From positions 186,001 through 250,000 of the forward strand of contig NZ_SMFU01000011.1 of NCBI RefSeq assembly GCF_004339595.1: 64,000 nucleotides of DNA, in the 5' to 3' direction. How positions within the stretch are numbered: the stretch's first letter is position 1; each line of letters begins with the position of its first letter. The notes below the pieces were generated by a model, which worked only from the letters and a program-made list of their open reading frames with translations, was not told where the DNA came from and made no database searches. This document shows positions 1 through 64,000 of the stretch, piece after piece. Both the position numbers and the translations under genes were made by a program. The DNA is from Marinobacterium mangrovicola. GTDB lineage: Bacteria > Pseudomonadota > Gammaproteobacteria > Pseudomonadales > Balneatricaceae.

Positions 1-1261
1 TCCATTTATCTTCTTCCACCATCGGGTTTAACCGGTGTCCGATAGCGTCCGGGATCACCAGCAGATCCTTTTCATAACAGCAGCGAGTCGCTACCGCCCA
101 ATCCACATCTTCTGATGAGTAAATATCCACATCGGTATCCACCACGGTAACGGTTTTGACAAAGGCGAGCGCCACGAAAGCCGCCATCATCGCATTGCGC
201 TGGCTGCCTTCATGTTTCTTGTCGATCTGCACCACTAGGTGATAGGGGACGCTGCCGTCGGCGAAGTGTATCGCCGTGACTTCGGGTACCAGGGCATTGA
301 TTTTGGTGAAGGCTCCGGCACTGGCGCTCATCCCGTAGGCATTGCGGACCTCTTTGCCGGACAGGATGGAGTGGAATATGGGATTTTTTCGGCGCGTAAT
401 GGCAGTGGCTTCAAACACCCAACGGGGGGCCTGTTCGGCGTAGTAACCGGTCACCTCGGCGTAGGGGCCTTCGATCTCCCGCACTTCCGGCAGAATGCGG
501 CCCTCGATCACAAACTGTGCATTGGCAATCGCTTCAACCGCCACGGTCTGCGCTTCAATCAGTTCAACCGGTTCGCCGCGCATCTGTGAGGCGATGCCCA
601 GCTCGTCCATATCGATGGGAGCGGCTGAAGCAGGAGCGGCGGCAGCGACGGTCAAAGGAAGATCGATGCCATTGTTGACGGTGATCTCCAGCGCTTCGCC
701 TTTCGCTTCTGCGCGCTTGTAGTAGTCCATCAAGTGGCCAAGCTCTTCCAGCAGCAGGGTAAGGCGATTCTTCCCGGTCACCATCATGCGGTGAATGGAC
801 AGGTTGCGAACACCGGTATCCGGGTCCTTGGCGATGACCACGCTTGATGTCAGGTAGGAGCCGCCGTCGCCTTCGGCATGATGAGGAATCGGCAGGCTGG
901 TGAGGTCTACATCAAGCTCAATGACTTCATTGGCAGGCCCCTGCTTAAGCACCACCGGCTCCATCGGTGATAGATGCCATTGCTTGATCTCGTTCTGCAA
1001 GACAAAGGGCAGCTGAGAATTGGTCGTGCCAAGAATGTCGGCGAGAATATGCCGGTTCCAGTACAAACCGATCAATACCGGATACTCACTGCCTTTAACG
1101 CGCTCGAAAAGGATCGGCTTGGTGCCCTCGAGCTTTTTGGCGATCCCCGCCATCTCCAGCTTCGGGTCTACTTCTGTCTTTACGCGAATTAAATTGTTGT
1201 TGGCTTCAAGAAAGGCCAGGTATTGGTTGATATCGGTGAGATTCCTCTCTCCCAGGTCCAT
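1..1261 (-). CDS. UbiD-family (prFMN-dependent) decarboxylase, 3' end cut by window edge
   Basis: The reverse strand is open from an ATG at 1261 to the left edge, giving about 420 visible residues; the C-terminus lies outside the window. The start has a good ribosome site (AAGGAA, 8 bases upstream). The sequence fits the UbiD family, which uses prenylated FMN to (de)carboxylate aromatic or unsaturated acids. Visible signatures are the N-terminal MDLGERNLTDINQYL type opening, an SIHRMMV segment near residue 170 and the characteristic EGPYAEVTGYY stretch near residue 265. It follows nadC on the same strand after 271 bp and, with nadC, diverges from the phthalate genes. A role on a dihydroxybenzoate such as protocatechuate, or in ubiquinone synthesis, are both possible; the context favours aromatic catabolism but does not prove it. 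Confidence 0.88.
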   Translation of the reverse strand, partial: MDLGERNLTDINQYLAFLEANNNLIRVKTEVDPKLEMAGIAKKLEGTKPILFERVKGSEYPVLIGLYWNRHILADILGTTNSQLPFVLQNEIKQWHLSPMEPVVLKQGPANEVIELDVDLTSLPIPHHAEGDGGSYLTSSVVIAKDPDTGVRNLSIHRMMVTGKNRLTLLLEELGHLMDYYKRAEAKGEALEITVNNGIDLPLTVAAAAPASAAPIDMDELGIASQMRGEPVELIEAQTVAVEAIANAQFVIEGRILPEVREIEGPYAEVTGYYAEQAPRWVFEATAITRRKNPIFHSILSGKEVRNAYGMSASAGAFTKINALVPEVTAIHFADGSVPYHLVVQIDKKHEGSQRNAMMAAFVALAFVKTVTVVDTDVDIYSSEDVDWAVATRCCYEKDLLVIPDAIGHRLNPMVEEDKW

Positions 1262-1532
1262 TTGTAAATTCCTTATCTATCTTTGCGTTTGTAGCGGATA
1301 TAGAAAGCGATGCAGTGACCAGCCGTAGGCTAGTTGACCGGAACTATTGAGTAGCAGCTAGTTTGGAGGATGCAGCTTTTATTAGATGCGAGCTTAACGG
1401 TCTCACTGGTCTGTTTCCAGGGATCAGTTGCTCGTGTTTCTGTCTGCAGATCCAGGCCCGCTTCGGTAAAGCTACCATCCGTGGTGATGGAAGGGACGAC
1501 GACGGAGACAGTATCTGGCTCCGCCTTTTGAG

Positions 1533-2387
1533 TCAGTCGATGACACTCAGTCTCATCGAGAGATCGATGGCGCTTACATCCTTGGTCAGTGTGCCCATGG
1601 AGATAAAGTCGACGCCGGTCCTGGCGATCGCGATCAAAGTCTCGTTGTTGATACCGCCGGACGCTTCAATCTTGGCTCTGCCGCGACTTTTCTCAACGGC
1701 GGCTTGGGTATCCGACAAGGAAAAGTTATCGAGCATAATCACATCAGCGCCCGCATCCAGGGCCTGGTCAAGCTCTTCCAGGGTTTCGGTTTCCACTTCT
1801 ACAAGTTTACCGGGAGCGGAACGGTGTGCGGCCTCTACGGCTTCAGCCAGTCCACCGCAGGCGGCAATATGATTTTCCTTGATCAGGAAAGCGTCGTAGA
1901 GACCCATACGATGATTTTGACCGCCGCCACATCTCACTGCGTATTTCTGCGCCAGGCGAAGCCCCGGGAGGGTTTTGCGTGTATCGAGAAGTTGTACGCC
2001 AGTGCCTTCCACCTGCTTAACGAACCAGCCGGTTCGCGTTGCGGTGCCTGAAAGTAATTGCAGGAAATTGAGCACGGCCCGCTCTCCGGTCAGCAGCGAA
2101 CGTGCTGGCCCTTGCAGAGTCACCAGCGTAGCGTTGGGCTCTACTTTATCTCCATCCGATACTTCCCACTCCAGCTGAACCGAAGGATCCAGCTGCCGGA
2201 ATACTTCGTCGGCCCAGTCACGGCCACAGAACACCGCTTCCTGGCGGGTGATGATTCGTGCGTGGGCGTGACTGTCGGTGCCTATCAGAGCGGCATTTAT
2301 GTCACCGCTGCCTACATCCTCGGCCAATGCTGCCACGACATTTTCGCTAATGGCCATTCTCAATTGAGCCGTATCGATGGGGTACAT
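1533..2387 (-). CDS. nadC: Nicotinate-nucleotide pyrophosphorylase (quinolinate phosphoribosyltransferase)
   Basis: This cytosolic enzyme converts quinolinate and PRPP to nicotinate mononucleotide, CO2 and pyrophosphate in de novo NAD synthesis. The 284-residue length is normal. Seen in the protein are the [10 protein letters not shown] motif near residue 135 followed by a CGGGQNHR phosphate-binding segment, the VEVET strand near 198, a DVIMLDNF strand near 215, the EASGGIN loop near 242 and [11 protein letters not shown] near the end, all typical of NadC. The ATG at 2387 has an AGAGG ribosome site. No nadA or nadB is present. It sits between a UbiD-family gene and the phthalate genes and diverges from pht2 across a 133-bp intergenic region with a MarR-like palindrome. 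Quinolinate is the pyridine analogue of phthalate, so the placement may not be accidental, but that is inference. Confidence 0.93.
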
Positions 2388-2484
2388 AGAACCTCTCTAC
2401 TCTTATTTTTGGTGGATTGCAGCTGATTGCAGTTCGTAATTCCTGCTTGCAATGATCCTGTATTTTTCGCAGACTGGCAATAAA

Positions 2485-2498
2485 CTTAGATATATAAG
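2485..2498. promoter_or_regulatory. Putative MarR operator upstream of pht2
   Basis: CTTAGATATATAAG is a 14-bp inverted repeat with one mismatched pair. It lies 22 bp before the pht2 start, inside the 133-bp pht2/nadC divergent region. It matches, in 11 of 14 positions, the perfect palindrome ATTAGATATCTAAT found upstream of pht3 at 11994-12007. MarR proteins typically bind AT-rich palindromes of this size, and a marR gene lies in the pht2 operon. The assignment is inferred. Confidence 0.55.
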
Positions 2499-2520
2499 AA
2501 TAATAGGAGGCTAGCATTCC

Positions 2521-3489
2521 ATGGCCCATGCACCGCTTGATCTGTCTGTGACTCTCGTTAGCAAAGAAGCCGTAGCCGAAGGCATTTATCGTTTTGAATT
2601 TGCTCCGGCACCTGGCGTTGAACTCCCCCCCAGCGAAGCTGGCGCCCATATTAAGGTTCAGGTCCCCAGTGGCCAGGAGCGCCAATACTCGCTATGCCAG
2701 GGCTCCGGCGAAACTGATCGTTATGTGATCGTTGTTAAGTACGAAGCCGAAGGAAAGGGCGGTTCGCGCAGTCTTGTAGATGAAAGCGAAGTTGGCGATA
2801 CCTTTGCGATCTCGGCGCCGGTTAATGACTTCCCCCTGACCGGTAATCCTACCCGATACATCTTTGTCGCCGGTGGCATAGGTATAACGCCTCTATACGC
2901 GATGATTCAGGAACTGATCGAGACCGCAGGCAAGCCCTGGAAGCTCTACTACCTCAGTCGTCATCCCGAACAAACAGCTTTTCTTGATGAGTTCGAGTTA
3001 CCCGAATACCGCGGCAAGGTGGTCATTCATCACACCCACGGTGACCCCGAAAACCGGCTCGACCTCTGGCCAGTGCTGGAACAGCCGAAAGGTGCTTATC
3101 TGTATTGCTGCGGCTCGCGCGGGTTGATGGAAGAGGTGCGCGATATGACCGGGCACTGGTCTCCGAGCAGCGTGCATTTCGAGGATTTTGGCTCTGCCGA
3201 TGCGGCGCACCGCCCCGATGACGAGCCCTTCAGCGTCCGGATTCAGGGGAGCGATGAAATTGTAAGCGTGGGGGCGGGCCAGACCATGCTTGAAGCGCTC
3301 AACGAACACGGAGTCGATGTTCCTTACTCCTGCGAAAGCGGAACCTGCGGCACCTGTCGCTGTGATCTGTTGGGGGGGGAGGCTGACCATCGTGATCTTC
3401 TGCTCAGTGATGAAGAGCAAGAGCGTTATGTTATCCCCTGTGTGTCTCGTGCTCTGACCAAAGAGCTGGTCATAGGTCTGCCCGAATGA
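2521..3489 (+). CDS. pht2: Phthalate 4,5-dioxygenase reductase subunit (PDR/VanB family)
   Basis: This 322-residue protein would pass electrons from NADH through flavin and a [2Fe-2S] centre to the Rieske oxygenase encoded at 10573-11901. Domain order is FMN/FAD-binding barrel (about 8-105, with RQYSLC), NAD-binding domain (about 110-215, with GGIGITPLYAM) and C-terminal plant-type ferredoxin (about 235-322, with CESGTCGTC and a distal Cys in PCVSRA). This order and length are those of phthalate dioxygenase reductase and vanillate demethylase reductase. A GGAGG site precedes the ATG by 10 bases. The stop overlaps the start of the next gene by 4 bp (ATGA), so the two are translationally coupled. 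The specific phthalate assignment rests on the neighbours: dihydrodiol dehydrogenase, dihydroxyphthalate decarboxylase and oxygenase genes. Confidence 0.87.
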   Translation: MAHAPLDLSVTLVSKEAVAEGIYRFEFAPAPGVELPPSEAGAHIKVQVPSGQERQYSLCQGSGETDRYVIVVKYEAEGKGGSRSLVDESEVGDTFAISAPVNDFPLTGNPTRYIFVAGGIGITPLYAMIQELIETAGKPWKLYYLSRHPEQTAFLDEFELPEYRGKVVIHHTHGDPENRLDLWPVLEQPKGAYLYCCGSRGLMEEVRDMTGHWSPSSVHFEDFGSADAAHRPDDEPFSVRIQGSDEIVSVGAGQTMLEALNEHGVDVPYSCESGTCGTCRCDLLGGEADHRDLLLSDEEQERYVIPCVSRALTKELVIGLPE

Positions 3490-4688
3490 ATGCATCAAAC
3501 CCATTACGCCTGGGGGTTGCGGGGCTGGGACGCGGTTTTATGCTGCTGATGCCGACAATAGCGGCGCATCCCGGAGTAAAGCTGGTGGCGGCAGCAGATC
3601 CTAGAACTGAAGCTCTGGAGAGATTTGAGGCGGATTTCGGTGGCACCGGCTATTCAGACTTCGAGATGCTATGCCAGAACCCTGAGGTTGAAGCCGTTTA
3701 TATAGCGTCACCTCACGGCCTGCATCGTGAGCAGGTGGAGTGTGCTGCGCGCTATGGCAAGCATGTACTGGTTGAAAAGCCGATGGCGCTTTCGCTATCT
3801 GATTGCCGGGCAATGATCGATGCGATGCAACAGGCGGGGTGTCGGTTGCTCGTTGGGCATAGCCACAGCTTTGATTCCCCTTATCTCCAAGCCGCCAGAA
3901 TGATCCGCTCGGGTGAATATGGTCGGGTAAAAATGATCAACGCTTTCAACTACACCGACTTTCTTTACCGGCCCCGTCGGCCTGAAGAACTGGATACAGC
4001 TCAGGGGGGCGGAGTGGTGTACAGCCAGGCGGCTCACCAGGTTGATATCGTGCGTCTTTTGGGCGGCGGTGAAGTCACCCGGGTTATGGCGCAAACCGGT
4101 CAGTGGGATCCCAAGCGCCCTACCGAAGGCGCTTATTCCGCATTGCTGACTTTCGCCAATGGGTGTTTTGCCACCCTCACTTACAGCGGTTATGGCCATT
4201 TCGATAGCGATGAACTGAACGGCTGGAGCGGAGAGCTGGGGCAGCCTCGCGGGCCTTCGGAGTACGGCAAAGCTCGTGCTGCACTGCAAGCCGTGACCTC
4301 GTCTGAGGAGGAGGCTGCTTTGAAGAACCGGCGTGCCTATGGCCCTGACTTGGGACTTTCAAATACTTCGCTTGAGGGGATCGCACATAACCACTTTGGT
4401 TGGATCATGGCCAGTTGCGAAGTGGCCGATCTGAAGCCAACCCCCGCCGGCATCGACGTTTATGGTCATACTGAACACCGTCTTGTACCCTTGGGAGCGC
4501 CTGATATTCCACGGCGGGAAGTTCTCGACGAACTGATCGCCGCAGTTCGTAACGATGTTCCCCCAATCCATTCCGGCGAGTGGGGGTTAGCAACCATGGA
4601 AGTGTGCTTCGCGCTGCTAGAGTCAGCGCGAACCGGTCAGGCGATCGACTTGTATCATCAGTGCCCGGTGAGGGCAGAAGGAGCCTGA
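3486..4688 (+). CDS. pht4: Gfo/Idh/MocA oxidoreductase, probable phthalate 4,5-cis-dihydrodiol dehydrogenase
   Basis: The 400-residue protein has an N-terminal Rossmann fold (GVAGLGRGF near residue 12), the EKPMALSL motif near 99 that is the family hallmark, and the C-terminal substrate domain with a GGGVVYSQAAHQVDIVR segment near 177. Pht4 of the Pseudomonas phthalate pathway belongs to this family and has about this length; it oxidises cis-4,5-dihydro-4,5-dihydroxyphthalate to 4,5-dihydroxyphthalate with NAD. The gene overlaps pht2 by 4 bp and is followed 4 bp later by the MarR gene, so it is in one operon. The fold and family are clear from sequence; the precise substrate is inferred from the cluster. 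Confidence 0.85.
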   Translation: MNASNPLRLGVAGLGRGFMLLMPTIAAHPGVKLVAAADPRTEALERFEADFGGTGYSDFEMLCQNPEVEAVYIASPHGLHREQVECAARYGKHVLVEKPMALSLSDCRAMIDAMQQAGCRLLVGHSHSFDSPYLQAARMIRSGEYGRVKMINAFNYTDFLYRPRRPEELDTAQGGGVVYSQAAHQVDIVRLLGGGEVTRVMAQTGQWDPKRPTEGAYSALLTFANGCFATLTYSGYGHFDSDELNGWSGELGQPRGPSEYGKARAALQAVTSSEEEAALKNRRAYGPDLGLSNTSLEGIAHNHFGWIMASCEVADLKPTPAGIDVYGHTEHRLVPLGAPDIPRREVLDELIAAVRNDVPPIHSGEWGLATMEVCFALLESARTGQAIDLYHQCPVRAEGA

Positions 4689-4692
4689 CTCT

Positions 4693-5208
4693 ATGACAAA
4701 GCGTGACGTCCGTGAAACGGAAAGTGTTTTGCGGCATTGGCATCAGCAGGTGCCGGACGATCGTATGGCGCACCTGGTGCGCGACGCCAGTCGTCTTCTT
4801 GCCAAAAGCCTCCAGCGCAGGCTGGCCGAACATGGAGTCAGCTTTGGCCACTGGTCATTTCTGAGGATTCTCTGGGCTACTGAAGGCCTGTCTCAGAGAG
4901 AACTCAGTGATCAGGCGGGCGTGATGGAGCCTACAACCTTTACTGCGCTGAAAGCGATGGAGGCGAATGGCCTCATCGAGCGCAGACACTTAAACGGTAA
5001 TCGTCGCAAGCAGCATATTTTTCTGACTGATAAGGGAAAGGAGCTCAAGGACGTGCTGACTCCGCTGGCAGAGGAGGTCAACCACATTGCGTTGGCGGGC
5101 GTATCCGAAGCCGAGAGTGAAGCGACCCGTAAGACACTGCTTACCATGATAGATAACCTGGCGGTCGACAATCAGTCATCCGAGTCGGAAGGTGAGCCCG
5201 ACGGCTGA
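4693..5208 (+). CDS. MarR-family transcriptional regulator, likely regulator of the phthalate genes
   Basis: A 171-residue winged-helix regulator. The recognition region SQRELSDQAGVMEPTTFTALKAMEANGLIERR (about residues 69-100) and the wing that follows (NRRKQHIFLTDKGKEL) are textbook MarR. MarR proteins usually repress until an aromatic acid or other small ligand binds. It lies inside the pht2-pht4 operon, only 4 bp after pht4, with a GGAG site overlapping the pht4 end. Two near-identical AT-rich palindromes, at 2485-2498 and 11994-12007, stand before this operon and before pht3, and are the natural candidates for its operators. Ligand and sign of control are not visible in the sequence. Confidence 0.88.
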   Translation: MTKRDVRETESVLRHWHQQVPDDRMAHLVRDASRLLAKSLQRRLAEHGVSFGHWSFLRILWATEGLSQRELSDQAGVMEPTTFTALKAMEANGLIERRHLNGNRRKQHIFLTDKGKELKDVLTPLAEEVNHIALAGVSEAESEATRKTLLTMIDNLAVDNQSSESEGEPDG

Positions 5209-5245
5209 ACGCGAGATCGCCTGCAAAGCCGGAGATCCAATAATA

Positions 5246-5989
5246 ATGAAAACCCAACCGAAGTTGCTCAGTAGCCTGCTCGATGACCTGGTCGATGCGA
5301 ATCTTATCCTGTTTAACCAGGGGGTCGTGGATGCCTTTGGGCATGTGAGCGTGCGTAATCCGGAAAAACCGCACCACTATTTTCTCTCGCGAAATATGGC
5401 ACCAGGTCTGGTGGCTCGTGAAGATATTATCGAATTCGACTTAGACGGCAACGTGGTCGATGGCGATACCCGGAAGGTCTACCTGGAGCGCTATATACAT
5501 GGGGAGATTTACCGCGCCAGGCCAGATGTCATGGCGGTGGTGCATAGCCATTCACCATCCGTAGTGCCGTTCAGCGCCGTAAAGTCGAGCCCGCTTCGCC
5601 CCATGTGTCATATGAGTGGCTTTATCGGTAATCATGTACCGAATTTCGAGATTCGTGATGTGGCCGGTGATGCGACCGATCTGCTGATTACCAACCAGAA
5701 GCTGGGTGCCGCGCTATCCGATACACTGGCTGACAACACAGTAGTCTTGATGCGGGGCCATGGTTCCACCGTTGTGGCGCCAACGCTGAAGCAGGCGGTC
5801 TATCGTGCGGTATATGTTGAAGTGAATGCGAAGCTACAGGCCGAAGCCAGTCGCCTCGGTCCCATTGAATTCCTGACCGACGGTGAAACCCAGACTACCC
5901 AGAAGACCATTGAAGGCCAGGTCGAGCGCCCCTGGCAGCTCTGGCGAATGAATGCCCGCAAGGCGCAGTTAAGCTGGCAGGAAAGCTAG
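5246..5989 (+). CDS. Class II aldolase/adducin-family protein in the phthalate operon
   Basis: The frame is open from 5192, but the ATG at 5246 has a GGAG site 11 bases upstream and begins the conserved fold, so a 247-residue protein is proposed. Zinc-ligand motifs of the class II aldolase fold are seen: HSHSPSV near residue 93 and RGHGSTV near residue 169. The family includes fuculose-phosphate aldolases and also decarboxylases such as 3,4-dihydroxyphthalate 2-decarboxylase of actinobacteria. It is the last gene of the pht2 operon, followed by a strong terminator at 6012-6045. It might therefore act on a hydroxylated phthalate, or as an aldolase on a ring-cleavage product. Family is well supported, substrate is not. 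Confidence 0.82.
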   Translation: MKTQPKLLSSLLDDLVDANLILFNQGVVDAFGHVSVRNPEKPHHYFLSRNMAPGLVAREDIIEFDLDGNVVDGDTRKVYLERYIHGEIYRARPDVMAVVHSHSPSVVPFSAVKSSPLRPMCHMSGFIGNHVPNFEIRDVAGDATDLLITNQKLGAALSDTLADNTVVLMRGHGSTVVAPTLKQAVYRAVYVEVNAKLQAEASRLGPIEFLTDGETQTTQKTIEGQVERPWQLWRMNARKAQLSWQES

Positions 5990-6011
5990 TGCCAAAAAGG
6001 GTTCTGCCTGC

Positions 6012-6045
6012 AGGAGCGGCTCCGTAATGGAGCCGCTCCTTTTTG
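6012..6045 (+). terminator. Rho-independent terminator of the pht2 operon
   Basis: A perfect 12-bp stem, AGGAGCGGCTCC with its complement, closes a 5-base loop and is followed by a T run (6040-6045). It lies 22 bp after the stop of the class II aldolase gene. Confidence 0.9.
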
Positions 6046-6423
6046 TTTTAGCCGCTTGTAAATAGCGAGCAGGTCGGTCCATTCTCCGCTTTCATCTCCA
6101 AAGCAGGCCGCCACTATCGCTAAACGCGCCTGCTCGCGTCCTCCAGTCTTACTGCCCATTCTTTTGTTGCCTCTCCTTTGCTGCCTGTTCTGTCGCTGCG
6201 GTCCGTGTCGTCTGATGATCCTTGTGAGCCCGGCTTTTTTACTGGGCGTCGACTTCGAAAGAGGCTGGGTACTCTCTATTTAATAGAAGGTGAGCAGATG
6301 GGGAGCTGCTGTAGAGTTTGAGGATCAGGTAGGAGGCTTGAGGGGGAGGCTGGCCTTCGTTTTCCAGCCGCCAGGATGATATTTGGCGAAGTAACGTAGA
6401 GTGTTATGACGTTCTGCTCGAAC
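6046..6423. other. Intergenic stretch between convergent phthalate operons
   Basis: About 380 bp separate the two facing terminators. No frame has a credible start, ribosome site or family resemblance, and no structured RNA was recognised. Confidence 0.6.
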
Positions 6424-6460
6424 GAAAAAAAGCCGGTGCGATCTTGGCATCGTACCGGCT
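6424..6460 (-). terminator. Rho-independent terminator of the pht3-pht5-TRAP operon
   Basis: Read on the minus strand, AGCCGGTACGAT pairs with ATCGCACCGGCT (one G-T pair) around a 6-base loop and is followed by seven T residues. It lies 63 bp beyond the permease stop. Confidence 0.85.
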
Positions 6461-6522
6461 AAAAGGGTCTTACAGGACCAACTCGTTTTTTCGAAAAGCT
6501 AAACCTTTCCTATTCGCTTCAT

Positions 6523-8433
6523 TCAGCTAGATAGCTTCATTCGAAATCGAAGGTGAGGCGTCATCAGCATCGAAACGATGAACAGAATCACACCCGCAAC
6601 GATGGCCGCCGTACTTGGGAAGATGAACAGCAGGCCGGAAACACCGAAGCCGATCCGGGCCTGGGTGGTCAGGCTGTCTTTCCAGAATCCCTCAATCCCG
6701 ATGCTGAGCAGAATGACCCCAATGCCGGCGGTGATGCAGGCGGTAGAGATATCAATCCAGCTACCGTTCAACAGCAATCCGTCCCCGTACATAAAGGCAA
6801 AAGGTACGATAAACGCTGTGATCGCCAGGCGCACAGCACCCACTGCGATACTTAAAGGTTTGGCATCAGCGATCGCTGCGGCTGCAAAGGCCGCTACGGC
6901 AACAGGAGGAGTCATCGCAGAGAGGACGGCGAAGTACAGAATGAACATATTGGTCTGCATCAGGCTGAAATCCAGGGAGTTCAGCGTCGGTCCGACCAGT
7001 ACGGCCGCCAGTATAAAGGCTGAGGGCGTTGGCATACCCATACCGAGAATGATCGCCAGCACTGCAGAAATCACCAGAACCAGAATGGTACTGTTGCCGG
7101 ACAGCAGGAATACCAGGTCGGCAAACTTGCCGCCGAGACCTGTCATCGAAATCCCGCCGATTACAAGGCCCGCCGCCGCACAGGCAGCGACCACTGCTAC
7201 CATTCTCAATGTTGTCTCACCCAGGGCATCCCACACATCGCGGACGCTCATTCTGGTGGACGGTTTTACCGCGGAGACGATGAGTACTACCAGCGTGGCG
7301 ATCGCAGCCACGTAGGTGGGCGAGTATCCGAGAATCAGCGCAACAGAGAGAGCTACCAGCGGGATAATAAAGAGCCCACCATTGCTCAGTGTTGTGCGCA
7401 TTTTCGGAATCTCGTCAGCGTTCAAGCCGCCAAGGCCCATCTTGCGGGAGCGCAGATGTATCTGGGTGTATACGCAGAGGTAGTAGAGCAGGGCTGGAAC
7501 GATGCCGGCGATAGCAATATCGCGGTAATCGATCCCGGTGTACTCGGCCATTATAAAGGCTGCCGAGCCCATCACCGGCGGAAGCAGGCTGCCTCCTGTT
7601 GATGCGGCTACCTCAACACTGCCGGAGAGCGGCTTGCTGTAACCGAGCCTCTGCATGATCGGAATGGTAATCGAACCGGTAGTAACCACATCCGAGGTGG
7701 GGCTGCCGGACATGGTGCCGTACAGGCCGGAAGAGATTACCGAGATCTTCGCGGGGCCACCGACCTTACGTCCGGCCAGTGAGGATGCGAAGTTGTAGAA
7801 AAAGTCGGCACCTCCCGCACGAGAAAGAAAGGTGCCGAACAAAACAAACAGGAAGGCGTAGGTTGCCGCTACCCGAAGAGGTACACCGAACAGACCGTCG
7901 GTGGTGAACATCATGATGTCGAGAAAGTGGTTGTAGCTGACTTCCCGGAAGCCAAGTCCCGCAGGCAGGCTGTGGCCAAACAGGTTATACAGCACGAAGA
8001 CAGAAACCACGCTGGTGAGGCCCACACCGACCGTTCGACGTGTGGCTTCAATGGTCAATGCCAGTAGTACAGATGCGGCGACCAGGTCAGGCGTTTCCAG
8101 TGGGAACAGCAGCGTGATGCGCTCGGCTATACGACCGCTTTCAACAAAGAAGTAGATGCCGACGACGACACTGGCTACGGAAAATAACCAGTCCATTACA
8201 CTTGGGCGGTCCAGCCGGCCATTGGGACCGGCGGTGTACATCAGGAACAGCAGCGCGAGAATGGCGGACAAAAACACGACTGTCATGACGAACAGGTCGA
8301 TGTAGACGACCGTGGTGGTATAGATAACAGCGATAGCAATCAGTGCAGCACAAGTTTTAACGGTTGTGCCGAGTTTGCCTGTTAACTTTCTTCTGGTTCC
8401 CGTTTCAACCAGTGAACTCAGCAGTTGGCGCAT
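6523..8433 (-). CDS. TRAP transporter fused permease, TAXI type (4TM/12TM)
   Basis: A 636-residue inner-membrane protein with more than a dozen hydrophobic helices, as expected for the fused small and large TRAP permease subunits that work with TAXI receptors. Signatures include GTMSGSPTSDVVTTGSITIPIM near residue 240, GSLLPPVMGSAAFIMAEY near 288 and GMGMPTPSAFILAAVL near 466. The frame continues upstream to a GTG at 8439, but the ATG at 8433 is better spaced from the AGGGG ribosome site. It follows the receptor gene by 34 bp and ends the pht3-pht5 operon. Phthalate or another aromatic dicarboxylate is the likely cargo; TAXI systems have few known substrates, so this is inferred from position only. 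Confidence 0.88.
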   Translation of the reverse strand: MRQLLSSLVETGTRRKLTGKLGTTVKTCAALIAIAVIYTTTVVYIDLFVMTVVFLSAILALLFLMYTAGPNGRLDRPSVMDWLFSVASVVVGIYFFVESGRIAERITLLFPLETPDLVAASVLLALTIEATRRTVGVGLTSVVSVFVLYNLFGHSLPAGLGFREVSYNHFLDIMMFTTDGLFGVPLRVAATYAFLFVLFGTFLSRAGGADFFYNFASSLAGRKVGGPAKISVISSGLYGTMSGSPTSDVVTTGSITIPIMQRLGYSKPLSGSVEVAASTGGSLLPPVMGSAAFIMAEYTGIDYRDIAIAGIVPALLYYLCVYTQIHLRSRKMGLGGLNADEIPKMRTTLSNGGLFIIPLVALSVALILGYSPTYVAAIATLVVLIVSAVKPSTRMSVRDVWDALGETTLRMVAVVAACAAAGLVIGGISMTGLGGKFADLVFLLSGNSTILVLVISAVLAIILGMGMPTPSAFILAAVLVGPTLNSLDFSLMQTNMFILYFAVLSAMTPPVAVAAFAAAAIADAKPLSIAVGAVRLAITAFIVPFAFMYGDGLLLNGSWIDISTACITAGIGVILLSIGIEGFWKDSLTTQARIGFGVSGLLFIFPSTAAIVAGVILFIVSMLMTPHLRFRMKLSS

Positions 8434-8467
8434 AGTCACTCACCCCTAATTGTCTGAAGAGCAGGCC

Positions 8468-9466
8468 TTATTTCAGGCCGGCTTCGGTCAGGTAGCGCAG
8501 AGCTCCCTTGTGGTAAGGAACAGCTTCAACCGAGGCCATTACCTCAGGGGTAAGTGCGGCCATGGCCGGGTGCACTCCTGCGAGGGTCTGGTAGTTCTCA
8601 AACAGGGCTTTGGTCAGGTTGTAAGCGGTCTGCTCATCCATATCGGCGCGCACCGCCAGGGCTGCGCCCAGTGATACGGTGTTAACCTCGGCTGGTGACC
8701 ATTCATAGGTCTCGGCGGGGATGGTGAAGGCGATCGTACCGCTACTGGTATTCACGGTGTCGATGGTGCTCTGGGCAAGCGGAAGCAGCGTCAGTTCGAC
8801 GCTATTGCCGGCCTGCATGATGGAGCTGTGGCGAACAAACAGTGAGTTCAGAATCATGTCGGCGCGACGGTCCTGGATCAGGCTCATCTGCTCATCGGAG
8901 GCCGCGTAAATCAGCTCGCCGCCCCAGCTTTTGATATCGTCAGCCGTTACGCCGATCGCCTTAAACATCTCTTCAGCGACGCTGGATGCGATGTTGCCGC
9001 GACGGTTTATCGCCACCACGATGGGCGGTTTAACTTCTGCGATATCTTCAAAAGACTCGATGCCATACTCTTCGGCAAAGCTGTTGCGCATGAGTGCCTG
9101 CATAGGCGCCCAGGTATACATGTATGAGAGTACGCTCAGGGAGGTGATTGGCTCGCGGAAGGGAGCGCTGCCAGATTCTGCCAGCAACATCTCAGCATCG
9201 TGGATAAGCGCCATATCGGCCTGGTCACGATCCAGTACCCCTACGTTCGCGATACCACCACCAGAGGTTTGGTAGGTGATGGTAGAACCGGGGTAGGCTT
9301 TTTTGACGCTGGCATCGATGCCGGCACCCAGAAGACTCCAGAGGCCTCCCGGTGAAGCGCCGGCTACGGTCATGTTGTATGACTCGGCGCGTGCCTGAGA
9401 TGAGATGGCCAGGGTGCTCACGGCTGCAAGTACAATCAGCCAATGCTTGATTGTTTTAATCATCAT
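8468..9466 (-). CDS. TAXI-family TRAP transporter solute-binding protein
   Basis: A 332-residue periplasmic receptor. The open frame extends to 9565, but the ATG at 9466 follows an AGAGG site and begins a standard signal peptide (IKTIKHWLIVLAAVSTLAIS, cleavage after ARA). The mature part opens with MTVAGASPGGLWSLLGAGID and contains TSGGGIANVGVLDRDQADMAL, the pattern of the TAXI receptor family. It sits between pht5 (95 bp upstream) and its permease (34 bp downstream). Published TAXI systems are mostly tied to amino acids or dicarboxylates; genomic position suggests phthalate here. Confidence 0.9.
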   Translation of the reverse strand: MMIKTIKHWLIVLAAVSTLAISSQARAESYNMTVAGASPGGLWSLLGAGIDASVKKAYPGSTITYQTSGGGIANVGVLDRDQADMALIHDAEMLLAESGSAPFREPITSLSVLSYMYTWAPMQALMRNSFAEEYGIESFEDIAEVKPPIVVAINRRGNIASSVAEEMFKAIGVTADDIKSWGGELIYAASDEQMSLIQDRRADMILNSLFVRHSSIMQAGNSVELTLLPLAQSTIDTVNTSSGTIAFTIPAETYEWSPAEVNTVSLGAALAVRADMDEQTAYNLTKALFENYQTLAGVHPAMAALTPEVMASVEAVPYHKGALRYLTEAGLK

Positions 9467-9561
9467 AGAACCTCTTGTTTTTGTTGTTGGTTTTTCTAGT
9501 TGTATTGTTGGGGTATACCCTAGGGTTCTGGGTGTCCGACCTCGCGCCGGACCCCGTTTAT

Positions 9562-10554
9562 TCAAATCTTGAAACTCTCCATACTGGCCGGATGAAATAG
9601 TTCCTCTGGCTTCACCAGGCGGCTGGAAAGGCCTTCCCTGTGGTGTTGGCTTAAAAAGCGTTCCAGCGTTGTTCGGTTGGCATCGAATCCGTAAGACCAG
9701 AAATCCTCGCCCATCAGCTGACGGGCTGCTCTGAGCTGATCTTCAACGAAGGGCAGGGTTACTTTGGTTGCCGATGTGTCCGATAAACGTGTGAGGGCCG
9801 CAGCCTTGGATTGTTCAAAAGCCTTGTACACCGCAAAAGGTAACCAGGGGTGTTGCTCAACCAGGGTCTTGCGGATACCCAACAGGTGCATGATCGGGAA
9901 TAAGCCGGTGCGCTGATACCAGGCCTTGGCTTCGGCCATGGGGTCCTGGAACAGATAGCCGACATTGGGATGCCCGTTGCTGAAGCAGCTCGGTGCACGT
10001 GGGCCGATAACAGCATCCAGATCGCCATTCGCCAGCATGTTGGAGAGAGTTTCGCCTTCTGGGGCGTTAATCACTTCTACGCCATCAGCCAGGTTAAGCG
10101 TGATCTTCTCGACCCGACCGGCTTCTTCGTAGCCGCCGCGAACCCAGATCATCTCATTCGGTTTTACGCCGTAATCCTCCTCCAGGAACATGCGCACCCA
10201 CACATTCGCAGTCAGCTGATATTCGGGAACGCCGATCCGTTTGCCGCGAAGGTCCTCGGGGCTGTCTATGCCACGGTCTGTACGGATATAGATAGAGGTG
10301 TGGCGAAAGGCCCGGGACGGGAATACCGGCACACCGACATAAGGGCAATCGTTGTTTGCCGTTTTAACGGTATAACTGCTCATCGACAGTTCGGTGATAT
10401 CAAAGTCCGCATGCCTGAAGGCGCGGAAGAAGATCTCTTCAGGGTCGTGCAGCATGAAGACGGGATCGACACCGTCAATTTGTACGTCGCCATCCACCAG
10501 GGGGCGCATGCGGTCGTAGTTGCCGACCGCCACAGACAGATTCAATTTACTCAT
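9562..10554 (-). CDS. pht5: 4,5-Dihydroxyphthalate decarboxylase
   Basis: This 330-residue protein matches the Pht5 family, which removes one carboxyl group from 4,5-dihydroxyphthalate to give protocatechuate. The family has the periplasmic-binding-protein fold but no signal peptide, and none is seen here, so it is cytosolic. Characteristic segments are LNLSVAVGNYDRMRPLVDG at the start, HADFDITELSMSSYT near 50, EDLRGKRIGVPEYQLTANVW near 100, and VIGPRAPSCF near 183. The track-in start would be TTG; the ATG at 10554 two codons later is preferred. It lies 18 bp after pht3 on the same strand and precedes the transporter genes. With pht2, pht3 and pht4 it completes the route from phthalate to protocatechuate. 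Confidence 0.88.
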   Translation of the reverse strand: MSKLNLSVAVGNYDRMRPLVDGDVQIDGVDPVFMLHDPEEIFFRAFRHADFDITELSMSSYTVKTANNDCPYVGVPVFPSRAFRHTSIYIRTDRGIDSPEDLRGKRIGVPEYQLTANVWVRMFLEEDYGVKPNEMIWVRGGYEEAGRVEKITLNLADGVEVINAPEGETLSNMLANGDLDAVIGPRAPSCFSNGHPNVGYLFQDPMAEAKAWYQRTGLFPIMHLLGIRKTLVEQHPWLPFAVYKAFEQSKAAALTRLSDTSATKVTLPFVEDQLRAARQLMGEDFWSYGFDANRTTLERFLSQHHREGLSSRLVKPEELFHPASMESFKI

Positions 10555-10572
10555 CGTCAAGGGCTCGCTAGG

Positions 10573-11901
10573 TCAAGAGGCTACGACTTCTGGTTCTTCG
10601 ACTTCCGCCTTCGGCTCGGCGAGCGGCTCTTCACCTGGAGCACGACCCAGATTACGCCACTGCGTATCCTTTGGCACTATACCCTCAAACGACTTCAGCT
10701 CACTGTGCCGGATACGTGGTTCATTGGTGCCTATAACAGCGCCACCCTCAGCGACCAATTTTGCAGCGCGTACCATCTGACGGCGGAACTGCACAATCGC
10801 CAGATCGCTCGCGCCGAGACGATCTTCTGAACGGTCCGCGATAGCACCCATGGTTTCCCACATGGCGATATCCTGGTTAGGGATACCCCTGATACCGGTG
10901 AAGCTTTCGCCGGTTTTCATGATGATACGGTCCTGGCCGTAATCATTGGCATAGGTGTTAAAACGGTTGAACGACTGATCGAGATCGATGCCGACCTGCA
11001 GCGCCAGGAATTTACGCCAGCTTTCTGTATCAGGTGTGGTGCTCTTGTCGCCCCAGGCAATGAAGTGGAAGGCGGTGTGAGTATCGTCGATCGGTATGTG
11101 AAGTATGGCTATGTTGTAGCGGTTATTTGGAGGAATCTGAACGGTAAACGGTGCGATAAACAGCGTGGTACGCACATAATCATGGGTCTTGGCATCTTTG
11201 ATCGGGCGGCGAATCGCTGCGTAGCGGAAGCCGAAAGGGGTTTCCTCAACCTGCATGCGTGGAGCGCGATCGGTGGATGGTCTGTACCAGAGCTGGTCGT
11301 CTGCCTCGGCCTGGGTTTTACGGGCAGGCACCATGTCGGTGGAGTGGAGCGTAGAGGAGTGTGCCGAGTCGATCGCGCCCTCCAGAATCTGCGCCCAGTT
11401 GCAGTCTATCTTGGTTTTTGCGATCGAGATCTTGGTATCCGGTGAGGGCTGGAATACAGGGGGATCGAATTCAGGAATGTTCTCCTGGTCACCCATGTAG
11501 ACCCAGATAAAGCCGGCGGCCTCATGTGTTTTGTAAGCCTTGACCTTTACCTTCTCAGAGAGGGATGAGCCGTCAGGTTCAGAAGGCATTTCCAGCACAT
11601 TACCTTCCACGTCCACTTTCCAGCCATGGTAGAGGCAACGCAGGCCACACTCTTCATTACGTCCCAGCGCCATGGAGGCCTTGCGGTGCGGGCACTTTTC
11701 ATCGACAACGCCGACGCGGCCGTCGCTGTCGCGAAATGCAACCAGGTCCTCGCCGAGTAAACGCACGCGTACCGGCTTTCCGTCGACCTCAGCAACCTCT
11801 TCGCTCAAGCAGGCGGGCAACCAGTGGCTGCGCATGATCTTACCCATAGGCGCATCGCCTTCTACGCGACACAGCAGTTCATTGTCCTGGTGGGATAGCA
11901 T
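10573..11901 (-). CDS. pht3: Phthalate 4,5-dioxygenase oxygenase subunit (Rieske non-heme iron)
   Basis: A 442-residue ring-hydroxylating oxygenase. The Rieske cluster ligands are seen at C70, H72, C89 and H92 (CPHRKA, CLYHGW). The mononuclear iron site appears as D178, H181 and H186 in EGAIDSAHSSTLH, the arrangement of single-component-type oxygenases such as phthalate 4,5-dioxygenase, whose length is about 440. With the reductase at 2521-3489 it would add O2 to phthalate at positions 4 and 5. The ATG has a GGAG site 6 bases upstream. It is the first gene of the minus operon; the perfect palindrome at 11994-12007, about 90 bp upstream, is a probable operator. The last 20 residues are a short acidic Glu-rich tail. 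Confidence 0.88.
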   Translation of the reverse strand: MLSHQDNELLCRVEGDAPMGKIMRSHWLPACLSEEVAEVDGKPVRVRLLGEDLVAFRDSDGRVGVVDEKCPHRKASMALGRNEECGLRCLYHGWKVDVEGNVLEMPSEPDGSSLSEKVKVKAYKTHEAAGFIWVYMGDQENIPEFDPPVFQPSPDTKISIAKTKIDCNWAQILEGAIDSAHSSTLHSTDMVPARKTQAEADDQLWYRPSTDRAPRMQVEETPFGFRYAAIRRPIKDAKTHDYVRTTLFIAPFTVQIPPNNRYNIAILHIPIDDTHTAFHFIAWGDKSTTPDTESWRKFLALQVGIDLDQSFNRFNTYANDYGQDRIIMKTGESFTGIRGIPNQDIAMWETMGAIADRSEDRLGASDLAIVQFRRQMVRAAKLVAEGGAVIGTNEPRIRHSELKSFEGIVPKDTQWRNLGRAPGEEPLAEPKAEVEEPEVVAS

Positions 11902-11993
11902 CGATATCTCCTGTTTCTGTTCTTATTTTTCGGAGCTCATCAGAGCTCTTTTGCTTCGACTTCGTTCTGCACGGTAGAGCAGATTGAAATAAA

Positions 11994-12007
11994 ATTAGAT
12001 ATCTAAT
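11994..12007. promoter_or_regulatory. Putative MarR operator upstream of pht3
   Basis: ATTAGATATCTAAT is a perfect 14-bp palindrome 92 bp before the pht3 start codon. A one-mismatch version of the same core (TTAGATATNTAA) precedes pht2. The pairing of these sites with a MarR gene in the same cluster is inference. The rest of 11902-12233 shows no gene. Confidence 0.6.
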
Positions 12008-12233
12008 GTTTTTAGAGGCTAGGGTAGTGATTGATCTGCGTCAAGAAAAAAATGATCAGTTCTTGAACGCGAGAGAAAGGGGTGAGCTGCACTCTGGAGC
12101 GCCGGAAGTTATTTTGTTATCTTAGGCCTCTAAGTTTATTTGGGTGCCGATTAGGTGCCAACTTTTAGCGGGCCTTCTGAAGAGTGGAAGAGATCAGAGG
12201 CCTGGGACGCAGACGCAAAACGAGAAAACTTAT

Positions 12234-12503
12234 ATGAAATTGAAACAGCGAATCGTCTTCACCTTCATGATGTCATTCGTGTTGTCATCGACGATGTCTG
12301 GATGGGTTACGTTTTTGAATATCAGCCTGAATGACCAGTTCATGGCGCACTGGCTGAAGGCGTTTCTGCTGTGCTGGCCTGCAGCCGCCGTCATAGCGTT
12401 TACCTGCACGCCAACGATTCACCGGCTCAGCGGTCAGGTGGTTGATCGGCTGGAAAAAGGTGTGGAGAAATGCGGTGTAAGAGCAGGGGGAGAGTGCAGT
12501 TAA
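12234..12503 (+). CDS. DUF2798-like small membrane protein
   Basis: The ATG at 12234 starts an 89-residue protein with two hydrophobic helices (about residues 8-28 and 42-62) separated by a short polar loop with FLNISLNDQFMAHWLKAFL. This layout, the LKQRIVFTFMMSFVLSSTMSGWVT opening and the APxIRRL-like segment (TPTIHRL) after the second helix match the DUF2798 family of unknown function. The longer frame from 12144 adds a non-conserved polar stretch and is not favoured. It stands alone downstream of the pht3 promoter on the opposite strand. Confidence 0.72.
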   Translation: MKLKQRIVFTFMMSFVLSSTMSGWVTFLNISLNDQFMAHWLKAFLLCWPAAAVIAFTCTPTIHRLSGQVVDRLEKGVEKCGVRAGGECS

Positions 12504-12656
12504 GCAGGCATAGAGGGAGGGGCGATTCCCGCAGAACTCTGTGGTAAATCGCGTAGGGACTATGAGCGATTAATACCGCAGGCCCGGATACTTGCCTCCC
12601 TGGTGAAGTAGAGAGCCGTCAGATACTGGAAGTGAAAATGGTGCTCTGTTCTGTGT

Positions 12657-13430
12657 CTACTCGCTTCCTGCGCTAAGCGCTTTTTGAATAGCTTCACAAG
12701 CTTCTTTCCAGGGAGCGATTGCGTGCCTGTCTGCCAGCAGGTCCAGTCCCGTTTTGGTAAAGGTACCCTCGGTGGCTATAGATGCACTGATCTCACTGAG
12801 TGGAAGATCTGGCCGGGCTGAAGCGAGAGCGGTGGCGCCGCTGATCTGCTGGGTGACCAATGCACGGGCCTGCTCTGGGCTCAGGCCCTGATCGGCGAAC
12901 CAGCCGCTGAGCTGATCGAGGAAATCGTAGATCCAGCCGTTCATGCAGGCGGCGGTGGAGGCCAGCTCGAATTTCTCTTCATTCTCAAACACAATCAGTT
13001 CGCCAAGCTGTGAGAGCAGCTTGCCTGCTGTTTCATTATCGGGAAACAGCGGTACCGCTCCGGCGCCAAACTCTGCACAGGCCAGGGGCAGGGTGCGTAC
13101 AACCAGGGCCGGTGCAGTAAGAGGCTTGAGCTGGGCCAGCGACACACCGGCCGCGCAGGAGATCAGCAGCTGGTTGGGTTTGAAACTCAGTGGTTTGAGC
13201 AGTGATTCGAGCTGCGCCGGGCGTACTGCAATCAGCAGGGTATCGCAACGGTCGACCAGCGTTTGGTTATCGGTGACGATTTCACAGTCGTGTTCAAGCC
13301 GCAGCCGCTCGGCGGTTTCTTTTCCCCGAGGGGATAGCAGGATGTGGCGTTTGTCCCCGGCGTTACGCAGGCCGGCAACTACATAGCTGGCCAGGTGGCC
13401 GACGCCGAGAATGCCGAGGGTGTCACTCAT
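12657..13430 (-). CDS. Pyrroline-5-carboxylate reductase-like NAD(P)-binding protein
   Basis: A 257-residue protein starting at the ATG at 13430 (GAGG site upstream). It opens with the dinucleotide fold LGILGVGHLASYVVAGL and continues with LLIAVRPAQLESLL and ISCAAGVSLAQL, then VVRTLPLACAEFGAGAVPLF, which parallel ProC. The C-terminal dimerisation domain carries the TEGTFTKTGLDLL variant of the ProC motif (usually PGGTT...L). The divergence there suggests a ProC paralogue that may reduce another imine or ketoacid rather than the housekeeping enzyme. It follows the membrane protein at 13457 by 26 bp and is probably co-transcribed. Confidence 0.8.
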   Translation of the reverse strand: MSDTLGILGVGHLASYVVAGLRNAGDKRHILLSPRGKETAERLRLEHDCEIVTDNQTLVDRCDTLLIAVRPAQLESLLKPLSFKPNQLLISCAAGVSLAQLKPLTAPALVVRTLPLACAEFGAGAVPLFPDNETAGKLLSQLGELIVFENEEKFELASTAACMNGWIYDFLDQLSGWFADQGLSPEQARALVTQQISGATALASARPDLPLSEISASIATEGTFTKTGLDLLADRHAIAPWKEACEAIQKALSAGSE

Positions 13431-13456
13431 GCAAAACCTCATTCATGGGTGGTGTT

Positions 13457-14677
13457 TTATGCGAAAAACCACATGCCGATAATAATGGCGGTGGTGATCC
13501 CTACCGCATCACAGAGCAGGCCGGCCCAGAGCGCATAACGCATACGGGTGATGCCGACCACGCCGAAATAAACCGTCAGCACATAGAATGTGGTTTCGGT
13601 GGAACCCTGCATGATCGCTGCCAGACGACCGGCCAGGGAGTCAACGCCGTGAGCGTTGATTGTCTCCAGCATCATGGCGCGCGAGCCGCTGCCACTGAAC
13701 GGTTTCATAAAGGCCACCGGCAGGGCGTCGACAAAAGCGGTGGTGATGCCCATGGCCGTCAGCAGGCTGCCGATTCCCTGTAGCAGCAGGTCCAGAGCGC
13801 CGCTGGCGCGGAACATACCGATCGCCACCAGCATAGCGACGAGATAGGGGATCAGCATCACTGCGGTTTCAAACCCGGATTTGGCACCTGCGACAAATTC
13901 ATCGTAAACCCGCACCTTGCGAATCAATCCGGTGAGAATAAACAGGGCGATAACGCCGAGCAGCAGGCCGCTGGCGATGGTCGATGACACCTGGGAAAGC
14001 TGGTCCACCGGCAGCTGACCAAGCCAGTAAACGAAGCTCGCCACCAGGGCGACAAATGCCGCCAGGGAGCCAAGAATCACCCGGTCCATACGGATCTTCT
14101 GAATCGCCATCACCGCCAGCAGGCCGGCTAGGGTAGAGGCGGTGGTCGCGAGCAGAATCGGTACGAACACATCGGTGGGGCTGGCGGCACCGGCCCGGGC
14201 ACGGTACATAAAGATGGTCACCGGCAGCAGAGTCACCGATGAAGTATTCAATACCAGAAAGAGGATCTGCGCGTTACTGGCAGTGTTCGCGATCGGGTTA
14301 AGCTGCTGCAGCGCCTGCATGGCGCGGATGCCGAGCGGGGTGGCGGCGTTATCCAGACCCAGCATGTTTGCGGCCAGGTTCATGGTGATCGCCCCCTGCG
14401 CCGGGTGCCCTGGTGGCACCTCAGGCATCAGTCTAGAAAATAGAGGAGAGAGCGCACGGCTGAGCTTCTCTACTAGCCCCGCCATTTCCGCGATGCGGAA
14501 CAGCCCGGACCAGAGCGTCAGCAGCCCGACCAGTCCTATGGCTATGTCCACCGACAATTTCGCCATATCGAAACCGCTGTCGACCAACTTCTGTAATACC
14601 TCGGCGTCGCCGCCTACCCAGCGCACCGCAGCAACCAGGATGCTGATCAGCATCAGGCCCGCCCAAACCTGGTTCAA
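13457..14677 (-). CDS. Nucleoside-recognition (SpmA/SpmB-like) fused membrane protein
   Basis: A 406-residue polytopic membrane protein containing two nucleoside-recognition/Gate domains: the first includes LTLWSGLFRIAEMAGL and NLAANMLGLDNAATPLGIRAM (about 55-125), as in SpmA; the second includes KSGFETAVMLIPYLVAMLVAIGMFRASGAL and GSGSRAMML (about 265-345), as in SpmB. Fused forms occur in many non-sporulating proteobacteria with no established substrate. The start is a TTG at 14677 with a GGAGG site 10 bases upstream. It leads a two-gene unit with the ProC-like gene. Confidence 0.85.
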   Translation of the reverse strand: MNQVWAGLMLISILVAAVRWVGGDAEVLQKLVDSGFDMAKLSVDIAIGLVGLLTLWSGLFRIAEMAGLVEKLSRALSPLFSRLMPEVPPGHPAQGAITMNLAANMLGLDNAATPLGIRAMQALQQLNPIANTASNAQILFLVLNTSSVTLLPVTIFMYRARAGAASPTDVFVPILLATTASTLAGLLAVMAIQKIRMDRVILGSLAAFVALVASFVYWLGQLPVDQLSQVSSTIASGLLLGVIALFILTGLIRKVRVYDEFVAGAKSGFETAVMLIPYLVAMLVAIGMFRASGALDLLLQGIGSLLTAMGITTAFVDALPVAFMKPFSGSGSRAMMLETINAHGVDSLAGRLAAIMQGSTETTFYVLTVYFGVVGITRMRYALWAGLLCDAVGITTAIIIGMWFFA

Positions 14678-14823
14678 TTCCCTATACCTCCGCGCTCAGG
14701 CTTAAGTTGTTGTGCTTTGAGCATAACAGATATATCCCGGCGGATTAGCGGGATAAATGACGTCTACAGCATCTGCTTTTGCCAGGGACAACCTACATGG
14801 GAAGGGCTGGAGGCGTCTGGCAG

Positions 14824-15735
14824 TCAGTCCAGCAACCCCTGCTCGGACGCTGCCACCAGCCGGTCGACCACATGGCGGATCTTCGGCAATACCCGGCGGC
14901 TATGGGGCCAGACGGCGCTGATCGGCACTTCGCCGCCAGAATAACCCGGTAATACCTCCTGCAGGGCGCCGCTGTTGAGATGTTCGCCCACCAGCCATAA
15001 CGGCAGCTGGGATAGGCCACATCCGCCGAGTACCGCGCCGAGCAGAGCCTCGCCATCGGCGAATTCATGGGTGGCGGGAGGCGTTACCCGTGTCAGTTCG
15101 CCATTGGACTGCTTCATCAGCCAGGAGACCGGTTGATTACGGCGCACCCCGACTACGCAGCGATGCCGGCTAAGGGCGTCGATGGAATCCGGTTCGCCGT
15201 TCTGGTGCAGATAATCCGGCGAGGCGCAGATCACCAGCTTCTGCGTCGTCAGGCGACGGGCGACCAGGCCGCTGCTGTCGGCCAGTTCACCGATGCGCAC
15301 CACCAGGTCTATGCCTTCCTCAATCAGGTCCACAAAGCGCTCGCTGAAGGAGACGGTCAGCGATAGCTCCGGGTATTCCCGCGCGATCTCCAGCAGCAGC
15401 GGCAGAATCCGCTGGCGCCCGAATGCGGCAGGCAGGTCGACACGCAAACGCCCGGCAGGGCGGGTGGTGTGCGAGGTCAGATCCGCTTCCGCTTCATCCA
15501 GAATATCCAGGGCGCTCTGGCAGCTGGCCAGGTAGCGCTCGCCATCCGGCGTCAGGCTTAGTCGTCGGGTGGAGCGCTGGAACAGTTTCAGGCCCAGCCG
15601 CTCTTCCAGGCGGCCGACGCTCTTGGCCACGGCAGATCGGGTCAGGCCCAGCCGTTCTGCCGCTGCGGTAAAACTGCCCAGCTGGGCGGTGGTGACAAAA
15701 GCGGTTATCCCGCCCAGATGATCAGTGTTCCGCAT
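14824..15735 (-). CDS. LysR-family transcriptional regulator
   Basis: A 303-residue LysR protein. The N-terminal winged helix is clear (AFVTTAQLGSFTAAAERLGLTRSAVAKSVGRLEERLGLKLFQRSTRRLSLT, about 10-60), followed by a periplasmic-binding-like effector domain with FSERFVDLIEEGIDLVVRIG. It belongs to the large subgroup that often controls adjacent oxidoreductases. Its nearest neighbours are the NTF2-like gene just upstream on the same strand and the divergent LLM and Old Yellow Enzyme pair, which are candidate targets. Confidence 0.92.
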   Translation of the reverse strand: MRNTDHLGGITAFVTTAQLGSFTAAAERLGLTRSAVAKSVGRLEERLGLKLFQRSTRRLSLTPDGERYLASCQSALDILDEAEADLTSHTTRPAGRLRVDLPAAFGRQRILPLLLEIAREYPELSLTVSFSERFVDLIEEGIDLVVRIGELADSSGLVARRLTTQKLVICASPDYLHQNGEPDSIDALSRHRCVVGVRRNQPVSWLMKQSNGELTRVTPPATHEFADGEALLGAVLGGCGLSQLPLWLVGEHLNSGALQEVLPGYSGGEVPISAVWPHSRRVLPKIRHVVDRLVAASEQGLLD

Positions 15736-15786
15736 AATCGGCTATCGCTGCCTTACTCGTTTATATTCAGCGCAATCAAATTCAGT

Positions 15787-16497
15787 TCAATCCAACTCTA
15801 TCGCCCGCACCTTTAAATAGCGACCAGCCTGTTCCGTCAGCAACAGGCTCAGGCTTTGTGTGCCAGACAGTTTCAGTGTCAGAGACAGGGCGGTTTCATC
15901 CTGCTCGCCAGTTCTTGCGGATCTCAGACCTTCTGCCTCTTGTTGGGCTATCAGTTGGTGCCACTGTTCGTCTGCGCCCGGTTCCATCAGTTCATCCGCG
16001 ATCTGGTCGGCCTGGCCGGTGGCGAAGAGAAAGTCGATCCGTGCTGCGGTGGCGCCAAGGCGGTTGGCGGCGAAGGAATCCTTAAACTCCCGGTCCGGGT
16101 TTTGGCTTACCGGGGTCTTCTGCAGAAAGCTAAATGCTGCCTCACCGGATTTGGTAAACATCACTTCAGTCTGGTATTCGATGACCGCGCCGCCGACCAG
16201 CTCGCCGTTTTGCATCACCTGGTAGCCGATCTCCATCTCAACCCGGGCTCGGTTATCCGATGTCGGTTGCCAGTGCAGGGCGTTTATAAAGTGAGAGTCC
16301 GTTGCCGGCGGCACCTGTTTCAGCCAGTCAGCCATTGCAGACTGTCCCTCGGCCAGCAGGTGCTGACCGGCGTGGATCAGGCGCACGTCCGGCGCAAACA
16401 GTTGCAGGTGTTCTTCCAGGCTTTCGGTCTGGCCCTCAAAGAAGGCGAACCAGCGGTGGGCGATATCGCGAATGGCGTAATAGCGGCTGTCGTTCAT
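15787..16497 (-). CDS. NTF2/SnoaL-like fold protein of unknown function
   Basis: The ATG at 16497 follows a GAGGAG site; the longer frame starts with TTG and is not needed. The 236-residue product opens like a SnoaL/NTF2-like domain (RDIAHRWFAFFEGQTESLEEHLQLFAPDVRLIHAG, about 10-45; then MADWLKQVPPATDSHFINALHWQP). The second half (about 120-236) has no family I recognise. No signal peptide or membrane helix is seen. It lies 51 bp upstream of the LysR gene on the same strand and diverges from the LLM gene. NTF2-like proteins of this kind are often small hydrolases, isomerases or ligand carriers; the function here is unknown. Confidence 0.72.
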   Translation of the reverse strand: MNDSRYYAIRDIAHRWFAFFEGQTESLEEHLQLFAPDVRLIHAGQHLLAEGQSAMADWLKQVPPATDSHFINALHWQPTSDNRARVEMEIGYQVMQNGELVGGAVIEYQTEVMFTKSGEAAFSFLQKTPVSQNPDREFKDSFAANRLGATAARIDFLFATGQADQIADELMEPGADEQWHQLIAQQEAEGLRSARTGEQDETALSLTLKLSGTQSLSLLLTEQAGRYLKVRAIELD

Positions 16498-16683
16498 CGT
16501 GCTCCTCAATCCAATCCACTGTAATGAAAGAAGCCAGTCTAAACGCTGAGTCGGGTCTCTATTGGAGAATTTAAGTCTACATTGATTGGAATGTAACCCT
16601 GTTTATCGATTTTATGTGACCAATCATACTTTGCAGCCTGAATTACGACGATGTTTAAACGGCCTGTATCAGGGCTGAGGAGA

Positions 16684-17691
16684 ATGAAGATGACGCGCAA
16701 CACCGTACCGCTTTCTGCGCTGGATCTGGTCACTATTGGCGAGGGTTTTAACGCCGCCGATGCCCTGGAAACCAGCACCCGTCTGGCGCAGGCTGCTGAA
16801 AAGGCCGGCTTCCACCGCTTCTGGGTGGCTGAGCACCATAACCTGATCGATATCGCCAGTGCGGCGACCGCCGTGGTGCTGAGCCATATCGGCGCCAAAA
16901 CCTCCCGTATCCGTCTGGGCTCCGGCGGCATCATGCTGCCAAACCATGCGCCGCTGGTGGTGGCCGAGCAGTTCGGTACGCTGGAGTCGCTCTACCCTAA
17001 GCGCATCGATCTGGGCCTGGGCCGTGCACCGGGTACCGATATGCAGACTGTGCGTGCGCTGCGCCGTGACGTGCGCTCCAATGGCCTGGACTTTCCGGAA
17101 ATGGTGGAAGAGCTGCAGGGTTACTTCAAGCCGGCGGCTCGCGGCCAGAAGATCAAGGCGATTCCCGGCCAGGGACTGAATATCCCGCTCTGGCTGCTGG
17201 GTTCCAGCACCTACAGCGCACAGTTGGCGGCGATGAAAGGTCTGCCGCTGGCGTTTGCCTCTCACTTCGCGCCGGATGCGATGCAGGCGGCCATCGATTA
17301 CTACCGCGAGAACTTTCAGCCGTCCGAGCAGCTGGATAAGCCCTACGTGATCGTCTGCGTCAATGCTGTCGCTGCTGACACCCAGCAGGAGGCGGAGTAC
17401 CTGGCCACTACGGAGCTGCAGAAGTTCCTCAACCTGGGTCGCGGCACCGATACGCTGCTGCCCAAACCGGTGGAGGATATGAACAAGCTGTGGCACGTCA
17501 GCGAAGCGCAGCGCGTCCACAATCAGCTGCGGGAATCCGCCTGGGGCACCGCCGAACAGGTATGCGAGAAGCTGAACGACCTGGTTGCCCGTACCGGCGC
17601 CAACGAGATCATGCTCAACTCCTGGATCCATGATCCTGAAGCGCGTATCCGTTCCATCGAACTGATCGGCCAGGCCTGGGCGCAGAGCTGA
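16684..17691 (+). CDS. LLM-class (luciferase-like) flavin-dependent oxidoreductase
   Basis: A 335-residue cytosolic protein starting at ATG 16684, 6 bases after a GAGGAG site. It has the bacterial-luciferase TIM-barrel pattern: [22 protein letters not shown] near residue 30, [45 protein letters not shown] near 75-120, and [28 protein letters not shown] near 170. This is the MsnO8/YhbW-like LLM subgroup with unknown substrates. It is followed 14 bp later by an Old Yellow Enzyme gene, so the two flavin enzymes are probably one unit. Confidence 0.9.
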
Positions 17692-17705
17692 ACAGGAGGC
17701 ACAAA

Positions 17706-18791
17706 ATGGACAACCTGTTAAGCGACTATCAATTGGGCGCTACCCGGCTGAGCAACCGCGTAGTGATGGCGCCGATGACGCGCTCCCGTGCCGTCGATGG
17801 CGTGCCCGATCATAACACCGCGCTTTACTACGCCCAGCGTGCCAGCGCCGGACTCATTATCAGTGAGGGCGTGCCGGTTTCCCGTCAGGGCACGGGCTAC
17901 CTGTACACGCCCGGTATCTACAGCGACCGCCAGGTGGATGCCTGGCGCGAGGTGACCGACGCAGTTCATGAGCAGGGCGGAAGAATCTTCGCCCAGCTCT
18001 GGCATGTGGGCCGCGTATCCCATCGCAGCATCCAGCCGAACAATAGCGCCCCGGTCAGCTCCGTGGCGGTGGCGGGCGGTAAGGCGTTTGCCTACGACGA
18101 CCAGGGCCAGGCCCGCGATCTGGCGGCAAGTGAACCACAGGCGCTGGATGCAGCCGGTATTGAAGATGTGGTCTACGAGTTTCGTCAGGCGGCGGCTAAC
18201 GCCATAGAGGCCGGTTTTGACGGTGTAGAGATTCATGCGGCAAACGGCTACCTGATTGAGCAGTTTATCAACCCGGCTTTTAATACCCGGGAAGACCGCT
18301 ACGGCGGTGCGACGCTGGAAAACCGCAGCCGTTTTCTGCTGGAAGTGGTTGATGCCGTGGTGGATGAGATTGGTGCTGACAGTACAGGCGTGCGTCTTTC
18401 TCCCTACAACGAGTTGGGCGAAATGCCTTTGTATGCCGATATCGCCGAGACCTATCTGCATATCACCGAAGCGCTGCAGGCGCGGGGCGTCGTCTATCTT
18501 CACCTAGCCGCGCAGGAAGCACTGATAACCAGCGGGCTGCTGGGGCAGATTCGCGATAGCTGGAAGGGTGCCTTGATGCTGGCGGGCGGTTTGTCGGCAG
18601 GGCAAGCGGACCAGATGATTGCGGACGGAGTGCTCGACCTGGCGGCCTTTGGCACTCCCTTTGTCGCCAACCCCGACTTTGTCGAGCGTACCCGCAACGG
18701 TTGGCCGCTGGCGTCGGTTAACCGATCGTCGTTCTATGGCGGCGGTGCCGAAGGCTATGTGGATTATCCAATTTACCAGCCGGCAGGCTGA
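17706..18791 (+). CDS. Alkene reductase, Old Yellow Enzyme family
   Basis: A 361-residue NADH:flavin oxidoreductase related to NemA and N-ethylmaleimide reductase, which reduce C=C bonds of electrophilic enones, nitrate esters and maleimides. Seen are NRVVMAPMTRSRA near the start, AQLWHVGRVSH near residue 98, FDGVEIHAANGYLIEQFINP with the catalytic-type H/N pair near 178, and RLSPYNELGEM near 224. The GGAGG site at 17695 gives a good start. A perfect stem-loop terminator at 18812-18840 follows. Its pairing with an LLM flavoenzyme suggests electrophile reduction, but the natural substrate is unknown. Confidence 0.92.
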   Translation: MDNLLSDYQLGATRLSNRVVMAPMTRSRAVDGVPDHNTALYYAQRASAGLIISEGVPVSRQGTGYLYTPGIYSDRQVDAWREVTDAVHEQGGRIFAQLWHVGRVSHRSIQPNNSAPVSSVAVAGGKAFAYDDQGQARDLAASEPQALDAAGIEDVVYEFRQAAANAIEAGFDGVEIHAANGYLIEQFINPAFNTREDRYGGATLENRSRFLLEVVDAVVDEIGADSTGVRLSPYNELGEMPLYADIAETYLHITEALQARGVVYLHLAAQEALITSGLLGQIRDSWKGALMLAGGLSAGQADQMIADGVLDLAAFGTPFVANPDFVERTRNGWPLASVNRSSFYGGGAEGYVDYPIYQPAG

Positions 18792-18811
18792 CTTGGGCGG
18801 TGAGAAAACGA

Positions 18812-18840
18812 AAACGGGCGCTCAGATTGAGCGCCCGTTT
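18812..18840. terminator. Bidirectional terminator between Old Yellow Enzyme gene and small peptide gene
   Basis: A perfect 13-bp stem (AAACGGGCGCTCA and complement) with a 3-base loop, flanked by TTT on the plus side and TTTTCG on the minus side. It lies 5 bp past the stop of the minus-strand 30-codon gene and 20 bp past the Old Yellow Enzyme stop. A related hairpin ends the second peptide gene at 20068-20096. Confidence 0.85.
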
Positions 18841-18845
18841 GTCTA

Positions 18846-18938
18846 TTAATGCTGCGGCATCGGCGGCAGGGGAATCGGCTGCTGCGGCCAATCGGCAGCG
18901 ATCTGATCATCATAGTCTGCAGCGTTGAGTGTCCACAT
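18846..18938 (-). CDS. 30-residue acidic/proline-rich peptide, copy 1 (undescribed)
   Basis: An ATG at 18938 with an excellent AGGAGG site 7 bases upstream opens a 31-codon frame. The peptide begins MWTLNAADYDDQ, continues IAAD, and ends WPQQPIPLPPMPQH. A second copy at 20099-20191 is 26 of 30 residues identical. Of eight nucleotide differences, four are silent and all keep the frame, which argues for selection on the protein. The 54-bp leader (18939-18992) differs by two bases from that of copy 2, and a 25-bp block (19005-19029) is identical at the same distance in both. A terminator follows. There is no hydrophobic segment or signal peptide. The opening MW recalls PqqA but the PqqA Glu/Tyr core is missing. 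Function unknown. Confidence 0.8.
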   Translation of the reverse strand: MWTLNAADYDDQIAADWPQQPIPLPPMPQH

Positions 18939-19004
18939 AGCAAAACCTCCTAAATTGATTACCAGCGTGCTGGCTAAGTAGGAGCAGTTTGCATCGACGT
19001 ACGA

Positions 19005-19029
19005 ATAAGTAAAAATTAATATTGTCTAT
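19005..19029 (-). promoter_or_regulatory. Conserved upstream box of small peptide copy 1
   Basis: This 25-bp AT-rich block is identical to 20258-20282 and ends 67 bp before the start codon in both copies, while the 12 bp just downstream differ. That spacing and conservation suggest promoter elements or a regulator site. On the minus strand it contains TAGACA followed about 17 bp later by TTATTC-like sequence. Confidence 0.55.
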
Positions 19030-19436
19030 GAATAGTATAATTTTTAGCTTATAGCTGGCTGTTTATTGGGTGTGGCTGTGGGCCTTGGGCAGAGTGTGTC
19101 GTTTAACAACAGTCTCCGACCTGCCTGGGGGCAGGGATCAAGTCGGCCAGGAATTCCGCGCCTGGCGCTCGCAAAGTTTGTTCTGAAGCATCTGTTTTTG
19201 TGGCGTGTTGGCTTCTTTGGGCTAGGGTAAGGGGAGGCTGGTCATAGACAGAAAACCTTTAAGCAGTGGCTTGCTTAGCAGTTTTCGGCAGGTCTGTCGT
19301 TGACCGCCACCCGTTTAATTTCGAAGCCTGTTGCTGCGAGGCCGGCAGGTGATAAAAGGAGCATGGCTAGGTGAGGAGAGCGAGAGGTTTAATAGAATTT
19401 CAATGATTTTTAATTTATCGAAAAGGAATTTTTGAA

Positions 19437-19964
19437 ATGAAAAAATCTACAAAGGTATTTTGGGCGGGCGTTTTGACCTGTGCGCTTGGCCTGGTTGTTA
19501 TTCTGAATGCCGCCGTGGCTTCCGGCGCCATCGTCATTGTTACCGGTTTGATCCTGCTAATCGGAGGGGCGGCGCAAACGGGCCTCTATTTCATGGAGGG
19601 GAAGTCGGAGCGCAAATGGGGCTCTCTGGCTATCGGTATTCTGACGCTGCTGCTGGGTTGGTCTTTTATCGCCAACCCCTTGTCCGGCATCATCTCGCTG
19701 ACCACCTTGATACTGGTGTTATTCGCGGTCAGCGGCGTGCTGCAGATCATACTGGGAATTAGAGAGCGCGGTACTCCGCTGTTCTGGCCGCTGCTGATTG
19801 CGGGCATAATTCCCCTGGTGCTGGCGGGTGTTGTCCTCTCTTCACCTGCTGCGACCATGTTGCTGCTCGGGACATTGCTGGGGGTTCATATGCTGGCTTC
19901 CGGCACCTCACTTATCTTGCTCGGAAAATATATGAAGCAGGCGGGTGTGCAGACCGTCCGGTGA
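19437..19964 (+). CDS. HdeD-like DUF308 membrane protein
   Basis: A 175-residue inner-membrane protein with about six short hydrophobic helices arranged as three repeated pairs, the HdeD/DUF308 layout. Typical segments are VFWAGVLTCALGLVVILN, ALVIVTGLILLIGGAAQ-like stretch near 32-48, LAIGILTLLLGWSFIANP and a final LLGTLLGVHMLASGTSLILLGKYM. HdeD of E. coli is linked to acid resistance at high cell density; here there are no hde chaperone genes nearby. An AAAAGGA site precedes the ATG. The gene is bracketed by the two copies of the 30-codon peptide gene on the opposite strand. Confidence 0.82.
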   Translation: MKKSTKVFWAGVLTCALGLVVILNAAVASGAIVIVTGLILLIGGAAQTGLYFMEGKSERKWGSLAIGILTLLLGWSFIANPLSGIISLTTLILVLFAVSGVLQIILGIRERGTPLFWPLLIAGIIPLVLAGVVLSSPAATMLLLGTLLGVHMLASGTSLILLGKYMKQAGVQTVR

Positions 19965-20067
19965 GACGAAGTCTCTGTGACATCCAGTGCCACCAGGACC
20001 GCTGGGTCAGGCATAAGATGGGACAGGCAGTTGATAGAACAGGCAGTTGATAGAAAGATAAAACAAA

Positions 20068-20096
20068 AAACGGGCGCCTGGTGAAAGCGCCCGTTT
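20068..20096 (-). terminator. Terminator of small peptide copy 2
   Basis: Stem AAACGGGCGC pairs perfectly with its complement around a 9-base loop. On the minus strand it is followed by a run of T residues (complement of 20065-20070). It starts 3 bp past the peptide stop and also faces the end of the HdeD-like gene. Confidence 0.85.
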
Positions 20097-20098
20097 CT

Positions 20099-20191
20099 TT
20101 ATTGGTGCGGCATCGGCGGCAGGGGGATAGGCTTCTGCGGCCAATCAGCAGCGATCTGATCGTCATAGTCTGCAGCGTTGAGTATCCACAT
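20099..20191 (-). CDS. 30-residue acidic/proline-rich peptide, copy 2 (undescribed)
   Basis: Same design as copy 1: ATG at 20191, AGGAGG site, 31 codons, terminator directly after. The peptide begins MWILNAADYDDQ and ends WPQKPIPLPPMPHQ. Differences from copy 1 are T3I, Q20K and swapped last two residues; the central acidic block and the PIPLPPMP core are unchanged. The leader (20192-20245) carries the inverted repeat CCAGCGTGCTGG, also present in copy 1. A longer overlapping frame on this strand exists but is not conserved in copy 1, so it is judged spurious. Function unknown; candidates are a secreted or modified peptide, a regulator of a membrane partner, or a leader peptide. Confidence 0.8.
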   Translation of the reverse strand: MWILNAADYDDQIAADWPQKPIPLPPMPHQ

Positions 20192-20257
20192 AGCAAAACC
20201 TCCTAAATTGATTACCAGCGTGCTGGCCAAGTAGGAGTAGTTTGCCTTGGGGTATGG

Positions 20258-20282
20258 ATAAGTAAAAATTAATATTGTCTAT
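20258..20282 (-). promoter_or_regulatory. Conserved upstream box of small peptide copy 2
   Basis: Identical over 25 bp to 19005-19029 and at the same distance from the start codon. Together with the near-identical leader it implies that both peptide genes answer to the same signal. Confidence 0.55.
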
Positions 20283-20560
20283 TATTAGTATAAGCTTTTA
20301 ATTATGCCTGGGTTTATTTGTGGTGTGCGTCCTTGTTCGCAACGGGTGAGGCGGCGGGATTTATGGGAGTCAGTGCTGAGCACCGCACGCGATATCGTCG
20401 ATCCCTTGCCCAGGCGCGATGGCAAAGTTGGAATCTGACTGCGAGCTCCTGACACCCGTCTCAAGCTCTCTATCTATACTGTAAAAATATAAGAACTGTT
20501 CGCGCGGTTGTCGGAAACCACCCCGGCGGTACGGTCGAAAAGAGTCATTGAGGAGAGTTT

Positions 20561-20890
20561 ATGAGCACCAGTCTTACCGAGGTACTGCATGTACTGGTCC
20601 AGTGGCAGTGCACGCCAAACCAGGCGCTCGCTATCCTGAAGTTAGATCCCGAAAAGCCGTTTCCTGCGGTTCTTAACGAGGAACAGTGTGAACGCGTTAA
20701 TTTCGTGCTCAATATCCATTCATCCCTGGGTACGGTCTTTGACGATGCCGAAGAGGTGTACGGTTATATGTCCAGCCCCCACGAGGATCCCTACTACGAA
20801 GGCAAATCCCCCCTGGAGTTGATCAGCAGCGGGGATCTAACCGTGTTTGAGCGTGTCTGCTGGCATATAGATGCGATGAGAGTGCTCTGA
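20561..20890 (+). CDS. Orphan antitoxin-like protein (MbcA/ParS/Xre C-terminal domain, DUF2384-like)
   Basis: A 109-residue protein with a GAGGAG site before the ATG. The C-terminal segment GKSPLELISSGDLTVFERVCWHIDAMRVL (about 81-109) resembles the toxin-binding tail of MbcA/ParS/Xre antitoxins (usual pattern G-xxP-xxLL-x-G-xxx-V). The middle (LNEEQCERVNFVLNIHSSLGTVFDDAEEVYGYMSSPH) matches the start of the same domain. Such antitoxins normally pair with a RES-domain toxin, but no RES gene is adjacent: the flanks are a peptide gene and a transporter. It may be a solitary regulator or the remnant of a pair. Confidence 0.68.
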   Translation: MSTSLTEVLHVLVQWQCTPNQALAILKLDPEKPFPAVLNEEQCERVNFVLNIHSSLGTVFDDAEEVYGYMSSPHEDPYYEGKSPLELISSGDLTVFERVCWHIDAMRVL

Positions 20891-21104
20891 GGATACATCG
20901 AGTAACGAGCACTGATTTCGTGCTGAGGTCTTTAGCTTCAAGCGGTAAAATGAGCGCGAAAGGAAAGACCTGTTCGGATGTGAGGCGGGTCAATCCTGCT
21001 TGTGGCGCGGTCTGAAATTTAGGCTATATTCTAGGTGAAACAAGTGAGCCAAATGGGCAAGCGCCCGAAAAGTTTGAAGAGAACTGGGATCTCACTGCAA
21101 GAAG

Positions 21105-21138
21105 AAACCCCGTGGCGGCAGTGTTCGACACGGGGTTT
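21105..21138 (-). terminator. Stem-loop after the SotB-like gene
   Basis: AAACCCCGTG pairs perfectly with CACGGGGTTT around a 14-base loop, 7 bp beyond the transporter stop. The trailing minus-strand sequence is only moderately T-rich (TTTCTTCTTG). Confidence 0.65.
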
Positions 21139-21144
21139 TCAATT

Positions 21145-22374
21145 TTACTCGGCGGGCTGACCCCCCACTGCCGGGTTTTCCTTCATGACTGCTGGCATTT
21201 GCGCGCGGCGCATAAAGTAGAGGCAGAACATCAATCCCCAGGCCAGCGCCATGATTCCGAGCGTCGCCCCGGAATAGCCGATCTGCGTCAGGCCTGAGTG
21301 AATGATCACCTGACTGCCAACCAGCGCACCGCCGCCTATACCGATGTTGTAAATACCGGAGAACATGGCGGTGGCAACGTCAGTGGCATCGGAAGCCAGT
21401 TCCAGAATTTTCAGCTGACCGGCCAGGGTCATAAAGGTAATGCCCAGGCCCCAAAAGGCGCAGATCAGCGTCACCCAGCCGTGACTTTTTGCCGCCGGTA
21501 ATAACAGCAGCATCGACAGGCTGATCACGCCGATGGCGCTGAACAGAACAGCCAGCGGAAAGCGGCCGTATAAGCGGCTGAACACCAGCGTGCCCGCCAG
21601 CCCGGCAAGTCCGTACACAAACAGCAGACTGGTGGTAAAGCCGCCGCTGAATTTCATTACATCCTGTACCAGCGGCTCGATGTAGGAGTAGGCGGTAAAG
21701 TGAGCTGTGACGGTCAGCAGCACCAGCACATAAAGGCCCAGCAGAGCAGGGCGGCGCATCAGCGAGGGCAGGCTTTTCAGTGACCCGGCATTCTGGCTGG
21801 GTAGCACAGGCATCACCCGCCACACCACCAGCATAATCAGGCCGGCAACCATGCCGATCAGCAGGAGAGTCATCCGCCAGCTGAACCATTCACTGACGAT
21901 ACGCCCCACCGGCAGACCAAGAATGCTGGCCAGAGAGGAACCGGCAATCAGCAGACTGACCGCCTGGGTTTTCTTACCCTCAGGCGCTACTCGCATCACC
22001 ATCGCCGCGGTAATCGCCCAGAAAACGGAATGCGCCAGGGCGACACCCAGCCGTGAAATCATCAACACAGTGAAGTTCCACGCCAGGGCCGAGAGTAGAT
22101 GGCTGATCACAAACAGCAAGAATACACCCAGCAACAACTTGCGACGTTCGTTATGACTGAAGATAAACATGGCCGGCAGAGAAACCAGCGATACCACCCA
22201 GGCATAGATGGTGATCATCAGCCCGGTATCGGCGATGTGCATATCAAAGGAATCAGCAATCCCTTTCAGCAAGCCTACGGGGGCAAATTCGGAGGTATTA
22301 AACACAAAAGCGGCAAAAGCCATACTGATCACCGGCAGCCAGACTGACAGTGCAGAACGACGGGAGGTTGTCAT
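21145..22374 (-). CDS. Major facilitator superfamily exporter, SotB-like
   Basis: A 409-residue protein with 12 predicted helices. The opening LPVISMAFAAFVFNTSEFAPVGLLKGIADSF and ITIYAWVVSLVSLPAMFIFSHNERRKLLLGVF are very close to the SotB/YdeA sugar-efflux subfamily of the DHA1 drug exporters, and the RLGVALAHSVFWAITAAMVMRVAP segment near 108 fits. SotB exports arabinose and related sugars; the substrate here is not certain. It is a single-gene unit with a stem-loop after it. Confidence 0.87.
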   Translation of the reverse strand: MTTSRRSALSVWLPVISMAFAAFVFNTSEFAPVGLLKGIADSFDMHIADTGLMITIYAWVVSLVSLPAMFIFSHNERRKLLLGVFLLFVISHLLSALAWNFTVLMISRLGVALAHSVFWAITAAMVMRVAPEGKKTQAVSLLIAGSSLASILGLPVGRIVSEWFSWRMTLLLIGMVAGLIMLVVWRVMPVLPSQNAGSLKSLPSLMRRPALLGLYVLVLLTVTAHFTAYSYIEPLVQDVMKFSGGFTTSLLFVYGLAGLAGTLVFSRLYGRFPLAVLFSAIGVISLSMLLLLPAAKSHGWVTLICAFWGLGITFMTLAGQLKILELASDATDVATAMFSGIYNIGIGGGALVGSQVIIHSGLTQIGYSGATLGIMALAWGLMFCLYFMRRAQMPAVMKENPAVGGQPAE

Positions 22375-22800
22375 CGGGAGTGTCCGGAAAGAAAAGTGAA
22401 GCAGAAACGGCAGGCGATTCTATGTCTGAACAGAAGCCGTGACTATCTTTGATTGGTTGGATTGCAGGCAAAGACTGTTGTTGAGAATGGATAAGCCTTG
22501 GGTGTGGATAGCAGGCGCTATGACTCTCTCAGCGTAGGCCTTCAGGGGCAGCTTCGCTGCTGTGGATTCAATTCATCAACACTGACATTGAAAAGTCGGA
22601 TTTCTTTACACTATTCAGATACGTCTCTTTAAGCAAGAGTCGGAGGATTTTACAGACTCTAGTTGGATTTCGATGCTTAAAAGATATTTATGTTTGTATT
22701 TTAAGAATTATATTTATTTTGGCGCAATATTTGTATGCATATTTATTCTAAGAAATGTTTATGGGTCGGTGCGATCTAGTCGCGTGGTAAAGGGAAATTG
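22375..22800. other. AT-rich intergenic region before the VPLPA-CTERM genes
   Basis: About 420 bp without a credible gene. From about 22600 onward the base composition becomes clearly more AT-rich than the flanks and stays so through both VPLPA-CTERM genes. It probably contains the promoter of the first. Confidence 0.6.
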
Positions 22801-23400
22801 ATGAAAGCTTTAAAAGCGATTTTAATGACGGTGTCTTTGGTATTTGTATCAAGTTATACATCGGCGGGTACAGTTACTGTGTTTGAGCAGGACTTTGAAT
22901 CGTCTTTGGGTGCGAATGAAAGCCTGACTGGTGATGCTTGGATCCTCACAACTTCTTATGATTACGGGACCGGTTCGAGGATGCTCGGTGATCCGTTGGG
23001 ATCTTACAGTAACAACGAAAATGTAACCTATCAGATTTCTGGCTTGGACTTTTCTGACTTGGAATCTGCAGTACTGTCATTCGATCTATACGGTAGGAGT
23101 GAATACGGCTTCGACTGGCTTTGGATGTATGCTAACGGAAGCCAGTTCGCGGCTCATACCGGATTCAGAGCTGGAACTTTAACGTACGATCTCTCAGCTT
23201 TTGCAGGACTTTCTAACGTAGATCTTCGATGGTGGTGGATTTCAGATTTATCAATCGCCAGGCAGGGCTATACACTGGATAATATATCGGTGAGTGGTAT
23301 TTCGGCTGTGCCTGTTCCAGCCGCCGCATGGTTATTTGGAACTGCGTTACTTGGATTTGCTGGTACGAGACTTCGTCGCCGTAAGTCGATTACTGTATAA
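22801..23400 (+). CDS. VPLPA-CTERM sorting domain protein 1
   Basis: A 199-residue exported protein. It has a signal peptide (about residues 1-23), a beta-rich middle with motifs such as FEQDFESSLGANESLTGDAW and SVDLRWWWISD-like aromatic runs, and a C-terminal sorting signal: VPVPAAAWLFGTALLGFAGTRLRRRK, which is a VPxPAAxWL motif, a hydrophobic helix and a basic tail. VPLPA-CTERM tails are recognised by exosortase-type enzymes and go with exopolysaccharide production. No exosortase gene is in the window. The central domain may be a carbohydrate- or ligand-binding beta sandwich. The gene is unusually AT-rich. The ATG at 22801 follows AAAGGGAAATTG. Confidence 0.85.
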   Translation: MKALKAILMTVSLVFVSSYTSAGTVTVFEQDFESSLGANESLTGDAWILTTSYDYGTGSRMLGDPLGSYSNNENVTYQISGLDFSDLESAVLSFDLYGRSEYGFDWLWMYANGSQFAAHTGFRAGTLTYDLSAFAGLSNVDLRWWWISDLSIARQGYTLDNISVSGISAVPVPAAAWLFGTALLGFAGTRLRRRKSITV

Positions 23401-23423
23401 ATAATTGTTCTTTAGATAATGAC

Positions 23424-23446
23424 AGGGCGCTTTTTAGCGCTCTTCT
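23424..23446 (+). terminator. Terminator of VPLPA-CTERM gene 1
   Basis: AGGGCGCT and AGCGCTCT pair around a short T loop, 24 bp after the stop, followed by TCTTCTT. The rest of 23447-23735 (AT-rich) shows no convincing gene. Confidence 0.6.
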
Positions 23447-23735
23447 TATTTGGCTGTTAGATGTTCGTTTTGTGCCGATATCCGCTTCTTCGTAAGGCAT
23501 CCTAATGTCCGCGAAGGGACGGCAGCGGCAGGGTACAGGAACGAATTTTGTCGAAGAAATTTACACAAAGATAGCAACCGCGTCAGTATTCCTTACATTT
23601 CAGCAGTGCTACCTAGGAATTTTAAGTTTTTAAGGTTGAACTTAAAGTATCTCTTTGAAAAATAATGTTTTATATTTTGGCCTGTATTTTGCTTCATGAT
23701 TTGATTATATCAACTTTTACAAAAGGAATGTGATT

Positions 23736-24302
23736 ATGAGGCAATCTATCCTGGGCGCCGTTGCTTTGTTATTAATAAGCTTTAATTCAACAGTTAATGC
23801 AGCAACCTTGGATGTATCCATAACCCGCTCAACAGACTACGCAGACGCGAGCATCATTGCATTGATGGGTGGATCAGACACATTTAACATTCTCGATGGG
23901 GAAACAATAAGCTCTACGCTAGACACGGCCTCCGTGTGGACGAGGGCGAGTGGTTTGGACGGTGTTTCAGTCGCACTGGATTGGGAGCAAGAATTAACTA
24001 TAAACGGTATAGCACAAAGCTTTTTTCGAAGTGGTGAGTACACGATTACCAATACACAGGATAGCTTTTCAATTTTTTCTCAGTCGGCTTCCTTTGATAT
24101 CGGTTCCGGGATTGTAGAAGTATTGGCATATGCGGGAGATCTGGATATTTTTGCACTCGGCACGCAGTTCGTACCTCTGACTTATGACTTTACCTACACC
24201 GAACGACTTTCCGCTGTGCCAGTTCCCGCTGCTGCCTGGCTTTTCGGTACAGCCCTGCTTGGACTTGCTGCTATTCGCCGCAAGAAGTTGAAAGAGGCCT
24301 AA
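23736..24302 (+). CDS. VPLPA-CTERM sorting domain protein 2
   Basis: A 188-residue exported protein starting at ATG 23736, 8 bases after AAAGGA (an in-frame GTG at 23730 is too close to the ribosome site). A signal peptide ends near ...STVNA at residue 22. The C-terminus VPVPAAAWLFGTALLGLAAIRRKK repeats the sorting signal of the gene upstream almost exactly, while the central domains do not resemble each other. The gene is AT-rich compared with its neighbours. It follows the first VPLPA gene by 335 bp. The central domain is not one I recognise. Confidence 0.85.
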   Translation: MRQSILGAVALLLISFNSTVNAATLDVSITRSTDYADASIIALMGGSDTFNILDGETISSTLDTASVWTRASGLDGVSVALDWEQELTINGIAQSFFRSGEYTITNTQDSFSIFSQSASFDIGSGIVEVLAYAGDLDIFALGTQFVPLTYDFTYTERLSAVPVPAAAWLFGTALLGLAAIRRKKLKEA

Positions 24303-24519
24303 CTGGATTGTGGGTATGAATTGGGCACTTAGGAGTTGAATTCGCGGGTGCCTTTTTCATATCGGATGAATGTTTCTTAAAGTGCCGGACCCCATCTCCT
24401 AGTGAAGCGCTTAACGTCCGCTAAGGGCTGCCGTCGGTAGAGTAGTCCTTTCCACCACTTCAGCTTAGAGTCGAAAGCCGCCGCTAATCTGCCAAATCAA
24501 AGCGACGGCTTCCCCTTAT

Positions 24520-26064
24520 TCAACGTTCCACACAGGCAAAGCTGCTCGCGTTATTCATGTCACCTCCCTGATATTCCGCATAGGTCGGATAAGCACAAAG
24601 CGGCATCTCCCGGTCCGGCATTGAGGGAGCGCTTGCGGGCATCATCTGCGGCGCTTCGCCGGTTTCCTTCCAGTTCTCCAGCAGAGTTAGCGGGTCGAAG
24701 TTCTCGAAGCTCGCATTGCCACCGCCGCAGTGGGTCATGCCGGGCACCATAAACAGGCGGGCGGTGTCTGGGGTGATCGCTGAGGCTTCGGTGTACCAGC
24801 GGGCGATATCGTTGGCGGAGAAGACCGGGTCGGCCAGGCCCTGGAATATCACCAGTTTGCCTCCCCGTTGGGCGAAGGTGGAGAGAAATACCTCGTCGGC
24901 ATCGAAGTAGCCGCCCACGGAGCTGACATTGCTTGCCAGGGCGTTGAAGTCCGGTTGCTCTGGCATATTCTCCTGCGGTGGTGTCATAAACAGTTTGGTC
25001 AGCGAGGCAGGGCCGATCGACAGGTTCATGGCAGGGCGCTGTTCGCTGCCCAGTTTCCAGGCACGCCAGCCGGCGCTGTTGATGCCCGGATCCCAGGGCC
25101 AGTCGCTGTAGAGCGCTTCGCCATGTTTGCCTTGGGGGCCTGCCATCACGGTCAGCAGTGCATCCAGTTTGTTATCGGTAATCTTTCCGCGTAGGGCTTC
25201 AGGGTTGAAGTCACACTGGGCGGCAACGATGCCGTCTTCCAGCCCGTCTTTTGTATCGCACTGGGCCAGAATCTCACTGGAGACGACATCCAGGTCGGAC
25301 TGCGTCAGCGCCCGGGAAAGGCCACCTTCCGGTGCCACCGACATCAGCGTCTGCACATCCCGGGCCTGGGTCAGTGATGCGCGGGAGAGATGAAAGCCGG
25401 GATTGCCGGCGACGATGCCGTCGAATTCGGTGGGGAATCGCTGGGCCGCCATCATCGCCTCACGGCCGCCGTTGGAGCAGCCCATAAAGAAGGAGTGTTC
25501 GGGGGCTTTTTCATAGCGGGCGCGGATCAACGCCTTGGCGGTGTCGGCTACTTTGCCGATGGCGGCGTAGGCCAGATCAAGACGAGCCTGCTGGTCTTTG
25601 GCGAATTCAGCCCCTTGGCCGTTATGGCCGCCATCCATACTGACCACGGCGTAGCCACGGCTGAGCGCGGGCGTTGCTGTTGATCCGGTGCTGGGGATGG
25701 AGCCGATCGCCGGGGCAATAAACCCGTCCATGCCACCACCGCCCTGGAATAGGAAGCGGCCGTTCCACTGATCCGGCAGACGCATCTGGAAACGGATGCC
25801 GTAGTGGCCGTTCACACCTTCACGATCATCGATCTTGCCCTCCACCAGGCAGTGAGTGCCCACCTCGACCGGACGCGGCGAACTGCCGGTCATGGCGCTC
25901 ATAGGATCGGGCGGCAGTGTCTGTGCCGGCTGGGCTTCGGTGTTACCGATATCGAGGCCATCGAGTTCAAGGCTCGCAAGATCAGCACAGCTGCTGGCGA
26001 GCGCCTGTGCGGCGGTGGTGGTGCCGGCAAGAAAAATCGCGCTGGCAAGTAGGGACCTTTTCAT
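24520..26064 (-). CDS. Tannase/feruloyl-esterase-family hydrolase, exported
   Basis: A 514-residue alpha/beta hydrolase with a signal peptide (MKRSLLASAIFLAGTTTAAQA, cleavage near 22). The catalytic serine lies in GCSNGG (S197), with D412 and H445 completing the triad. Cysteines C196 and C446 flank the Ser and His, forming the CS-D-HC disulphide signature of this family, which includes tannases, feruloyl esterases and mono(2-hydroxyethyl) terephthalate hydrolase. It releases aromatic acids from esters in the periplasm or outside. The class II aldolase-like gene lies 24 bp upstream on the same strand, so they are likely co-transcribed. A link to phthalate or phenolic ester use is attractive given region 1, but the true ester is unknown. 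Confidence 0.88.
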   Translation of the reverse strand: MKRSLLASAIFLAGTTTAAQALASSCADLASLELDGLDIGNTEAQPAQTLPPDPMSAMTGSSPRPVEVGTHCLVEGKIDDREGVNGHYGIRFQMRLPDQWNGRFLFQGGGGMDGFIAPAIGSIPSTGSTATPALSRGYAVVSMDGGHNGQGAEFAKDQQARLDLAYAAIGKVADTAKALIRARYEKAPEHSFFMGCSNGGREAMMAAQRFPTEFDGIVAGNPGFHLSRASLTQARDVQTLMSVAPEGGLSRALTQSDLDVVSSEILAQCDTKDGLEDGIVAAQCDFNPEALRGKITDNKLDALLTVMAGPQGKHGEALYSDWPWDPGINSAGWRAWKLGSEQRPAMNLSIGPASLTKLFMTPPQENMPEQPDFNALASNVSSVGGYFDADEVFLSTFAQRGGKLVIFQGLADPVFSANDIARWYTEASAITPDTARLFMVPGMTHCGGGNASFENFDPLTLLENWKETGEAPQMMPASAPSMPDREMPLCAYPTYAEYQGGDMNNASSFACVER

Positions 26065-26088
26065 CGTTCTATCTCTAATAAGGTGTTA

Positions 26089-26880
26089 TCAGGCGTCGAA
26101 CGGCGCTACATCGCCTCTGAGGCGGCGCTTGATGCTGGCCAGGTGCATTTCGGCGCTGGTGGTATCTTCTTCGCGGATCTGCTCGGCGGTTTTGCGAGCG
26201 ATCTCGTTACTCACGGGCACCAGTTTGCGGCCGCTGGAGAGCGCCAGTTGCTGCACCTGGGCGGCACGCTCCAGGAAGTAGAGGTCGTCCCAGGCTTCAG
26301 CAATGCTTGGCGCGGTGACCATCACGCCATGGTGGCGCATAAAAAGGATGTCCGCATCGCCCATGGATTTCGCGATCCGTACGCCTTCCTCTGGGCCGAG
26401 CGCGAGACCGTTGTAGTCCGTATCCACGGCCACGCGGCCGTAAAATTTCAGTGAGCTCTGGCTGGCGTAAAGCAGCGGGTCTTCATCGGAAAGTGTTAAC
26501 GAGGTGGCCCAGGGCATATGGGTGTGAAAGCAGGCGGTGGCGTTGGGGCAGTGCTTGTGAACCTGGGCGTGGATATAAAACGCGGTCGCTTCCGGGCGGC
26601 CTTCTCCGGCCAGGACATTGCCGTCAAAGTCACAGATCAACAGGGATGAAGCGGTCACCTCGCCAAACGAAAGCCCGTAAGGGTTAACCAGAAACAGGTC
26701 GGTGCGGCCGGGCACCAGGGCGGAAAAGTGATTGCAGATCCCTTCTTCCATCTCGAGATGCGCGGCCATCTGGAAACAGGCGGCCAGGTCTTCCCGCGCC
26801 GCTTTTACTTCGGGAGCCTGGAGTGCCTCCAGTTCGTTAGCGGACAGGGTGCGGGTGGAGCGGTTCATCTCGTGGGCCAT
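26089..26880 (-). CDS. Class II aldolase/adducin-family protein
   Basis: A 263-residue protein with an AAGGAG site 8 bases before its ATG. The zinc-binding motifs of the fold are present: HTHMPWA near residue 120 and RHHGVMV near 183, with an N-terminal NHFSALVPGRTDLFLVNPYG segment typical of the adducin-like subgroup. Members include aldolases, epimerases and hydroxyaromatic decarboxylases. It precedes the tannase-family esterase by 24 bp and diverges from a GlxA-type AraC regulator, whose likely binding repeats (27042-27100) lie between them. It could process the acid or alcohol freed by the esterase. It is a distant relative of the enzyme at 5246-5989, not a close copy. Confidence 0.84.
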   Translation of the reverse strand: MAHEMNRSTRTLSANELEALQAPEVKAAREDLAACFQMAAHLEMEEGICNHFSALVPGRTDLFLVNPYGLSFGEVTASSLLICDFDGNVLAGEGRPEATAFYIHAQVHKHCPNATACFHTHMPWATSLTLSDEDPLLYASQSSLKFYGRVAVDTDYNGLALGPEEGVRIAKSMGDADILFMRHHGVMVTAPSIAEAWDDLYFLERAAQVQQLALSSGRKLVPVSNEIARKTAEQIREEDTTSAEMHLASIKRRLRGDVAPFDA

Positions 26881-27041
26881 GGGTGGAACTCCTTGTTCGT
26901 ATCGGCAGGTGGTTGGGAAAGCAGCGCCAAGCCAGTGTACTCATTCAGGGAATGTTTTACCGCCATTGCCCGGTCTGAGCAGTCGGGTAGAGCCCGTGGC
27001 AAGGGCGATGCTGACGTCTTGGTCAGGAAAAGACTACTCCT

Positions 27042-27100
27042 TCGGAAGGATGATCTACGCTGAAAGCTGAAGTAAAATTCATCGAAAGGATGATTAGCGC
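27042..27100. promoter_or_regulatory. Two 19-bp direct repeats in the aldolase/GlxA-type regulator intergenic region
   Basis: TCGGAAGGATGATCTACGC (27042-27060) and TCGAAAGGATGATTAGCGC (27082-27100) agree at 15 of 19 positions and are spaced 40 bp start to start, about four helical turns. They lie 96 bp before the AraC gene start and 160-220 bp before the aldolase start. Tandem direct repeats like these are the usual AraC-family target, so the adjacent regulator is the likely binder. Confidence 0.5.
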
Positions 27101-27195
27101 AGGGCAGCTCGGAACGCACGGGGTGGCTGGCAGGTTATTCGAAGCGCCCTCCGGGCTGTAACACCAGTACTATTAATCGAGTCGGGTCCGCCGTT

Positions 27196-28221
27196 ATGAA
27201 TAGCAATCGCTTCTCCAGTCCTATCAAACACTCCACTCGATTAGCCTCGAAAGATATCAAAGTGACCGACGAGAAGAAGAAAAAAGCGCTGTTTGTGCTG
27301 CTGGAAAACTTCTCCATGGTCTCCTTTACCGGCGCGGTGGATGTGCTGGTAACCTCTAATCTGATTACCACATCTCCCGTTTTTGATGTCGAAACCGCCA
27401 GTGTCGACGGCGAGAAGGTGGTCAGTGACCTGGGTATAGAAGTGGCGGTTAACCAGCGTGTCGATGCGGTTAACATTAAGGATATCGACATTCTGGTGAT
27501 CTGCGGCGGGTTGAGAACACCACTGCGCGATTCTCCGCCGATCCATAAGCTGATCGCCAAAGCGCTGGAAGAGGAAATCTGGATCGGTAGCCTGTGGAAC
27601 GGTACTTATTTTCTCGCGGCGGCCGGTATGTTCGATCTGGCAGAGTGTGCCACCCATCCGGATAGTCGTGATCTCATTCGTGAGCGCTACCCGAACACCC
27701 GCATCGGCAACACCTCCTACACCATCGAAAACAAGAGCTTCACCTGTGTAGGGCCGAACAGTGCGATCCGCGTGATGCAGGATCTGATCGAGCAGCTGTT
27801 CGGCGCCGATATGAAACGCGGCGTGAACGGCATTCTGAATGTGGACGAGAATCGCTCCGTGAACTCGGCGTTCTCCAGCGGCGTGAACTACATACCGAAA
27901 AACCTCGAGATGATCATCGAGCTGATGGAGAACAACCTGGAGGAGCCGCTGGATATTACCGACTTCAGCGATTACACCTCGTTGTCACGTCGTCAGATCG
28001 AGCGGTTGTTCTCCAAGTATGTGAACACCAGTCCGTCGCGCTACTACCTGGAGCTGCGCCTGAATAAAGGGCGTCAACTGCTGCGCAAGACCGACTACAG
28101 TATTTCCGAGGTGGCGATCGCCTGCGGCTTTACCACCCAGACCCACTTCAGCCACAGCTTTAAAATGGTGTTCGGATCATCGCCGACCCAGTTCCGTCAG
28201 GCGGGCAGGGATAACAGCTAA
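27196..28221 (+). CDS. GlxA-type AraC-family regulator (DJ-1/PfpI domain plus HTH)
   Basis: A 341-residue protein. Residues about 20-190 form the DJ-1/PfpI-like ligand domain (FVLLENFSMVSFTGAVDVL, ILVICGGL, IGSLWNGTYFLAAAGM). Residues about 240-335 form the AraC double helix-turn-helix (LDITDFSDYTSLSRRQIERLFSKYVNTSPSRYYLELRLNKGRQLL and IACGFTTQTHFSHSFK). GlxA-type regulators control use of carnitine, glycine betaine, arginine and other compounds. Here divergence from the aldolase-esterase unit points to that unit as target. Ribosome site before the ATG is weak. Confidence 0.9.
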   Translation: MNSNRFSSPIKHSTRLASKDIKVTDEKKKKALFVLLENFSMVSFTGAVDVLVTSNLITTSPVFDVETASVDGEKVVSDLGIEVAVNQRVDAVNIKDIDILVICGGLRTPLRDSPPIHKLIAKALEEEIWIGSLWNGTYFLAAAGMFDLAECATHPDSRDLIRERYPNTRIGNTSYTIENKSFTCVGPNSAIRVMQDLIEQLFGADMKRGVNGILNVDENRSVNSAFSSGVNYIPKNLEMIIELMENNLEEPLDITDFSDYTSLSRRQIERLFSKYVNTSPSRYYLELRLNKGRQLLRKTDYSISEVAIACGFTTQTHFSHSFKMVFGSSPTQFRQAGRDNS

Positions 28222-28262
28222 GCTGCCCGGCCTGTTGCTCTCTGTTATCGCCAGGCCTGCTA

Positions 28263-28946
28263 TCACCATGGATATTCATCGCCGCGCCAGGTGAAGAAGT
28301 GTCCACTATCTTTTAGTGTCAGGCGTTGCGCCAGTTTGATGATGCCACTGGCGCTCTCTTCAGGTGTCTCCGAGGCGCTGGCGCCTCCCATATCGGTCTG
28401 TACCCAGCCGGGTAACACCGGGCAGACGATCACGCCATCGCTTCTCAGTTCCAGCGCCAATCCCTGCATCGCCTTATTCGCTGCTGCTTTTGAACTGCGA
28501 TAGGCCAGCAGGCTGCTGCCGCCATCATGGAACGAGGCCATATCGCTGGAGACGGTGATGATGCGTGGGTTCGCTGATCGCTTCAGGTTATCCAGCAGCG
28601 CGAGACTGATCATGCTGGGCGCGACGGTATTGATCGCCAGCGTCTGCAGCCAGTCTGTCGGGTCCAGTTGATGCAAAGACTGGTTATTGGGGCCGAGGAT
28701 ACCTGCGTTGTTGATCAGCAGGTCGATAGTCACACCGGATAGCGCTTGCGCCAGATCCTCGATCGACCTCTGGCTTGTCACTTCCAGCTGTTCGATCTGA
28801 CATTGACTGCTGCTTTCGAGCGCTCGAAGTGCCGGCGAGGGTTCGCCGCGGCAGGTCGCGATCACCCGGTAGCCGCTCTCGATCAGTTGCTGCACCAGGG
28901 CCAGGCCGATGCCTCGACCCGCGCCGGTTACCAGTGCCGTTTCCAT
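28263..28946 (-). CDS. Short-chain dehydrogenase/reductase
   Basis: The ATG at 28946 with a CAGGAG site 10 bases upstream starts a 227-residue SDR; the longer frame adds 17 residues without a ribosome site. The cofactor motif TGAGRGIG is at residues 6-13, NNAGILG near 80, and the catalytic Ser-Tyr-Lys set appears as VSSDMASF and YRSSKAAANKA. The final KDSGHFFTWRGDEYPW tail is typical of the SDR subgroup annotated as sniffer-like or C-factor-like. Substrate unknown. The AraC gene follows upstream on the same strand after 140 bp. Confidence 0.88.
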   Translation of the reverse strand: METALVTGAGRGIGLALVQQLIESGYRVIATCRGEPSPALRALESSSQCQIEQLEVTSQRSIEDLAQALSGVTIDLLINNAGILGPNNQSLHQLDPTDWLQTLAINTVAPSMISLALLDNLKRSANPRIITVSSDMASFHDGGSSLLAYRSSKAAANKAMQGLALELRSDGVIVCPVLPGWVQTDMGGASASETPEESASGIIKLAQRLTLKDSGHFFTWRGDEYPW

Positions 28947-29086
28947 ACTTGTTGAATCTCCTGAATAGATTAAAAGTGAGTCGTTGGCCTGGTTCAACGG
29001 TAAAAGCGGGCGCGGACCGGTTCAAGCCTTCGGGGACTCAAGTGCCCAAACTCAGTTTTCCAAGCGGGTTGGGGCAGTTTCGTTAA

Positions 29087-30004
29087 TCAGCAGGGCGGCG
29101 TGCTGATCTGCTCTGCGCTGGCGCCGAGGCTTCTCAGACGCTGTGCATCCACGGATGGGGCTTGACCAAATAGCCGGGCGTATTCGCGGCTGAACTGGGA
29201 AGGGCTTTCATAGCCGACGCTATAGGCGGTTTTGCTAACGTCGGCGCCGCCCAGCAGCTTCAGTCGTGCCTCCTGCAGTCGCAGACGCTTCTGGTACTGC
29301 AGCGGGGTAATGCCGGTGGCCGAACGGAAGTGTCGGTGTAGCGAGGCCTGGCTCATACCCGCGTGGTCGGCCAGCGCATTCACGGACAGGCGCTCCACGT
29401 AGTTGGACCGGATCCAGTTGATGGCGCGGCGTACCTGGCCGATGCGGCTATCGTTGCCGACCAGCTGCCTAACGATGTTCTGGTGCGGCCCGGTCAGCAG
29501 TCGGTAGAGCAGTTCGCGCTCGATCATCGGCGCAAGCGCAGGAATATCCTCTGGTGTATCCAACAGGCCAAAAAGTCGGGACCAGGGTTCGATCAACTCC
29601 GATGTCACCGGTTTTACACCAAAGCCGGGCGTGTTGCAGTCGATCGGGAAGCGGGGGGAGGGCGGAAATTCGGCCGCCAGAGTAGCGACTTTGTCCAAGT
29701 CGAGCGTCAGCGTGAGCGCGATATAGGGTTGCACCTGGCTCGCTTCCAGAATACGGGTGGAAACCGGCAGCTCCACCGAGCCTACAAAGCAGGAGCCGGT
29801 GTCGTAACGCAACAGCTGTTCGCCAATCAGAACCTCTTTGGCACCTTGGAGTACGAGGCAGAACATAGGCTCGTACAGTGCTTGTATCGGGCAAGTGCTG
29901 GCGGTTGAGCTAAACAGAGAGAAGCGCGGCAAGAGGCTCACGCTTTTACCCGGAGACAGATGTTTCTGCGCCTGAGCGCGCACTTTTTCGATAATGGCCT
30001 GCAT
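29087..30004 (-). CDS. AraC-family regulator (AraC_N type)
   Basis: A 305-residue regulator with the AraC N-terminal domain seen in YqhC-like activators (CPIQALYEPMFCLVLQGAKEVLIGEQLLRYDTGSCFVGSVELPVSTRI, about 37-85) and a C-terminal HTH pair (VNALADHAGMSQASLHRHFRSATGITPLQYQKRLRLQEARLKLL and AYSVGYESPSQFSREYARLFG, about 205-285). Relatives control aldehyde and electrophile detoxification genes. It diverges from the Gfo/Idh/MocA gene at 30237 and lies upstream of the SDR gene, both of which are candidate targets. It is a paralogue of the regulator at 48259-49221. Confidence 0.92.
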   Translation of the reverse strand: MQAIIEKVRAQAQKHLSPGKSVSLLPRFSLFSSTASTCPIQALYEPMFCLVLQGAKEVLIGEQLLRYDTGSCFVGSVELPVSTRILEASQVQPYIALTLTLDLDKVATLAAEFPPSPRFPIDCNTPGFGVKPVTSELIEPWSRLFGLLDTPEDIPALAPMIERELLYRLLTGPHQNIVRQLVGNDSRIGQVRRAINWIRSNYVERLSVNALADHAGMSQASLHRHFRSATGITPLQYQKRLRLQEARLKLLGGADVSKTAYSVGYESPSQFSREYARLFGQAPSVDAQRLRSLGASAEQISTPPC

Positions 30005-30236
30005 GGTCGAATCATAAGAACGCTCCTGGACAAGCGCAAGGGCTCAGTCAGTAGGTCCGGTTGGTTTGAAGGCGGTTTGACAGGATCAGGCAGATTTTGG
30101 CGATGATCGTGTAAATGGATGCCGGCGATGAAGGCGTAGGCTGGAACGAATAGAGCTACCACCGGGTTGACCAGAAGTTAGGGCTTGGATTCAACCCGGG
30201 TGTGCTGATATTCATGCCAGCCAAGGAGTGTTTGTA

Positions 30237-31316
30237 ATGGCAGATAAAACTATTCGTGTGGGTTTTATCGGTTTGAACCCCGACAGTCACTGGGCCGCAA
30301 CCGCGCATATCCCGGCGCTTCAGTCTCTGGGCGATAAGTTTGAGGTAGTGGCGGTCGCGAACAGCTCCATCGAGAGTGCCCGCCGCACCGCAGAGGCGAT
30401 GAATCTTCCCTACGCTTTTGGCAGCGCTGAAGAGTTGGCGAACTCACCGGAGGTGGATCTGGTGGTGGTGACCGTGAAGGTGCCGAACCATCTGCAACTG
30501 GTGACTGCCGCGCTGGAAGCGGGCAAACATGTGTATTGTGAATGGCCGCTGGGTAACGGGCTGGCGGAAGCGCGTCAGCTGGCGGAGCTGGCCAAAAGCA
30601 AGGGCGTTGTTGCTGTTTGCGGAACCCAGGCCCGTGCCGCACTTGAGGTGCTGAAGCTGAAGCAAATGGTCGACGAGGGCTATGTGGGCACTGTGCTCTC
30701 AACCTCTCTGATAGGGAGTGGTGGAAACTGGGCTAACGAATCCCCTGAAGATCTCTATTACCTGTTCGATAAGAAGAATGGCGCCACCATGGAGGCTATC
30801 CCGATGGCCCATACTCTGGCCGCCGTTAAGGAGGTGCTGGGTGACTTCGGTGCGCTCTCAGCACAGACTCTGAGCCGCTTCGACAGCGTAAAAATCAGCG
30901 AGACCGGCGAAACTCTGCCGAAAACCGCTGCCGATCAGGTGATGATTCACGGCGATCTGGCCAGCGGCGCGGCGTTTTCGCTGCACTATCGTGGTGGCGT
31001 TTGTCGTGGCACTAACCTGCTGTGGGAGATCAACGGCACGGAAGGCGATATCCAGGTCACTGCGGATCTGGGGCATGCCCAGCTGACTCAGCTGACAGTG
31101 ACAGGTGCCCGTGGCGATGAAGCCGAGCTCAGGCCGCTGATGCCGGAGGCCAGTGAATACGAAGGCAGGCCTGAGTTTGCCGGGGCCAGAAATATCGCTG
31201 GCATTTATGCCCGCCTTTATGACGATGTGCAAAATGGCACCCAGACTGCGCCGACCTTTGATGATGCGGTTGCTCTGCATGAGGTGCTGGATGCCATTGA
31301 GCGCTCCGCCGGTTAA
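30237..31316 (+). CDS. Gfo/Idh/MocA-family oxidoreductase (Gal80-like)
   Basis: A 359-residue NAD(P)-dependent oxidoreductase starting at ATG 30237, 8 bases after AAGGAG. The N-terminal Rossmann fold reads VGFIGLNPDSHWAATAHIPAL, followed by VTVKVPNHLQLVTAALEAGKHVYCEWPLGNGLAEA, where the usual EKP is replaced by EWP. That EWPLG form and the HWAATAHIPALQ opening are typical of the Gal80-like branch of the family, found in fungi and some bacteria. The probable substrate is a sugar or polyol, unconfirmed. It diverges from an AraC_N regulator and ends with a strong terminator. Confidence 0.87.
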   Translation: MADKTIRVGFIGLNPDSHWAATAHIPALQSLGDKFEVVAVANSSIESARRTAEAMNLPYAFGSAEELANSPEVDLVVVTVKVPNHLQLVTAALEAGKHVYCEWPLGNGLAEARQLAELAKSKGVVAVCGTQARAALEVLKLKQMVDEGYVGTVLSTSLIGSGGNWANESPEDLYYLFDKKNGATMEAIPMAHTLAAVKEVLGDFGALSAQTLSRFDSVKISETGETLPKTAADQVMIHGDLASGAAFSLHYRGGVCRGTNLLWEINGTEGDIQVTADLGHAQLTQLTVTGARGDEAELRPLMPEASEYEGRPEFAGARNIAGIYARLYDDVQNGTQTAPTFDDAVALHEVLDAIERSAG

Positions 31317-31339
31317 ACAGATCAGTTGATAGTCCCTCT

Positions 31340-31374
31340 GGGCTGGTTGCCGTGAAGGTGGCCGGCCCTTTTTT
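31340..31374 (+). terminator. Rho-independent terminator after the Gal80-like gene
   Basis: A 12-bp stem with several G-T pairs (GGGCTGGTTGCC with GGTGGCCGGCCC), a 5-base loop and six T residues, 24 bp after the stop. Confidence 0.85.
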
Positions 31375-31520
31375 GTCTGCATCATCGGTACTAAACCAGG
31401 CTTAGTGCTCGACGTGGAGAAGAAAGATGATATTAGGTGCACAATCCGCGATATTTAAAGGCGATGACGACGAATAAAAGATAAACTGGCGCCTGTTAGT
31501 TTTTGATTGAGCCCCCAGCA

Positions 31521-32033
31521 ATGTCCAAACATGGAACCGTTGTTCTCGGTTTGTTTAACCCTAAAAGCCCCTCTAATGTGGGTGCCGTTCTGCGTGCTGC
31601 CGGCTGTTATCAGGCCGATGAGGTACGTTACGTGGGGGAGCGCTTTGCCCGCGCTTCCCGCTATAGCACCGATACCAAAAACGTGGGTAGCTCTATTCCT
31701 CTGCTGCAGGTCGATGAGCTATCCCAGGGATTACCCGAGGATATGGCAATTATCTGTGTCGAACTTGCGGAAGGTGCGGTTCCGTTACCGGCCTTTACTC
31801 ACCCGGAAAAAGCGCTCTACGTGTTCGGCCCGGAAGATGGCTCTATTCCACAAGCGGTGGTCGATAAGGCCAGTCAGGTGGTGTACGTGCCGACCATCGG
31901 TTGCATGAATCTTGCCGCCACGGTGAACGTGCTGCTGTATGACCGACTGGCCAAATCGGACCTGCAGATTGATGATGTCGAGCGGATCAAGGCAAGTCGC
32001 GATGTGAACAACCGTCTGGTGGTTAGAGCCTGA
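31521..32033 (+). CDS. SpoU/TrmH-family RNA methyltransferase
   Basis: A 170-residue SAM-dependent 2'-O-methyltransferase of the trefoil-knot (SPOUT) class, small TrmL/TrmJ-like in size. Motif 1 is seen as NPKSPSNVGAVLRAAGC (residues 13-29), motif 2 as LYVFGPEDGSIPQAVVDKA (about 100-118), and motif 3 as TIGCMNLAATVNVLLYDRL (about 126-144). The replaced Ser with IGCMNLA in motif 3 (commonly IP...SLNVS/NLA) fits a subgroup of unassigned TrmH-like enzymes. The upstream frame starts with TTG; the ATG at 31521 is favoured. Target RNA position is unknown. Confidence 0.87.
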   Translation: MSKHGTVVLGLFNPKSPSNVGAVLRAAGCYQADEVRYVGERFARASRYSTDTKNVGSSIPLLQVDELSQGLPEDMAIICVELAEGAVPLPAFTHPEKALYVFGPEDGSIPQAVVDKASQVVYVPTIGCMNLAATVNVLLYDRLAKSDLQIDDVERIKASRDVNNRLVVRA

Positions 32034-32052
32034 AGACAGGCGCCGGGAAGGG

Positions 32053-32091
32053 GGCAGCGCCCTCCGGTGTATCACCGTAGAGGGCGCTGCC
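32053..32091. terminator. Strong hairpin between convergent genes
   Basis: GGCAGCGCCCTC (32053-32064) is the exact complement of GAGGGCGCTGCC (32080-32091), and the loop itself contains CGGTG/CACCG. It stands midway between the methyltransferase and nitroreductase stops. There is no T run, so it is either a Rho-assisted terminator or an RNA-stabilising hairpin. Confidence 0.6.
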
Positions 32092-32108
32092 GGGGCGGTG
32101 CGACGAGA

Positions 32109-32783
32109 TTAGTCGTAAAAGCGGACGTTATCGCTGATCGGTGCGCGGCCCAGGTTGACGCTGTAGCCGGTGGCCTCCGGGTCAGCGTAGCCAAAGGAGA
32201 TGCCGTAGAGCATCTTCATCTCTTCAGGAATACCCAGCACTTCACGGATCACACCGGCATGCATGCCGAGCAGGGTCTGCGGAATACCGGCGTAGCCATG
32301 GGCGGTGAGTGACAGCAGCAGGGTCTGGCCGTACATGCCCAGATCACCGGCGGTGCGCACCGAGTCACCGAACACAGGCATAAACAGCAGTGCCACGTGG
32401 GGTGCATCAAAGAACTCGAACTGGCGCAGCATCTCCCGATCCCGGCGCGCGTGGTCGTCGCGTGCAATATTCAGCGCTTCATTGCGTTTCTGCCCCATGT
32501 GCATCATCCGCTCCAGATAGACGCCCTCGTAGCCTTCGTGATCAAACCAGAAGTCTTCGGAGGTTCTGCCGGCCAGGTGCTCTGCTTTAAGCGCTTCGCT
32601 CAGCTTGTCCTTGGTGGCGCCGGAAACCAGATGTACCTGCCAGGGCTGCATGTTGCAGTTTGAAGGTGACCATTGGGCATCTTCCAGCACTTCGTTGAGT
32701 TGATCGCTGGTTAAGGGTGTGGGGAGATATTTTCGCACGGCCCGGCGCTGGCGCACGATATCGTGAAAGGACGGTGTGGACAT
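32109..32783 (-). CDS. Nitroreductase-family FMN oxidoreductase
   Basis: A 224-residue protein beginning at ATG 32783, preceded by GGAGG; the longer frame adds 51 arginine-rich residues with no ribosome site. It shows the nitroreductase FMN-binding features: RRAVRKYLPTPLTSDQLNEVLEDAQWSPSNCNMQPWQVHLVSG at residues 11-53, and the C-terminal GMHAGVIREVLGIPEEMKMLYGISFGYAD. The family reduces nitroaromatics, quinones and enones with NAD(P)H, or dehalogenates and desaturates. Substrate unknown. Confidence 0.9.
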   Translation of the reverse strand: MSTPSFHDIVRQRRAVRKYLPTPLTSDQLNEVLEDAQWSPSNCNMQPWQVHLVSGATKDKLSEALKAEHLAGRTSEDFWFDHEGYEGVYLERMMHMGQKRNEALNIARDDHARRDREMLRQFEFFDAPHVALLFMPVFGDSVRTAGDLGMYGQTLLLSLTAHGYAGIPQTLLGMHAGVIREVLGIPEEMKMLYGISFGYADPEATGYSVNLGRAPISDNVRFYD

Positions 32784-33250
32784 TGAAGCCTCCTGATAAA
32801 AATGGGTTTTGCCGGGTACCGCTCGGCGAGCTATTCGGCGTGTAATAAGTTCGCGCTCACCGCGAGGGGTAAAGGGAGCGGTGCTTGCTGTTAGCCTTCG
32901 GGACGGTTTTATTTTCAGGGAGCACTGCTTCGTCAAAGCACCTTTTACAACGAGTTTAAAAATACTGATCGTCGAGATTAAGGTGGGTGAGGCTCTAGGT
33001 TATATGAGCGAAGCTGATCAAAGAGAGTCCGTTGCTGGCAGGTTGAAAATGGGCTTGGAACGGGTAGTAGGGGGCTGGAAGCTTTAAGGCTGGCAACAGG
33101 CAGTGACGCCGGATTTTGTGAGTAGGGCCCGTTTTCGCAGTGAATAGTAGAACTCCACCGTTAAGTAAGCTTCATTTGACGTAAGCAAGGGGCGGGCGGC
33201 TACGTTAAGGGTAACGTGCCGCCGGCAAGACGGTCGGATCCAAGGTGATC
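32784..33250. other. Intergenic region without recognised gene
   Basis: About 470 bp upstream of the nitroreductase gene and past the end of the Spy-like gene. Open frames here lack ribosome sites and family resemblance. Promoter elements for the nitroreductase gene are expected near 32800-32900. Confidence 0.55.
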
Positions 33251-33898
33251 TTAGCCGCCCGGATACATGCGACGACGCATCTGCATCAACTGCTGGCGCT
33301 GCTCATCGGTGAGTACGGCGTCCATCTCTTTCTGCAGTTTCAGCCGTTCTTCCAGCATTTCCAGTTGGTCCTGCTGCATTTTACGGTGGGCATCCAGTAC
33401 CTTGTCGCTGTCCGGTGAACCATCCAGCCATAGCTTCTGCATCTCGCTGTGATGTTCCCACATCTCCTGCATCTGTTCCTGGTGCTGTTGCCAGAACTGC
33501 TCACGGATCTGAGCCAGTTTCTGCTGCTGATCTTCGTCCAGTTGCAGGCCGTAGCCCGGCATACCCTGGCCACCGCCCATTAACGGACAAGGCATCATTC
33601 CCATGCCATAACCCATACCAGGCCCTGCCATCATAGAACCACCGTGCATCATCCCCATGCCATAACCCATCCCAGGGCCTGTCATCATCGGGCCGCCATG
33701 CATCATTCCCATACCGTAGCCCATCATCGGGCCATAACCCTGCATCATTCCCTGACCATAGCCCTGCATCATGCCCTGTCCGTAGTGCATGCCCTGGCGC
33801 GGCTGCATATGTTGATACTCATCTGCAACTGCCGGCAGGCTCAGTGCGAGTCCCAAGACGAGGGACGCTACACCGGTTGATCGAGTGAACGCTTTCAT
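33251..33898 (-). CDS. Periplasmic Spy/CpxP-like protein with Met/Gly/His-rich repeats
   Basis: A 215-residue protein with a signal peptide (ending at AVA, residue 25). Residues about 33-115 are a low-complexity domain built from units such as GQGMMQGYG, MGYGMGMMHGGPMM and TGPGMGYGMGMM; three related units of 17 residues are visible. The rest (about 120-215) is a Gln/Glu/Met-rich helical domain with LDEDQQQKLAQIREQFWQQHQEQM and LTDEQRQQLMQMRRRMYPGG, which carry two LTxxQ-like motifs as in Spy and CpxP chaperones. Clustered Met and His suggest binding of Cu(I) or similar metal, as inferred for comparable proteins. No Cpx or Cus genes flank it. Confidence 0.83.
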   Translation of the reverse strand: MKAFTRSTGVASLVLGLALSLPAVADEYQHMQPRQGMHYGQGMMQGYGQGMMQGYGPMMGYGMGMMHGGPMMTGPGMGYGMGMMHGGSMMAGPGMGYGMGMMPCPLMGGGQGMPGYGLQLDEDQQQKLAQIREQFWQQHQEQMQEMWEHHSEMQKLWLDGSPDSDKVLDAHRKMQQDQLEMLEERLKLQKEMDAVLTDEQRQQLMQMRRRMYPGG

Positions 33899-34092
33899 GA
33901 TCCTTTCCTCGCTAAGTAATCATATGTTGGATGCGTTTAGCATGGCAGATGCATGGGATCTCGCAATGGGATCTGCGTTGTCCTTTGAGGCATATCAGAG
34001 AGGAAGGGAATATGCGGGCGTTTTGCATCTTAAGACGCCTGTTACCCATGTGCCCCAGAAGGGAGTTTGGATACATGGGTAACCTGGCAGGG

Positions 34093-34123
34093 TATCGCGG
34101 TGAGTCCGGTCGATACCGCGATA
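34093..34123 (-). terminator. Hairpin after the Nif11-family gene
   Basis: TATCGCGGT (34093-34101) pairs with ACCGCGATA (34115-34123) around a 13-base loop, 15 bp past the stop of the minus-strand gene. No T run, so termination is only suggested. Confidence 0.4.
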
Positions 34124-34138
34124 AGAGCTGGTGCTCAC

Positions 34139-34357
34139 TCAGGCACGCAGCAGCGCTTTCACCATACGTTCAGAGAGCTGATCTTCGGTGAACTGGGGCT
34201 CGTTGGGCGGATAGAGAGAGTCCTCTTCCAGCTCGAAGCCGTTATCCCGAGCCAGGGCGAAGAGCTCTTTCATTTTTATACACGCCTTCAGCTGTGCGCC
34301 AAGCTCTGCGTCTTCGCGTGCTTTATCCGAAAATGCTTTGATAGTTTGTACAGACAT
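34139..34357 (-). CDS. Nif11-family small protein
   Basis: A 72-residue protein with an AAGGAAT site before its ATG. The opening MSVQTIKAFSDKAREDAEL, followed by KACIKMKELFALARDNGFELEEDSL, matches the Nif11 domain (helix, helix, then a G-F/Y-xx-(T/E)xxxL turn), which occurs as the leader of some ribosomal peptide natural products and as free-standing proteins near nif genes. The remaining 20 residues (YPPNEPQFTEDQLSERMVKA...) lack the Gly-Gly cleavage site of nitrile-hydratase/Nif11 leader precursors and the Cys-rich core of RiPPs. No modification enzymes or nif genes flank it. Function unknown. Confidence 0.75.
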   Translation of the reverse strand: MSVQTIKAFSDKAREDAELGAQLKACIKMKELFALARDNGFELEEDSLYPPNEPQFTEDQLSERMVKALLRA

Positions 34358-34612
34358 ACTCGTAATTCCTTGGGCTAAAACAAACGGTACGAGCAGTTTG
34401 CAAAAAATATTCCCTGGCCCAGAATTTGTCTGAGGTGTGGCTAAGTTGCTGATCTTAAATGAACTAATCGTCTAGGGTTATAAGCTTTCTCCCTTAAAAG
34501 GTTATAAACCCGACAGAGGCTGAAAGTGCGGTTTTCAGAGTTTTGATGGATATCCAACAATCGGCCTGAGTCATGCTGCTCCTCTGGCGTCAGGCCATTT
34601 TAGCGGGAGCCG

Positions 34613-35248
34613 CTAGCGTGTAAATCGCCCGTTTTGGATGAAGTTTAGCGCCTGCTGATACACCTCGGTGACCATAATAAGCTGGGTATGGCTGTAGGGC
34701 AGGACAATATGATCGGTTTCGCCTTCGAGGTGGGTCTCTCTAACGGCAACGGTACCATCTGAAGGTTCTGAGTTTTGCGCGATCAGCGGTAGAAAACCGA
34801 CACCGCCATCTCCTGCAATACTGCCCAGAGGCACATCGAGGCCCCAGTCGGAGCGTTGATCAATCAGCCCTTTAGAAAGGCTTTGTCCCAGCAGAACGCC
34901 AAGCTTGTTTATCTGCATCCACTGGGCGATTGCCGCTCCCTGATGCGGGGTGCCGATGGTTACCACCTTAGTGACCGGGTGATTCTTTCCCGTTGATTCC
35001 AGATAAGCGCGCGCCAGCAAGCCCCCCAGGGAATGGCAGACAAGATGAATCTCTGTAGCAGAGATGGCGTTCAGGTGGGCGCCCAGTTGCTCGATATTAA
35101 GTGCCAGAGGCTCGGAGGTTGTGCGGTAGCCAAATGAACTGGTCGTGTAGCCCTGTTCTTCAAACCAGCGTGCCATGGGGCGCATCACCAGGGGGCGCAT
35201 GTAGAGTCCGTGTATTAAAACAATATGTGGCTGTGCGGGCACCTGCAT
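34613..35248 (-). CDS. Alpha/beta hydrolase, lipase-like (PGAP1-like)
   Basis: A 211-residue esterase/lipase-fold protein: VLIHGLYMRPLVMRPMARWFEEQGY near the start (oxyanion HG), the nucleophile elbow CHSLGG near residue 89, TIGTPHQGAAIA near 117, and a C-terminal DGTVAVRETHLEG segment that probably supplies the catalytic Asp, with the His in DHIVLPYSHTQLI. No signal peptide. The family includes small lipases and acyltransferases. It stands alone. Confidence 0.87.
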   Translation of the reverse strand: MQVPAQPHIVLIHGLYMRPLVMRPMARWFEEQGYTTSSFGYRTTSEPLALNIEQLGAHLNAISATEIHLVCHSLGGLLARAYLESTGKNHPVTKVVTIGTPHQGAAIAQWMQINKLGVLLGQSLSKGLIDQRSDWGLDVPLGSIAGDGGVGFLPLIAQNSEPSDGTVAVRETHLEGETDHIVLPYSHTQLIMVTEVYQQALNFIQNGRFTR

Positions 35249-35422
35249 GTCTCCCGAGGGTTGTCGCTTAGTTTGGTTTAATGGCTCGACCTGGAGATGA
35301 GATCACAGCCCCTGACCTAATGCCAGATGCATCGGAGATCTGCGCGCGGGGATATAGCTTCGGAGACTAGATGAAGGGGGGGGCGTGGGAAAAGAACGGT
35401 ATATAGGCGCGTAGTTTAATAC

Positions 35423-35469
35423 AAAAAGGTGTCGAGCCAGGCCTTGAACGGTGCATGGCTCGACACCTT
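35423..35469 (-). terminator. Terminator of the carboxymuconolactone-decarboxylase-like gene
   Basis: AAGGTGTCGAGCCA pairs perfectly with TGGCTCGACACCTT around a 16-base loop, followed on the minus strand by a T run. It lies 30 bp beyond the stop at 35499. Confidence 0.88.
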
Positions 35470-35498
35470 ATCTGCGCTATCGATTAGCGTTGATCTAC

Positions 35499-36278
35499 TT
35501 AGTTGGCGGCCTTGGCCTCAAACACTTTTTCTGCCACCGGCAGGGTGGAGAAAATGTTCGGCCAGCCGGCATAGAACGCCAGGTGAGTCAGTAGCTCGGA
35601 TGCTTCCGGCTTGGTGAGGCCGTTATCCATCGCCTTGCCCAGGTGGAAGGAAACCTGCTCGATCTTTCCGGTAGCGATCAGCGCACTGACGGTCACCAGG
35701 CTACGATCACGCGGTGCCAGGTCAGGACGCAGCCAGAGATCGCGGAACAGTGCTTCGGTGGTGTATTTCAGCACGCCATCGGCGATACCACCGTAGTTTT
35801 TCTGCACGGCGGTTTCACGGGCCTCTTCGGTTTCTACGTCCAGCGGCAGCAGTTCGATGTCAGCGGCTGGCAGCTGATCTTCGCCGATGCCGCGCTCTTC
35901 AAAGACGCTAGCGACGACGTTTGCGGCAGAGGTGGCATTGCCCCAACCGGCATAGAAGGCCAGGTGAGTGATGATTTCAGAGATTTCAGCCGGCTTAACA
36001 CCGTTATCCAGGGCGAAGTTGACGTGGAAGCGCAGCTCGCCGGTCTGGTTACGGGCCACCAATGCGGCCAGGGTTGCGACGCTACGATCGCGGGGGGATA
36101 GGTCCGGACGCTTCCAGACTTCACCCAGTACCAGGTTTTCGGTGTAGTCCTCAAGAGCCGGTGCTGCATTGCCCAGCGTCTCAAGCGCCGGAACGCCCGG
36201 GTAGGTTTCCGCCTGAGCAGAGATCGCCAGAGTGCTCGAGATTGCGGCTGTCAGCAACGGGGCTGCTATTCGTTTCAT
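35499..36278 (-). CDS. Exported carboxymuconolactone decarboxylase-family protein with two domains
   Basis: Three ATGs start this frame; the third, at 36278, is best spaced from GGGAG and gives 259 residues. A signal peptide ends near AQA (residue 22). Two CMD domains follow, each with the pattern PRDRSxxTxxALxxxxxxxxxxxHxxxAxxNGxxxxExxExxxHLAFYAGW (about 62-115 and 180-235). There is no CxxC, so it is not an AhpD-type peroxidase. Exported two-domain CMD proteins often travel with cupins, aldo-keto or alcohol dehydrogenases and LysR regulators, as here. Their reaction is not established. A palindrome at 36396-36414 and a LysR gene lie just upstream. Confidence 0.87.
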   Translation of the reverse strand: MKRIAAPLLTAAISSTLAISAQAETYPGVPALETLGNAAPALEDYTENLVLGEVWKRPDLSPRDRSVATLAALVARNQTGELRFHVNFALDNGVKPAEISEIITHLAFYAGWGNATSAANVVASVFEERGIGEDQLPAADIELLPLDVETEEARETAVQKNYGGIADGVLKYTTEALFRDLWLRPDLAPRDRSLVTVSALIATGKIEQVSFHLGKAMDNGLTKPEASELLTHLAFYAGWPNIFSTLPVAEKVFEAKAAN

Positions 36279-36395
36279 CATCATCTCCCTTAAAGTGTCT
36301 CGTACGCCTTACTGTTGTTCAGTACGGCATTCAAACAACTGGGATCACAATCTCAGGCAAGCGTTCATGAGGCAATGGTCTTGGGAAGAAAGCAG

Positions 36396-36414
36396 TTATG
36401 ATAGCTAATCATAA
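36396..36414. promoter_or_regulatory. Palindromic operator candidate before the CMD gene
   Basis: TTATGAT-AGCTA-ATCATAA is a perfect inverted repeat 118 bp upstream of the CMD start and 7 bp beyond the LysR stop. Its size fits a LysR-type recognition site. Binding by the adjacent LysR protein is inferred. Confidence 0.45.
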
Positions 36415-36421
36415 ATGCGCC

Positions 36422-37315
36422 TCACTCCTGGTGTTGTAAGGCCTCGACGATGACGCGGAACGCCAGAGATGATTGGCGACGGTGAGGGTAATAAAAGAAG
36501 TAGCCGGGGAAGGGGGGCGTCCAATCTTCCAGCACCGTCACCAGGCGGCCTGCGTCGATATGTTCGCGGACCAGGTCTTCAGGTACATAACCCAGGCCAT
36601 AACCGTCGAGCGCAGCCTGCACCACCGGATAGATGTTGTTGAAGGTAAATTGGCCGTCCACCCGCACGTTAACCTCGCGATCCTCTTTTTCAAACTCCCA
36701 GGCGTAAAGTCCACCATGGGTCGAAAGGCGCAGGTTAATGCAGTTATGATCGGTGAGGTCCTGGGGAGATTCAGGTGGGGTATGGGTTTCAAAATAAGAG
36801 GGAGCGGCCACCACGAGCATGCGAAAGTCCGGCCCGACACGCACGGCGATCATCCCTTCCGATACCTGTTCGCCCAGACGCACGCCCGCGTCGAACTTTT
36901 CCGCCACAATATCGGTCAAGCTGTAGTCGGTGACCACCTCGACTTTAAGATCGGGGTATTGCAGCAGGACCGGCGCCAGCTTGGGCCAAATAACTGTATC
37001 GGCGGCGTGATCGGTGGTGGTAATACGGATGGTACCGGCGGGCTGGTCGCGCATTTCGACCAGTGCTTCCAGCTCCTCTTCGATCTGGGTGAAGTGGGGG
37101 GCGATGCGCTCGAGAACCCGCTCACCTTCGGGGGTTGGAGTGACTTTACGGGTAGTACGGGTCAGCAGGCGCACGCCGAGGCGTGTTTCCAGGCCGCGTA
37201 CTGCGTGGCTCAATGCTGATTGAGAAACGCCGATCTGCGCAGCGGCACGGGTGAAGCTGCCGACGCGCGCAACGACGACGAAAGACATCAGATCGGTCAC
37301 GTTTTCTCTAAGCAT
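36422..37315 (-). CDS. LysR-family transcriptional regulator
   Basis: The ATG at 37315 has a GGAG site 8 bases upstream and gives 297 residues. The DNA-binding region reads VVVARVGSFTRAAAQIGVSQSALSHAVRGLETRLGVRLLTRTTRKVTPT (about 11-60), then a LysR substrate domain. This PgrR/YafC-like subgroup is common next to CMD-family, cupin and reductase genes. It diverges from the F420-type oxidoreductase gene over a 96-bp region containing the perfect palindrome ACAATTAATTGT (37360-37371), and the CMD gene lies downstream on the same strand; both are likely targets. Confidence 0.92.
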   Translation of the reverse strand: MLRENVTDLMSFVVVARVGSFTRAAAQIGVSQSALSHAVRGLETRLGVRLLTRTTRKVTPTPEGERVLERIAPHFTQIEEELEALVEMRDQPAGTIRITTTDHAADTVIWPKLAPVLLQYPDLKVEVVTDYSLTDIVAEKFDAGVRLGEQVSEGMIAVRVGPDFRMLVVAAPSYFETHTPPESPQDLTDHNCINLRLSTHGGLYAWEFEKEDREVNVRVDGQFTFNNIYPVVQAALDGYGLGYVPEDLVREHIDAGRLVTVLEDWTPPFPGYFFYYPHRRQSSLAFRVIVEALQHQE

Positions 37316-37359
37316 TAATGAGTCTCCTTCATCATTTAGATGATTGTACCAGTTTATCG

Positions 37360-37371
37360 ACAATTAATTGT
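37360..37371. promoter_or_regulatory. Palindromic operator candidate in LysR/oxidoreductase divergent region
   Basis: ACAATTAATTGT is a perfect 12-bp palindrome centred in the 96-bp divergent region. Just beside it ATCAT-TTAG-ATGAT (37331-37344) forms a second inverted repeat. Paired sites are typical where LysR proteins control themselves and a divergent gene. Confidence 0.45.
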
Positions 37372-37411
37372 TTAACCGAAAAATAAAAAAGAGATAGGCA
37401 AAGGAGGTTCT

Positions 37412-38047
37412 ATGAAGATAGGTGTAATCGGCTCAGGCCTGATGGGCGCCAAGATCGGGACGATCTGGGCAAAGGCGGGTCACCAGGTAACGTTCAGCTA
37501 CAGCCGCAATCCATCCAAACTTGAACGCCTGGCGCGAGATGCCGGTGCTAAGGCCGGCACGCCGGCGGAGGCCGCGCAGGCCGATGTGATATTGCTGGCG
37601 GTACACTGGTCGCGAATCGACGATGTGCTGGAACAGGTGGGTGAGCTCTCCGGCAAGGTCGTGATCAACTGCTGTGTGCCGTTGGATGAAGAGAACAGCA
37701 ACCTGGTGGTGGGCACAACCACTTCCGGTGCTGAGCAGCTGGCCGAACGCCTGCCCCATGTGCGCTGGGTGTCAGCGTTTAATACCAGCCCGAGCGAAGT
37801 GCTGTTTGAGGTGTTCGAAGGTCGCAAGACCCGTTCTCCGCGTCCACAGCTGATCTACTACGGTGATGATGAATGGGCGAAGAAAGTGGCACGTCAGTTG
37901 ATTAGCGACGTGGGTTTTGAACCGCTCGATACCGGTTCTTTGCGCAACGCACGCTTTGTTGAACCGTTCGCGATGGTGACCGCAGAGCTGGCCTATTCCC
38001 AGCCCGGCGGGCCGGAGCTTGTCTATCGCTTCGATCGTCTCGGATAG
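37412..38047 (+). CDS. NADPH-dependent F420-reductase-like oxidoreductase
   Basis: A 211-residue Rossmann protein with an AGGAGG site. Seen are MKIGVIGSGLMGAKIGTIWAKAGHQVTFSYSRNPSKLERLA at residues 1-41 (GxGxxG plus an SRNPxK motif for NADPH phosphate) and ADVILLAVHWSRIDDVL near 57. The family (F420-dependent NADP oxidoreductase, PF03807) in bacteria lacking F420 has unknown electron acceptors; there is no sign of F420 synthesis here. It is divergent from a LysR gene, its probable regulator. Confidence 0.86.
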   Translation: MKIGVIGSGLMGAKIGTIWAKAGHQVTFSYSRNPSKLERLARDAGAKAGTPAEAAQADVILLAVHWSRIDDVLEQVGELSGKVVINCCVPLDEENSNLVVGTTTSGAEQLAERLPHVRWVSAFNTSPSEVLFEVFEGRKTRSPRPQLIYYGDDEWAKKVARQLISDVGFEPLDTGSLRNARFVEPFAMVTAELAYSQPGGPELVYRFDRLG

Positions 38048-38260
38048 TCGTTACTTCAGGATCGGAGGAGCCTGGCTGGCGCCAGGGAAAGGGCACAGGG
38101 TTCAATCTTTTTTAATGATTCCGATTCATAACAGAAAGAGGAGGAGTGCTGTTTATTGGCATGCTCGCCTTCTCTACCGTTGGCTTAACTAACTAAAGCC
38201 AGAGCTATTAGCAGCACTGTGATAGCGACCTTGGGTTTTCTGGATATAGCAAGAGGCACA

Positions 38261-38980
38261 ATGCGTCCCAAGATTATCTGCCACATGATCACCAGCCTGG
38301 ATGGGCGGCTGCTGCCGTCTCGCTGGAGCGATTCCGCCGACGCCAAGATCTGGGATCTGATCGAGGCCCACTATGAACCTGTCGCGGGCGAGCTCAACGC
38401 CGGGGGCTGGGTCGTGGGGCGCAAGACCATGGTTGAGTATATCGGCCAGGACGAACACCCGGAGCTGCTCGGCACGGCGATGCCACGAGCGAATGCCTTT
38501 GCCGATGCACAGGGTAAGCATTTGGCGATCGCCATTGATCCTCAGGGGCGGCTCCGACCGAAACCGGGCGATATGGAGGATGAGCACCTGGTGCTGGTCC
38601 TGTCCGAGCGGGTACCCAATACCACGTTGGCTAAACTGACCCAGGCCGGCGTCTCCTATGTGTTCGCCGGGCCCGATGGTGATCGTGTCGAACAGGCGCT
38701 TGAGGCGATTGGTGAAGCGTTCGGCGTTGATCGTCTGTTGCTAGAGGGCGGCGGCGTCACCAACGGGGCGTTTTGGGCGGCGGGGCTGATCGACGAGTTC
38801 AGCGTATTGATCTGCCCGACGCTGGACGGCCTCAAAGGGGTGCCCAGTATTGTCGATGCGATGGGCGATGCAGACCAGTTACCGGGCGAAGGGCAAGGCT
38901 TGCGGCTGGTCTCCAGTGAAGTGCTGGATGGCGGCGTGGTCTGGCTGCGCCATGAGGTCGTACGAGCTTTCCGTCACTGA
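38261..38980 (+). CDS. RibD C-terminal/dihydrofolate-reductase-fold protein
   Basis: The ATG at 38261 starts the conserved domain (MRPKIICHMITSLDGRLLPSRW) and gives 239 residues; the longer frame adds 14 residues. The fold is the RibD C-terminal reductase (DHFR-like): SLDGRL at the start, GWVVGRKTM near 45, GEAFGVDRLLLEGGGVTNGAFWAAGLIDEFSVLICP near 155-190. Stand-alone members of this kind are NADPH reductases with unassigned substrates, distinct from the riboflavin gene itself. No rib genes are adjacent. Confidence 0.86.
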   Translation: MRPKIICHMITSLDGRLLPSRWSDSADAKIWDLIEAHYEPVAGELNAGGWVVGRKTMVEYIGQDEHPELLGTAMPRANAFADAQGKHLAIAIDPQGRLRPKPGDMEDEHLVLVLSERVPNTTLAKLTQAGVSYVFAGPDGDRVEQALEAIGEAFGVDRLLLEGGGVTNGAFWAAGLIDEFSVLICPTLDGLKGVPSIVDAMGDADQLPGEGQGLRLVSSEVLDGGVVWLRHEVVRAFRH

Positions 38981-39065
38981 TGTTTTTTGATTGGCCGCCA
39001 TTGGCGGCGTTGAATTCGCGCGGATAATTTGTCCGCAAAACTAGAAGTGTCATAGGAGATTCCAA

Positions 39066-39527
39066 ATGACTGGACTTAGAGCGCTTGCGTTGGCAACTGC
39101 ACTGGTTTCGGGTGCTGCGGTAGCCGACGGGATAGAGATTACCAAGAATGGCAGCCGCGATACTTTTATTGGCCCTGAAGACAAGTTCACCGGCAATGTC
39201 TATGTTGAAATGGTCTTTGCCAATGAAGATCCGTTTGTGGTCAATAGCGGTAAGGTGACCTTTATGCCGGGCGCTCGCACCAACTGGCACACCCATCCTG
39301 CTGGTCAGATGCTGGTCATCACCGATGGCAAGGGTTGGGTCCAGGAAGAAGGTAAGGAAAGACAGGTTGTTGAGCCGGGCGATGTGGTCTGGTTCCCGCC
39401 TGGTGTTAAGCACTGGCACGGCGCTACCGATAAAACTGCGATGACTCATTACGCTATCCAGCAGTTTGAAGGCGGTAAAAACGTCGATTGGCTGGAAGCG
39501 GTTACCGACGAACAGTACGATCAGTAA
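39066..39527 (+). CDS. Exported cupin protein (hydroxynitrile-lyase-like)
   Basis: A 153-residue protein with a short signal peptide (GLRALALATALVSGAAVADG, cleavage near 21). The single cupin domain carries the metal-binding set GARTNWHTHPAGQM and PPGVKHWHGATDKTAMTH (His, His, Gln and His ligands), the pattern of the small manganese cupins that include hydroxynitrile lyase from Granulicella. A GGAGAT site precedes the ATG. A cytosolic paralogue lies at 47269-47712. The natural reaction of these cupins is unknown; many accompany CMD-family proteins. A stem-loop follows. Confidence 0.88.
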   Translation: MTGLRALALATALVSGAAVADGIEITKNGSRDTFIGPEDKFTGNVYVEMVFANEDPFVVNSGKVTFMPGARTNWHTHPAGQMLVITDGKGWVQEEGKERQVVEPGDVVWFPPGVKHWHGATDKTAMTHYAIQQFEGGKNVDWLEAVTDEQYDQ

Positions 39528-39539
39528 TACTCCCCCTCC

Positions 39540-39568
39540 AAGCGGGTGCTCCTTGTGCCCGCTTTCTT
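39540..39568 (+). terminator. Stem-loop after the exported cupin gene
   Basis: AAGCGGG and CCCGCTT pair around an 11-base loop, followed by TCTTCTCT, 12 bp beyond the stop. Confidence 0.65.
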
Positions 39569-39658
39569 CTCTATATGCCGTGTCCCTCAAGGGGCATTCG
39601 AGCCACTAAAACTCTTTATTCTTAAAGGGCATCGTCCCATCTGCCGGGGATGAATGGC

Positions 39659-39716
39659 GCTCATGAGTCTTAATAGCCATTGCGGGCTAATAGGTTGCGC
39701 CTCCCGCACATAGAAT
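39659..39716 (+). promoter_or_regulatory. Composite activator-type promoter before SMP-30-like gene 1
   Basis: GCTCATGAGTCTTAAT (39659-39674), then 12 bp, CTAAT (39687-39691), 19 bp, and a -10-like TAGAAT (39711-39716). The same four-part arrangement with identical spacing occurs at 42015-42072 before the SDR gene. The CTAAT block falls where a -35 would be, as expected for an activator-dependent promoter. The activator is unknown; an AraC-family protein is plausible. Confidence 0.6.
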
Positions 39717-39795
39717 CTCGCAGCGAGTATTTTCGATCCATGGAATGGGCCGCGTGCGGAAGCCGCGCAGCCTGCAGCACTCAGGAGAGTCTCAG

Positions 39796-40872
39796 TTGTT
39801 GAATGTGAAGTCTGCTACGCCGGCAATGTTGTCGGTCAAAGCCCTGCTGCCGAGGGGAAAAAGCCTTGCGGCACTGGCCTGCCTTTCGTTTGGGCTGTCA
39901 GCGCCTCTGTTTGCGCAGGATAGCGTCCAGGCGCTTGCCTATGACGAAATGACCTCCGGCCCGGTGCCGATTCCAGCCGCTGAGCGTGGGCTGCAAACCG
40001 TCAAGGCGGAGCCCTGGTTCAAGGTATCCGATGAGGGCTGGATTCTGGAGGGTCCGAACTTCGACGCCAATGGCGATCTGATCTTCAGCGACGTCAGCAA
40101 CAAACGGGTGTTGCGCCTGACCAAGGACAAGCAGCTATCTACTTTTGTGCAGCTCGATGACCTGTCGCCGGGCGGGCTGGCGTTCCGTCAGGATGGGCGC
40201 CTGTTTATCGCCGCGCTGGACTTTATCAACGGTGTCGGCGCTATCTACTCGGTTGATGAGAACGGTGGCGACCTGCAGACCGTTATTCCCGCCGAGGCGG
40301 GCTACCAGCCGGACGATCTGACCTTTGATGCTGAAGGAGGTCTCTACTTCACCGATTTTGCCGGTGAATCCACCCAGGCTGATGGCGCGGTTTACTACAT
40401 GCCGCCGGATCTTTCCGAGATTATTCCGGTTGTTCCCGATCTCGCCAAGGCGAACGGTATCGCCCTGAGTCCGGATGGCCAGGTGCTCTGGACCACCGAG
40501 TTCGGCCGCAACGTAATGCACCGCATCCAACTGGCGGATCCGACCACCATCGCCCCGATCGGCTCGGCGATTCCCTATCACTTTATCGGCCCGGCGCCAG
40601 ACTCCATGCGTGTCGATACGGATGGCAATGTGTACGTGTCGATCTTTGGTCAGGGGCGCCTGATGGCGTTCAACAGCAACGGTATCCCCATCGGCCAGAT
40701 TCTGCTGCCGGGCCGTGAAACCGGCCACAACCTGATGTCTACCAGCATGGCGATCAAACCTGGCACCAATGACCTTTATGCGGTCACCAGCGATGGTGAG
40801 GGCGGCGAGGGTGCCAACATCTTCCACGCCAAAGTGTTTGCCAGCGGGCTGCCTTCACCTGCGTCGAACTAG
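39796..40872 (+). CDS. Exported SMP-30/gluconolactonase-like protein 1
   Basis: The frame extends up to an ATG at 39745, but a TTG at 39796 is 8 bases after AGGAG and is preferred (358 residues). A signal peptide runs to about residue 40 (LAALACLSFGLSAPLFAQ). The rest is a six-bladed beta-propeller of the SMP-30/LRE type, seen in EGPNFDANGDLIFSDVSNKRVLRL, DDLTFDAEGGLYFTDF, KANGIALSPDGQVLWTTE and DSMRVDTDGNVYVSIFGQGRL, which include the metal-binding Glu, Asn and Asp. The family hydrolyses lactones. It is 57 bp upstream of a close paralogue and has its own promoter at 39659-39716. Confidence 0.86.
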   Translation: MLNVKSATPAMLSVKALLPRGKSLAALACLSFGLSAPLFAQDSVQALAYDEMTSGPVPIPAAERGLQTVKAEPWFKVSDEGWILEGPNFDANGDLIFSDVSNKRVLRLTKDKQLSTFVQLDDLSPGGLAFRQDGRLFIAALDFINGVGAIYSVDENGGDLQTVIPAEAGYQPDDLTFDAEGGLYFTDFAGESTQADGAVYYMPPDLSEIIPVVPDLAKANGIALSPDGQVLWTTEFGRNVMHRIQLADPTTIAPIGSAIPYHFIGPAPDSMRVDTDGNVYVSIFGQGRLMAFNSNGIPIGQILLPGRETGHNLMSTSMAIKPGTNDLYAVTSDGEGGEGANIFHAKVFASGLPSPASN

Positions 40873-40929
40873 GTTCCGGCCAGGGGGTAGAGCCAGCACA
40901 GACCGCTAAATAAAACAGGGAGAGAAGGG

Positions 40930-41991
40930 ATGAGGAAAAAGAGTGTTTTGCAGGGTTTTTGCACCCCAGGCCAAGGTTTGATCAAAGGACTGATGCCGGC
41001 TATCTGTTTAGCGACCCTGGTAGCTCCAATCCAGGCACCAGCCGCAGAAGCGGAAGGTCTCGTTTATCAGGCTGATATCCGGGGCCCGGCGCCGATTCCG
41101 GCCTCAGAGCGTGGCCTGCAGGCGGTGGTTGCTAAGCCTTGGCTGCGTGTATCCGATGAGGGGCCGGTGCTGGAGGGCGCCATTTTCGATACCGCAGGTG
41201 ATCTGCTGTTCTGCGATGTCAGCGGGCGGCGGGTACTTCGGGCCACTGCTGAGAAGCAGCTCTCGACCCTGGTAACTCTGGATGGCCTGTCGCCCGGCGG
41301 TCTGGCGCTTCATGCCGATGGTCGGGTGTTTATCGCTGCCCTCAATGTGCCGGCTCACAAGGGCGCTATTTTCGCTGTGAAAGCGGACGGCTCGGGCCTT
41401 GAGACGGTCATTGCACCGGAAGCGGGGTATATGCCGAACGACCTGGTGTTCGATGCTCAGGGCGGCTTCTATTTCAGCGATTTCAAGGGCACATCGACCC
41501 GGCCGGACGGCGGCATCTATTACGTATCGGCTGACGGTGCATCGATTGAGCCGGTGCTGCCTAATCTGGCGAAAGCTAATGGCGTCACCCTGAGCCCGGA
41601 CGGCGGGACCCTTTGGGCGACCGAGTTGAGTGGTGGCCGTCTGCACCGGGTCCAGTTGGCCGATGCAACCACTATTGCGCCTATCGGTTCCGCTATCCCC
41701 TATCACTTTATCGGCTGGAAGCCGGACTCCATGCGAGCGGATGCCGATGGCAACGTCTATGTGGCGATTTCGGGGCAGGGGCGGATCCTGGCGTTCAACC
41801 CGAACGGCATTCCCATCGGCCAGATCCTGTTACCGGGGCGGGATGAGGGGCATAACCTCAAGTCCACCAGCCTTGCGATCAGCCCAGGCAGCAATGACCT
41901 CTACTCGGTCAGCAGTGATGAGGATGGCGGTGAGGGCGCCAATATCTTCCATGCCAAGGTGTTTGCCAACGGTCTGCCGGCAGTGAAGTGA
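40930..41991 (+). CDS. Exported SMP-30/gluconolactonase-like protein 2
   Basis: A 353-residue protein with a good ribosome site (GGGAGAGAAGGG) and a signal peptide ending near PAAEA (about residue 40). The propeller motifs match gene 1 block by block: EGAIFDTAGDLLFCDVSGRRVLRA, NDLVFDAQGGFYFSDFKGTSTRPDGGIYYV, KANGVTLSPDGGTLWATE, PDSMRADADGNVYVAISGQGR and the identical FNxNGIPIGQILLPGR. The pair clearly arose by tandem duplication. Because several substrate-side residues differ while metal ligands stay, the two may prefer different lactones; this is inference. Confidence 0.88.
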   Translation: MRKKSVLQGFCTPGQGLIKGLMPAICLATLVAPIQAPAAEAEGLVYQADIRGPAPIPASERGLQAVVAKPWLRVSDEGPVLEGAIFDTAGDLLFCDVSGRRVLRATAEKQLSTLVTLDGLSPGGLALHADGRVFIAALNVPAHKGAIFAVKADGSGLETVIAPEAGYMPNDLVFDAQGGFYFSDFKGTSTRPDGGIYYVSADGASIEPVLPNLAKANGVTLSPDGGTLWATELSGGRLHRVQLADATTIAPIGSAIPYHFIGWKPDSMRADADGNVYVAISGQGRILAFNPNGIPIGQILLPGRDEGHNLKSTSLAISPGSNDLYSVSSDEDGGEGANIFHAKVFANGLPAVK

Positions 41992-42014
41992 ACGGGTTTA
42001 TATTCATTAGTCCT

Positions 42015-42072
42015 GCTCATGAGTCTTAATTGATAAGCCCGTCTAATCCGGGTAGTTGTGTCGGCGTAGAAT
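42015..42072 (+). promoter_or_regulatory. Composite activator-type promoter before SDR gene
   Basis: GCTCATGAGTCTTAAT (42015-42030), 12 bp, CTAAT (42043-42047), 19 bp, TAGAAT (42067-42072). It repeats the layout at 39659-39716 exactly, with unrelated spacer sequence, so conservation of the blocks is unlikely to be recent duplication alone. The SDR start codon is 32 bp beyond. Confidence 0.6.
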
Positions 42073-42103
42073 AGATTAATAATTGAACATCAGGAGTTTT
42101 GTA

Positions 42104-42865
42104 ATGAGTCACGATTTCACTGGAAAGGTAGCTTTGGTCACCGGCGGCGCTTCAGGTATGGGCCTTGCGACAGTTAAGGCGTTTGCCAAGGCGGGTGCTG
42201 CCGTTGCGATTGCCGATATCAATGGTGAAGCGGCCCAGGCGGTTGCCGACGAGCTGGCTGCGACCGGTGCGAAAACCCTGGCGATCACCTGTGATGTCAC
42301 CGACGAGGCGGCTGTGAAAGCGATGGTTGAGAAAACCGTCGAGACCTTTGGCAGTCTGGATGCAGCTTTCAACAACGCTGGCGTTCAGTCCCTGGCGACC
42401 GAGACCGCTGACCTTGAGCGTACTGAGTTCGACCGTGTGGTGAATATCAACCTGGGCGGCGTCTGGAACTGCATGAAGCATGAGCTGGTGCAGATGCGCA
42501 AGCAGGGCAGCGGCGCCATCGTAAACTGCTCGTCTCTGGGTGGCTTTGTCGGTGTGCCGGGGCGTGCCGCTTACCATGCGGCCAAGCATGGCGTGCATGG
42601 TCTTACCAAAACCGCTGCGCTGGAGTATGCGGCCCAGGGTATCCGCATCAATGCGGTATGTCCGGGTATCACCGATACGCCGATGGTTGCCGACATGAAA
42701 GAGAACGAGACAGCGGCGATGGATCTGTTGATGGAGCAGGTACCGGCGCGTCGCCTGGGTACCGCCGAAGAGGTTGCCGATCCGGTACTCTGGCTGTGTG
42801 GTCCGGGCTCTACCTTTGTAATGGGTCATGCACTGGCGGTGGACGGTGGCTACACCGTACGCTAA
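42104..42865 (+). CDS. Short-chain dehydrogenase/reductase (classical)
   Basis: The ATG at 42104 follows AGGAG by 7 bases and gives 253 residues. Cofactor motif TGGASGMG (residues 13-20), ADINGEAA after the second strand indicating NAD preference, NNAGVQS near 87, active-site NCSSLGGFVG and YHAAKHG near 140-160, and the final DGGY at the C-terminus mark a classical SDR of the 3-oxoacyl/alcohol type. It has a promoter shared in design with the SMP-30-like genes, suggesting joint work on a lactone or alcohol. It overlaps the next reading frame. Confidence 0.9.
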   Translation: MSHDFTGKVALVTGGASGMGLATVKAFAKAGAAVAIADINGEAAQAVADELAATGAKTLAITCDVTDEAAVKAMVEKTVETFGSLDAAFNNAGVQSLATETADLERTEFDRVVNINLGGVWNCMKHELVQMRKQGSGAIVNCSSLGGFVGVPGRAAYHAAKHGVHGLTKTAALEYAAQGIRINAVCPGITDTPMVADMKENETAAMDLLMEQVPARRLGTAEEVADPVLWLCGPGSTFVMGHALAVDGGYTVR

Positions 42866-43331
42866 GTCGTTGATCCGGCGGATCACGGCTTCGAGCCTGC
42901 TTGGTGTCGTCGCTCTAGTGGGGGCGATGGCTGCGCAGGGCCAGGATATTCAATCTCACTCAGGTCCATCGGAGGATCTCATGAAAATACGTATTATCGT
43001 GGGAGATCAGGAGCTACCGGCAACCCTGGAAGATAATGCCTCCGCAAAGGCGTTTGCCGAAATGCTGCCGCTTGATCTCAAGCTGGATGATTATCACGGC
43101 ATTGAAAAGGTTTCCGATCTTCCCGGCAGCCTGCCAACCCAGGATGCGCCGGCCGGTATCGATCCCGACGTTGGCGATATCACCCTTTACGCCCCCTGGG
43201 GCAATCTGGCGATCTTCTACCGCGACTTCGGTTACGCCAGCGGGCTGGTGAAGCTGGGGCGGATTGAGGGCAGCATGGCGGCCCTCTCCGTGAAAGGCTC
43301 CCTGAAGGCACGCATAGAGCGGGTTGAATAA
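42828..43331 (+). CDS. Cyclophilin-like fold protein, probably exported
   Basis: The 3' part is clear: MKIRIIVGDQELPATLEDNASAKAFAEMLPLDLKLDDYHGIEKV, then GDITLYAPWGNLAIFYRDFGYASGLVKLGRI, as in the bacterial cyclophilin-like family (PF18050). Upstream in frame is a typical signal peptide (SLIRRITASSLLGVVALVGAMAAQG). The first in-frame ATG is at 42828, inside the SDR gene; a TTG at 42870 just after the SDR stop would give a more normal signal peptide, and an ATG at 42981 a cytosolic 116-residue form. Neighbouring exported proteins favour the exported form. These proteins bind no known peptide substrate and have no proven prolyl isomerase activity. Confidence 0.75.
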   Translation: MHWRWTVATPYAKSLIRRITASSLLGVVALVGAMAAQGQDIQSHSGPSEDLMKIRIIVGDQELPATLEDNASAKAFAEMLPLDLKLDDYHGIEKVSDLPGSLPTQDAPAGIDPDVGDITLYAPWGNLAIFYRDFGYASGLVKLGRIEGSMAALSVKGSLKARIERVE

Positions 43332-43479
43332 TGGTGTTTTGATCAACGCGTTGGTGTGAGCGGGCTGCAGGGTTTTACCCTGCGGCCCGTTTGCTGTTTG
43401 GCAGAGCAAAGATGCACGCAGAACGTCATCGGGCGTGGCTCTCGGGCGTGACAGAAGGCAGTACAAGGCGGAAGTGCAC

Positions 43480-44589
43480 ATGGGGAAACGGATTAAGAAG
43501 ATGGTTTATTGGCTGGTCGGGCTGGTGGTCGTTCTGGTGGTGGCGGCGTTCGCTTACCTGCAGCATCCGAAGTTTGGTCACTTGCCTGAGGGGAAACGGC
43601 TGGCGCAGATTGAGCAGTCACCGAACTATCGTGATGGTGAGTTTCAAAACCTGATCGATACACCGATGTTCACCGAGGATAAATCCTTTATGCAGGTGCT
43701 GTTCGAAAACCTGCGTAGCAGCGGTGAACGTCTGCGCCCGCTGGACAATATCCCCGCCGTTAAAACCGACCTCAGGGCGCTGGACCCTAATGAAGACACC
43801 ATCGTCTGGCTCGGTCACTCCTCGTTTTATATCCAGCTCGCCGGTCGCCGGATTCTGATCGACCCCGTGTTCAGTGAGGGCGCGGCTCCCATCGGGATCT
43901 TCAACCAGGCCTACGCGGGTACCAGCGATTACACCGCCGAGGATATGCCACCCATTGATCTGCTGCTGATTACGCACGATCACTGGGATCATCTGGACTA
44001 CCCCAGTATCGACAGTCTAAAGCCGAAGGTGGCTGAAGTGATCGCACCACTGGGTATCGGTGCTTACTTTGAGCAGTGGGGCTATAACAACGAGTTCGTG
44101 CATGAGGGTGACTGGTACCAGAGCTTTGAGCTGGGCGAGGGGCTGCGGGTGCATCTGATTCCGGCACGCCACTATTCAGGGCGTATGCTGACCCGGCGTA
44201 AAATCCTCTGGACCGGCTTTGTGCTGGAAACACCCGAACAGCGCTGGCTGTTCAGCGGTGACTCCGGTTACGGGCCCCATTTTGCCGAGATCGGCGAGCG
44301 TTTTGGCAGCTTCGACTTCGCTACTCTGGACAGCGGCCAGTACGACCCGCGCTGGGCCTACATCCATATGAACCCGGAAGAGGCGGCCCAGGCGGCGGAA
44401 GACCTTAGAGCCAAAGCGGTGCTACCTGCTCATGTGGGTCGGTTTACCCTGGCGAAACATGCCTGGGATGAGCCGTTTCAGCGCTTTGAGGCTGCCAGTG
44501 AGGGCAAGGATTTCCGCCTGCTGACGCCGATGATCGGTGAGCCGATCCGGTTGTCGGCTGATCAGCAGTTTGGGCATTGGTGGGAGTGA
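43480..44589 (+). CDS. Metallo-beta-lactamase-fold hydrolase (NAPE-PLD/UlaG-like), membrane-anchored
   Basis: The ATG at 43480 gives 369 residues beginning with a basic stretch and a hydrophobic helix (YWLVGLVVVLVVAAFAYLQ), a membrane anchor or uncleaved signal. The metal site is THDHWDHLDYPSI (HxHxDH), preceded by VWLGHSSFYIQLAGRRILIDPVF and followed by FSGDSGYGPHF and LPAHVGRFTL. This order is that of N-acyl-phosphatidylethanolamine phospholipase D-like and UlaG-like enzymes. In bacteria the substrate is generally unknown. It lies at the end of a plus-strand run of detoxification genes. Confidence 0.86.
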   Translation: MGKRIKKMVYWLVGLVVVLVVAAFAYLQHPKFGHLPEGKRLAQIEQSPNYRDGEFQNLIDTPMFTEDKSFMQVLFENLRSSGERLRPLDNIPAVKTDLRALDPNEDTIVWLGHSSFYIQLAGRRILIDPVFSEGAAPIGIFNQAYAGTSDYTAEDMPPIDLLLITHDHWDHLDYPSIDSLKPKVAEVIAPLGIGAYFEQWGYNNEFVHEGDWYQSFELGEGLRVHLIPARHYSGRMLTRRKILWTGFVLETPEQRWLFSGDSGYGPHFAEIGERFGSFDFATLDSGQYDPRWAYIHMNPEEAAQAAEDLRAKAVLPAHVGRFTLAKHAWDEPFQRFEAASEGKDFRLLTPMIGEPIRLSADQQFGHWWE

Positions 44590-44828
44590 AAATCCTCGCC
44601 GATGCCCCCGATATGGACGTCATTTCAAACCACTGGGGTTGATCGCGGCGAGGTCGTCATTGCCTGTCGCTCAAGCAGTTGAACTCCTGTTTTTTTCTCA
44701 GGCCCGACCAGCCCTTAGTCTTGACGAGATGACTAGCACCGCCGTTAAATGCGGCAATAAAAAAGCGTCAGAGTAACAAGCTGTGGCGCTTTGCTGACTG
44801 AGGCCTGTTCTGGCCGCTTGAGTGGCTA

Positions 44829-45986
44829 TTACAACGCCAGCTTCAGGATCTCGGCCGCATCTTCAGGGGTGATATCACCGTGCTCGCCGAGGGTGACGAA
44901 CTGGTGCTCTTTCAGCTTGGCGATCACTTCAGGGATCGCTTTTTCATCCAGGTCGTAATCGCTCAGGCGGGTTTTTACACCCATGGATTCAAAGAACTCC
45001 CGGGTCAGTTCGATCGCCTGCTGTGCGATCAGGTTCGGGTTGGTTTCCTGGATGTGCCATACGCGCTGACCGTACTGCACCAGCTTCTCTCTCTTCTGTT
45101 CCAGTTTGTAGGTCCAGATCGCCGGGATCATGATCGCCAGGGTCTGGCCGTGGTCGAGGCCGTAAAGACCGGTCAGTTCCTGGCCGATCAGGTGGGATGC
45201 CCAGTCTCCCGGCGTGCCGGTGGCGAGCAGGCCGTTCAGGGCCATGGTGGCGCTCCACATCAGGTTGGCGCGCACATCATAGTTTTCCGGGTCGTGCAGC
45301 GCTTTCGGGCCCTCCTCGATAATGGTGGAGAGCAGCCCTTCGGAGAAGCGGTCCTGCACCTTGGCGTTGGCCGGGAAGGTCACGTACTGCTCCAGCACAT
45401 GTACGAAGGAGTCGACCACACCGTTGCCTACCTGGCGTGGCGGCAGGGAGTAGGTGGTTTCAGGATCCAGGATCGAGAACTTCGGACGCACAAGTTCGGA
45501 ACGGAAGAACAGTTTGTCCTGGGTCTCGGTACGGGTGACCACGGAGGTTCCATTCATTTCTGAGCCGGTTGCAGCCAGGGTCAGCACGCAGCCCAGCGGT
45601 AGGGCGTCGGTGACCACGCCGCCGAAGCTGGAAATAATGTCCCAGGGGTCACCTTCGTACTTGGCGGCGGCAGCGATGAACTTGGTGGCGTCGATCACGG
45701 AGCCGCCTCCGACGGCAAGCATAAAGTCGATATGTTCGGTTTTAACCAGATCCAGCGCCCTGATACAGGTTTGGTAATGTGGGTTGGCCTCGATTCCGCC
45801 AAACTCAAACCAGGTCACATGGTCCAGAGCGGCGGTAACCTGTTCGAAGATGCCATTTTTCTTGATACTGCCGCCGCCATAGGTGATCAGCACGCGGGCG
45901 CCGGCCGGGATCTCGTTTTTAAGGCTGGCAATTTCGCCAGCACCGAAAATGATTTTCGTGGTTGTCCAGAAATTGAAGTTATCCAT
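44829..45986 (-). CDS. Iron-containing alcohol dehydrogenase, YqhD-like
   Basis: A 385-residue NADP(H)-dependent aldehyde reductase of the group III alcohol dehydrogenases. Seen are FGAGEIASLKNEIPAGARVLITYGGGSIKKNGIF at 14-47, the cofactor loop LAVGGGSVIDATKFIA near 93, AATGSEMNGTSVVTR near 140, and the metal-binding region with ASHLIGQELTGLYGLDHGQTLAIMIP near 262-287 (H ligands). YqhD in E. coli removes toxic aldehydes and is activated by the AraC_N regulator YqhC; here a regulator of that type lies at 48259. Two hairpins stand between this gene and the hydrolase upstream. Confidence 0.92.
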   Translation of the reverse strand: MDNFNFWTTTKIIFGAGEIASLKNEIPAGARVLITYGGGSIKKNGIFEQVTAALDHVTWFEFGGIEANPHYQTCIRALDLVKTEHIDFMLAVGGGSVIDATKFIAAAAKYEGDPWDIISSFGGVVTDALPLGCVLTLAATGSEMNGTSVVTRTETQDKLFFRSELVRPKFSILDPETTYSLPPRQVGNGVVDSFVHVLEQYVTFPANAKVQDRFSEGLLSTIIEEGPKALHDPENYDVRANLMWSATMALNGLLATGTPGDWASHLIGQELTGLYGLDHGQTLAIMIPAIWTYKLEQKREKLVQYGQRVWHIQETNPNLIAQQAIELTREFFESMGVKTRLSDYDLDEKAIPEVIAKLKEHQFVTLGEHGDITPEDAAEILKLAL

Positions 45987-46142
45987 GAGGTTTCCGTTTA
46001 AAAGAGTGAGGCGTCATTCGTTGCATTCGTGATTGCCTGCCAGCAGGTGGCAGCGTGTGGCGTGTTCACGAGTTATGTCGCACGGGCCGTATTCTTCTCC
46101 CTCTTCTTTCTGGCGGGGCGCTGGGGGCAGCGGGGAGAAGAT

Positions 46143-46199
46143 GCCGGCGGAGGAGGCCGCCGGCGAGGTGTTTAAGAGCGGGCGTCTTGGGCGCCCGCT
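46143..46199 (-). terminator. Two tandem hairpins between hydrolase and alcohol dehydrogenase genes
   Basis: GCCGGCGG/CCGCCGGC (46143-46164, 6-base loop) and AGCGGGCG/CGCCCGCT (46177-46199, 7-base loop) are both perfect. They follow the hydrolase stop on the minus strand by 13 bp. Only a weak T stretch follows the first met by polymerase, so partial termination or RNA processing is likely. Confidence 0.55.
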
Positions 46200-46211
46200 T
46201 GAGGGTTTGGC

Positions 46212-47156
46212 TTACTTGAGCGCTTCGCCGAAGAAGCTTTCCAGCTTGTCGAAAGGAATTACATCGGTACGGTCGTACAGGTCGACGTGGTTAGCGCCGG
46301 GTACGATGTAGAGCTCTTTCGGCTCGGCGGCTGCTGCATAGATATCTTCGCTGAAGTAGCGAGAGTGGGCTTCTTCACCCATGACCAGCAGAATCGGACG
46401 CGGCGAGATCCACTCCAGCTTGTCCAGCAGAGGGAAGTTCATGAACGACAGCACTGAAGACTGGGTGAACTGGGTGATGGAGTTCGGGTGGTAACCCCGC
46501 GGGCGGGAGTAGAACTCACCGAATTCACAGCCGATTGCGGGGGTGTCTTCACCGATCTCCAGCGGAGAGCCGCGTTCGGTCAGTTCCGGACGGCCGCTTT
46601 CAAATTCATCCCAGCGCTGGGTCGCGATCGCATCCAGTGTGGCCTTGCGGGTGTCTGCATCCAGAGTGCCACCGAAACCTTCGGCGTGCATGCGGGATAT
46701 ATCGTACATGCTGACGGTGGCGACCGCCTTGATACGCGGATCGACCTGGGCTGCGCTGAGGCCAAAACCACCGGAACCGCAGATGCCGATAATACCAATC
46801 TTGTCGCGATCAACACCGGCACGGGTGCCGACAAAGTCGACGCCGGCGTGGAAGTCTTCAACAAACATTTCCGGCGATGACAGGTGGCGCGGGAAGCCTG
46901 TGGAATCGCCATTGTAAGAGGGGTCAAAGGTCAGCGCCACGTAACCGCGCTGCGCCAGTTCGTTGGCATAAACGCCGGGGCCCTGTTCCTTCACGCCACC
47001 ATAAGGAGCGCCGATTACCAGCGCCGGGTAGCTTTTGGATTCATCGAAATCGGCAGGCAGGTAAAGATCGCCTGCGAGCTCAACGCCGAAGCGGTTCTTG
47101 TACGCAACCGGCTTGCGGGTGACTTTATCGCTAAGGGAGAAGATGTAATTACCCAT
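46212..47156 (-). CDS. Alpha/beta hydrolase (dienelactone-hydrolase/YcjY-like)
   Basis: A 314-residue protein with an AAGGAG site. The fold is seen in YPALVIGAPYGGVKEQGPGVYANELAQRGYVALTFDPSYNGDSTG (about 39-84) and the nucleophile elbow GICGSGGF near residue 127 with Ser in G-x-S-G-G. C-terminal EEAHSRYFS and VPGANHVDLYDR supply the acid and His. The family contains YcjY and related serine hydrolases acting on small esters or amides. It lies 112 bp downstream of the cupin gene and probably forms a regulon with it and the alcohol dehydrogenase. Confidence 0.88.
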   Translation of the reverse strand: MGNYIFSLSDKVTRKPVAYKNRFGVELAGDLYLPADFDESKSYPALVIGAPYGGVKEQGPGVYANELAQRGYVALTFDPSYNGDSTGFPRHLSSPEMFVEDFHAGVDFVGTRAGVDRDKIGIIGICGSGGFGLSAAQVDPRIKAVATVSMYDISRMHAEGFGGTLDADTRKATLDAIATQRWDEFESGRPELTERGSPLEIGEDTPAIGCEFGEFYSRPRGYHPNSITQFTQSSVLSFMNFPLLDKLEWISPRPILLVMGEEAHSRYFSEDIYAAAAEPKELYIVPGANHVDLYDRTDVIPFDKLESFFGEALK

Positions 47157-47268
47157 GTTCGGTCTCCTTGTTTATATCGGCGCTGCGCCCGCCGGTAAAT
47201 GTATAGTCAAAAACGCAGGTGGCTCTAACTTAGTGGCTGTGGCGCTGCGCACCCCAGCCATTTCTCTA

Positions 47269-47712
47269 TCAGTCTTTTTTCACCGGGCCGCCCAGGTACT
47301 GTTCGTCGGTGACCGGTTCCATCCAGGTAACGGGGCTGCCATCAAGCGCTTCCTGAACGGCAACATGTTGCAGGTAGGTAGTGTCGGTGGCGCCGTGCCA
47401 GTGGCGACGGCCGCAGTTGCAGTAGATGATATCGCCGGGACGGATCTCGGTGCGGGGCCCACCTTCACACTGAGTCCAGCCAACACCGTCGGTGACCAAA
47501 AGCATCTGACCCAGCGGATGGGTGTGCCAGTTGGTGCGGGCGCCCGGTTCAAAGTTCACGACAGCCATTCCTAAGCGGGATGGCTCGGGAGCGTTGAACC
47601 CCTTGTCGATACGTACGGTGCCTGTGAAACAGTCGCTCGGTCCCTGAACAGCGGCTGTAGAGCCGGCGCGAATGATCTGCATATCTTCTGAAGTCTTGTC
47701 TGTCTCGCTCAT
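47269..47712 (-). CDS. Cytosolic cupin protein, paralogue of the exported cupin
   Basis: The ATG at 47712 follows GGAG by 7 bases and gives 147 residues. The metal-binding motifs GARTNWHTHPLGQM and NCGRRHWHGATDTTYLQH match those of the exported cupin at 39066-39527, but there is no signal peptide. The two proteins are clear paralogues, one for each side of the membrane. It heads the minus-strand run toward the hydrolase and alcohol dehydrogenase, divergent from the AraC gene. Confidence 0.88.
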   Translation of the reverse strand: MSETDKTSEDMQIIRAGSTAAVQGPSDCFTGTVRIDKGFNAPEPSRLGMAVVNFEPGARTNWHTHPLGQMLLVTDGVGWTQCEGGPRTEIRPGDIIYCNCGRRHWHGATDTTYLQHVAVQEALDGSPVTWMEPVTDEQYLGGPVKKD

Positions 47713-48258
47713 GGCGATCTCCTTCAATGTTGATTGCTGATGCCATCTCCCTGCAAAACGATGGCTGCTCCAAAGGGAATCAACCCCGAGTCGCGTTATC
47801 GCGGCGCTGACTCAGGTTTGGCGAATTCCAGAAGGAATTTTCGCCGCATGAAGTAAAAGAACAGTGTCACTTCTTTTACTTCAGGCTCCCTTTGCAGACC
47901 GGGCCGAATTGCGCTTGGTTCCGGTCTTTAGCCTGTCTTGCTCTACAGTATCGATACTTGGGGGTGCGCAAATGACGAACAAGGTTTCTCAATTTCATAA
48001 CACTTATGAACTGTGTGTATGGCTATGATTCTGCTTGCCCTTCAAGGCTGCGAAAACTCCGCCAGAGAACTGAGCTCAGCTAACTGGTTAACGGCGCAAC
48101 CGATCTCTGCATGATTGTTATGATGCGCTTAAAGGCTGAAGTTCAGGTATAACGAATCGCGGGTATTCTTGCCTGATTCTGCAATATTTTGGAGGTTTTG
48201 CTGGACTGCAGGTACCCTTGAAGCTAGGGTGTGGGGGATGAATTAGGGAGGTGATGAG
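47713..48258. promoter_or_regulatory. Divergent regulatory region with large inverted repeat
   Basis: 546 bp without a gene separate the cupin and AraC genes. GAAGTAAAAGAA (47850-47861) and its exact complement (47871-47882) form a 12-bp inverted repeat with a 9-base spacer, about 138 bp before the cupin start. Closer to the cupin gene, GAGTC and GACTC flank CGCGTTATCGCG (about 47788-47814). These are candidate regulator sites. Confidence 0.5.
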
Positions 48259-49221
48259 ATGACGGTTGAACAGAGCGAACAGTCCGGAAACGGGGCGCTT
48301 GCAGCGATTCATATGCAGCTGGTGGAGGTGATTGATCGGCTGACAGCTGGGCAGGAGGATGTTCCCACAGCGATCTCGAACCTTGCCCTTTTTCGCAGAG
48401 AAGCAGCTACCGATCCCTGCGATTGCATGGTGGAGCCCAGTATAGTGCTTGTTGTTCAGGGCGCGAAGCAGCTGCTGATCGGCGACCAGGGCTATGTCTA
48501 TAACACCGAACAGTTCCTGATCACTTCCCTTGATCTTCCTGCCAAGTCCCAGGTGCTCGAGGCTTCGGTGGAAACGCCGTCGCTGGGCCTGGTGTTCAAG
48601 CTCGATATGAATATCATCGCCGAGCTGATTGCGCAGAATAAGTTGTCACCGGTGCGGGAACGCGCCAGCGAGGCGGGTGCGTACTTGGGTACGATGACAC
48701 CGGACCTGCTTGAGCCGTTCGGCAGGCTGCTCAAACTGACCGCTACGCCGAATGATATCGCGGTGCTGGCGCCGCTGATTCAGCGTGAGATTCACTACCG
48801 TCTGCTGCAGAGCGATCTTTCTGCACGTCTCTGGCAGATCGTTTCGGCTGGCAGTCAGAGCCAGCGAATCGGCCGCGCCATTGATTGGCTGAAAAGTAAC
48901 TATGATCAGCCTTTGCGGATTGATGACCTGGCGGCGCATGTACAGATGAGCAGCTCCAGCCTGCATCACTATTTCCGTCAACTAACGGCAAAAAGTCCGC
49001 TGCAGTATCAGAAATGGCTGCGCTTGAACGAGGCGCGAAGACTGATGATCAGCGATGGTCTGGATGCGGCTGGGGCTGCTTTCCAGGTGGGTTATGAAAG
49101 CCCGTCCCAGTTCAGCCGTGAGTACAGCCGTCTGTTTGGTGCGCCACCACGGCGTGATATCGAGGGACTGCGTCAGAAGTCTTCGGTGGCAGAGCGGCCT
49201 AGACGGGCAGCCTCAGCCTGA
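48259..49221 (+). CDS. AraC-family regulator (AraC_N type, YqhC-like)
   Basis: A 320-residue activator with a GGGAGGTG site. The N-terminal ligand domain is recognised by DCMVEPSIVLVVQGAKQLLIGDQGYVYNTEQFLITSLDLPAKSQVLEAS (about 56-103), and the HTH pair by IDDLAAHVQMSSSSLHHYFRQLTAKSPLQYQKWLRLNEARRLM and AFQVGYESPSQFSREYSRLFG (about 217-295). In E. coli, YqhC of this type activates yqhD on aldehyde exposure. The divergent cupin-hydrolase-alcohol dehydrogenase genes are the probable targets. It is a paralogue of the regulator at 29087-30004. Confidence 0.92.
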   Translation: MTVEQSEQSGNGALAAIHMQLVEVIDRLTAGQEDVPTAISNLALFRREAATDPCDCMVEPSIVLVVQGAKQLLIGDQGYVYNTEQFLITSLDLPAKSQVLEASVETPSLGLVFKLDMNIIAELIAQNKLSPVRERASEAGAYLGTMTPDLLEPFGRLLKLTATPNDIAVLAPLIQREIHYRLLQSDLSARLWQIVSAGSQSQRIGRAIDWLKSNYDQPLRIDDLAAHVQMSSSSLHHYFRQLTAKSPLQYQKWLRLNEARRLMISDGLDAAGAAFQVGYESPSQFSREYSRLFGAPPRRDIEGLRQKSSVAERPRRAASA

Positions 49222-49542
49222 ACGGGATAACTGGCGTTGGCTGCATCAAGGAGGATTGAGAGTAAAAGTGAATAGCTGCAACCCTCTTTCTCATACGTTT
49301 AATGTGGTATTTCGCACGCATCTTACTATAATAAGTCGTTGTTCTGAGTCAGTTTTGCCGGTTTTTCGTCGGTTCTGACTAAAAATCGGCTGGGTGGATT
49401 CTGTTTCGACTGAAAAGTTCAGCCAGGTAGTTGATCGGGTTTATGCAGGGACGCCATGAGAACAGCATGGCAGCTGGAACGTTAATCGTTTCTTTTCACG
49501 TCCCTGATCATGTTGCCCGGGATGTTTTCGCGGGTCATCGGC

Positions 49543-51096
49543 ATGAAGCAGAATTTTCCAGTCACCACTAACGAAGCGACCTTTCCCCAGGGTACCAAGC
49601 TCGTCTCATCAACCGATCTCAAGGGTGTCATCACCCACTGTAACCAGGCGTTTATCGATATCAGTGGCTTTACCAAAGAAGAGCTGCTGGGAAAATCGCA
49701 TAACATCGTGCGCCATCCCGATATGCCGCCCGAAGCGTTCGCAGCCATGTGGGGTTATCTGAAGGCGGGTAAACCCTGGATGGGGCTGGTGAAAAACCGC
49801 TGTAAGAACGGCGATTTCTACTGGGTTAGCGCCTATATCACGCCGGTGACCGAAAACGGCAACATCGTCGGCTACGAGTCGGTGCGCTCTTGTCCGGCGC
49901 GAGCGGATGTGGCGCGCGCCGAGAAGCTTTACGCCAGAGTACGGGAAGGAAAATCCTTAGGTGTTGCTGGCTATATGCCCGCTGCCAGCACCTGGTTTCT
50001 ACTGGTGGTATTCGTTCTTGCCGCAGTTCTTTTTTATCTCGGGGCCCCGCTCGGGTCTGAATTGTTGCTGGCCGCTGGCACCCTCGGTTATGCCCTGTGG
50101 AAGAAGGTTGAGTCCAGCCGCATGAGGCAATCGGTGATGCAGCTGATGGGAAACAGCTTCAGCGATGATCTGGCCGCAATCAGTTATACCGATGACAACC
50201 TGGAACTGGGGCGGATCAAGGTCGCGGTGCTGGCGCAGCAGGCCCACCTGAATGCAGTACTAACCCGGTTGGGAGAGTGCGCTGATCAGGTCAGAGCCGA
50301 GTCTCTGCAGGGCATGGATATTGCGCTTCAGGCGCAGCAGACGCTCGGTGAGCAGCAGCAGGAAACTGGCCGGGTATCCGGTGCTATCGGAGAAATGTCG
50401 AGCACCATCGCGGAAGTATCGGCCAATGTGCAGGATACCGCCGAAAAATCGGAACAGGCGCGCAGTTTCGCCAGCAGCGGATCGGCGGTGATCGAAGGCA
50501 CGCGGGTTGCGATCGATAACCTGAACTCCACTGTTCGCGATATCAGTGAGTCGGTTAACGAACTGGCTGGGGAAACCCAGGTGATCGCCGAGGCGACCAA
50601 GATCATCGAGGTGATCGCCGAGCAGACCAACCTGTTGGCATTAAACGCGGCAATCGAAGCAGCCCGGGCCGGAGAGCACGGTCGTGGCTTTGCGGTGGTG
50701 GCTGAAGAGGTGCGTAACCTGGCGCAGCGTACACAAAACTCTACCCGTGAGATCCACGCTATCATCGAGTCCCTGACCCAGCGTGCCGAGCGCTCCGTTC
50801 AGGTTGCCGCCGATGGTAACGCTGCCGCTGAAACCGGCTTGCAGCGCGTGCTGGAAGCGGAGGAAACCCTGCATCAGATTCAGTCATCGGTGGCGCATAT
50901 CGCTCAGATGGCGATGCAGATGGCGGCCGCTGTTGAAGAGCAGTCCCAGGTTTCTGACCAGATCAACGGGCAGGTGGCGCAGATCTCCAATCTGGCCGCA
51001 CGCAACCTGGAGGAGGGCGAGGAGTCCACCGCCAGTGCCCAGCGTATGGGCAGCATCGCCAACGAATTGAATGAGCTCGTGGTGCGTTTCAAATAA
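49543..51096 (+). CDS. Aer-like PAS-domain methyl-accepting chemotaxis protein
   Basis: Several ATGs are possible (49510, 49522, 49543). The last begins [30 protein letters not shown], which matches the usual start of Aer, giving 517 residues. Order: PAS domain (about 15-125, with [29 protein letters not shown] and [11 protein letters not shown]-type loop), two hydrophobic segments (about 152-192), HAMP-like linker, then a long coiled signalling domain with the conserved hairpin [42 protein letters not shown] (about 360-400). Aer senses redox through FAD. The C-terminus lacks an NWETF receptor tail. Confidence 0.92.
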
Positions 51097-51335
51097 GCTC
51101 AATTGGCCGCAATGATTACTTGCCTGGAGTACGATGAGCCCGGGCTTTCCTGATATTTTCCCCCGCTGTTCGTCCGGTTCTGTGCGCTCCGCTTCTGCAC
51201 TATTAGGCAATAAATAGCGAGAATCGGGCGTTCAAAGCGGGAACCTCCTGCACTATTTTGTTATTCACAAAAAGAATGTGTGGCTGGCATGTATCTTTAT
51301 CGGAGCAGCAGTTTTCGCTTCCGTCTGATGCCGTT

Positions 51336-51366
51336 GCACTGGTCTAAACTGACTTGGCACTGGTCT
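51336..51366. promoter_or_regulatory. Direct repeats 21 bp apart upstream of the molybdenum hydroxylase operon
   Basis: GCACTGGTCT occurs at 51336-51345 and again at 51357-51366, exactly two helical turns apart, with partly similar flanks (AAACTGA and GAGTTGT). It lies about 105 bp before the iorA-like start. In-phase direct repeats are the usual site of AraC-type activators. The rest of 51097-51470 shows no gene. Confidence 0.5.
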
Positions 51367-51470
51367 GAGTTGTGGGCTCTCCACGTACCAAGCCATCTAT
51401 AACAACGAAATACATTCAAAGTCTGTCAGCCTGCTCCTGAAGGGGAGTCGGGAAGCGAAGGAGCGAACCG

Positions 51471-51968
51471 ATGATAGAAGTAACAGTCAATGGCGAAGCC
51501 CGAACGCTGGATGTTCCAGCGGACACGCCCATCCTATGGGTTCTGCGCGATACGTTGAAACTGACCGGTACACGTTTCGGTTGTGGTATGGCGCTCTGTG
51601 GTGCCTGCACCGTTCATCTGGATGGAAGCCCCATCCGCTCCTGTATGACACCGATCTCCCAGGCCCAGGGTAAGCAGATCACCACCATTGAAGCGATGGA
51701 AAACGATCCGGTTGGCCAGGCGGTGCAGCAAGCCTGGATGGATGAAGCCGTGGCTCAGTGCGGTTACTGCCAGAGCGGTCAGGTGATGAGCGCGGTATCG
51801 TTACTCAAGCGCAATCCGACCCCCAGCGACGAACAGATCGACAGCGGCATGAGCGGTAACATCTGCCGTTGTGGTACTTACCCCCGTATTCGCAAAGCGA
51901 TTCAACGTGCGGCCGAAAATGGCACTGCCAGCATCGACGAGTCCCTGTTTACGGAGGTGAAGGCATGA
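51471..51968 (+). CDS. iorA: Molybdenum hydroxylase small subunit, (2Fe-2S) protein, IorA-like
   Basis: A 165-residue protein with two iron-sulphur domains. The plant-type ferredoxin cluster ligands are C38, C43, C46 ([14 protein letters not shown]) and C58; the second cluster is formed by CGYCQSGQ and ICRCGTY near residues 97-136. This order is that of the small subunit of isoquinoline 1-oxidoreductase and related aldehyde dehydrogenases that lack a flavin subunit and pass electrons to the respiratory chain. It overlaps the large subunit start by 4 bp (ATGA). The substrate cannot be read from the sequence. Confidence 0.9.
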
Positions 51969-54343
51969 ATTCTTCTATTTTTCCTCGCAAATTCGATAGC
52001 GCCGACAGCACTGATGGTAAAGCCTCGGATGTGAAACTGGCCAACGTCAGTCGCCGTGGCTTCCTCAAGGGCATGACCGCAGCGGGCGCACTGGTCATCG
52101 CAGCGCGCTGGACACCCGCCTTTGCTGAAGAAGAGAAAAAGTACGGCGGCGATGCGATGCCCCACGGTACCGTTGATAACCCCGACGTCTTCATCACCAT
52201 TGAGCCCGATGGCACCGTTGGGCTGATCAATCACCGTGGTGAAATGGGTCAAGGCATCCGTACCAGCGTCGCCATGGTGATGGCCGACGAGCTCGGTGCC
52301 GACTGGGATCAGGTGGTGGTGACCCAGGCGATTGCCCATGAAGAGAAATACGGCAACCAGAATACAGACGGTTCGCGCTCCATGCGCCAGTGGTTCGACT
52401 CCCTGCGTCGTGCCGGCGCCGCTGCACGAACCATGCTGGAACAGGCCGCTGCCAAGCAGTGGGGTGTACCGGTCAGCGAGTGTAAGGCTGGCGTACATCT
52501 GGTGATGCATACACCGACCCAGCGCTCATTGACCTTCGGTGAACTGGCAACTGCAGCAGCAGACCTGCCGGTGCCGGATCGTGACACCGTGACGCTGAAG
52601 TCCCCGGAGGAATGGCGCTACATCATGCGCAAGCCGGAGGATTTTCCTCAGGGTGAGAAGAAACAGCCGCTGGCGGCGGACGGCATGGATATCCTGACCG
52701 GCCGGGCCAAGTTTGCGGCCGATGTTACCTGGGACAACATGCTCTACGCGGTAATCGCGCGCCCGCCGTCTTATGGCTCTGCGGTGAAGTCTTACGACGC
52801 CAGCGCAGCCCTGGAAGTACCCGGGGTGGTGAAGGTGATTGAGATGCCTACCGCGACCCAGCCGTCCGGTTTTGAGCCGATGGGCGGTGTTGCCGTATTG
52901 GCGGAAAATACCTGGGCAGCGATCAAGGGCCGCCGCGCGCTGACCATCGAATGGGATGATGAACCTGCCGGTGCCAATGCCAGCTATGACTCCAAGGCTT
53001 TCCGCGAACTGCTGGAAAAGCGTTCCCAGGAACCGGGTGAAGTCGCCCGTTCCACCGGGGATATTGCCGCGGCAAAGGCGGGCGCGGCTGACGCGCTCAG
53101 CGTCAACTACTATGCCCCGCATATGGCGCAGGCACCGATGGAACCGATGGCTGCCATCGTGCGGATCAACGGCGACAGCGCCGATGTCTGGACCTCGGTG
53201 CAGAACCCGCAGGCGGCCCGTGACGGTGTAGCCAAGCGGCTGGGCCTGGAGCCGGAAAAGGTCACCGTAGAGTGTGGTCTGATGGGCGGCGGTTTTGGCC
53301 GCAAAGCCAAGCCGGACTACGTATTTGAAGCGGCTGATCTGTCCAAGGCGATGGATGGTCGTCCGGTACGTGTACAGTGGACCCGTGAGGATGACCTGCA
53401 TAACGGTTTCTTCCATACCGTTGCGCTGGAGCACCTGGAAGCCTACTTCGACGACCAGGGCAAGGTCAGCGGTTGGCTGCATCGCTCCCTGGCACCGAGT
53501 ATCGGCTCGGTATTCGCGCCCAATGCGGAGCATCAGTCCGCCATGGAGCTGGGCATGGGCATCCGCAGCATGCCTTACGATATTCCGGCGATTCAGCAGG
53601 AAAGCGGTGAGGCGGAAGGACATATCCGCATCGGCTGGTTCCGTGCCGTTTACAACGTTCCGCATGCCTTTGCGATCCAGAGCTTTATTGCTGAGCTGGC
53701 GCACCAGGCGGGCCGCGACCACAAGGAGTTCCTGCTGGAGCTGCTGGGGCCGGATCGTAAGATCGACCCGCTGAGCCAGGGTGAGGTGTTTAACTACGGT
53801 GAAGATCCGGACAAGTATCCGATCAACACCGCGCGTTACCGTGCAGTGATCGAGCGGGCGACCAGGGAAGCGGGCTGGGGTAAAGAGATGCCGGCTAACC
53901 GCGGTCTTGGTCTGGCCGTGCATCAGAGCTTCGTTTCATACTGCGCCGTAGTGATGGATGTTGAGGTGACTGATGCTGGCGATGTGATCATCCACCGCGC
54001 CGATATCGCGTTCGACTGTGGTCCACAGGTCAACCCGGACCGTGTCGCCTCCCAGCTTGAAGGCGCCTGTGTCATGGGCACCGGCATCGCGATGATGACT
54101 GAGATTACCGCGAAGGATGGTGTGATCGAGCAGAACAACTTCGATACCTACCGTGTGCCGCGCATCAACCAGGTGCCTAAGGAGATCCACACCCATGCCG
54201 TGAATAACAGCGTGGATGTGCCGATGGGCGGTGTTGGTGAGCCTGGCTTGCCGCCGGTGGCACCGGCGCTGTGCAACGCGATCTTTGCCGCATCCGGCAA
54301 GCGTATTCGCAGCTTGCCTGTGGCTGATCAGCTGAAAAGCTAA
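51965..54343 (+). CDS. iorB: Molybdenum hydroxylase large subunit, IorB-like, Tat-exported
   Basis: A 792-residue molybdopterin-binding subunit. It starts at ATG 51965 overlapping iorA, and has a twin-arginine signal ([20 protein letters not shown]30/R31). Family motifs include [22 protein letters not shown] near 90, GRAKFAADV near 243, [10 protein letters not shown] near 386, [17 protein letters not shown] near 444, and the C-terminal [19 protein letters not shown] with the catalytic-type Glu at the GEPG position. IorB-type enzymes hydroxylate N-heterocycles or oxidise aldehydes in the periplasm. With the aldehyde-response island next door, aldehyde oxidation is a reasonable guess, but isoquinoline-like substrates are equally possible. 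Confidence 0.9.
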
Positions 54344-54396
54344 GCAGCCAGATAGCTCAGTAAGCAGCTAAGTAGAGAGGTTAATCGAAGCGTTTA

Positions 54397-55377
54397 ATGC
54401 AGCATCTCGATCTACAGGTGGTGGAGCAGGCACAGGACTGGCTTAACGCCGGGGAAACCGTCTGGTTTTGTTCTGTGCTCTCCACCTTTGGTTCATCACC
54501 CCGTGAGCCGGGTTCTATCATGGTCGCCAAGGCCGATGGCCGGCACCTGGGCTCGCTGTCCGGTGGCTGTGTCGAGGAGGACTTTCTCGAGCGGCTGCAG
54601 GCGGGGGAGTTCAGCCAGCGGGTGTGCACCGAACGATACGGTCAGCGCCGCGAGGATAACCGGCCGCAGATTCAACTGCCCTGCGGCGGCATCCTCGATG
54701 TTCTGATCGAGCGGCTTGAACCGGATGACGACAATTGTCGTCATCTGTCTGAGCTGGTGGCGGTGATGCGTGGCCGGGAGCAGAGGCTACGCCGCGTATC
54801 CCTGACCGATGGTTCCTATTCCCTGTCACCGGTTGATAGTGCAGGTGGCGACCGTGTGGAGGTTGGCGCAGAGAGCGTTAGCGTCCGGATGGGGCCTTCG
54901 CTGCGGTTGATCATTGCAGGCCTGTCCAGTGTCGCTATTCCCTGTGCGCAGTTTGCGGTCAGCCTTGGCTATGAGGTGATTGTCTGTGAGCCGCGTGAAG
55001 AGGAGTATCGCGACTTTAATCTCGACGGCGTACGGCTGGAGAAAACGCTGCCCTCGCTGTTTATCGCTCAGCCCGGCAACTGTCACCAGCAGACCGCCGT
55101 GGTGGCGATGACCCACGATCCGCGTATCGATGATCTGGCGATGATCGAGGCGGTGCGTACCGATGCGTTTTACATCGGTGTAATGGGTTCGCGCCTGACC
55201 TCCGACAAGCGCGCTGCTCGGTTGCTCTCCACCGGGGGGCTTAGCCCGGATCAACTGGCGCGTATCCAGATGCCGATCGGGCTTTCGCTGGGTAGTAAAA
55301 CCCCGGCTGAGATCGCCCTGGCGGTGATGGCCGATGTGCTTCGCGTGCAGCGTGGTAGAGATCGTAATGATCTCTGA
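54397..55377 (+). CDS. XdhC/CoxI-family molybdenum cofactor insertion protein
   Basis: A 326-residue maturation protein. The N-terminal part shows STFGSSPREPGSIMVAKADGRHLGSLSGGCVEEDFLE (about 29-67), the XdhC signature with the GGCVE motif. The C-terminal part has a Rossmann-like domain (YEVIVCEPREEEYRDF, then DAFYIGVMGSRLTSDKRAARLL). XdhC binds the molybdenum cofactor, aids its sulphuration and loads it into the hydroxylase. It follows iorB by 53 bp and overlaps the next gene by 11 bp. Confidence 0.9.
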   Translation: MQHLDLQVVEQAQDWLNAGETVWFCSVLSTFGSSPREPGSIMVAKADGRHLGSLSGGCVEEDFLERLQAGEFSQRVCTERYGQRREDNRPQIQLPCGGILDVLIERLEPDDDNCRHLSELVAVMRGREQRLRRVSLTDGSYSLSPVDSAGGDRVEVGAESVSVRMGPSLRLIIAGLSSVAIPCAQFAVSLGYEVIVCEPREEEYRDFNLDGVRLEKTLPSLFIAQPGNCHQQTAVVAMTHDPRIDDLAMIEAVRTDAFYIGVMGSRLTSDKRAARLLSTGGLSPDQLARIQMPIGLSLGSKTPAEIALAVMADVLRVQRGRDRNDL

Positions 55378-55993
55378 GCAGCCGTCGAAGGTTCTGGTTA
55401 TTGTCATGGCGGCGGGTTTTTCCCGCCGTTTTGGTAATGCCGACAAGCGTAATGCGTCGCTGAGTGATGGCCGTACCCTGCTCGCAACCACGCTGTCGCA
55501 ATTGCAGCGAGGGACTTGTGCAGCTAACTATCAACTGGCCGTGGTCATTCGGCCGGAGGATGATGCAGCGGCGCTGGGTATTCCCGAAGACTTGCCGTTG
55601 CTGCGGGCTCCTGCTGCTGAGCGAGGGTTGGGCGGCAGTATCTCCGATGCGGTGCGATCCGTGTCGGCTGATCCCGCCTTTGCGGCCATCGACAGCCTCG
55701 CCATTATGTTGGGCGATATGCCCGCGATCCAGCCGGAAACTCTGTCGATGCTAGTGGCGGCCGGCAGGCCGAATAGAATCCTTCGTCCCCGATACCAGGG
55801 GCTGCCAGGTCATCCGGTGCTGTTTGGGCGCGATTTCTGGCCTGAGTTGCTCAGCCTGGAAGGCGAGGAGGGCGCGCGCGCGGTGATCAGGGCGAACAGC
55901 GCCTCACTGTTCGCAATTGATGTGGAGGATAAGGGTGTTGTCGTTGATATTGATACGCCGGAGCAGCTTGCACAGCCACTCAGCGGCCACTAA
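55367..55993 (+). CDS. MocA/MobA-like molybdopterin nucleotidyltransferase
   Basis: A 208-residue protein with ATG at 55367, within the end of xdhC. The nucleotide-binding start VLVIVMAAGFSRRFGNADKRNASLSDGRTLL (about 6-36) and SLAIMLGDMPAI near 108 match the MocA (CTP:molybdopterin cytidylyltransferase) group, with GLPGHPVLFGRDFW near 142. It would make the cytosine dinucleotide cofactor needed by IorB-type enzymes. Tight overlap with xdhC confirms a single unit iorA-iorB-xdhC-mocA-like. Confidence 0.88.
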   Translation: MISEQPSKVLVIVMAAGFSRRFGNADKRNASLSDGRTLLATTLSQLQRGTCAANYQLAVVIRPEDDAAALGIPEDLPLLRAPAAERGLGGSISDAVRSVSADPAFAAIDSLAIMLGDMPAIQPETLSMLVAAGRPNRILRPRYQGLPGHPVLFGRDFWPELLSLEGEEGARAVIRANSASLFAIDVEDKGVVVDIDTPEQLAQPLSGH

Positions 55994-56174
55994 ACGTTTG
56001 CGTCGATTCGCGTGTTGCAAGAACTGAAAGCGTAAACGCGATATACTCTCATTCCTGTTTGGATACCCCCTCGGGCGCCTTTTTACAAACATTCCGGCCC
56101 GGGTGTTTCTGCTTCTTCAAGGTTTCGGCAGTGCCGCTCCCACAGCGCTGTCTTTGCTTTAGTTGTGATCAATT

Positions 56175-57200
56175 ATGCTGACGATACTCAAAACCCTGGC
56201 CATCGGTGTAGCGGGCGGCTGGCTGGCTACGCTGTTGCATCTGCCTTCTCCCTGGTTGCTGGGTGCCATGCTATCGGTGCTGCTGGCTATTGCGGCACGG
56301 GTGAAGGTGCATATGCCGGCCATGACCACTTCGGTGATCTCGCTGTTTCTCGGTGTTTCCATCGCCAGCGGCATTGAGGCCGATATTGTCGATCATCTGA
56401 TCGATTGGTCCGCCACCCTGCTGATGATGATCTGCATGCTGGGCGTGCTGGTTGCCATGCTGTTCAGTTTTTATCGCTACCGTTGCCGCTGGAGCGAAAG
56501 TGACGCGCTGCTGAGTTCGGTGCCTGGTAACCTGGCGGTAGTGATGCTGTTTGCGGTGCAGGCCGGGCTCGATGTGAAGCGTATCGCCCTGGTGCATAGT
56601 GTCCGGCTGTTTTTCCTGGTAACCGCCTTGCCCCTGGCGTTTCCGATTACTCAGCGGTCTGAGGCTGAGCTGGTGCAGTTGCAGCCGGATTACCCGCTGC
56701 TGGCGCTGGTTTTTGCCTGCGCGTTCGCGGGAGGCTGGTGTGCTCGACGACTACGCGTACCGGCGGGCATGCTCACCGGCTCGCTGTTCACCACCCTGGT
56801 GATAAAGTTTTTGTTCGGACTCGATATGCATATACCGCCGCAGTGGTTTAACGGCGTGCTGGCGGTGCTTGGAACGGCAATCGCGGTGAGAATGGCGGGG
56901 CTGGACCTGGCGTTGCTGCGTAACACCTTCATGGGCGCGCTCGGCGGGCTGTCGCTGGCATTGATAACCTGCGGCTGCTTTGCAATGGTGCTGCATCTGG
57001 GCTTTGATGTGCCGTTGTTGCAGGCGCTGCTCTCCTACATGCCAGGCGGTATCGAGGTGATGGTGGCGATCGCGTTCAGTACCGATGTGGACCCGGTGTT
57101 TGTGGCGACCCACCAATTGGTGCGTGTGCTGGTTATGTGTTTTGCGCTGCCGTTTCTGTTTCGCTGGGTTGCAGGCCCGTCGTTAAAGGCGTCGAGTTGA
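56175..57200 (+). CDS. AbrB-family (ammonia monooxygenase-like) membrane protein
   Basis: A 341-residue integral membrane protein made of two repeats, each with LATLLHLPSPWLLGAMLSVLLAI near the start and WCARRLRVPAGMLTGSLFTTLVIKF in the second half, plus ALLSYMPGGIEVMVAIAFSTDVDPVFVATHQLVRVL near the end. This is the AbrB-duplication family (PF05145), sometimes called putative ammonia monooxygenase; it is a putative transporter or regulator, not the enzyme. The frame has no flanking functional partner. Confidence 0.87.
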   Translation: MLTILKTLAIGVAGGWLATLLHLPSPWLLGAMLSVLLAIAARVKVHMPAMTTSVISLFLGVSIASGIEADIVDHLIDWSATLLMMICMLGVLVAMLFSFYRYRCRWSESDALLSSVPGNLAVVMLFAVQAGLDVKRIALVHSVRLFFLVTALPLAFPITQRSEAELVQLQPDYPLLALVFACAFAGGWCARRLRVPAGMLTGSLFTTLVIKFLFGLDMHIPPQWFNGVLAVLGTAIAVRMAGLDLALLRNTFMGALGGLSLALITCGCFAMVLHLGFDVPLLQALLSYMPGGIEVMVAIAFSTDVDPVFVATHQLVRVLVMCFALPFLFRWVAGPSLKASS

Positions 57201-57358
57201 GCGCTCTGTCGCAGCATCTACCTCTTCAGAATCCTGACTGGACAAACAAGGGTGCGACCGGGCGCCGTTCCCTGTAGAATTGCGCGCCAATATCGGCCCG
57301 TTTTTTACGGCGGGCATTCACTTGTGGCGCGGGGAATCCTGACCCCGGGGAGAGAGGT

Positions 57359-58234
57359 GTGAGCGAAGCACAGACGACTGTGGATAAACGTATCGATGGC
57401 AAGGCAGTAGCCGCCGAGTTGCGCAAGGAGATCGCCGGCAAGGTGACAGCGCGTCTTGAGAAGGGGTTGCCGGCTCCCGGTCTGGCAGTGGTCCTGGTGG
57501 GTGAGGATCCTGCATCCAAGGTCTACGTGGGTAGCAAAGTCAAAGCCTGCGAAGAGGTTGGTTTTCTCTCCCGTAACTACCGTCTGGAAGCGGACACCTC
57601 TGAAAGCGAACTGCTGGAGCTGATCGACACGCTGAACGCCGATCCGGAGATCCACGGTATCCTCGTACAGCTGCCGCTGCCGCAACAGATCAACGTTCAG
57701 TCAGTGATCGAGCGCATCGATCCGAAGAAAGACGTAGACGGTTTCCACCCGTATAACCTGGGTCGTCTGGCCGGTAAAGCACCGACGCTGCGCCCCTGCA
57801 CACCTTACGGCTGTATCCGTTTGCTGAAGGCTTACGGTATCGACCCAATGGGCAAAAAAGCGGTGGTTGTCGGTGCATCCAACATCGTCGGTCGTCCGGT
57901 GGCGCTGGAACTGCTGATGGAGCGTGCAACCGTAACCGTCTGCCATTCCAAAACCCAGGATCTGCCGGCTGAACTGGCCCAGGCTGATATTGTCATCGCT
58001 GCCGTGGGTATTCCCAAGTTCATCAAGGGTGAGTGGCTCAAGCAGGGCGCTGTGGTGATCGATGTGGGTATCAACCGCCTGGATACCGGCAAGCTGGTGG
58101 GTGATGTGGACTTCGATGCCGCCTATGACCGCGTTTCTGCAATTACCCCGGTTCCGGGTGGTGTCGGTCCGATGACCATCGCCTGCCTGCTGCAGAACAC
58201 CCTGGAAGCCTGTGAGGCGATGGAAGCGCAGTAA
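57359..58234 (+). CDS. folD: Bifunctional methylenetetrahydrofolate dehydrogenase/cyclohydrolase
   Basis: A 291-residue housekeeping enzyme of one-carbon metabolism that interconverts 5,10-methylene-, methenyl- and 10-formyl-THF. Starts with GTG at 57359 after GGGAGAGAG. Seen are [14 protein letters not shown] (active-site Tyr-x-x-x-Lys, about 58-71), [12 protein letters not shown] near 101, [15 protein letters not shown] near 123 and [17 protein letters not shown] near 167 (NADP fold), then [15 protein letters not shown] near 266. A typical terminator follows. Confidence 0.96.
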
Positions 58235-58256
58235 TCTGTTCGTTTTCCGCCTGCCG

Positions 58257-58281
58257 AAAGCGCCTTTTGAGGCGCTTTTTT
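58257..58281 (+). terminator. Terminator of folD
   Basis: AAAGCGCCT pairs with AGGCGCTTT around a short loop, followed by TTT, 22 bp after the folD stop. Confidence 0.88.
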
Positions 58282-58474
58282 GTTGCCCGCTAAAAGCCGC
58301 CGTTGGCAGCTCCTGTTTACATTTTGGTCACGCCGGTTAACGGTTTTTCGCTGTTCTCCTAAACTCATAGCTATTGCTGCCGGTCAATGCACGGCGGGGT
58401 GGTCAGGGCTTCAGGTGTTTTATATGCAACTTATCTGATCCGCGGGCTTGAAACCTTGTGGGTTTACGCTAAGA

Positions 58475-58555
58475 ATCGGGAAACGTTCAAAACAGACGTT
58501 TCATCCCGATGTTCCTGTTCCTAGATCAGCCCACGTTCAATGACGTAATAGGAAC
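58475..58555 (+). promoter_or_regulatory. Structured leader before the GTPase gene
   Basis: Two hairpins stand in series: ATCGGG-AAACGT with ACGTTT-CATCCCGAT (58475-58510, small internal loop) and GTTCCTA with TAGGAAC (58517-58555, with an inner CGT/ACG). The second ends 28 bp before the GTPase start codon. They may be a leader structure or a protein-binding element. The remainder of 58282-58474 shows nothing. Confidence 0.4.
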
Positions 58556-58583
58556 GGGCAGTGCGATGAAATGAGGAAGCGAA

Positions 58584-59579
58584 ATGGCTGACTATAAAAT
58601 ACTCTTTACCGGTTCGGTCTGCTCCGGCAAGACCACCGCCATTCGTTCGCTGAGTGATATCGAAACCATCGATACCGATGCCAGTGTCAGCGACTCGGCG
58701 ATCCGGCGTAAGCAGAAAACTACCATCGCCATGGACTACGGCGTGCTGGAGATGTCTGACAGCTCAAGGCTGCATCTCTATGGAACACCGGGGCAGGAAC
58801 GCTTCCGATTTATGTGGCAGTTGATGATGAGCGACCTGGTGCATGATGCTCAGGCGCTGGTGTTGCTGGTGGATAACACCCGTAATGATCCGTTCAAGGA
58901 CATCAGATTCTACCTGGACGAGTTTCGCGATTATCTGGTTCAGCGCCAGTTGATTATCGCCGTGACTCACTCTGACCAGCAGGCCCATCCCGATCACGCT
59001 TATTACATGAATGAGCTGAAGGGCATGGGTATTTTTACCACCGTGCTGTTTATCGATGCCCGCTACCCGGATTCAGTGCTTGAAGTGGTTAAGTCGGTTC
59101 TCGCTGAGCGTGAGCCCGATCTGAACTGGGATGAACTGGGCCAGCGCCTGATGGCGCATCGTCCGCCGGTGATTGAGGAAGAGGAAGAGAGCAGCGAAGC
59201 GCCGGTGGCGGCAGAAACCAGCGAACCGCCCGAAGTAAAACTCTTCAGCGCGGTTTCGCTGATGGATGCGGCGATGAACACTCGCGGTATCACAGGTGCC
59301 ATGCACCTGGGCGCGGATCGCAAGGTGCTTGAGACTAACATCGGTAGCATGCAGAACCAGGCGATGCTGAAGACCATGGTGAACCTGGTGGCGGCGCTGG
59401 AGAAGAAGGTTGCCTTCCTTGGGCATATCGACAACCTCGTGCTATGTGGGCCTGAGCACGAGACGCTGTCGGTGTTTGTCGAGGAGCGCCAGGCACTGGG
59501 CTTGTGTTCTGAGAAAGAGTTGAGCCTGGCGGTTGTGAAGCAGCAAGGTCAGGATCTGTTGCAGTGGAGTGGGGAATGA
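58584..59579 (+). CDS. Small GTPase with C-terminal roadblock/LC7-like domain
   Basis: A 331-residue cytosolic protein. The N-terminal 190 residues are a Ras/Arf-like GTPase of the COG2229/MglA type: P-loop GSVCSGKTT (10-18), YGTPGQERFRFMW (66-78), and THSD (128-131) in place of NKxD. After an acidic linker (about 195-215, EEEEESSEAPVAAE) comes a second domain (about 218-331) with VSLMDAAMNTRGITGAMHLGADRKVLETNIG and LVLCGPEHETLSVFVE, which resembles a roadblock/LC7 domain of the MglB type. So one chain may combine a GTPase with a regulator-like module. It overlaps the next gene by 4 bp. Process unknown; polarity or motility control by analogy with MglAB. Confidence 0.8.
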   Translation: MADYKILFTGSVCSGKTTAIRSLSDIETIDTDASVSDSAIRRKQKTTIAMDYGVLEMSDSSRLHLYGTPGQERFRFMWQLMMSDLVHDAQALVLLVDNTRNDPFKDIRFYLDEFRDYLVQRQLIIAVTHSDQQAHPDHAYYMNELKGMGIFTTVLFIDARYPDSVLEVVKSVLAEREPDLNWDELGQRLMAHRPPVIEEEEESSEAPVAAETSEPPEVKLFSAVSLMDAAMNTRGITGAMHLGADRKVLETNIGSMQNQAMLKTMVNLVAALEKKVAFLGHIDNLVLCGPEHETLSVFVEERQALGLCSEKELSLAVVKQQGQDLLQWSGE

Positions 59580-59896
59580 AGGAATTACTGGGACAGGTCG
59601 ACAAGGCGGGAGTGGTCGAGAGTAGCTGCATCCTGCAGGGCGCAGAAATCAGCGTATCCACCTTTGCCAGCCGCAACCACGAGACGGTGGCCAAGAAAGC
59701 GTTCAGCTACGTGTTTCAGAATGTATCCAAGCTGCGTACCAAGCATGATGAGGCGCACCTGGAGATCGGCGGCAAGCGCCTCAGCGGTTTTATGCTGAAC
59801 GGTGAGCGGGTGCTGATCTGCATGTCTGACAAGAACACCAATGTCTCCCTCGTCAGGGAACATATCTACCTGCTCAAGCCGAAGTTCGAGGCCTGA
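59576..59896 (+). CDS. Roadblock/LC7-like protein partner of the GTPase
   Basis: A 106-residue protein starting at ATG 59576, overlapping the GTPase stop (ATGA). MKELLGQVDKAGVVESSCILQGAEISVSTFASRNHETVAKKAFSYVFQNVSKL followed by LEIGGKRLSGFMLNGERVLICMSDKNTNVSLVREHIYLL shows the alternating strand/helix pattern and length of roadblock/LC7 domains, which act as GTPase-activating or binding partners of Mgl-like GTPases. The assignment is by pattern and neighbourhood, not by a firm motif. Confidence 0.7.
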   Translation: MKELLGQVDKAGVVESSCILQGAEISVSTFASRNHETVAKKAFSYVFQNVSKLRTKHDEAHLEIGGKRLSGFMLNGERVLICMSDKNTNVSLVREHIYLLKPKFEA

Positions 59897-59942
59897 GCTC
59901 AGATTCGACGCTAATCGGCGCAAGGATGCGCCTCCGGGCAAA

Positions 59943-59987
59943 TAAAAAGAGCGAGTGTTCCGCCTCCACCCGACGGGACACTCGCTC
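59943..59987. terminator. Terminator between the roadblock-like and the minus-strand gene
   Basis: GAGCGAGTGTTCC pairs with GGGACACTCGCTC (one G-T) around a 13-base loop. The minus-strand exit is T-rich (TTTTTATT), so it mainly ends the 60023-60586 gene, and may serve both. Confidence 0.8.
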
Positions 59988-60022
59988 GGTGCTCTTTACA
60001 GACTGTTCTATACGACAGTGGT

Positions 60023-60586
60023 TTAGACCGGACCGCGAGCGGACTGCTTCACCTCGATCGTCTGGCTCAGGGCTTCTTCCAGCGTAACGCTGCTCGCACC
60101 CTTGGGTTTGAACCCTTTCATCTCACCGTACAGAGTGACCAGTTTGTCGCCGGAAGACTGGCCTTTGAAATCACTCTTTTCCAGGGCCAGCTCATCGATC
60201 GCTTCGTTCCAGGGAATGCCTTCATCCAGCGGCATCAGGATGAACTCTTTGCCAGCAGCTCCCAGTACCATCGGCTCACCGATGTTACGTACGAAGATCA
60301 TGGAGGCAGCATCGTCCGCCAGATCCTTGCCGTATTTTTCCAGCAGCAGTTCAAGCAGTGCCAGATCATTGATCAGGCCCACCATCAGCTTCAGCTTCTC
60401 GTCCTGTTCCAGCAGAACGGCGCCAAGCAGAAGAGAAACAGGCGGCTTGCGACGACCCTGGGCGTCGGCGACTTCGCCTTCCTCAATCACCAGCTCGCCA
60501 CGGTAGGCGAATCCACCGCTGCTGGTGTTTTCCAAAAAGTTGGTATTGAACAGCAGCGACTGTTCGTCATAGGTCTTCAACAACAT
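60023..60586 (-). CDS. Conserved-looking protein of unknown function next to the GTPase pair
   Basis: The ATG at 60586 starts MLLKTYDEQSLLFNTNFLEN and gives 187 residues; the longer frame has 13 extra residues. There is no signal peptide or membrane helix. Features are a basic GRRKPP loop near 43, a Leu-rich stretch LINDLALLELLLEKYGKDLADDAASMIFVRNIGEPMVLG (about 70-110), and an acidic middle. The layout suggests a small alpha/beta protein. I do not recognise the family. It converges with the GTPase operon and has its own terminator, so co-function is only possible. Confidence 0.65.
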   Translation of the reverse strand: MLLKTYDEQSLLFNTNFLENTSSGGFAYRGELVIEEGEVADAQGRRKPPVSLLLGAVLLEQDEKLKLMVGLINDLALLELLLEKYGKDLADDAASMIFVRNIGEPMVLGAAGKEFILMPLDEGIPWNEAIDELALEKSDFKGQSSGDKLVTLYGEMKGFKPKGASSVTLEEALSQTIEVKQSARGPV

Positions 60587-60801
60587 CGTCGTTATCCTCA
60601 TTCGATTGCCAATAAGGGATAGCAAGAACGTGGCCGTATTCGACGTCTCGGTAAAACTACTTTGTAATCATTGGGATAAGCGGGATTGTCGTGAACGCGC
60701 CAAGGTCCGCTCAGGTCGGGTTTGTTGGCTTTCTCACAGATAAACTGACGGGCTTGTCGCAGCCCGGCCAAAATTGACCGGGTGAGGGAAGGGCTCCTGG
60801 G

Positions 60802-61758
60802 TCAGAGCCACCCCTTACGTTTGAAATACCAGTAGGGCGCGATGCCGGAGAGGACCATCAGCCCCAGCGCCCAGGGATAGCCCAGCAACCACTCCAGCTC
60901 CGGCATATGCTCGAAGTTCATGCCGTAGATGCTGGCCACCAGAGTCGGTGGCAGGAACACCACGGCGGCGATGGAGAAGGTCTTGATGATCTGGTTCTGC
61001 TGAATATTGATAAAGCCCAGCGCCGCATCCATCAAGAAGTTGATCTTCTCAAACATGAAGTTGGCGTGGGACATCAGTGTATCCAGGTCGCGCAGCAGCT
61101 CGCGGCAGCTTTCCTGTTCCTGGGGAAACTCACGGATATGACGCAGCAGAAAGGAGATAGAGCGCTGGGTATCCATCAGCACCAGACGCATCTTGCCGTT
61201 GCTGTCCTCCAGCCGTGAGAGCTTGTCGAGCGAGCCTTCCATCTCGGCGCTGTCGCGCTTTTCCAGTACCAGGGTGCTGACCGATTCCAGGTCCCGGTGC
61301 AGATCCTCCAGCTGGTCCGCCAGGTTGTCCACCTTCTGGTCCAGCAGTGAGGTCAGCACCTGCAGTGGCGAATGGGTTTCGATCCAGCCGCGGCGGGCGC
61401 GCAGGCGCATCAGGCGGAAGTCTGCCAGTTCGGTATCGCGGATACTGAGCAGGCGGTCTTTTTTCAGCGTAAACGCCACCGTGCAGGTCTGGTGGCGTCC
61501 CTCGGACTGATAAAGAAACAGGGAGTGGACGTGGATATCCGTGCCTTCGATAAAGTAGCGTGCACTGGATTCGATCTCCTCCACCTCATGGGCGTCGGGC
61601 AGACTCTCCGGATACAGTGACTCTACCAGCCAGCGCTCCTCGTCATTCGGCTCCTGGAGGTCTATCCATGCGACCTCTCGCAGTGTTGACGCGGCGGTTT
61701 GGGGCTCCAGTTCGCATTCGACCAAATGTTCCTGCTCGATCGAATAGGCTCGCATCAT
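60802..61758 (-). CDS. corA: Magnesium/cobalt transporter CorA family
   Basis: A 318-residue inner-membrane channel; the longer frame adds 44 non-conserved residues, and the ATG at 61758 follows AAGGAG by 9 bases. The cytosolic part is long and helical; two C-terminal membrane helices hold the ion-selective GMN motif in YGMNFEHMPEL (about 280), followed by ALGLMVLSGIAPYWYFKRKGWL. The GMN and the basic KRKGWL tail identify CorA, which takes up Mg2+, Co2+ or Ni2+. Confidence 0.94.
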   Translation of the reverse strand: MMRAYSIEQEHLVECELEPQTAASTLREVAWIDLQEPNDEERWLVESLYPESLPDAHEVEEIESSARYFIEGTDIHVHSLFLYQSEGRHQTCTVAFTLKKDRLLSIRDTELADFRLMRLRARRGWIETHSPLQVLTSLLDQKVDNLADQLEDLHRDLESVSTLVLEKRDSAEMEGSLDKLSRLEDSNGKMRLVLMDTQRSISFLLRHIREFPQEQESCRELLRDLDTLMSHANFMFEKINFLMDAALGFINIQQNQIIKTFSIAAVVFLPPTLVASIYGMNFEHMPELEWLLGYPWALGLMVLSGIAPYWYFKRKGWL

Positions 61759-61779
61759 GCTGGAGGGCTCCTTACAGGG

Positions 61780-61908
61780 TTTTGAAAATCGTTTTCGAGG
61801 TAGCCGAGGCAAGGCAAAAACAGGCGAAAAGGCGGAGTTTAGTGAACTAAATGAGCACTTTGAGCCTGTTTTTAACGCAGCGTTCGGCAACGCAGATAGT
61901 TTTTCAAC
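61780..61908. repeat. Dispersed palindromic repeat element
   Basis: The region between corA and the antiporter is built of nested inverted repeats: AAAAACAGGC (61816-61825) with GCCTGTTTTT (61864-61873), TTTAG-TGAA-CTAAA (61838-61851) in the centre, and TTGAAAA/TTTTCAA at the ends (61782-61788 and 61901-61907). Elements with this layout and with AAAACAGGC/TTTAG arms are common as dispersed intergenic repeats in marine gammaproteobacteria. Only one copy lies in this window, so repetition in this genome is not shown here. Confidence 0.55.
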
Positions 61909-61914
61909 ATCCTG

Positions 61915-62895
61915 TTAGCCGAGGGCGGTTTCTACAACGGTATAAATCAGGTACCCAGTATACCCTGCATAGGCCAGCACCAATACGCCACCTTCCAGAC
62001 GATTGATATGGCCCGCCTTGCGCATGCCGTAACCGAGAATAAAGAGGGAGAAGGTCAGCGCGGCCATCACCATCCAGTCACGGTAGAGGACGCTCGATTC
62101 AACCGCCATCGGCTGAATGGCGCCGGCGATACCGACCACAGCCAGGGTGTTGAACATGTTGGAGCCAATTACATTACCCAGTGCCAGATCATGCTCGTTC
62201 TTGCGTACCGCGGCGATGGAAGAGGCGAGCTCAGGCAGCGATGTGCCGATGGCTACCACCGTCAAACCGATAATCAGATCGCTAACACCCAGTGCCGAAG
62301 CGATATCCACGGCTCCCCATACCAGCAGGCGGGAGCTGGCGACGAGTAGCAGGAGGCCGATAAACAGCCACATGAGTGCCTTTTTCATCGGCATCAACTC
62401 TTCCTGCATCTCATGCTCGAAGTCATCGCCCAGAGAATCGCCGCGCTGCTTCATGCCGAGCCAGATCGACCAGCCCATGGCGAGTGCGAATACCAGTAGC
62501 AAGACAATGGCATCCATGCGGCTGATCTGGCCGTCGATCAACTGATAACCGGCGAGTAGCGTCACGGCCGCCAGTACCGGCAACTCTTTACGTAGAATCT
62601 GGGAGTGAACGGCGATGGGGCAGAGCAGGGCGGTCACACCGAGAATCAGCGCGATATTGGTAATGTTGGAGCCGTAACCGTTACCCAGTGCGAGGCCCGG
62701 GTTGCCTTGCAAGGAGGCCAGCGCAGAGACCACCATCTCAGGTGCAGAGGTACCAAAACCGATAATCACCATACCGATCAACAGCGTCGGCATCCCCAGG
62801 TGCTTGGCCGTGGCGGCGGCTCCATCCACAAACCTGTCAGCGCTCCAGACAAGCAGCGCCAAACCCACAATCACGGCCAAAATTGCCAGTAACAT
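61915..62895 (-). CDS. Calcium/sodium antiporter (CaCA family, YrbG-like)
   Basis: A 326-residue membrane protein with ten or more helices. The two alpha repeats carry the cation motifs VIIGFGTSAPEMVVSALASLQG (about 42-63) and VVAIGTSLPELASSIAAVRKNE (about 208-229), the GFGTSAPE/AIGTSLPE pair of K+-dependent or K+-independent Na+/Ca2+ exchangers such as YrbG. It exports Ca2+ in exchange for Na+. It is a single gene, with the repeat element just downstream. Confidence 0.94.
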   Translation of the reverse strand: MLLAILAVIVGLALLVWSADRFVDGAAATAKHLGMPTLLIGMVIIGFGTSAPEMVVSALASLQGNPGLALGNGYGSNITNIALILGVTALLCPIAVHSQILRKELPVLAAVTLLAGYQLIDGQISRMDAIVLLLVFALAMGWSIWLGMKQRGDSLGDDFEHEMQEELMPMKKALMWLFIGLLLLVASSRLLVWGAVDIASALGVSDLIIGLTVVAIGTSLPELASSIAAVRKNEHDLALGNVIGSNMFNTLAVVGIAGAIQPMAVESSVLYRDWMVMAALTFSLFILGYGMRKAGHINRLEGGVLVLAYAGYTGYLIYTVVETALG

Positions 62896-63185
62896 CTATC
62901 CACTCCCGGAAAAAAATCGTTGGAAACCAAGCGCGCTACTATACCAGCTAAGAGGATCTCCTCTCAGGGGCCGGGCAGCAACCGGGCAGACGAATTTTTC
63001 GACGGGTGTATCAGTATTTTTCGATCATCCTGTACGGCAGATAACCGCTTTTGGAAGTACGGAGTTCGGGCCATTAACCGTGGATTTAAAAAAAGTTTAA
63101 TTCATCGCTTGTTCTTTCAAATCAGTCTGATAGAATGCGCAGCCACTTGAGTCGAGGCCCCCAAAGGCGCGATTCAGGGATATGC

Positions 63186-63273
63186 GGTGAGGTGTCCGAG
63201 TGGCCGAAGGAGCACGCCTGGAAAGTGTGTATGTCGAAAGGCATCGAGGGTTCGAATCCCTCCCTCACCGCCA
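63186..63273 (+). tRNA. tRNA-Ser (anticodon GGA)
   Basis: An 88-nt tRNA with encoded CCA. Acceptor GGTGAGG pairs with CCTCACC; the anticodon arm is CACGC-CTGGAAA-GTGTG with GGA; a long variable arm and a T arm GAGGG-TTCGAAT-CCCTC follow. It reads UCC and UCU serine codons. The 3' 25 bp recur downstream at 63386-63410 (exact) and, shortened, at 63581-63596. Confidence 0.96.
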
Positions 63274-63275
63274 TC
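63251..63275 (+). repeat. 3' end of tRNA-Ser, first copy of a 25-bp direct repeat
   Basis: This 25-bp segment, from the T loop through CCA and two bases beyond, is identical to 63386-63410, 135 bp downstream. Confidence 0.9.
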
Positions 63276-63385
63276 AAATTTTCGTTTTAAATCAATAAGA
63301 TGCTGACTTAATGGTTGGCTTGTTTTGTTTTGAACGGGTGTTTTGGGAGCAATCTGGGAATAAGTTCTTGATTGTACAGGGTGGT

Positions 63386-63410
63386 TTCGAATCCCTCCCT
63401 CACCGCCATC
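63386..63410 (+). repeat. Exact duplicate of tRNA-Ser 3' end
   Basis: A 25-bp perfect copy of the tRNA 3' end without the rest of a tRNA. A stem-loop with T run (63419-63450) follows. Such duplicates mark old tRNA-targeted integration or unequal exchange between tandem tRNAs. No integrase is present. Confidence 0.85.
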
Positions 63411-63418
63411 GAATTTAG

Positions 63419-63450
63419 AAGCCCTGTTCGTAACCCGGACAGGGCTTTTT
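63419..63450 (+). terminator. Terminator after the tRNA-Ser 3' duplicate
   Basis: AAGCCCTGT pairs with ACAGGGCTT around an 11-base loop, followed by TTT. A related hairpin (AAGCCCTGTCAC...GTGATGGGGCTT) occurs at about 63604-63630, just after the third tRNA-end copy. Confidence 0.8.
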
Positions 63451-63580
63451 CGTTTCAGGCGGCAGCGATTCCTGAGAGGGAGGGTGAGAACCCTCGACAG
63501 GGTTCGAGTCGGGCCACGTTGGTAGAGCGGAGCGAAACAACGCCGGAGCCAGCGACGGCGGCCCCGAAGGGGCGCAAGTA

Positions 63581-63596
63581 ATCCCTCACTGCCATC
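63581..63596 (+). repeat. Degenerate third copy of tRNA-Ser 3' end
   Basis: ATCCCTCACTGCCATC resembles the tRNA end ATCCCTCCCTCACCGCCATC with a deletion and one change. It is again followed by TCAGAAGCCCTG, the same terminator start as after the second copy, showing that tRNA end plus terminator were duplicated together. Confidence 0.7.
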
Positions 63597-63631
63597 TAAT
63601 TCAGAAGCCCTGTCACATTGTGATGGGGCTT

Positions 63632-64000
63632 CGTCGTTTCTGGGGCAGCGTCCCCTTAGCCGCCTATCTGGCTAGGCTACCGCCGGTTATTTATGAGATA
63701 TGGGCTGTTTCAGTAGAGTCGTTCGGTGCTTTTTTGGCAGTGCAATTGTCTCTCCATCCCTTTGTCCTCTATTAGCACTTGCATTGTTTTTATTTGTTGC
63801 ATATAAGTAACACTTTAGTTGGCCGAAGTGTCAGATTTCACAAGAAAAACATGGCGACTCTAAACCCCCTTGGATAGAGTTAACATGAATGCTGAAGTTA
63901 CCGTCGGCGCGGCAAAGGAGGTGCCGGGGCGGTTTATCCTAAGATGGGGCCTGGCCCCGAAATATCGGGTTTCGTTGTGCTGCTAAGGGTGCTGCTTTTT
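63632..64000. other. Right-end stretch without recognised gene
   Basis: About 370 bp to the window edge. No convincing coding frame, RNA gene or further repeat was seen. It may contain the promoter of a gene beyond the edge. Confidence 0.5.

Follow-up and report, generated by a model that had tools for sequence, protein, structure and literature searches.

In Pseudomonas aeruginosa, a LysR regulator, PycR, is encoded beside the pyruvate carboxylase genes and controls them, according to three reports (PMC5059739, PMC9765439, PMC10926688). One of these puts pycR directly after the carboxylase operon and states that acetyl-CoA does not stimulate pyruvate carboxylases of the two-subunit type (PMC5059739), and a further report lists pycA and pycR among the probable targets of CzcR (PMC13209446). 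Given this lack of stimulation, a co-expressed small protein would directly answer how the activity of the two-subunit enzyme is tuned. The Marinobacterium system described here is like that of P. aeruginosa in that a LysR gene adjoins the pyruvate carboxylase genes, but it differs in that the gene is divergent from and upstream of pycA and in that its operator apparently also controls one to three peptide genes at other chromosomal sites, no small protein being mentioned in the available portions of the P. aeruginosa accounts. We assigned the name PycR to the Marinobacterium protein after its P. aeruginosa namesake, without an alignment to that protein. A 2008 study by Kukavica-Ibrulj reportedly dealt with PycR and pyruvate carboxylase in P. 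aeruginosa. In the literature searched, as far as available, no link emerged between a small protein and PycR, pyruvate carboxylase, or Marinobacterium, and we know of no earlier peptide effector for pyruvate carboxylase or these regulators.

Bicarbonate is a substrate of pyruvate carboxylase and is brought into the cell by SbtA-type permeases. In cyanobacteria, SbtA has a known small partner, SbtB, a PII-fold protein of ~100 residues; unlike SbtB, the peptides described here have 29 to 34 residues, and the 30-residue window proteins, lacking any Pfam match, fall outside the SbtB/PII family. Small proteins that tune enzymes or transporters include CP12, the glutamine synthetase inactivating factors, and CydX, and one study is said to describe a small protein that inhibits ammonium transport. 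Our peptide resembles proteins of the CP12 kind in being short, accessory, and apparently expressed with what it serves, but no sequence relation was found (Pfam, NCBIfam, and PDB) and its target is only a candidate. A protein of only 30 residues seldom receives an annotation, and as a rule its role cannot even be guessed; in this case a concrete assignment comes from the regulatory DNA, the operator being the same as that of pyruvate carboxylase.

The window analyzed here, a 64,000-nt stretch of the Marinobacterium mangrovicola genome, carries two minus-strand copies of the gene (Table 1). The first-pass annotation had described them from the DNA itself, and every detail of that description that we checked was borne out. 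Both open reading frames are present; the encoded peptides are near-identical (4 differences in 30 residues, and 8 in the 90 coding bases, which are 91.1% identical), the 54-nt leaders have 2 differences and the same AGGAGG site, and a 25-nt box without any difference precedes each ATG by 67 nt. The duplicated unit consists of two 229-nt direct repeats (86% identity) on the minus strand of the window, each containing an AT-rich upstream element, the leader, the 30-codon frame, and a terminator-like hairpin of its own. The argument for terminators comes from the position of the hairpins just after each stop; the number of such sites in a hairpin scan (3, against a mean of 2.0 in shuffled sequences) carries no weight. 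A 23-nt part of the box, at up to 3 mismatches, matched at these two places only and in 0 of 100 shuffles. Although the box is identical and upstream as claimed, it covers just the 3′ portion of a longer conserved element, which starts ~23 nt upstream of it, and the first-pass annotation had missed that this element is a LysR-type operator also found at pycA.

Table 1. Positions of the two small-protein genes and their associated elements in the window
Feature	Position	Strand	Basis or remark
Small-protein gene copy 1, 30 aa, MWTLNAADYDDQIAADWPQQPIPLPPMPQH	18846..18938	-	ORF; frame kept in homologues, change mostly silent
Small-protein gene copy 2, 30 aa, MWILNAADYDDQIAADWPQKPIPLPPMPHQ	20099..20191	-	ORF; positional counterpart is G003a
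Copy 1 terminator-like hairpin	18812..18840	-	13 pairs, loop of 3, T-rich tail next
Copy 2 terminator-like hairpin	20065..20099	-	15 pairs, loop of 5, T-rich tail next
Identical 25-nt box of the earlier annotation, copy 1 (includes the downstream operator element)	19005..19029	-	
Identical 25-nt box of the earlier annotation, copy 2	20258..20282	-	
Copy 1 upstream LysR-type operator half, ATAAGCTAAAAATTAT	19037..19052	-	Putative recognition site, ~-65 if the predicted start is right
Copy 1 downstream operator element, ATATTAATTT	19013..19022	-	Putative activation site, adjoins the predicted -35
Copy 2 upstream operator half, ATAATTAAAAGCTTAT	20290..20305	-	
Copy 2 downstream operator element, ATATTAATTT	20266..20275	-	

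The composite operator consists of ATAAG-N6-CTTAT (or near variants), a 14-nt gap, and ATATYRATTT. This 16-14-10-nt geometry, followed by 73 to 76 nt to the ATG, was found in all 8 peptide gene copies with a PycR-type site. The same element lies between pycA, which encodes the biotin carboxylase subunit and is followed by pycB, and the divergent LysR gene that encodes PycR, and this arrangement was found in 7 genomes of the genus. When eight genus genomes were searched with a pattern that allowed G or T at position 5 and up to 2 mismatches, there were 16 places, 15 of them exact and corresponding to 7 pycA and 8 peptide promoters; the sixteenth had 2 mismatches and was assigned to neither pycA nor a peptide gene, and the reversed control gave 1 place. 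When only G was allowed at position 5, copy 2 showed 1 mismatch. A pattern for the box only (up to 3 mismatches) gave 10 places in the eight genomes (control, 0), 9 at peptide genes and 1 at the LysR-sbtA promoter of genome G002, and missed the peptide gene of G002. An OxyR site, suggested for the box by its ATAG and CTAT halves, was considered and rejected, since the match proved to be the pycA promoter.

Because the pattern had been read off these same promoters, a matrix test was needed as an independent check, and the matrix was built from 13 distinct pycA sites, all from other genera. In the window, copy 2 (score, 40.3) and copy 1 (35.8) ranked first and second of ~128,000 positions; the third score (12.1) overlaps the box of copy 1 on the opposite strand, and the best score elsewhere was 3.7. 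The matrix likewise ranked the peptide promoter first at genus loci L034, L035 (both copies), L036, L037, and L039. At L038 and L040, which have the second type of site described below, the promoter was first with low scores of 3.2 and 9.3; at L071, the LysR-sbtA promoter of G002 was first with 3.8, and at L072, the permease locus of G007, all scores were negative. The cognate regulator is present in the window genome (PycR, G000:C5:118807-119751), and PycR orthologues (71 to 100% identity) occur in 7 of the 8 genus genomes. G007 has a PycR-type operator, and no PycR orthologue was found in its assembly, which is 90% complete. The window copies show the organization expected of a gene in a LysR (PycR/CbbR-type) regulon, with recognition and activation sites at fixed spacing upstream of the promoter, and we consider it very probable that the operator is common to the peptide genes and pycA.

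The operator extends well beyond the genus. At up to 1 mismatch, it was found in 42 of 116 genomes of the family (51 places; reversed control, 2) and in 78 of 390 genomes of the order (84 places; reversed control, 12), with 312 of the 390 having no site at that threshold. Among 22 loci of the family that were fetched outside the genus, 17 were at pycA, 3 lay before a gene for the gamma subunit of oxaloacetate decarboxylase (identified at L125 by Pfam OAD_gamma and at the two others by resemblance), and the remaining 2 were second sites after pycB. Twenty of 27 further loci from the order had pycA downstream, 19 of these with a divergent LysR-like frame, and 7 were not at pycA. We propose this composite element, located between pycA and a divergent LysR gene in several families of the order, as the operator of PycR-type regulators. 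The other operator-carrying genera of the family gave no strong match to the peptide, and pyruvate carboxylase is therefore not generally dependent on the small protein.

In its structure, each copy is a complete one-gene transcription unit composed of operator, predicted promoter, ~40-nt leader with AGGAGG, gene, and terminator. If the -10 element is the conserved CAAACT/CACACT, transcription would start ~40 nt before the ATG; the palindrome ATAAG-N6-CTTAT would then be centered near -65 as the recognition site, and ATATYRATTT would lie at about -35 as the activation site. Recognition near -65 with a second site near -35 is the usual layout of LysR-type activators. PycR, a CbbR-like LysR protein encoded divergently from pycA, would activate the peptide promoters, and the small protein would therefore be made together with pyruvate carboxylase (pycAB). 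On sequence grounds, such control by PycR in the cell, comprising binding, activation, and co-expression, is likely.

We then have to ask what the transcript specifies. The first-pass annotation had proposed a conserved coding peptide with its own promoter element and terminator, and the homologues agree with this reading. The family comprises 12 copies in 9 genomes, 7 of the 8 in the genus and 2 of the 6 in genus g4, and the copies have 29, 30, or 34 residues. Two of the 9 genomes have two to three copies, with three in G003 (Marinobacterium lutimaris DSM 22012); the window genome gave two strong matches and a third, weak one (E = 1.16). In the search of 96 related genomes, in which strong homologues were defined by E values below 1e-7, the sole miss within the genus was G004, whose assembly is 87% complete and in 490 contigs. 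A profile run against 116 genomes of the bacterial family brought in two more strong matches, in G452 and G453 (both genus g4), and weak ones at E values of 0.015 to 1. Of 390 order genomes searched in the same way, only two belong to the genus; apart from these two, the search yielded 16 weak matches, none of which looks related when the frames are read.

Homologues with a broken frame had been named as the observation that would speak for a duplicated regulatory RNA; the frame was open in 12 of 12 copies, which favors coding, in a set obtained by protein searches, which favor intact frames. In the genus alignment (9 distinct rows), M1, DDQ, DWPQ, PIPLPP (including P21), and P28 are invariant, giving a conserved core, DDQ..DWPQ.PIPLPP, that the g4 copies mostly keep (NDQ and DWSQ in G453; PVPLPP in G452). 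Across 45 pairs, dN/dS was 0.05 to 0.30 in 25, higher in 10, and printed as 0 in 10, each value being rough because there are just 17 to 19 silent sites. The values above 0.3 came from three close pairs with 1 or 2 silent changes (0.50 to 1.05) and from seven others (0.34 to 0.65), and the zeros came from one pair without an amino acid change and nine that were saturated at silent sites. Among seven divergent copies, core identity was 91% at codon positions 1 and 2 versus 60% at position 3, and leader identity was 58% versus 80% for the core codons. The open frames, the dN/dS values, and the codon-position pattern therefore indicate selection at the protein level, and from these comparisons both window frames are almost certainly protein-coding genes.

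The same comparisons bear on the possibility that the main function of the transcript, or one of two, is that of a regulatory RNA, with the frame being secondary. A regulatory RNA would fit a unit that is short, monocistronic, and closed by a strong terminator-like hairpin, and genomes G446 and G448 (genus g6) carry a second PycR-type operator just after pycB, followed by a short stretch that has its own hairpin and no convincing frame and that looks like a PycR-controlled sRNA. However, third codon positions in the peptide core are free, the leader is less conserved than the core codons, and six loci gave no Rfam match at gathering scores, so we regard this alternative as very improbable.

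As had been supposed, the peptide belongs to no known family. Neither copy matched Pfam or NCBIfam at E values up to 1, and the family profile found no PDB sequence at E values up to 10. Searches with copy 1 against plasmids and phages by tblastn (E values up to 1) and with one degenerate exact pattern against viral contigs gave no match.

The surroundings of the gene differ among genomes. In the window, the two copies bracket a DUF308/HdeD-like gene, for which a link to the peptide had been suggested, but L035, a locus collinear with the window, was the only one of the seven genus loci L034 to L040 to yield a DUF308/HdeD homologue, and the bracketing gene was not kept in other kinds of locus. 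Because the peptide locus changes between species, we consider HdeD incidental. Both the window and G003 have the peptide beside an old yellow enzyme gene, DUF308, and an MbcA-like gene; the third G003 copy is near a rhodanese gene, the G001 copy is some way from an FKBP gene, the G002 gene lies between a convergent trpA and an FKBP/rhodanese/MbcA-like cluster, and the G007 gene is near a nickel hydrogenase operon.

This variety also weighs on the idea of a leader peptide whose translation would control a downstream gene by attenuation. The last codons are proline rich with the stop close to the hairpin; in G005 and G006, the peptide and hairpin lie between the promoter and a small ORF plus sbtA; and same-strand ORFs follow at ~170 nt (third G003 copy), 580 nt (G001), and 240 nt (G452). 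In the window, however, both downstream genes are convergent (the old yellow enzyme gene ends at 18791 and DUF308 at 19964, both on the plus strand), as is trpA in G002, so that the same-strand downstream gene seen in G005 and G006 is missing. Moreover, same-strand neighbors differ among loci (a thiamine-binding protein gene in G003; others read by eye), and the operator also occurs at the sbtA operon of G002, where there is no peptide. An attenuation leader is thus highly improbable. Nor did the neighborhood bear out the proposal of a cofactor or modified-peptide precursor: none of the five window neighbors searched (DUF308, old yellow enzyme, luciferase-like, MbcA-like, and MFS transporter) is a maturase. 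PqqA-like precursors have an E-x3-Y core and a radical-SAM maturase nearby; E-x3-Y is absent from the nine genus alignment rows. Small size, a proline-rich C terminus, and the two to three copies in 2 of 9 genomes would be in keeping with a secreted or modified product such as a pheromone, an antimicrobial, or a cofactor precursor, but neither a signal sequence nor a leader/core division was seen by eye, conservation reaches the C terminus, and the operator is that of a metabolic gene, making such a precursor very unlikely.

A second wiring of the same gene was found in 4 of the 12 copies (G005, G006, G452, and G453), in which the peptide gene is divergent to a PycR-related LysR gene (Pfam LysR in all four). 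The LysR proteins of G006, G452, and G453 are 52 to 86% identical to that of G005 (G452, 63%; G453, 52%). In G005 and G006, the peptide gene has this LysR gene on one side and, on the other, a small ORF and a gene for an Sbt_1 (PF05982) permease; the contigs of G452 and G453 (4.6 and 8.7 kb) gave no SbtA match. In G002, a permease 93% identical to that of the G005/G006 type is paired with a PycR-related LysR, and the operator is kept at this LysR-sbtA pair without the peptide. We coined the label SbtR for the LysR proteins beside the G005, G006, and G002 permeases; the pairing is like that of SbtA (PF05982) under CbbR/CcmR-type LysR control. When 82 candidates from the window genome were scored against SbtR, only PycR passed 1e-30 (33% identity), and CbbR was the best NCBIfam model for PycR and for the LysR proteins of G005 and G452, each below the cutoff.

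SbtR-type operators read ATAGAT-N4-ATCTAT or variants, again separated by 14 nt from an element resembling ATATYRATTT; G006 has a degraded first half, and the G453 operator was aligned by eye because its degenerate second element escaped the script. The split is clean, with the 4 copies that have SbtR-type sites divergent to such a LysR gene and the 8 with PycR-type sites not beside one. The same protein would thus be wired to PycR in some genomes and to its paralogue SbtR in G005, G006, and the two genomes of the other genus. Because the other genus has the LysR-adjacent arrangement, it is likely that the peptide gene was captured by the PycR circuit, a history for which two fragmented assemblies give thin support. 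SbtA as an obligate partner was rejected, the window genome, G001, and G003 having the peptide and no SbtA match at 1e-20.

The second wiring raises the main rival to our model, in which the peptide would bind the effector domain of PycR or SbtR and damp or sharpen its activity, LysR and peptide forming a self-contained switch. The divergent LysR-peptide arrangement in 4 of 12 copies and two genera, the G452 and G453 contigs without an SbtA-type permease, and the presence of the peptide in circuits of two related LysR proteins all fit feedback of this kind. On the other hand, 8 of the 12 copies are not beside such a LysR gene, and many genomes that carry the pycR-pycA operator gave no strong match to the peptide; we consider feedback on the regulator fairly unlikely.

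We slightly favor instead a stand-alone, PycR-activated small protein that tunes anaplerotic carboxylation through its proline-rich tail. The protein has an acidic middle and an invariant proline-rich end and, by inspection, no membrane segment, and the product would be soluble. Its proline-rich end would be extended and exposed, a design that suits docking on another protein, and the C-terminal DDQ..DWPQ.PIPLPP.P would serve as a short linear segment for doing so. Once docked, the small protein may adjust bicarbonate-dependent anaplerotic carboxylation. The recurrent company of the peptide is bicarbonate metabolism (the pycA operator and the SbtA-type permease), which suggests a hidden small-protein player in refilling central metabolism with bicarbonate; we put the chances of a role in bicarbonate-linked anaplerosis at about even. 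Pyruvate carboxylase (PycA/PycB) would be the first candidate partner, but as a direct target it is a tentative and rather doubtful choice, in which both the partner and the sign of the effect are guesses. A comparison of the peptide with PycA, PycB, and PycR gave no indication of mimicry (13, 48, and 37 of 60 shuffles, respectively, scored as high). More speculatively, the unrecognized family could provide bicarbonate-linked metabolism with a switchable accessory that has moved between two CbbR-like paralogues (the regulators of pyruvate carboxylase and of a bicarbonate permease) and that keeps carboxylation in step with bicarbonate supply by a direct action on pyruvate carboxylase or on those regulators, a broader view that is possible although the odds are somewhat against it.

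The history of the duplication can be followed in M. lutimaris. Both position and protein match copy 2 to G003a and copy 1 to G003b, and the duplication therefore predates the split between the two genomes. The G003a protein is identical to that of copy 2, with 3 silent differences in the DNA, but over the whole cassette the DNA of copy 2 is nearer to G003b (88.2%) than to G003a (85.6%), which suggests some exchange between the copies.

Some PycR-type operators lie next to genes other than pycA. At three loci of genus g13 (L125, L126 and L127), the downstream gene encodes the gamma subunit of oxaloacetate decarboxylase, identified by Pfam for L125 and by likeness for the other two. Since the operator precedes this gamma gene instead of pycA, the arrangement suggests that oxaloacetate decarboxylase has been brought under PycR-like control in this genus. 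At locus L140 (genome G139), a site with one mismatch is flanked by a LysR-like frame and a possible malate:quinone oxidoreductase gene, an identity that we presume from its appearance by eye.

Two genomes of genus g6, G446 and G448, carry an extra PycR-type operator immediately 3' of pycB, followed by ~150 to 200 nt without a convincing ORF and by a strong hairpin. Both regions share the stretch GGGAGGTGYCTNGAGAC, and neither matched Rfam; from sequence, each is a candidate PycR-controlled sRNA. The peptide gene of G007 also carries a PycR-type operator, even though no PycR orthologue was found in that assembly (90% complete).

Two kinds of locus contain, close to the peptide, a protein of 109 aa that gives a sub-threshold match to the C-terminal domain of MbcA/ParS-type antitoxins; no adjoining toxin gene was noticed. 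Upstream of the SbtA-type permease in three genomes is a conserved 57-residue ORF (N-terminal start xIDKRL/MIDKQL), whose predicted product appears membrane-like by eye. The peptide-gene leader has an exact 21-nt match, possibly due to chance, in an unrelated Geobacter MAG. Two adjacent window proteins carry VPVPAAAWLFGTALLG close to the C terminus and resemble PEP-CTERM-type sorted proteins.

Coordinates of operators, candidate genes and neighboring features
Feature	Location	Strand
Candidate sRNA region, G446	L130:3870-4124	-
Candidate sRNA region, G448	L131:3440-3706	-
Peptide-gene operator, G007	G007:C2:63451-63490	
109-aa MbcA/ParS-like protein	window 20561-20890	
109-aa MbcA/ParS-like protein	L037:6386-6715	
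57-residue ORF	L038:5423-5596	+
57-residue ORF	L040:5490-5663	+
57-residue ORF	L071:1723-1896	-
Leader match, Geobacter MAG	L033:2397-2417	
Protein with VPVPAAAWLFGTALLG	window 22798-23400	
Protein with VPVPAAAWLFGTALLG	window 23730-24302
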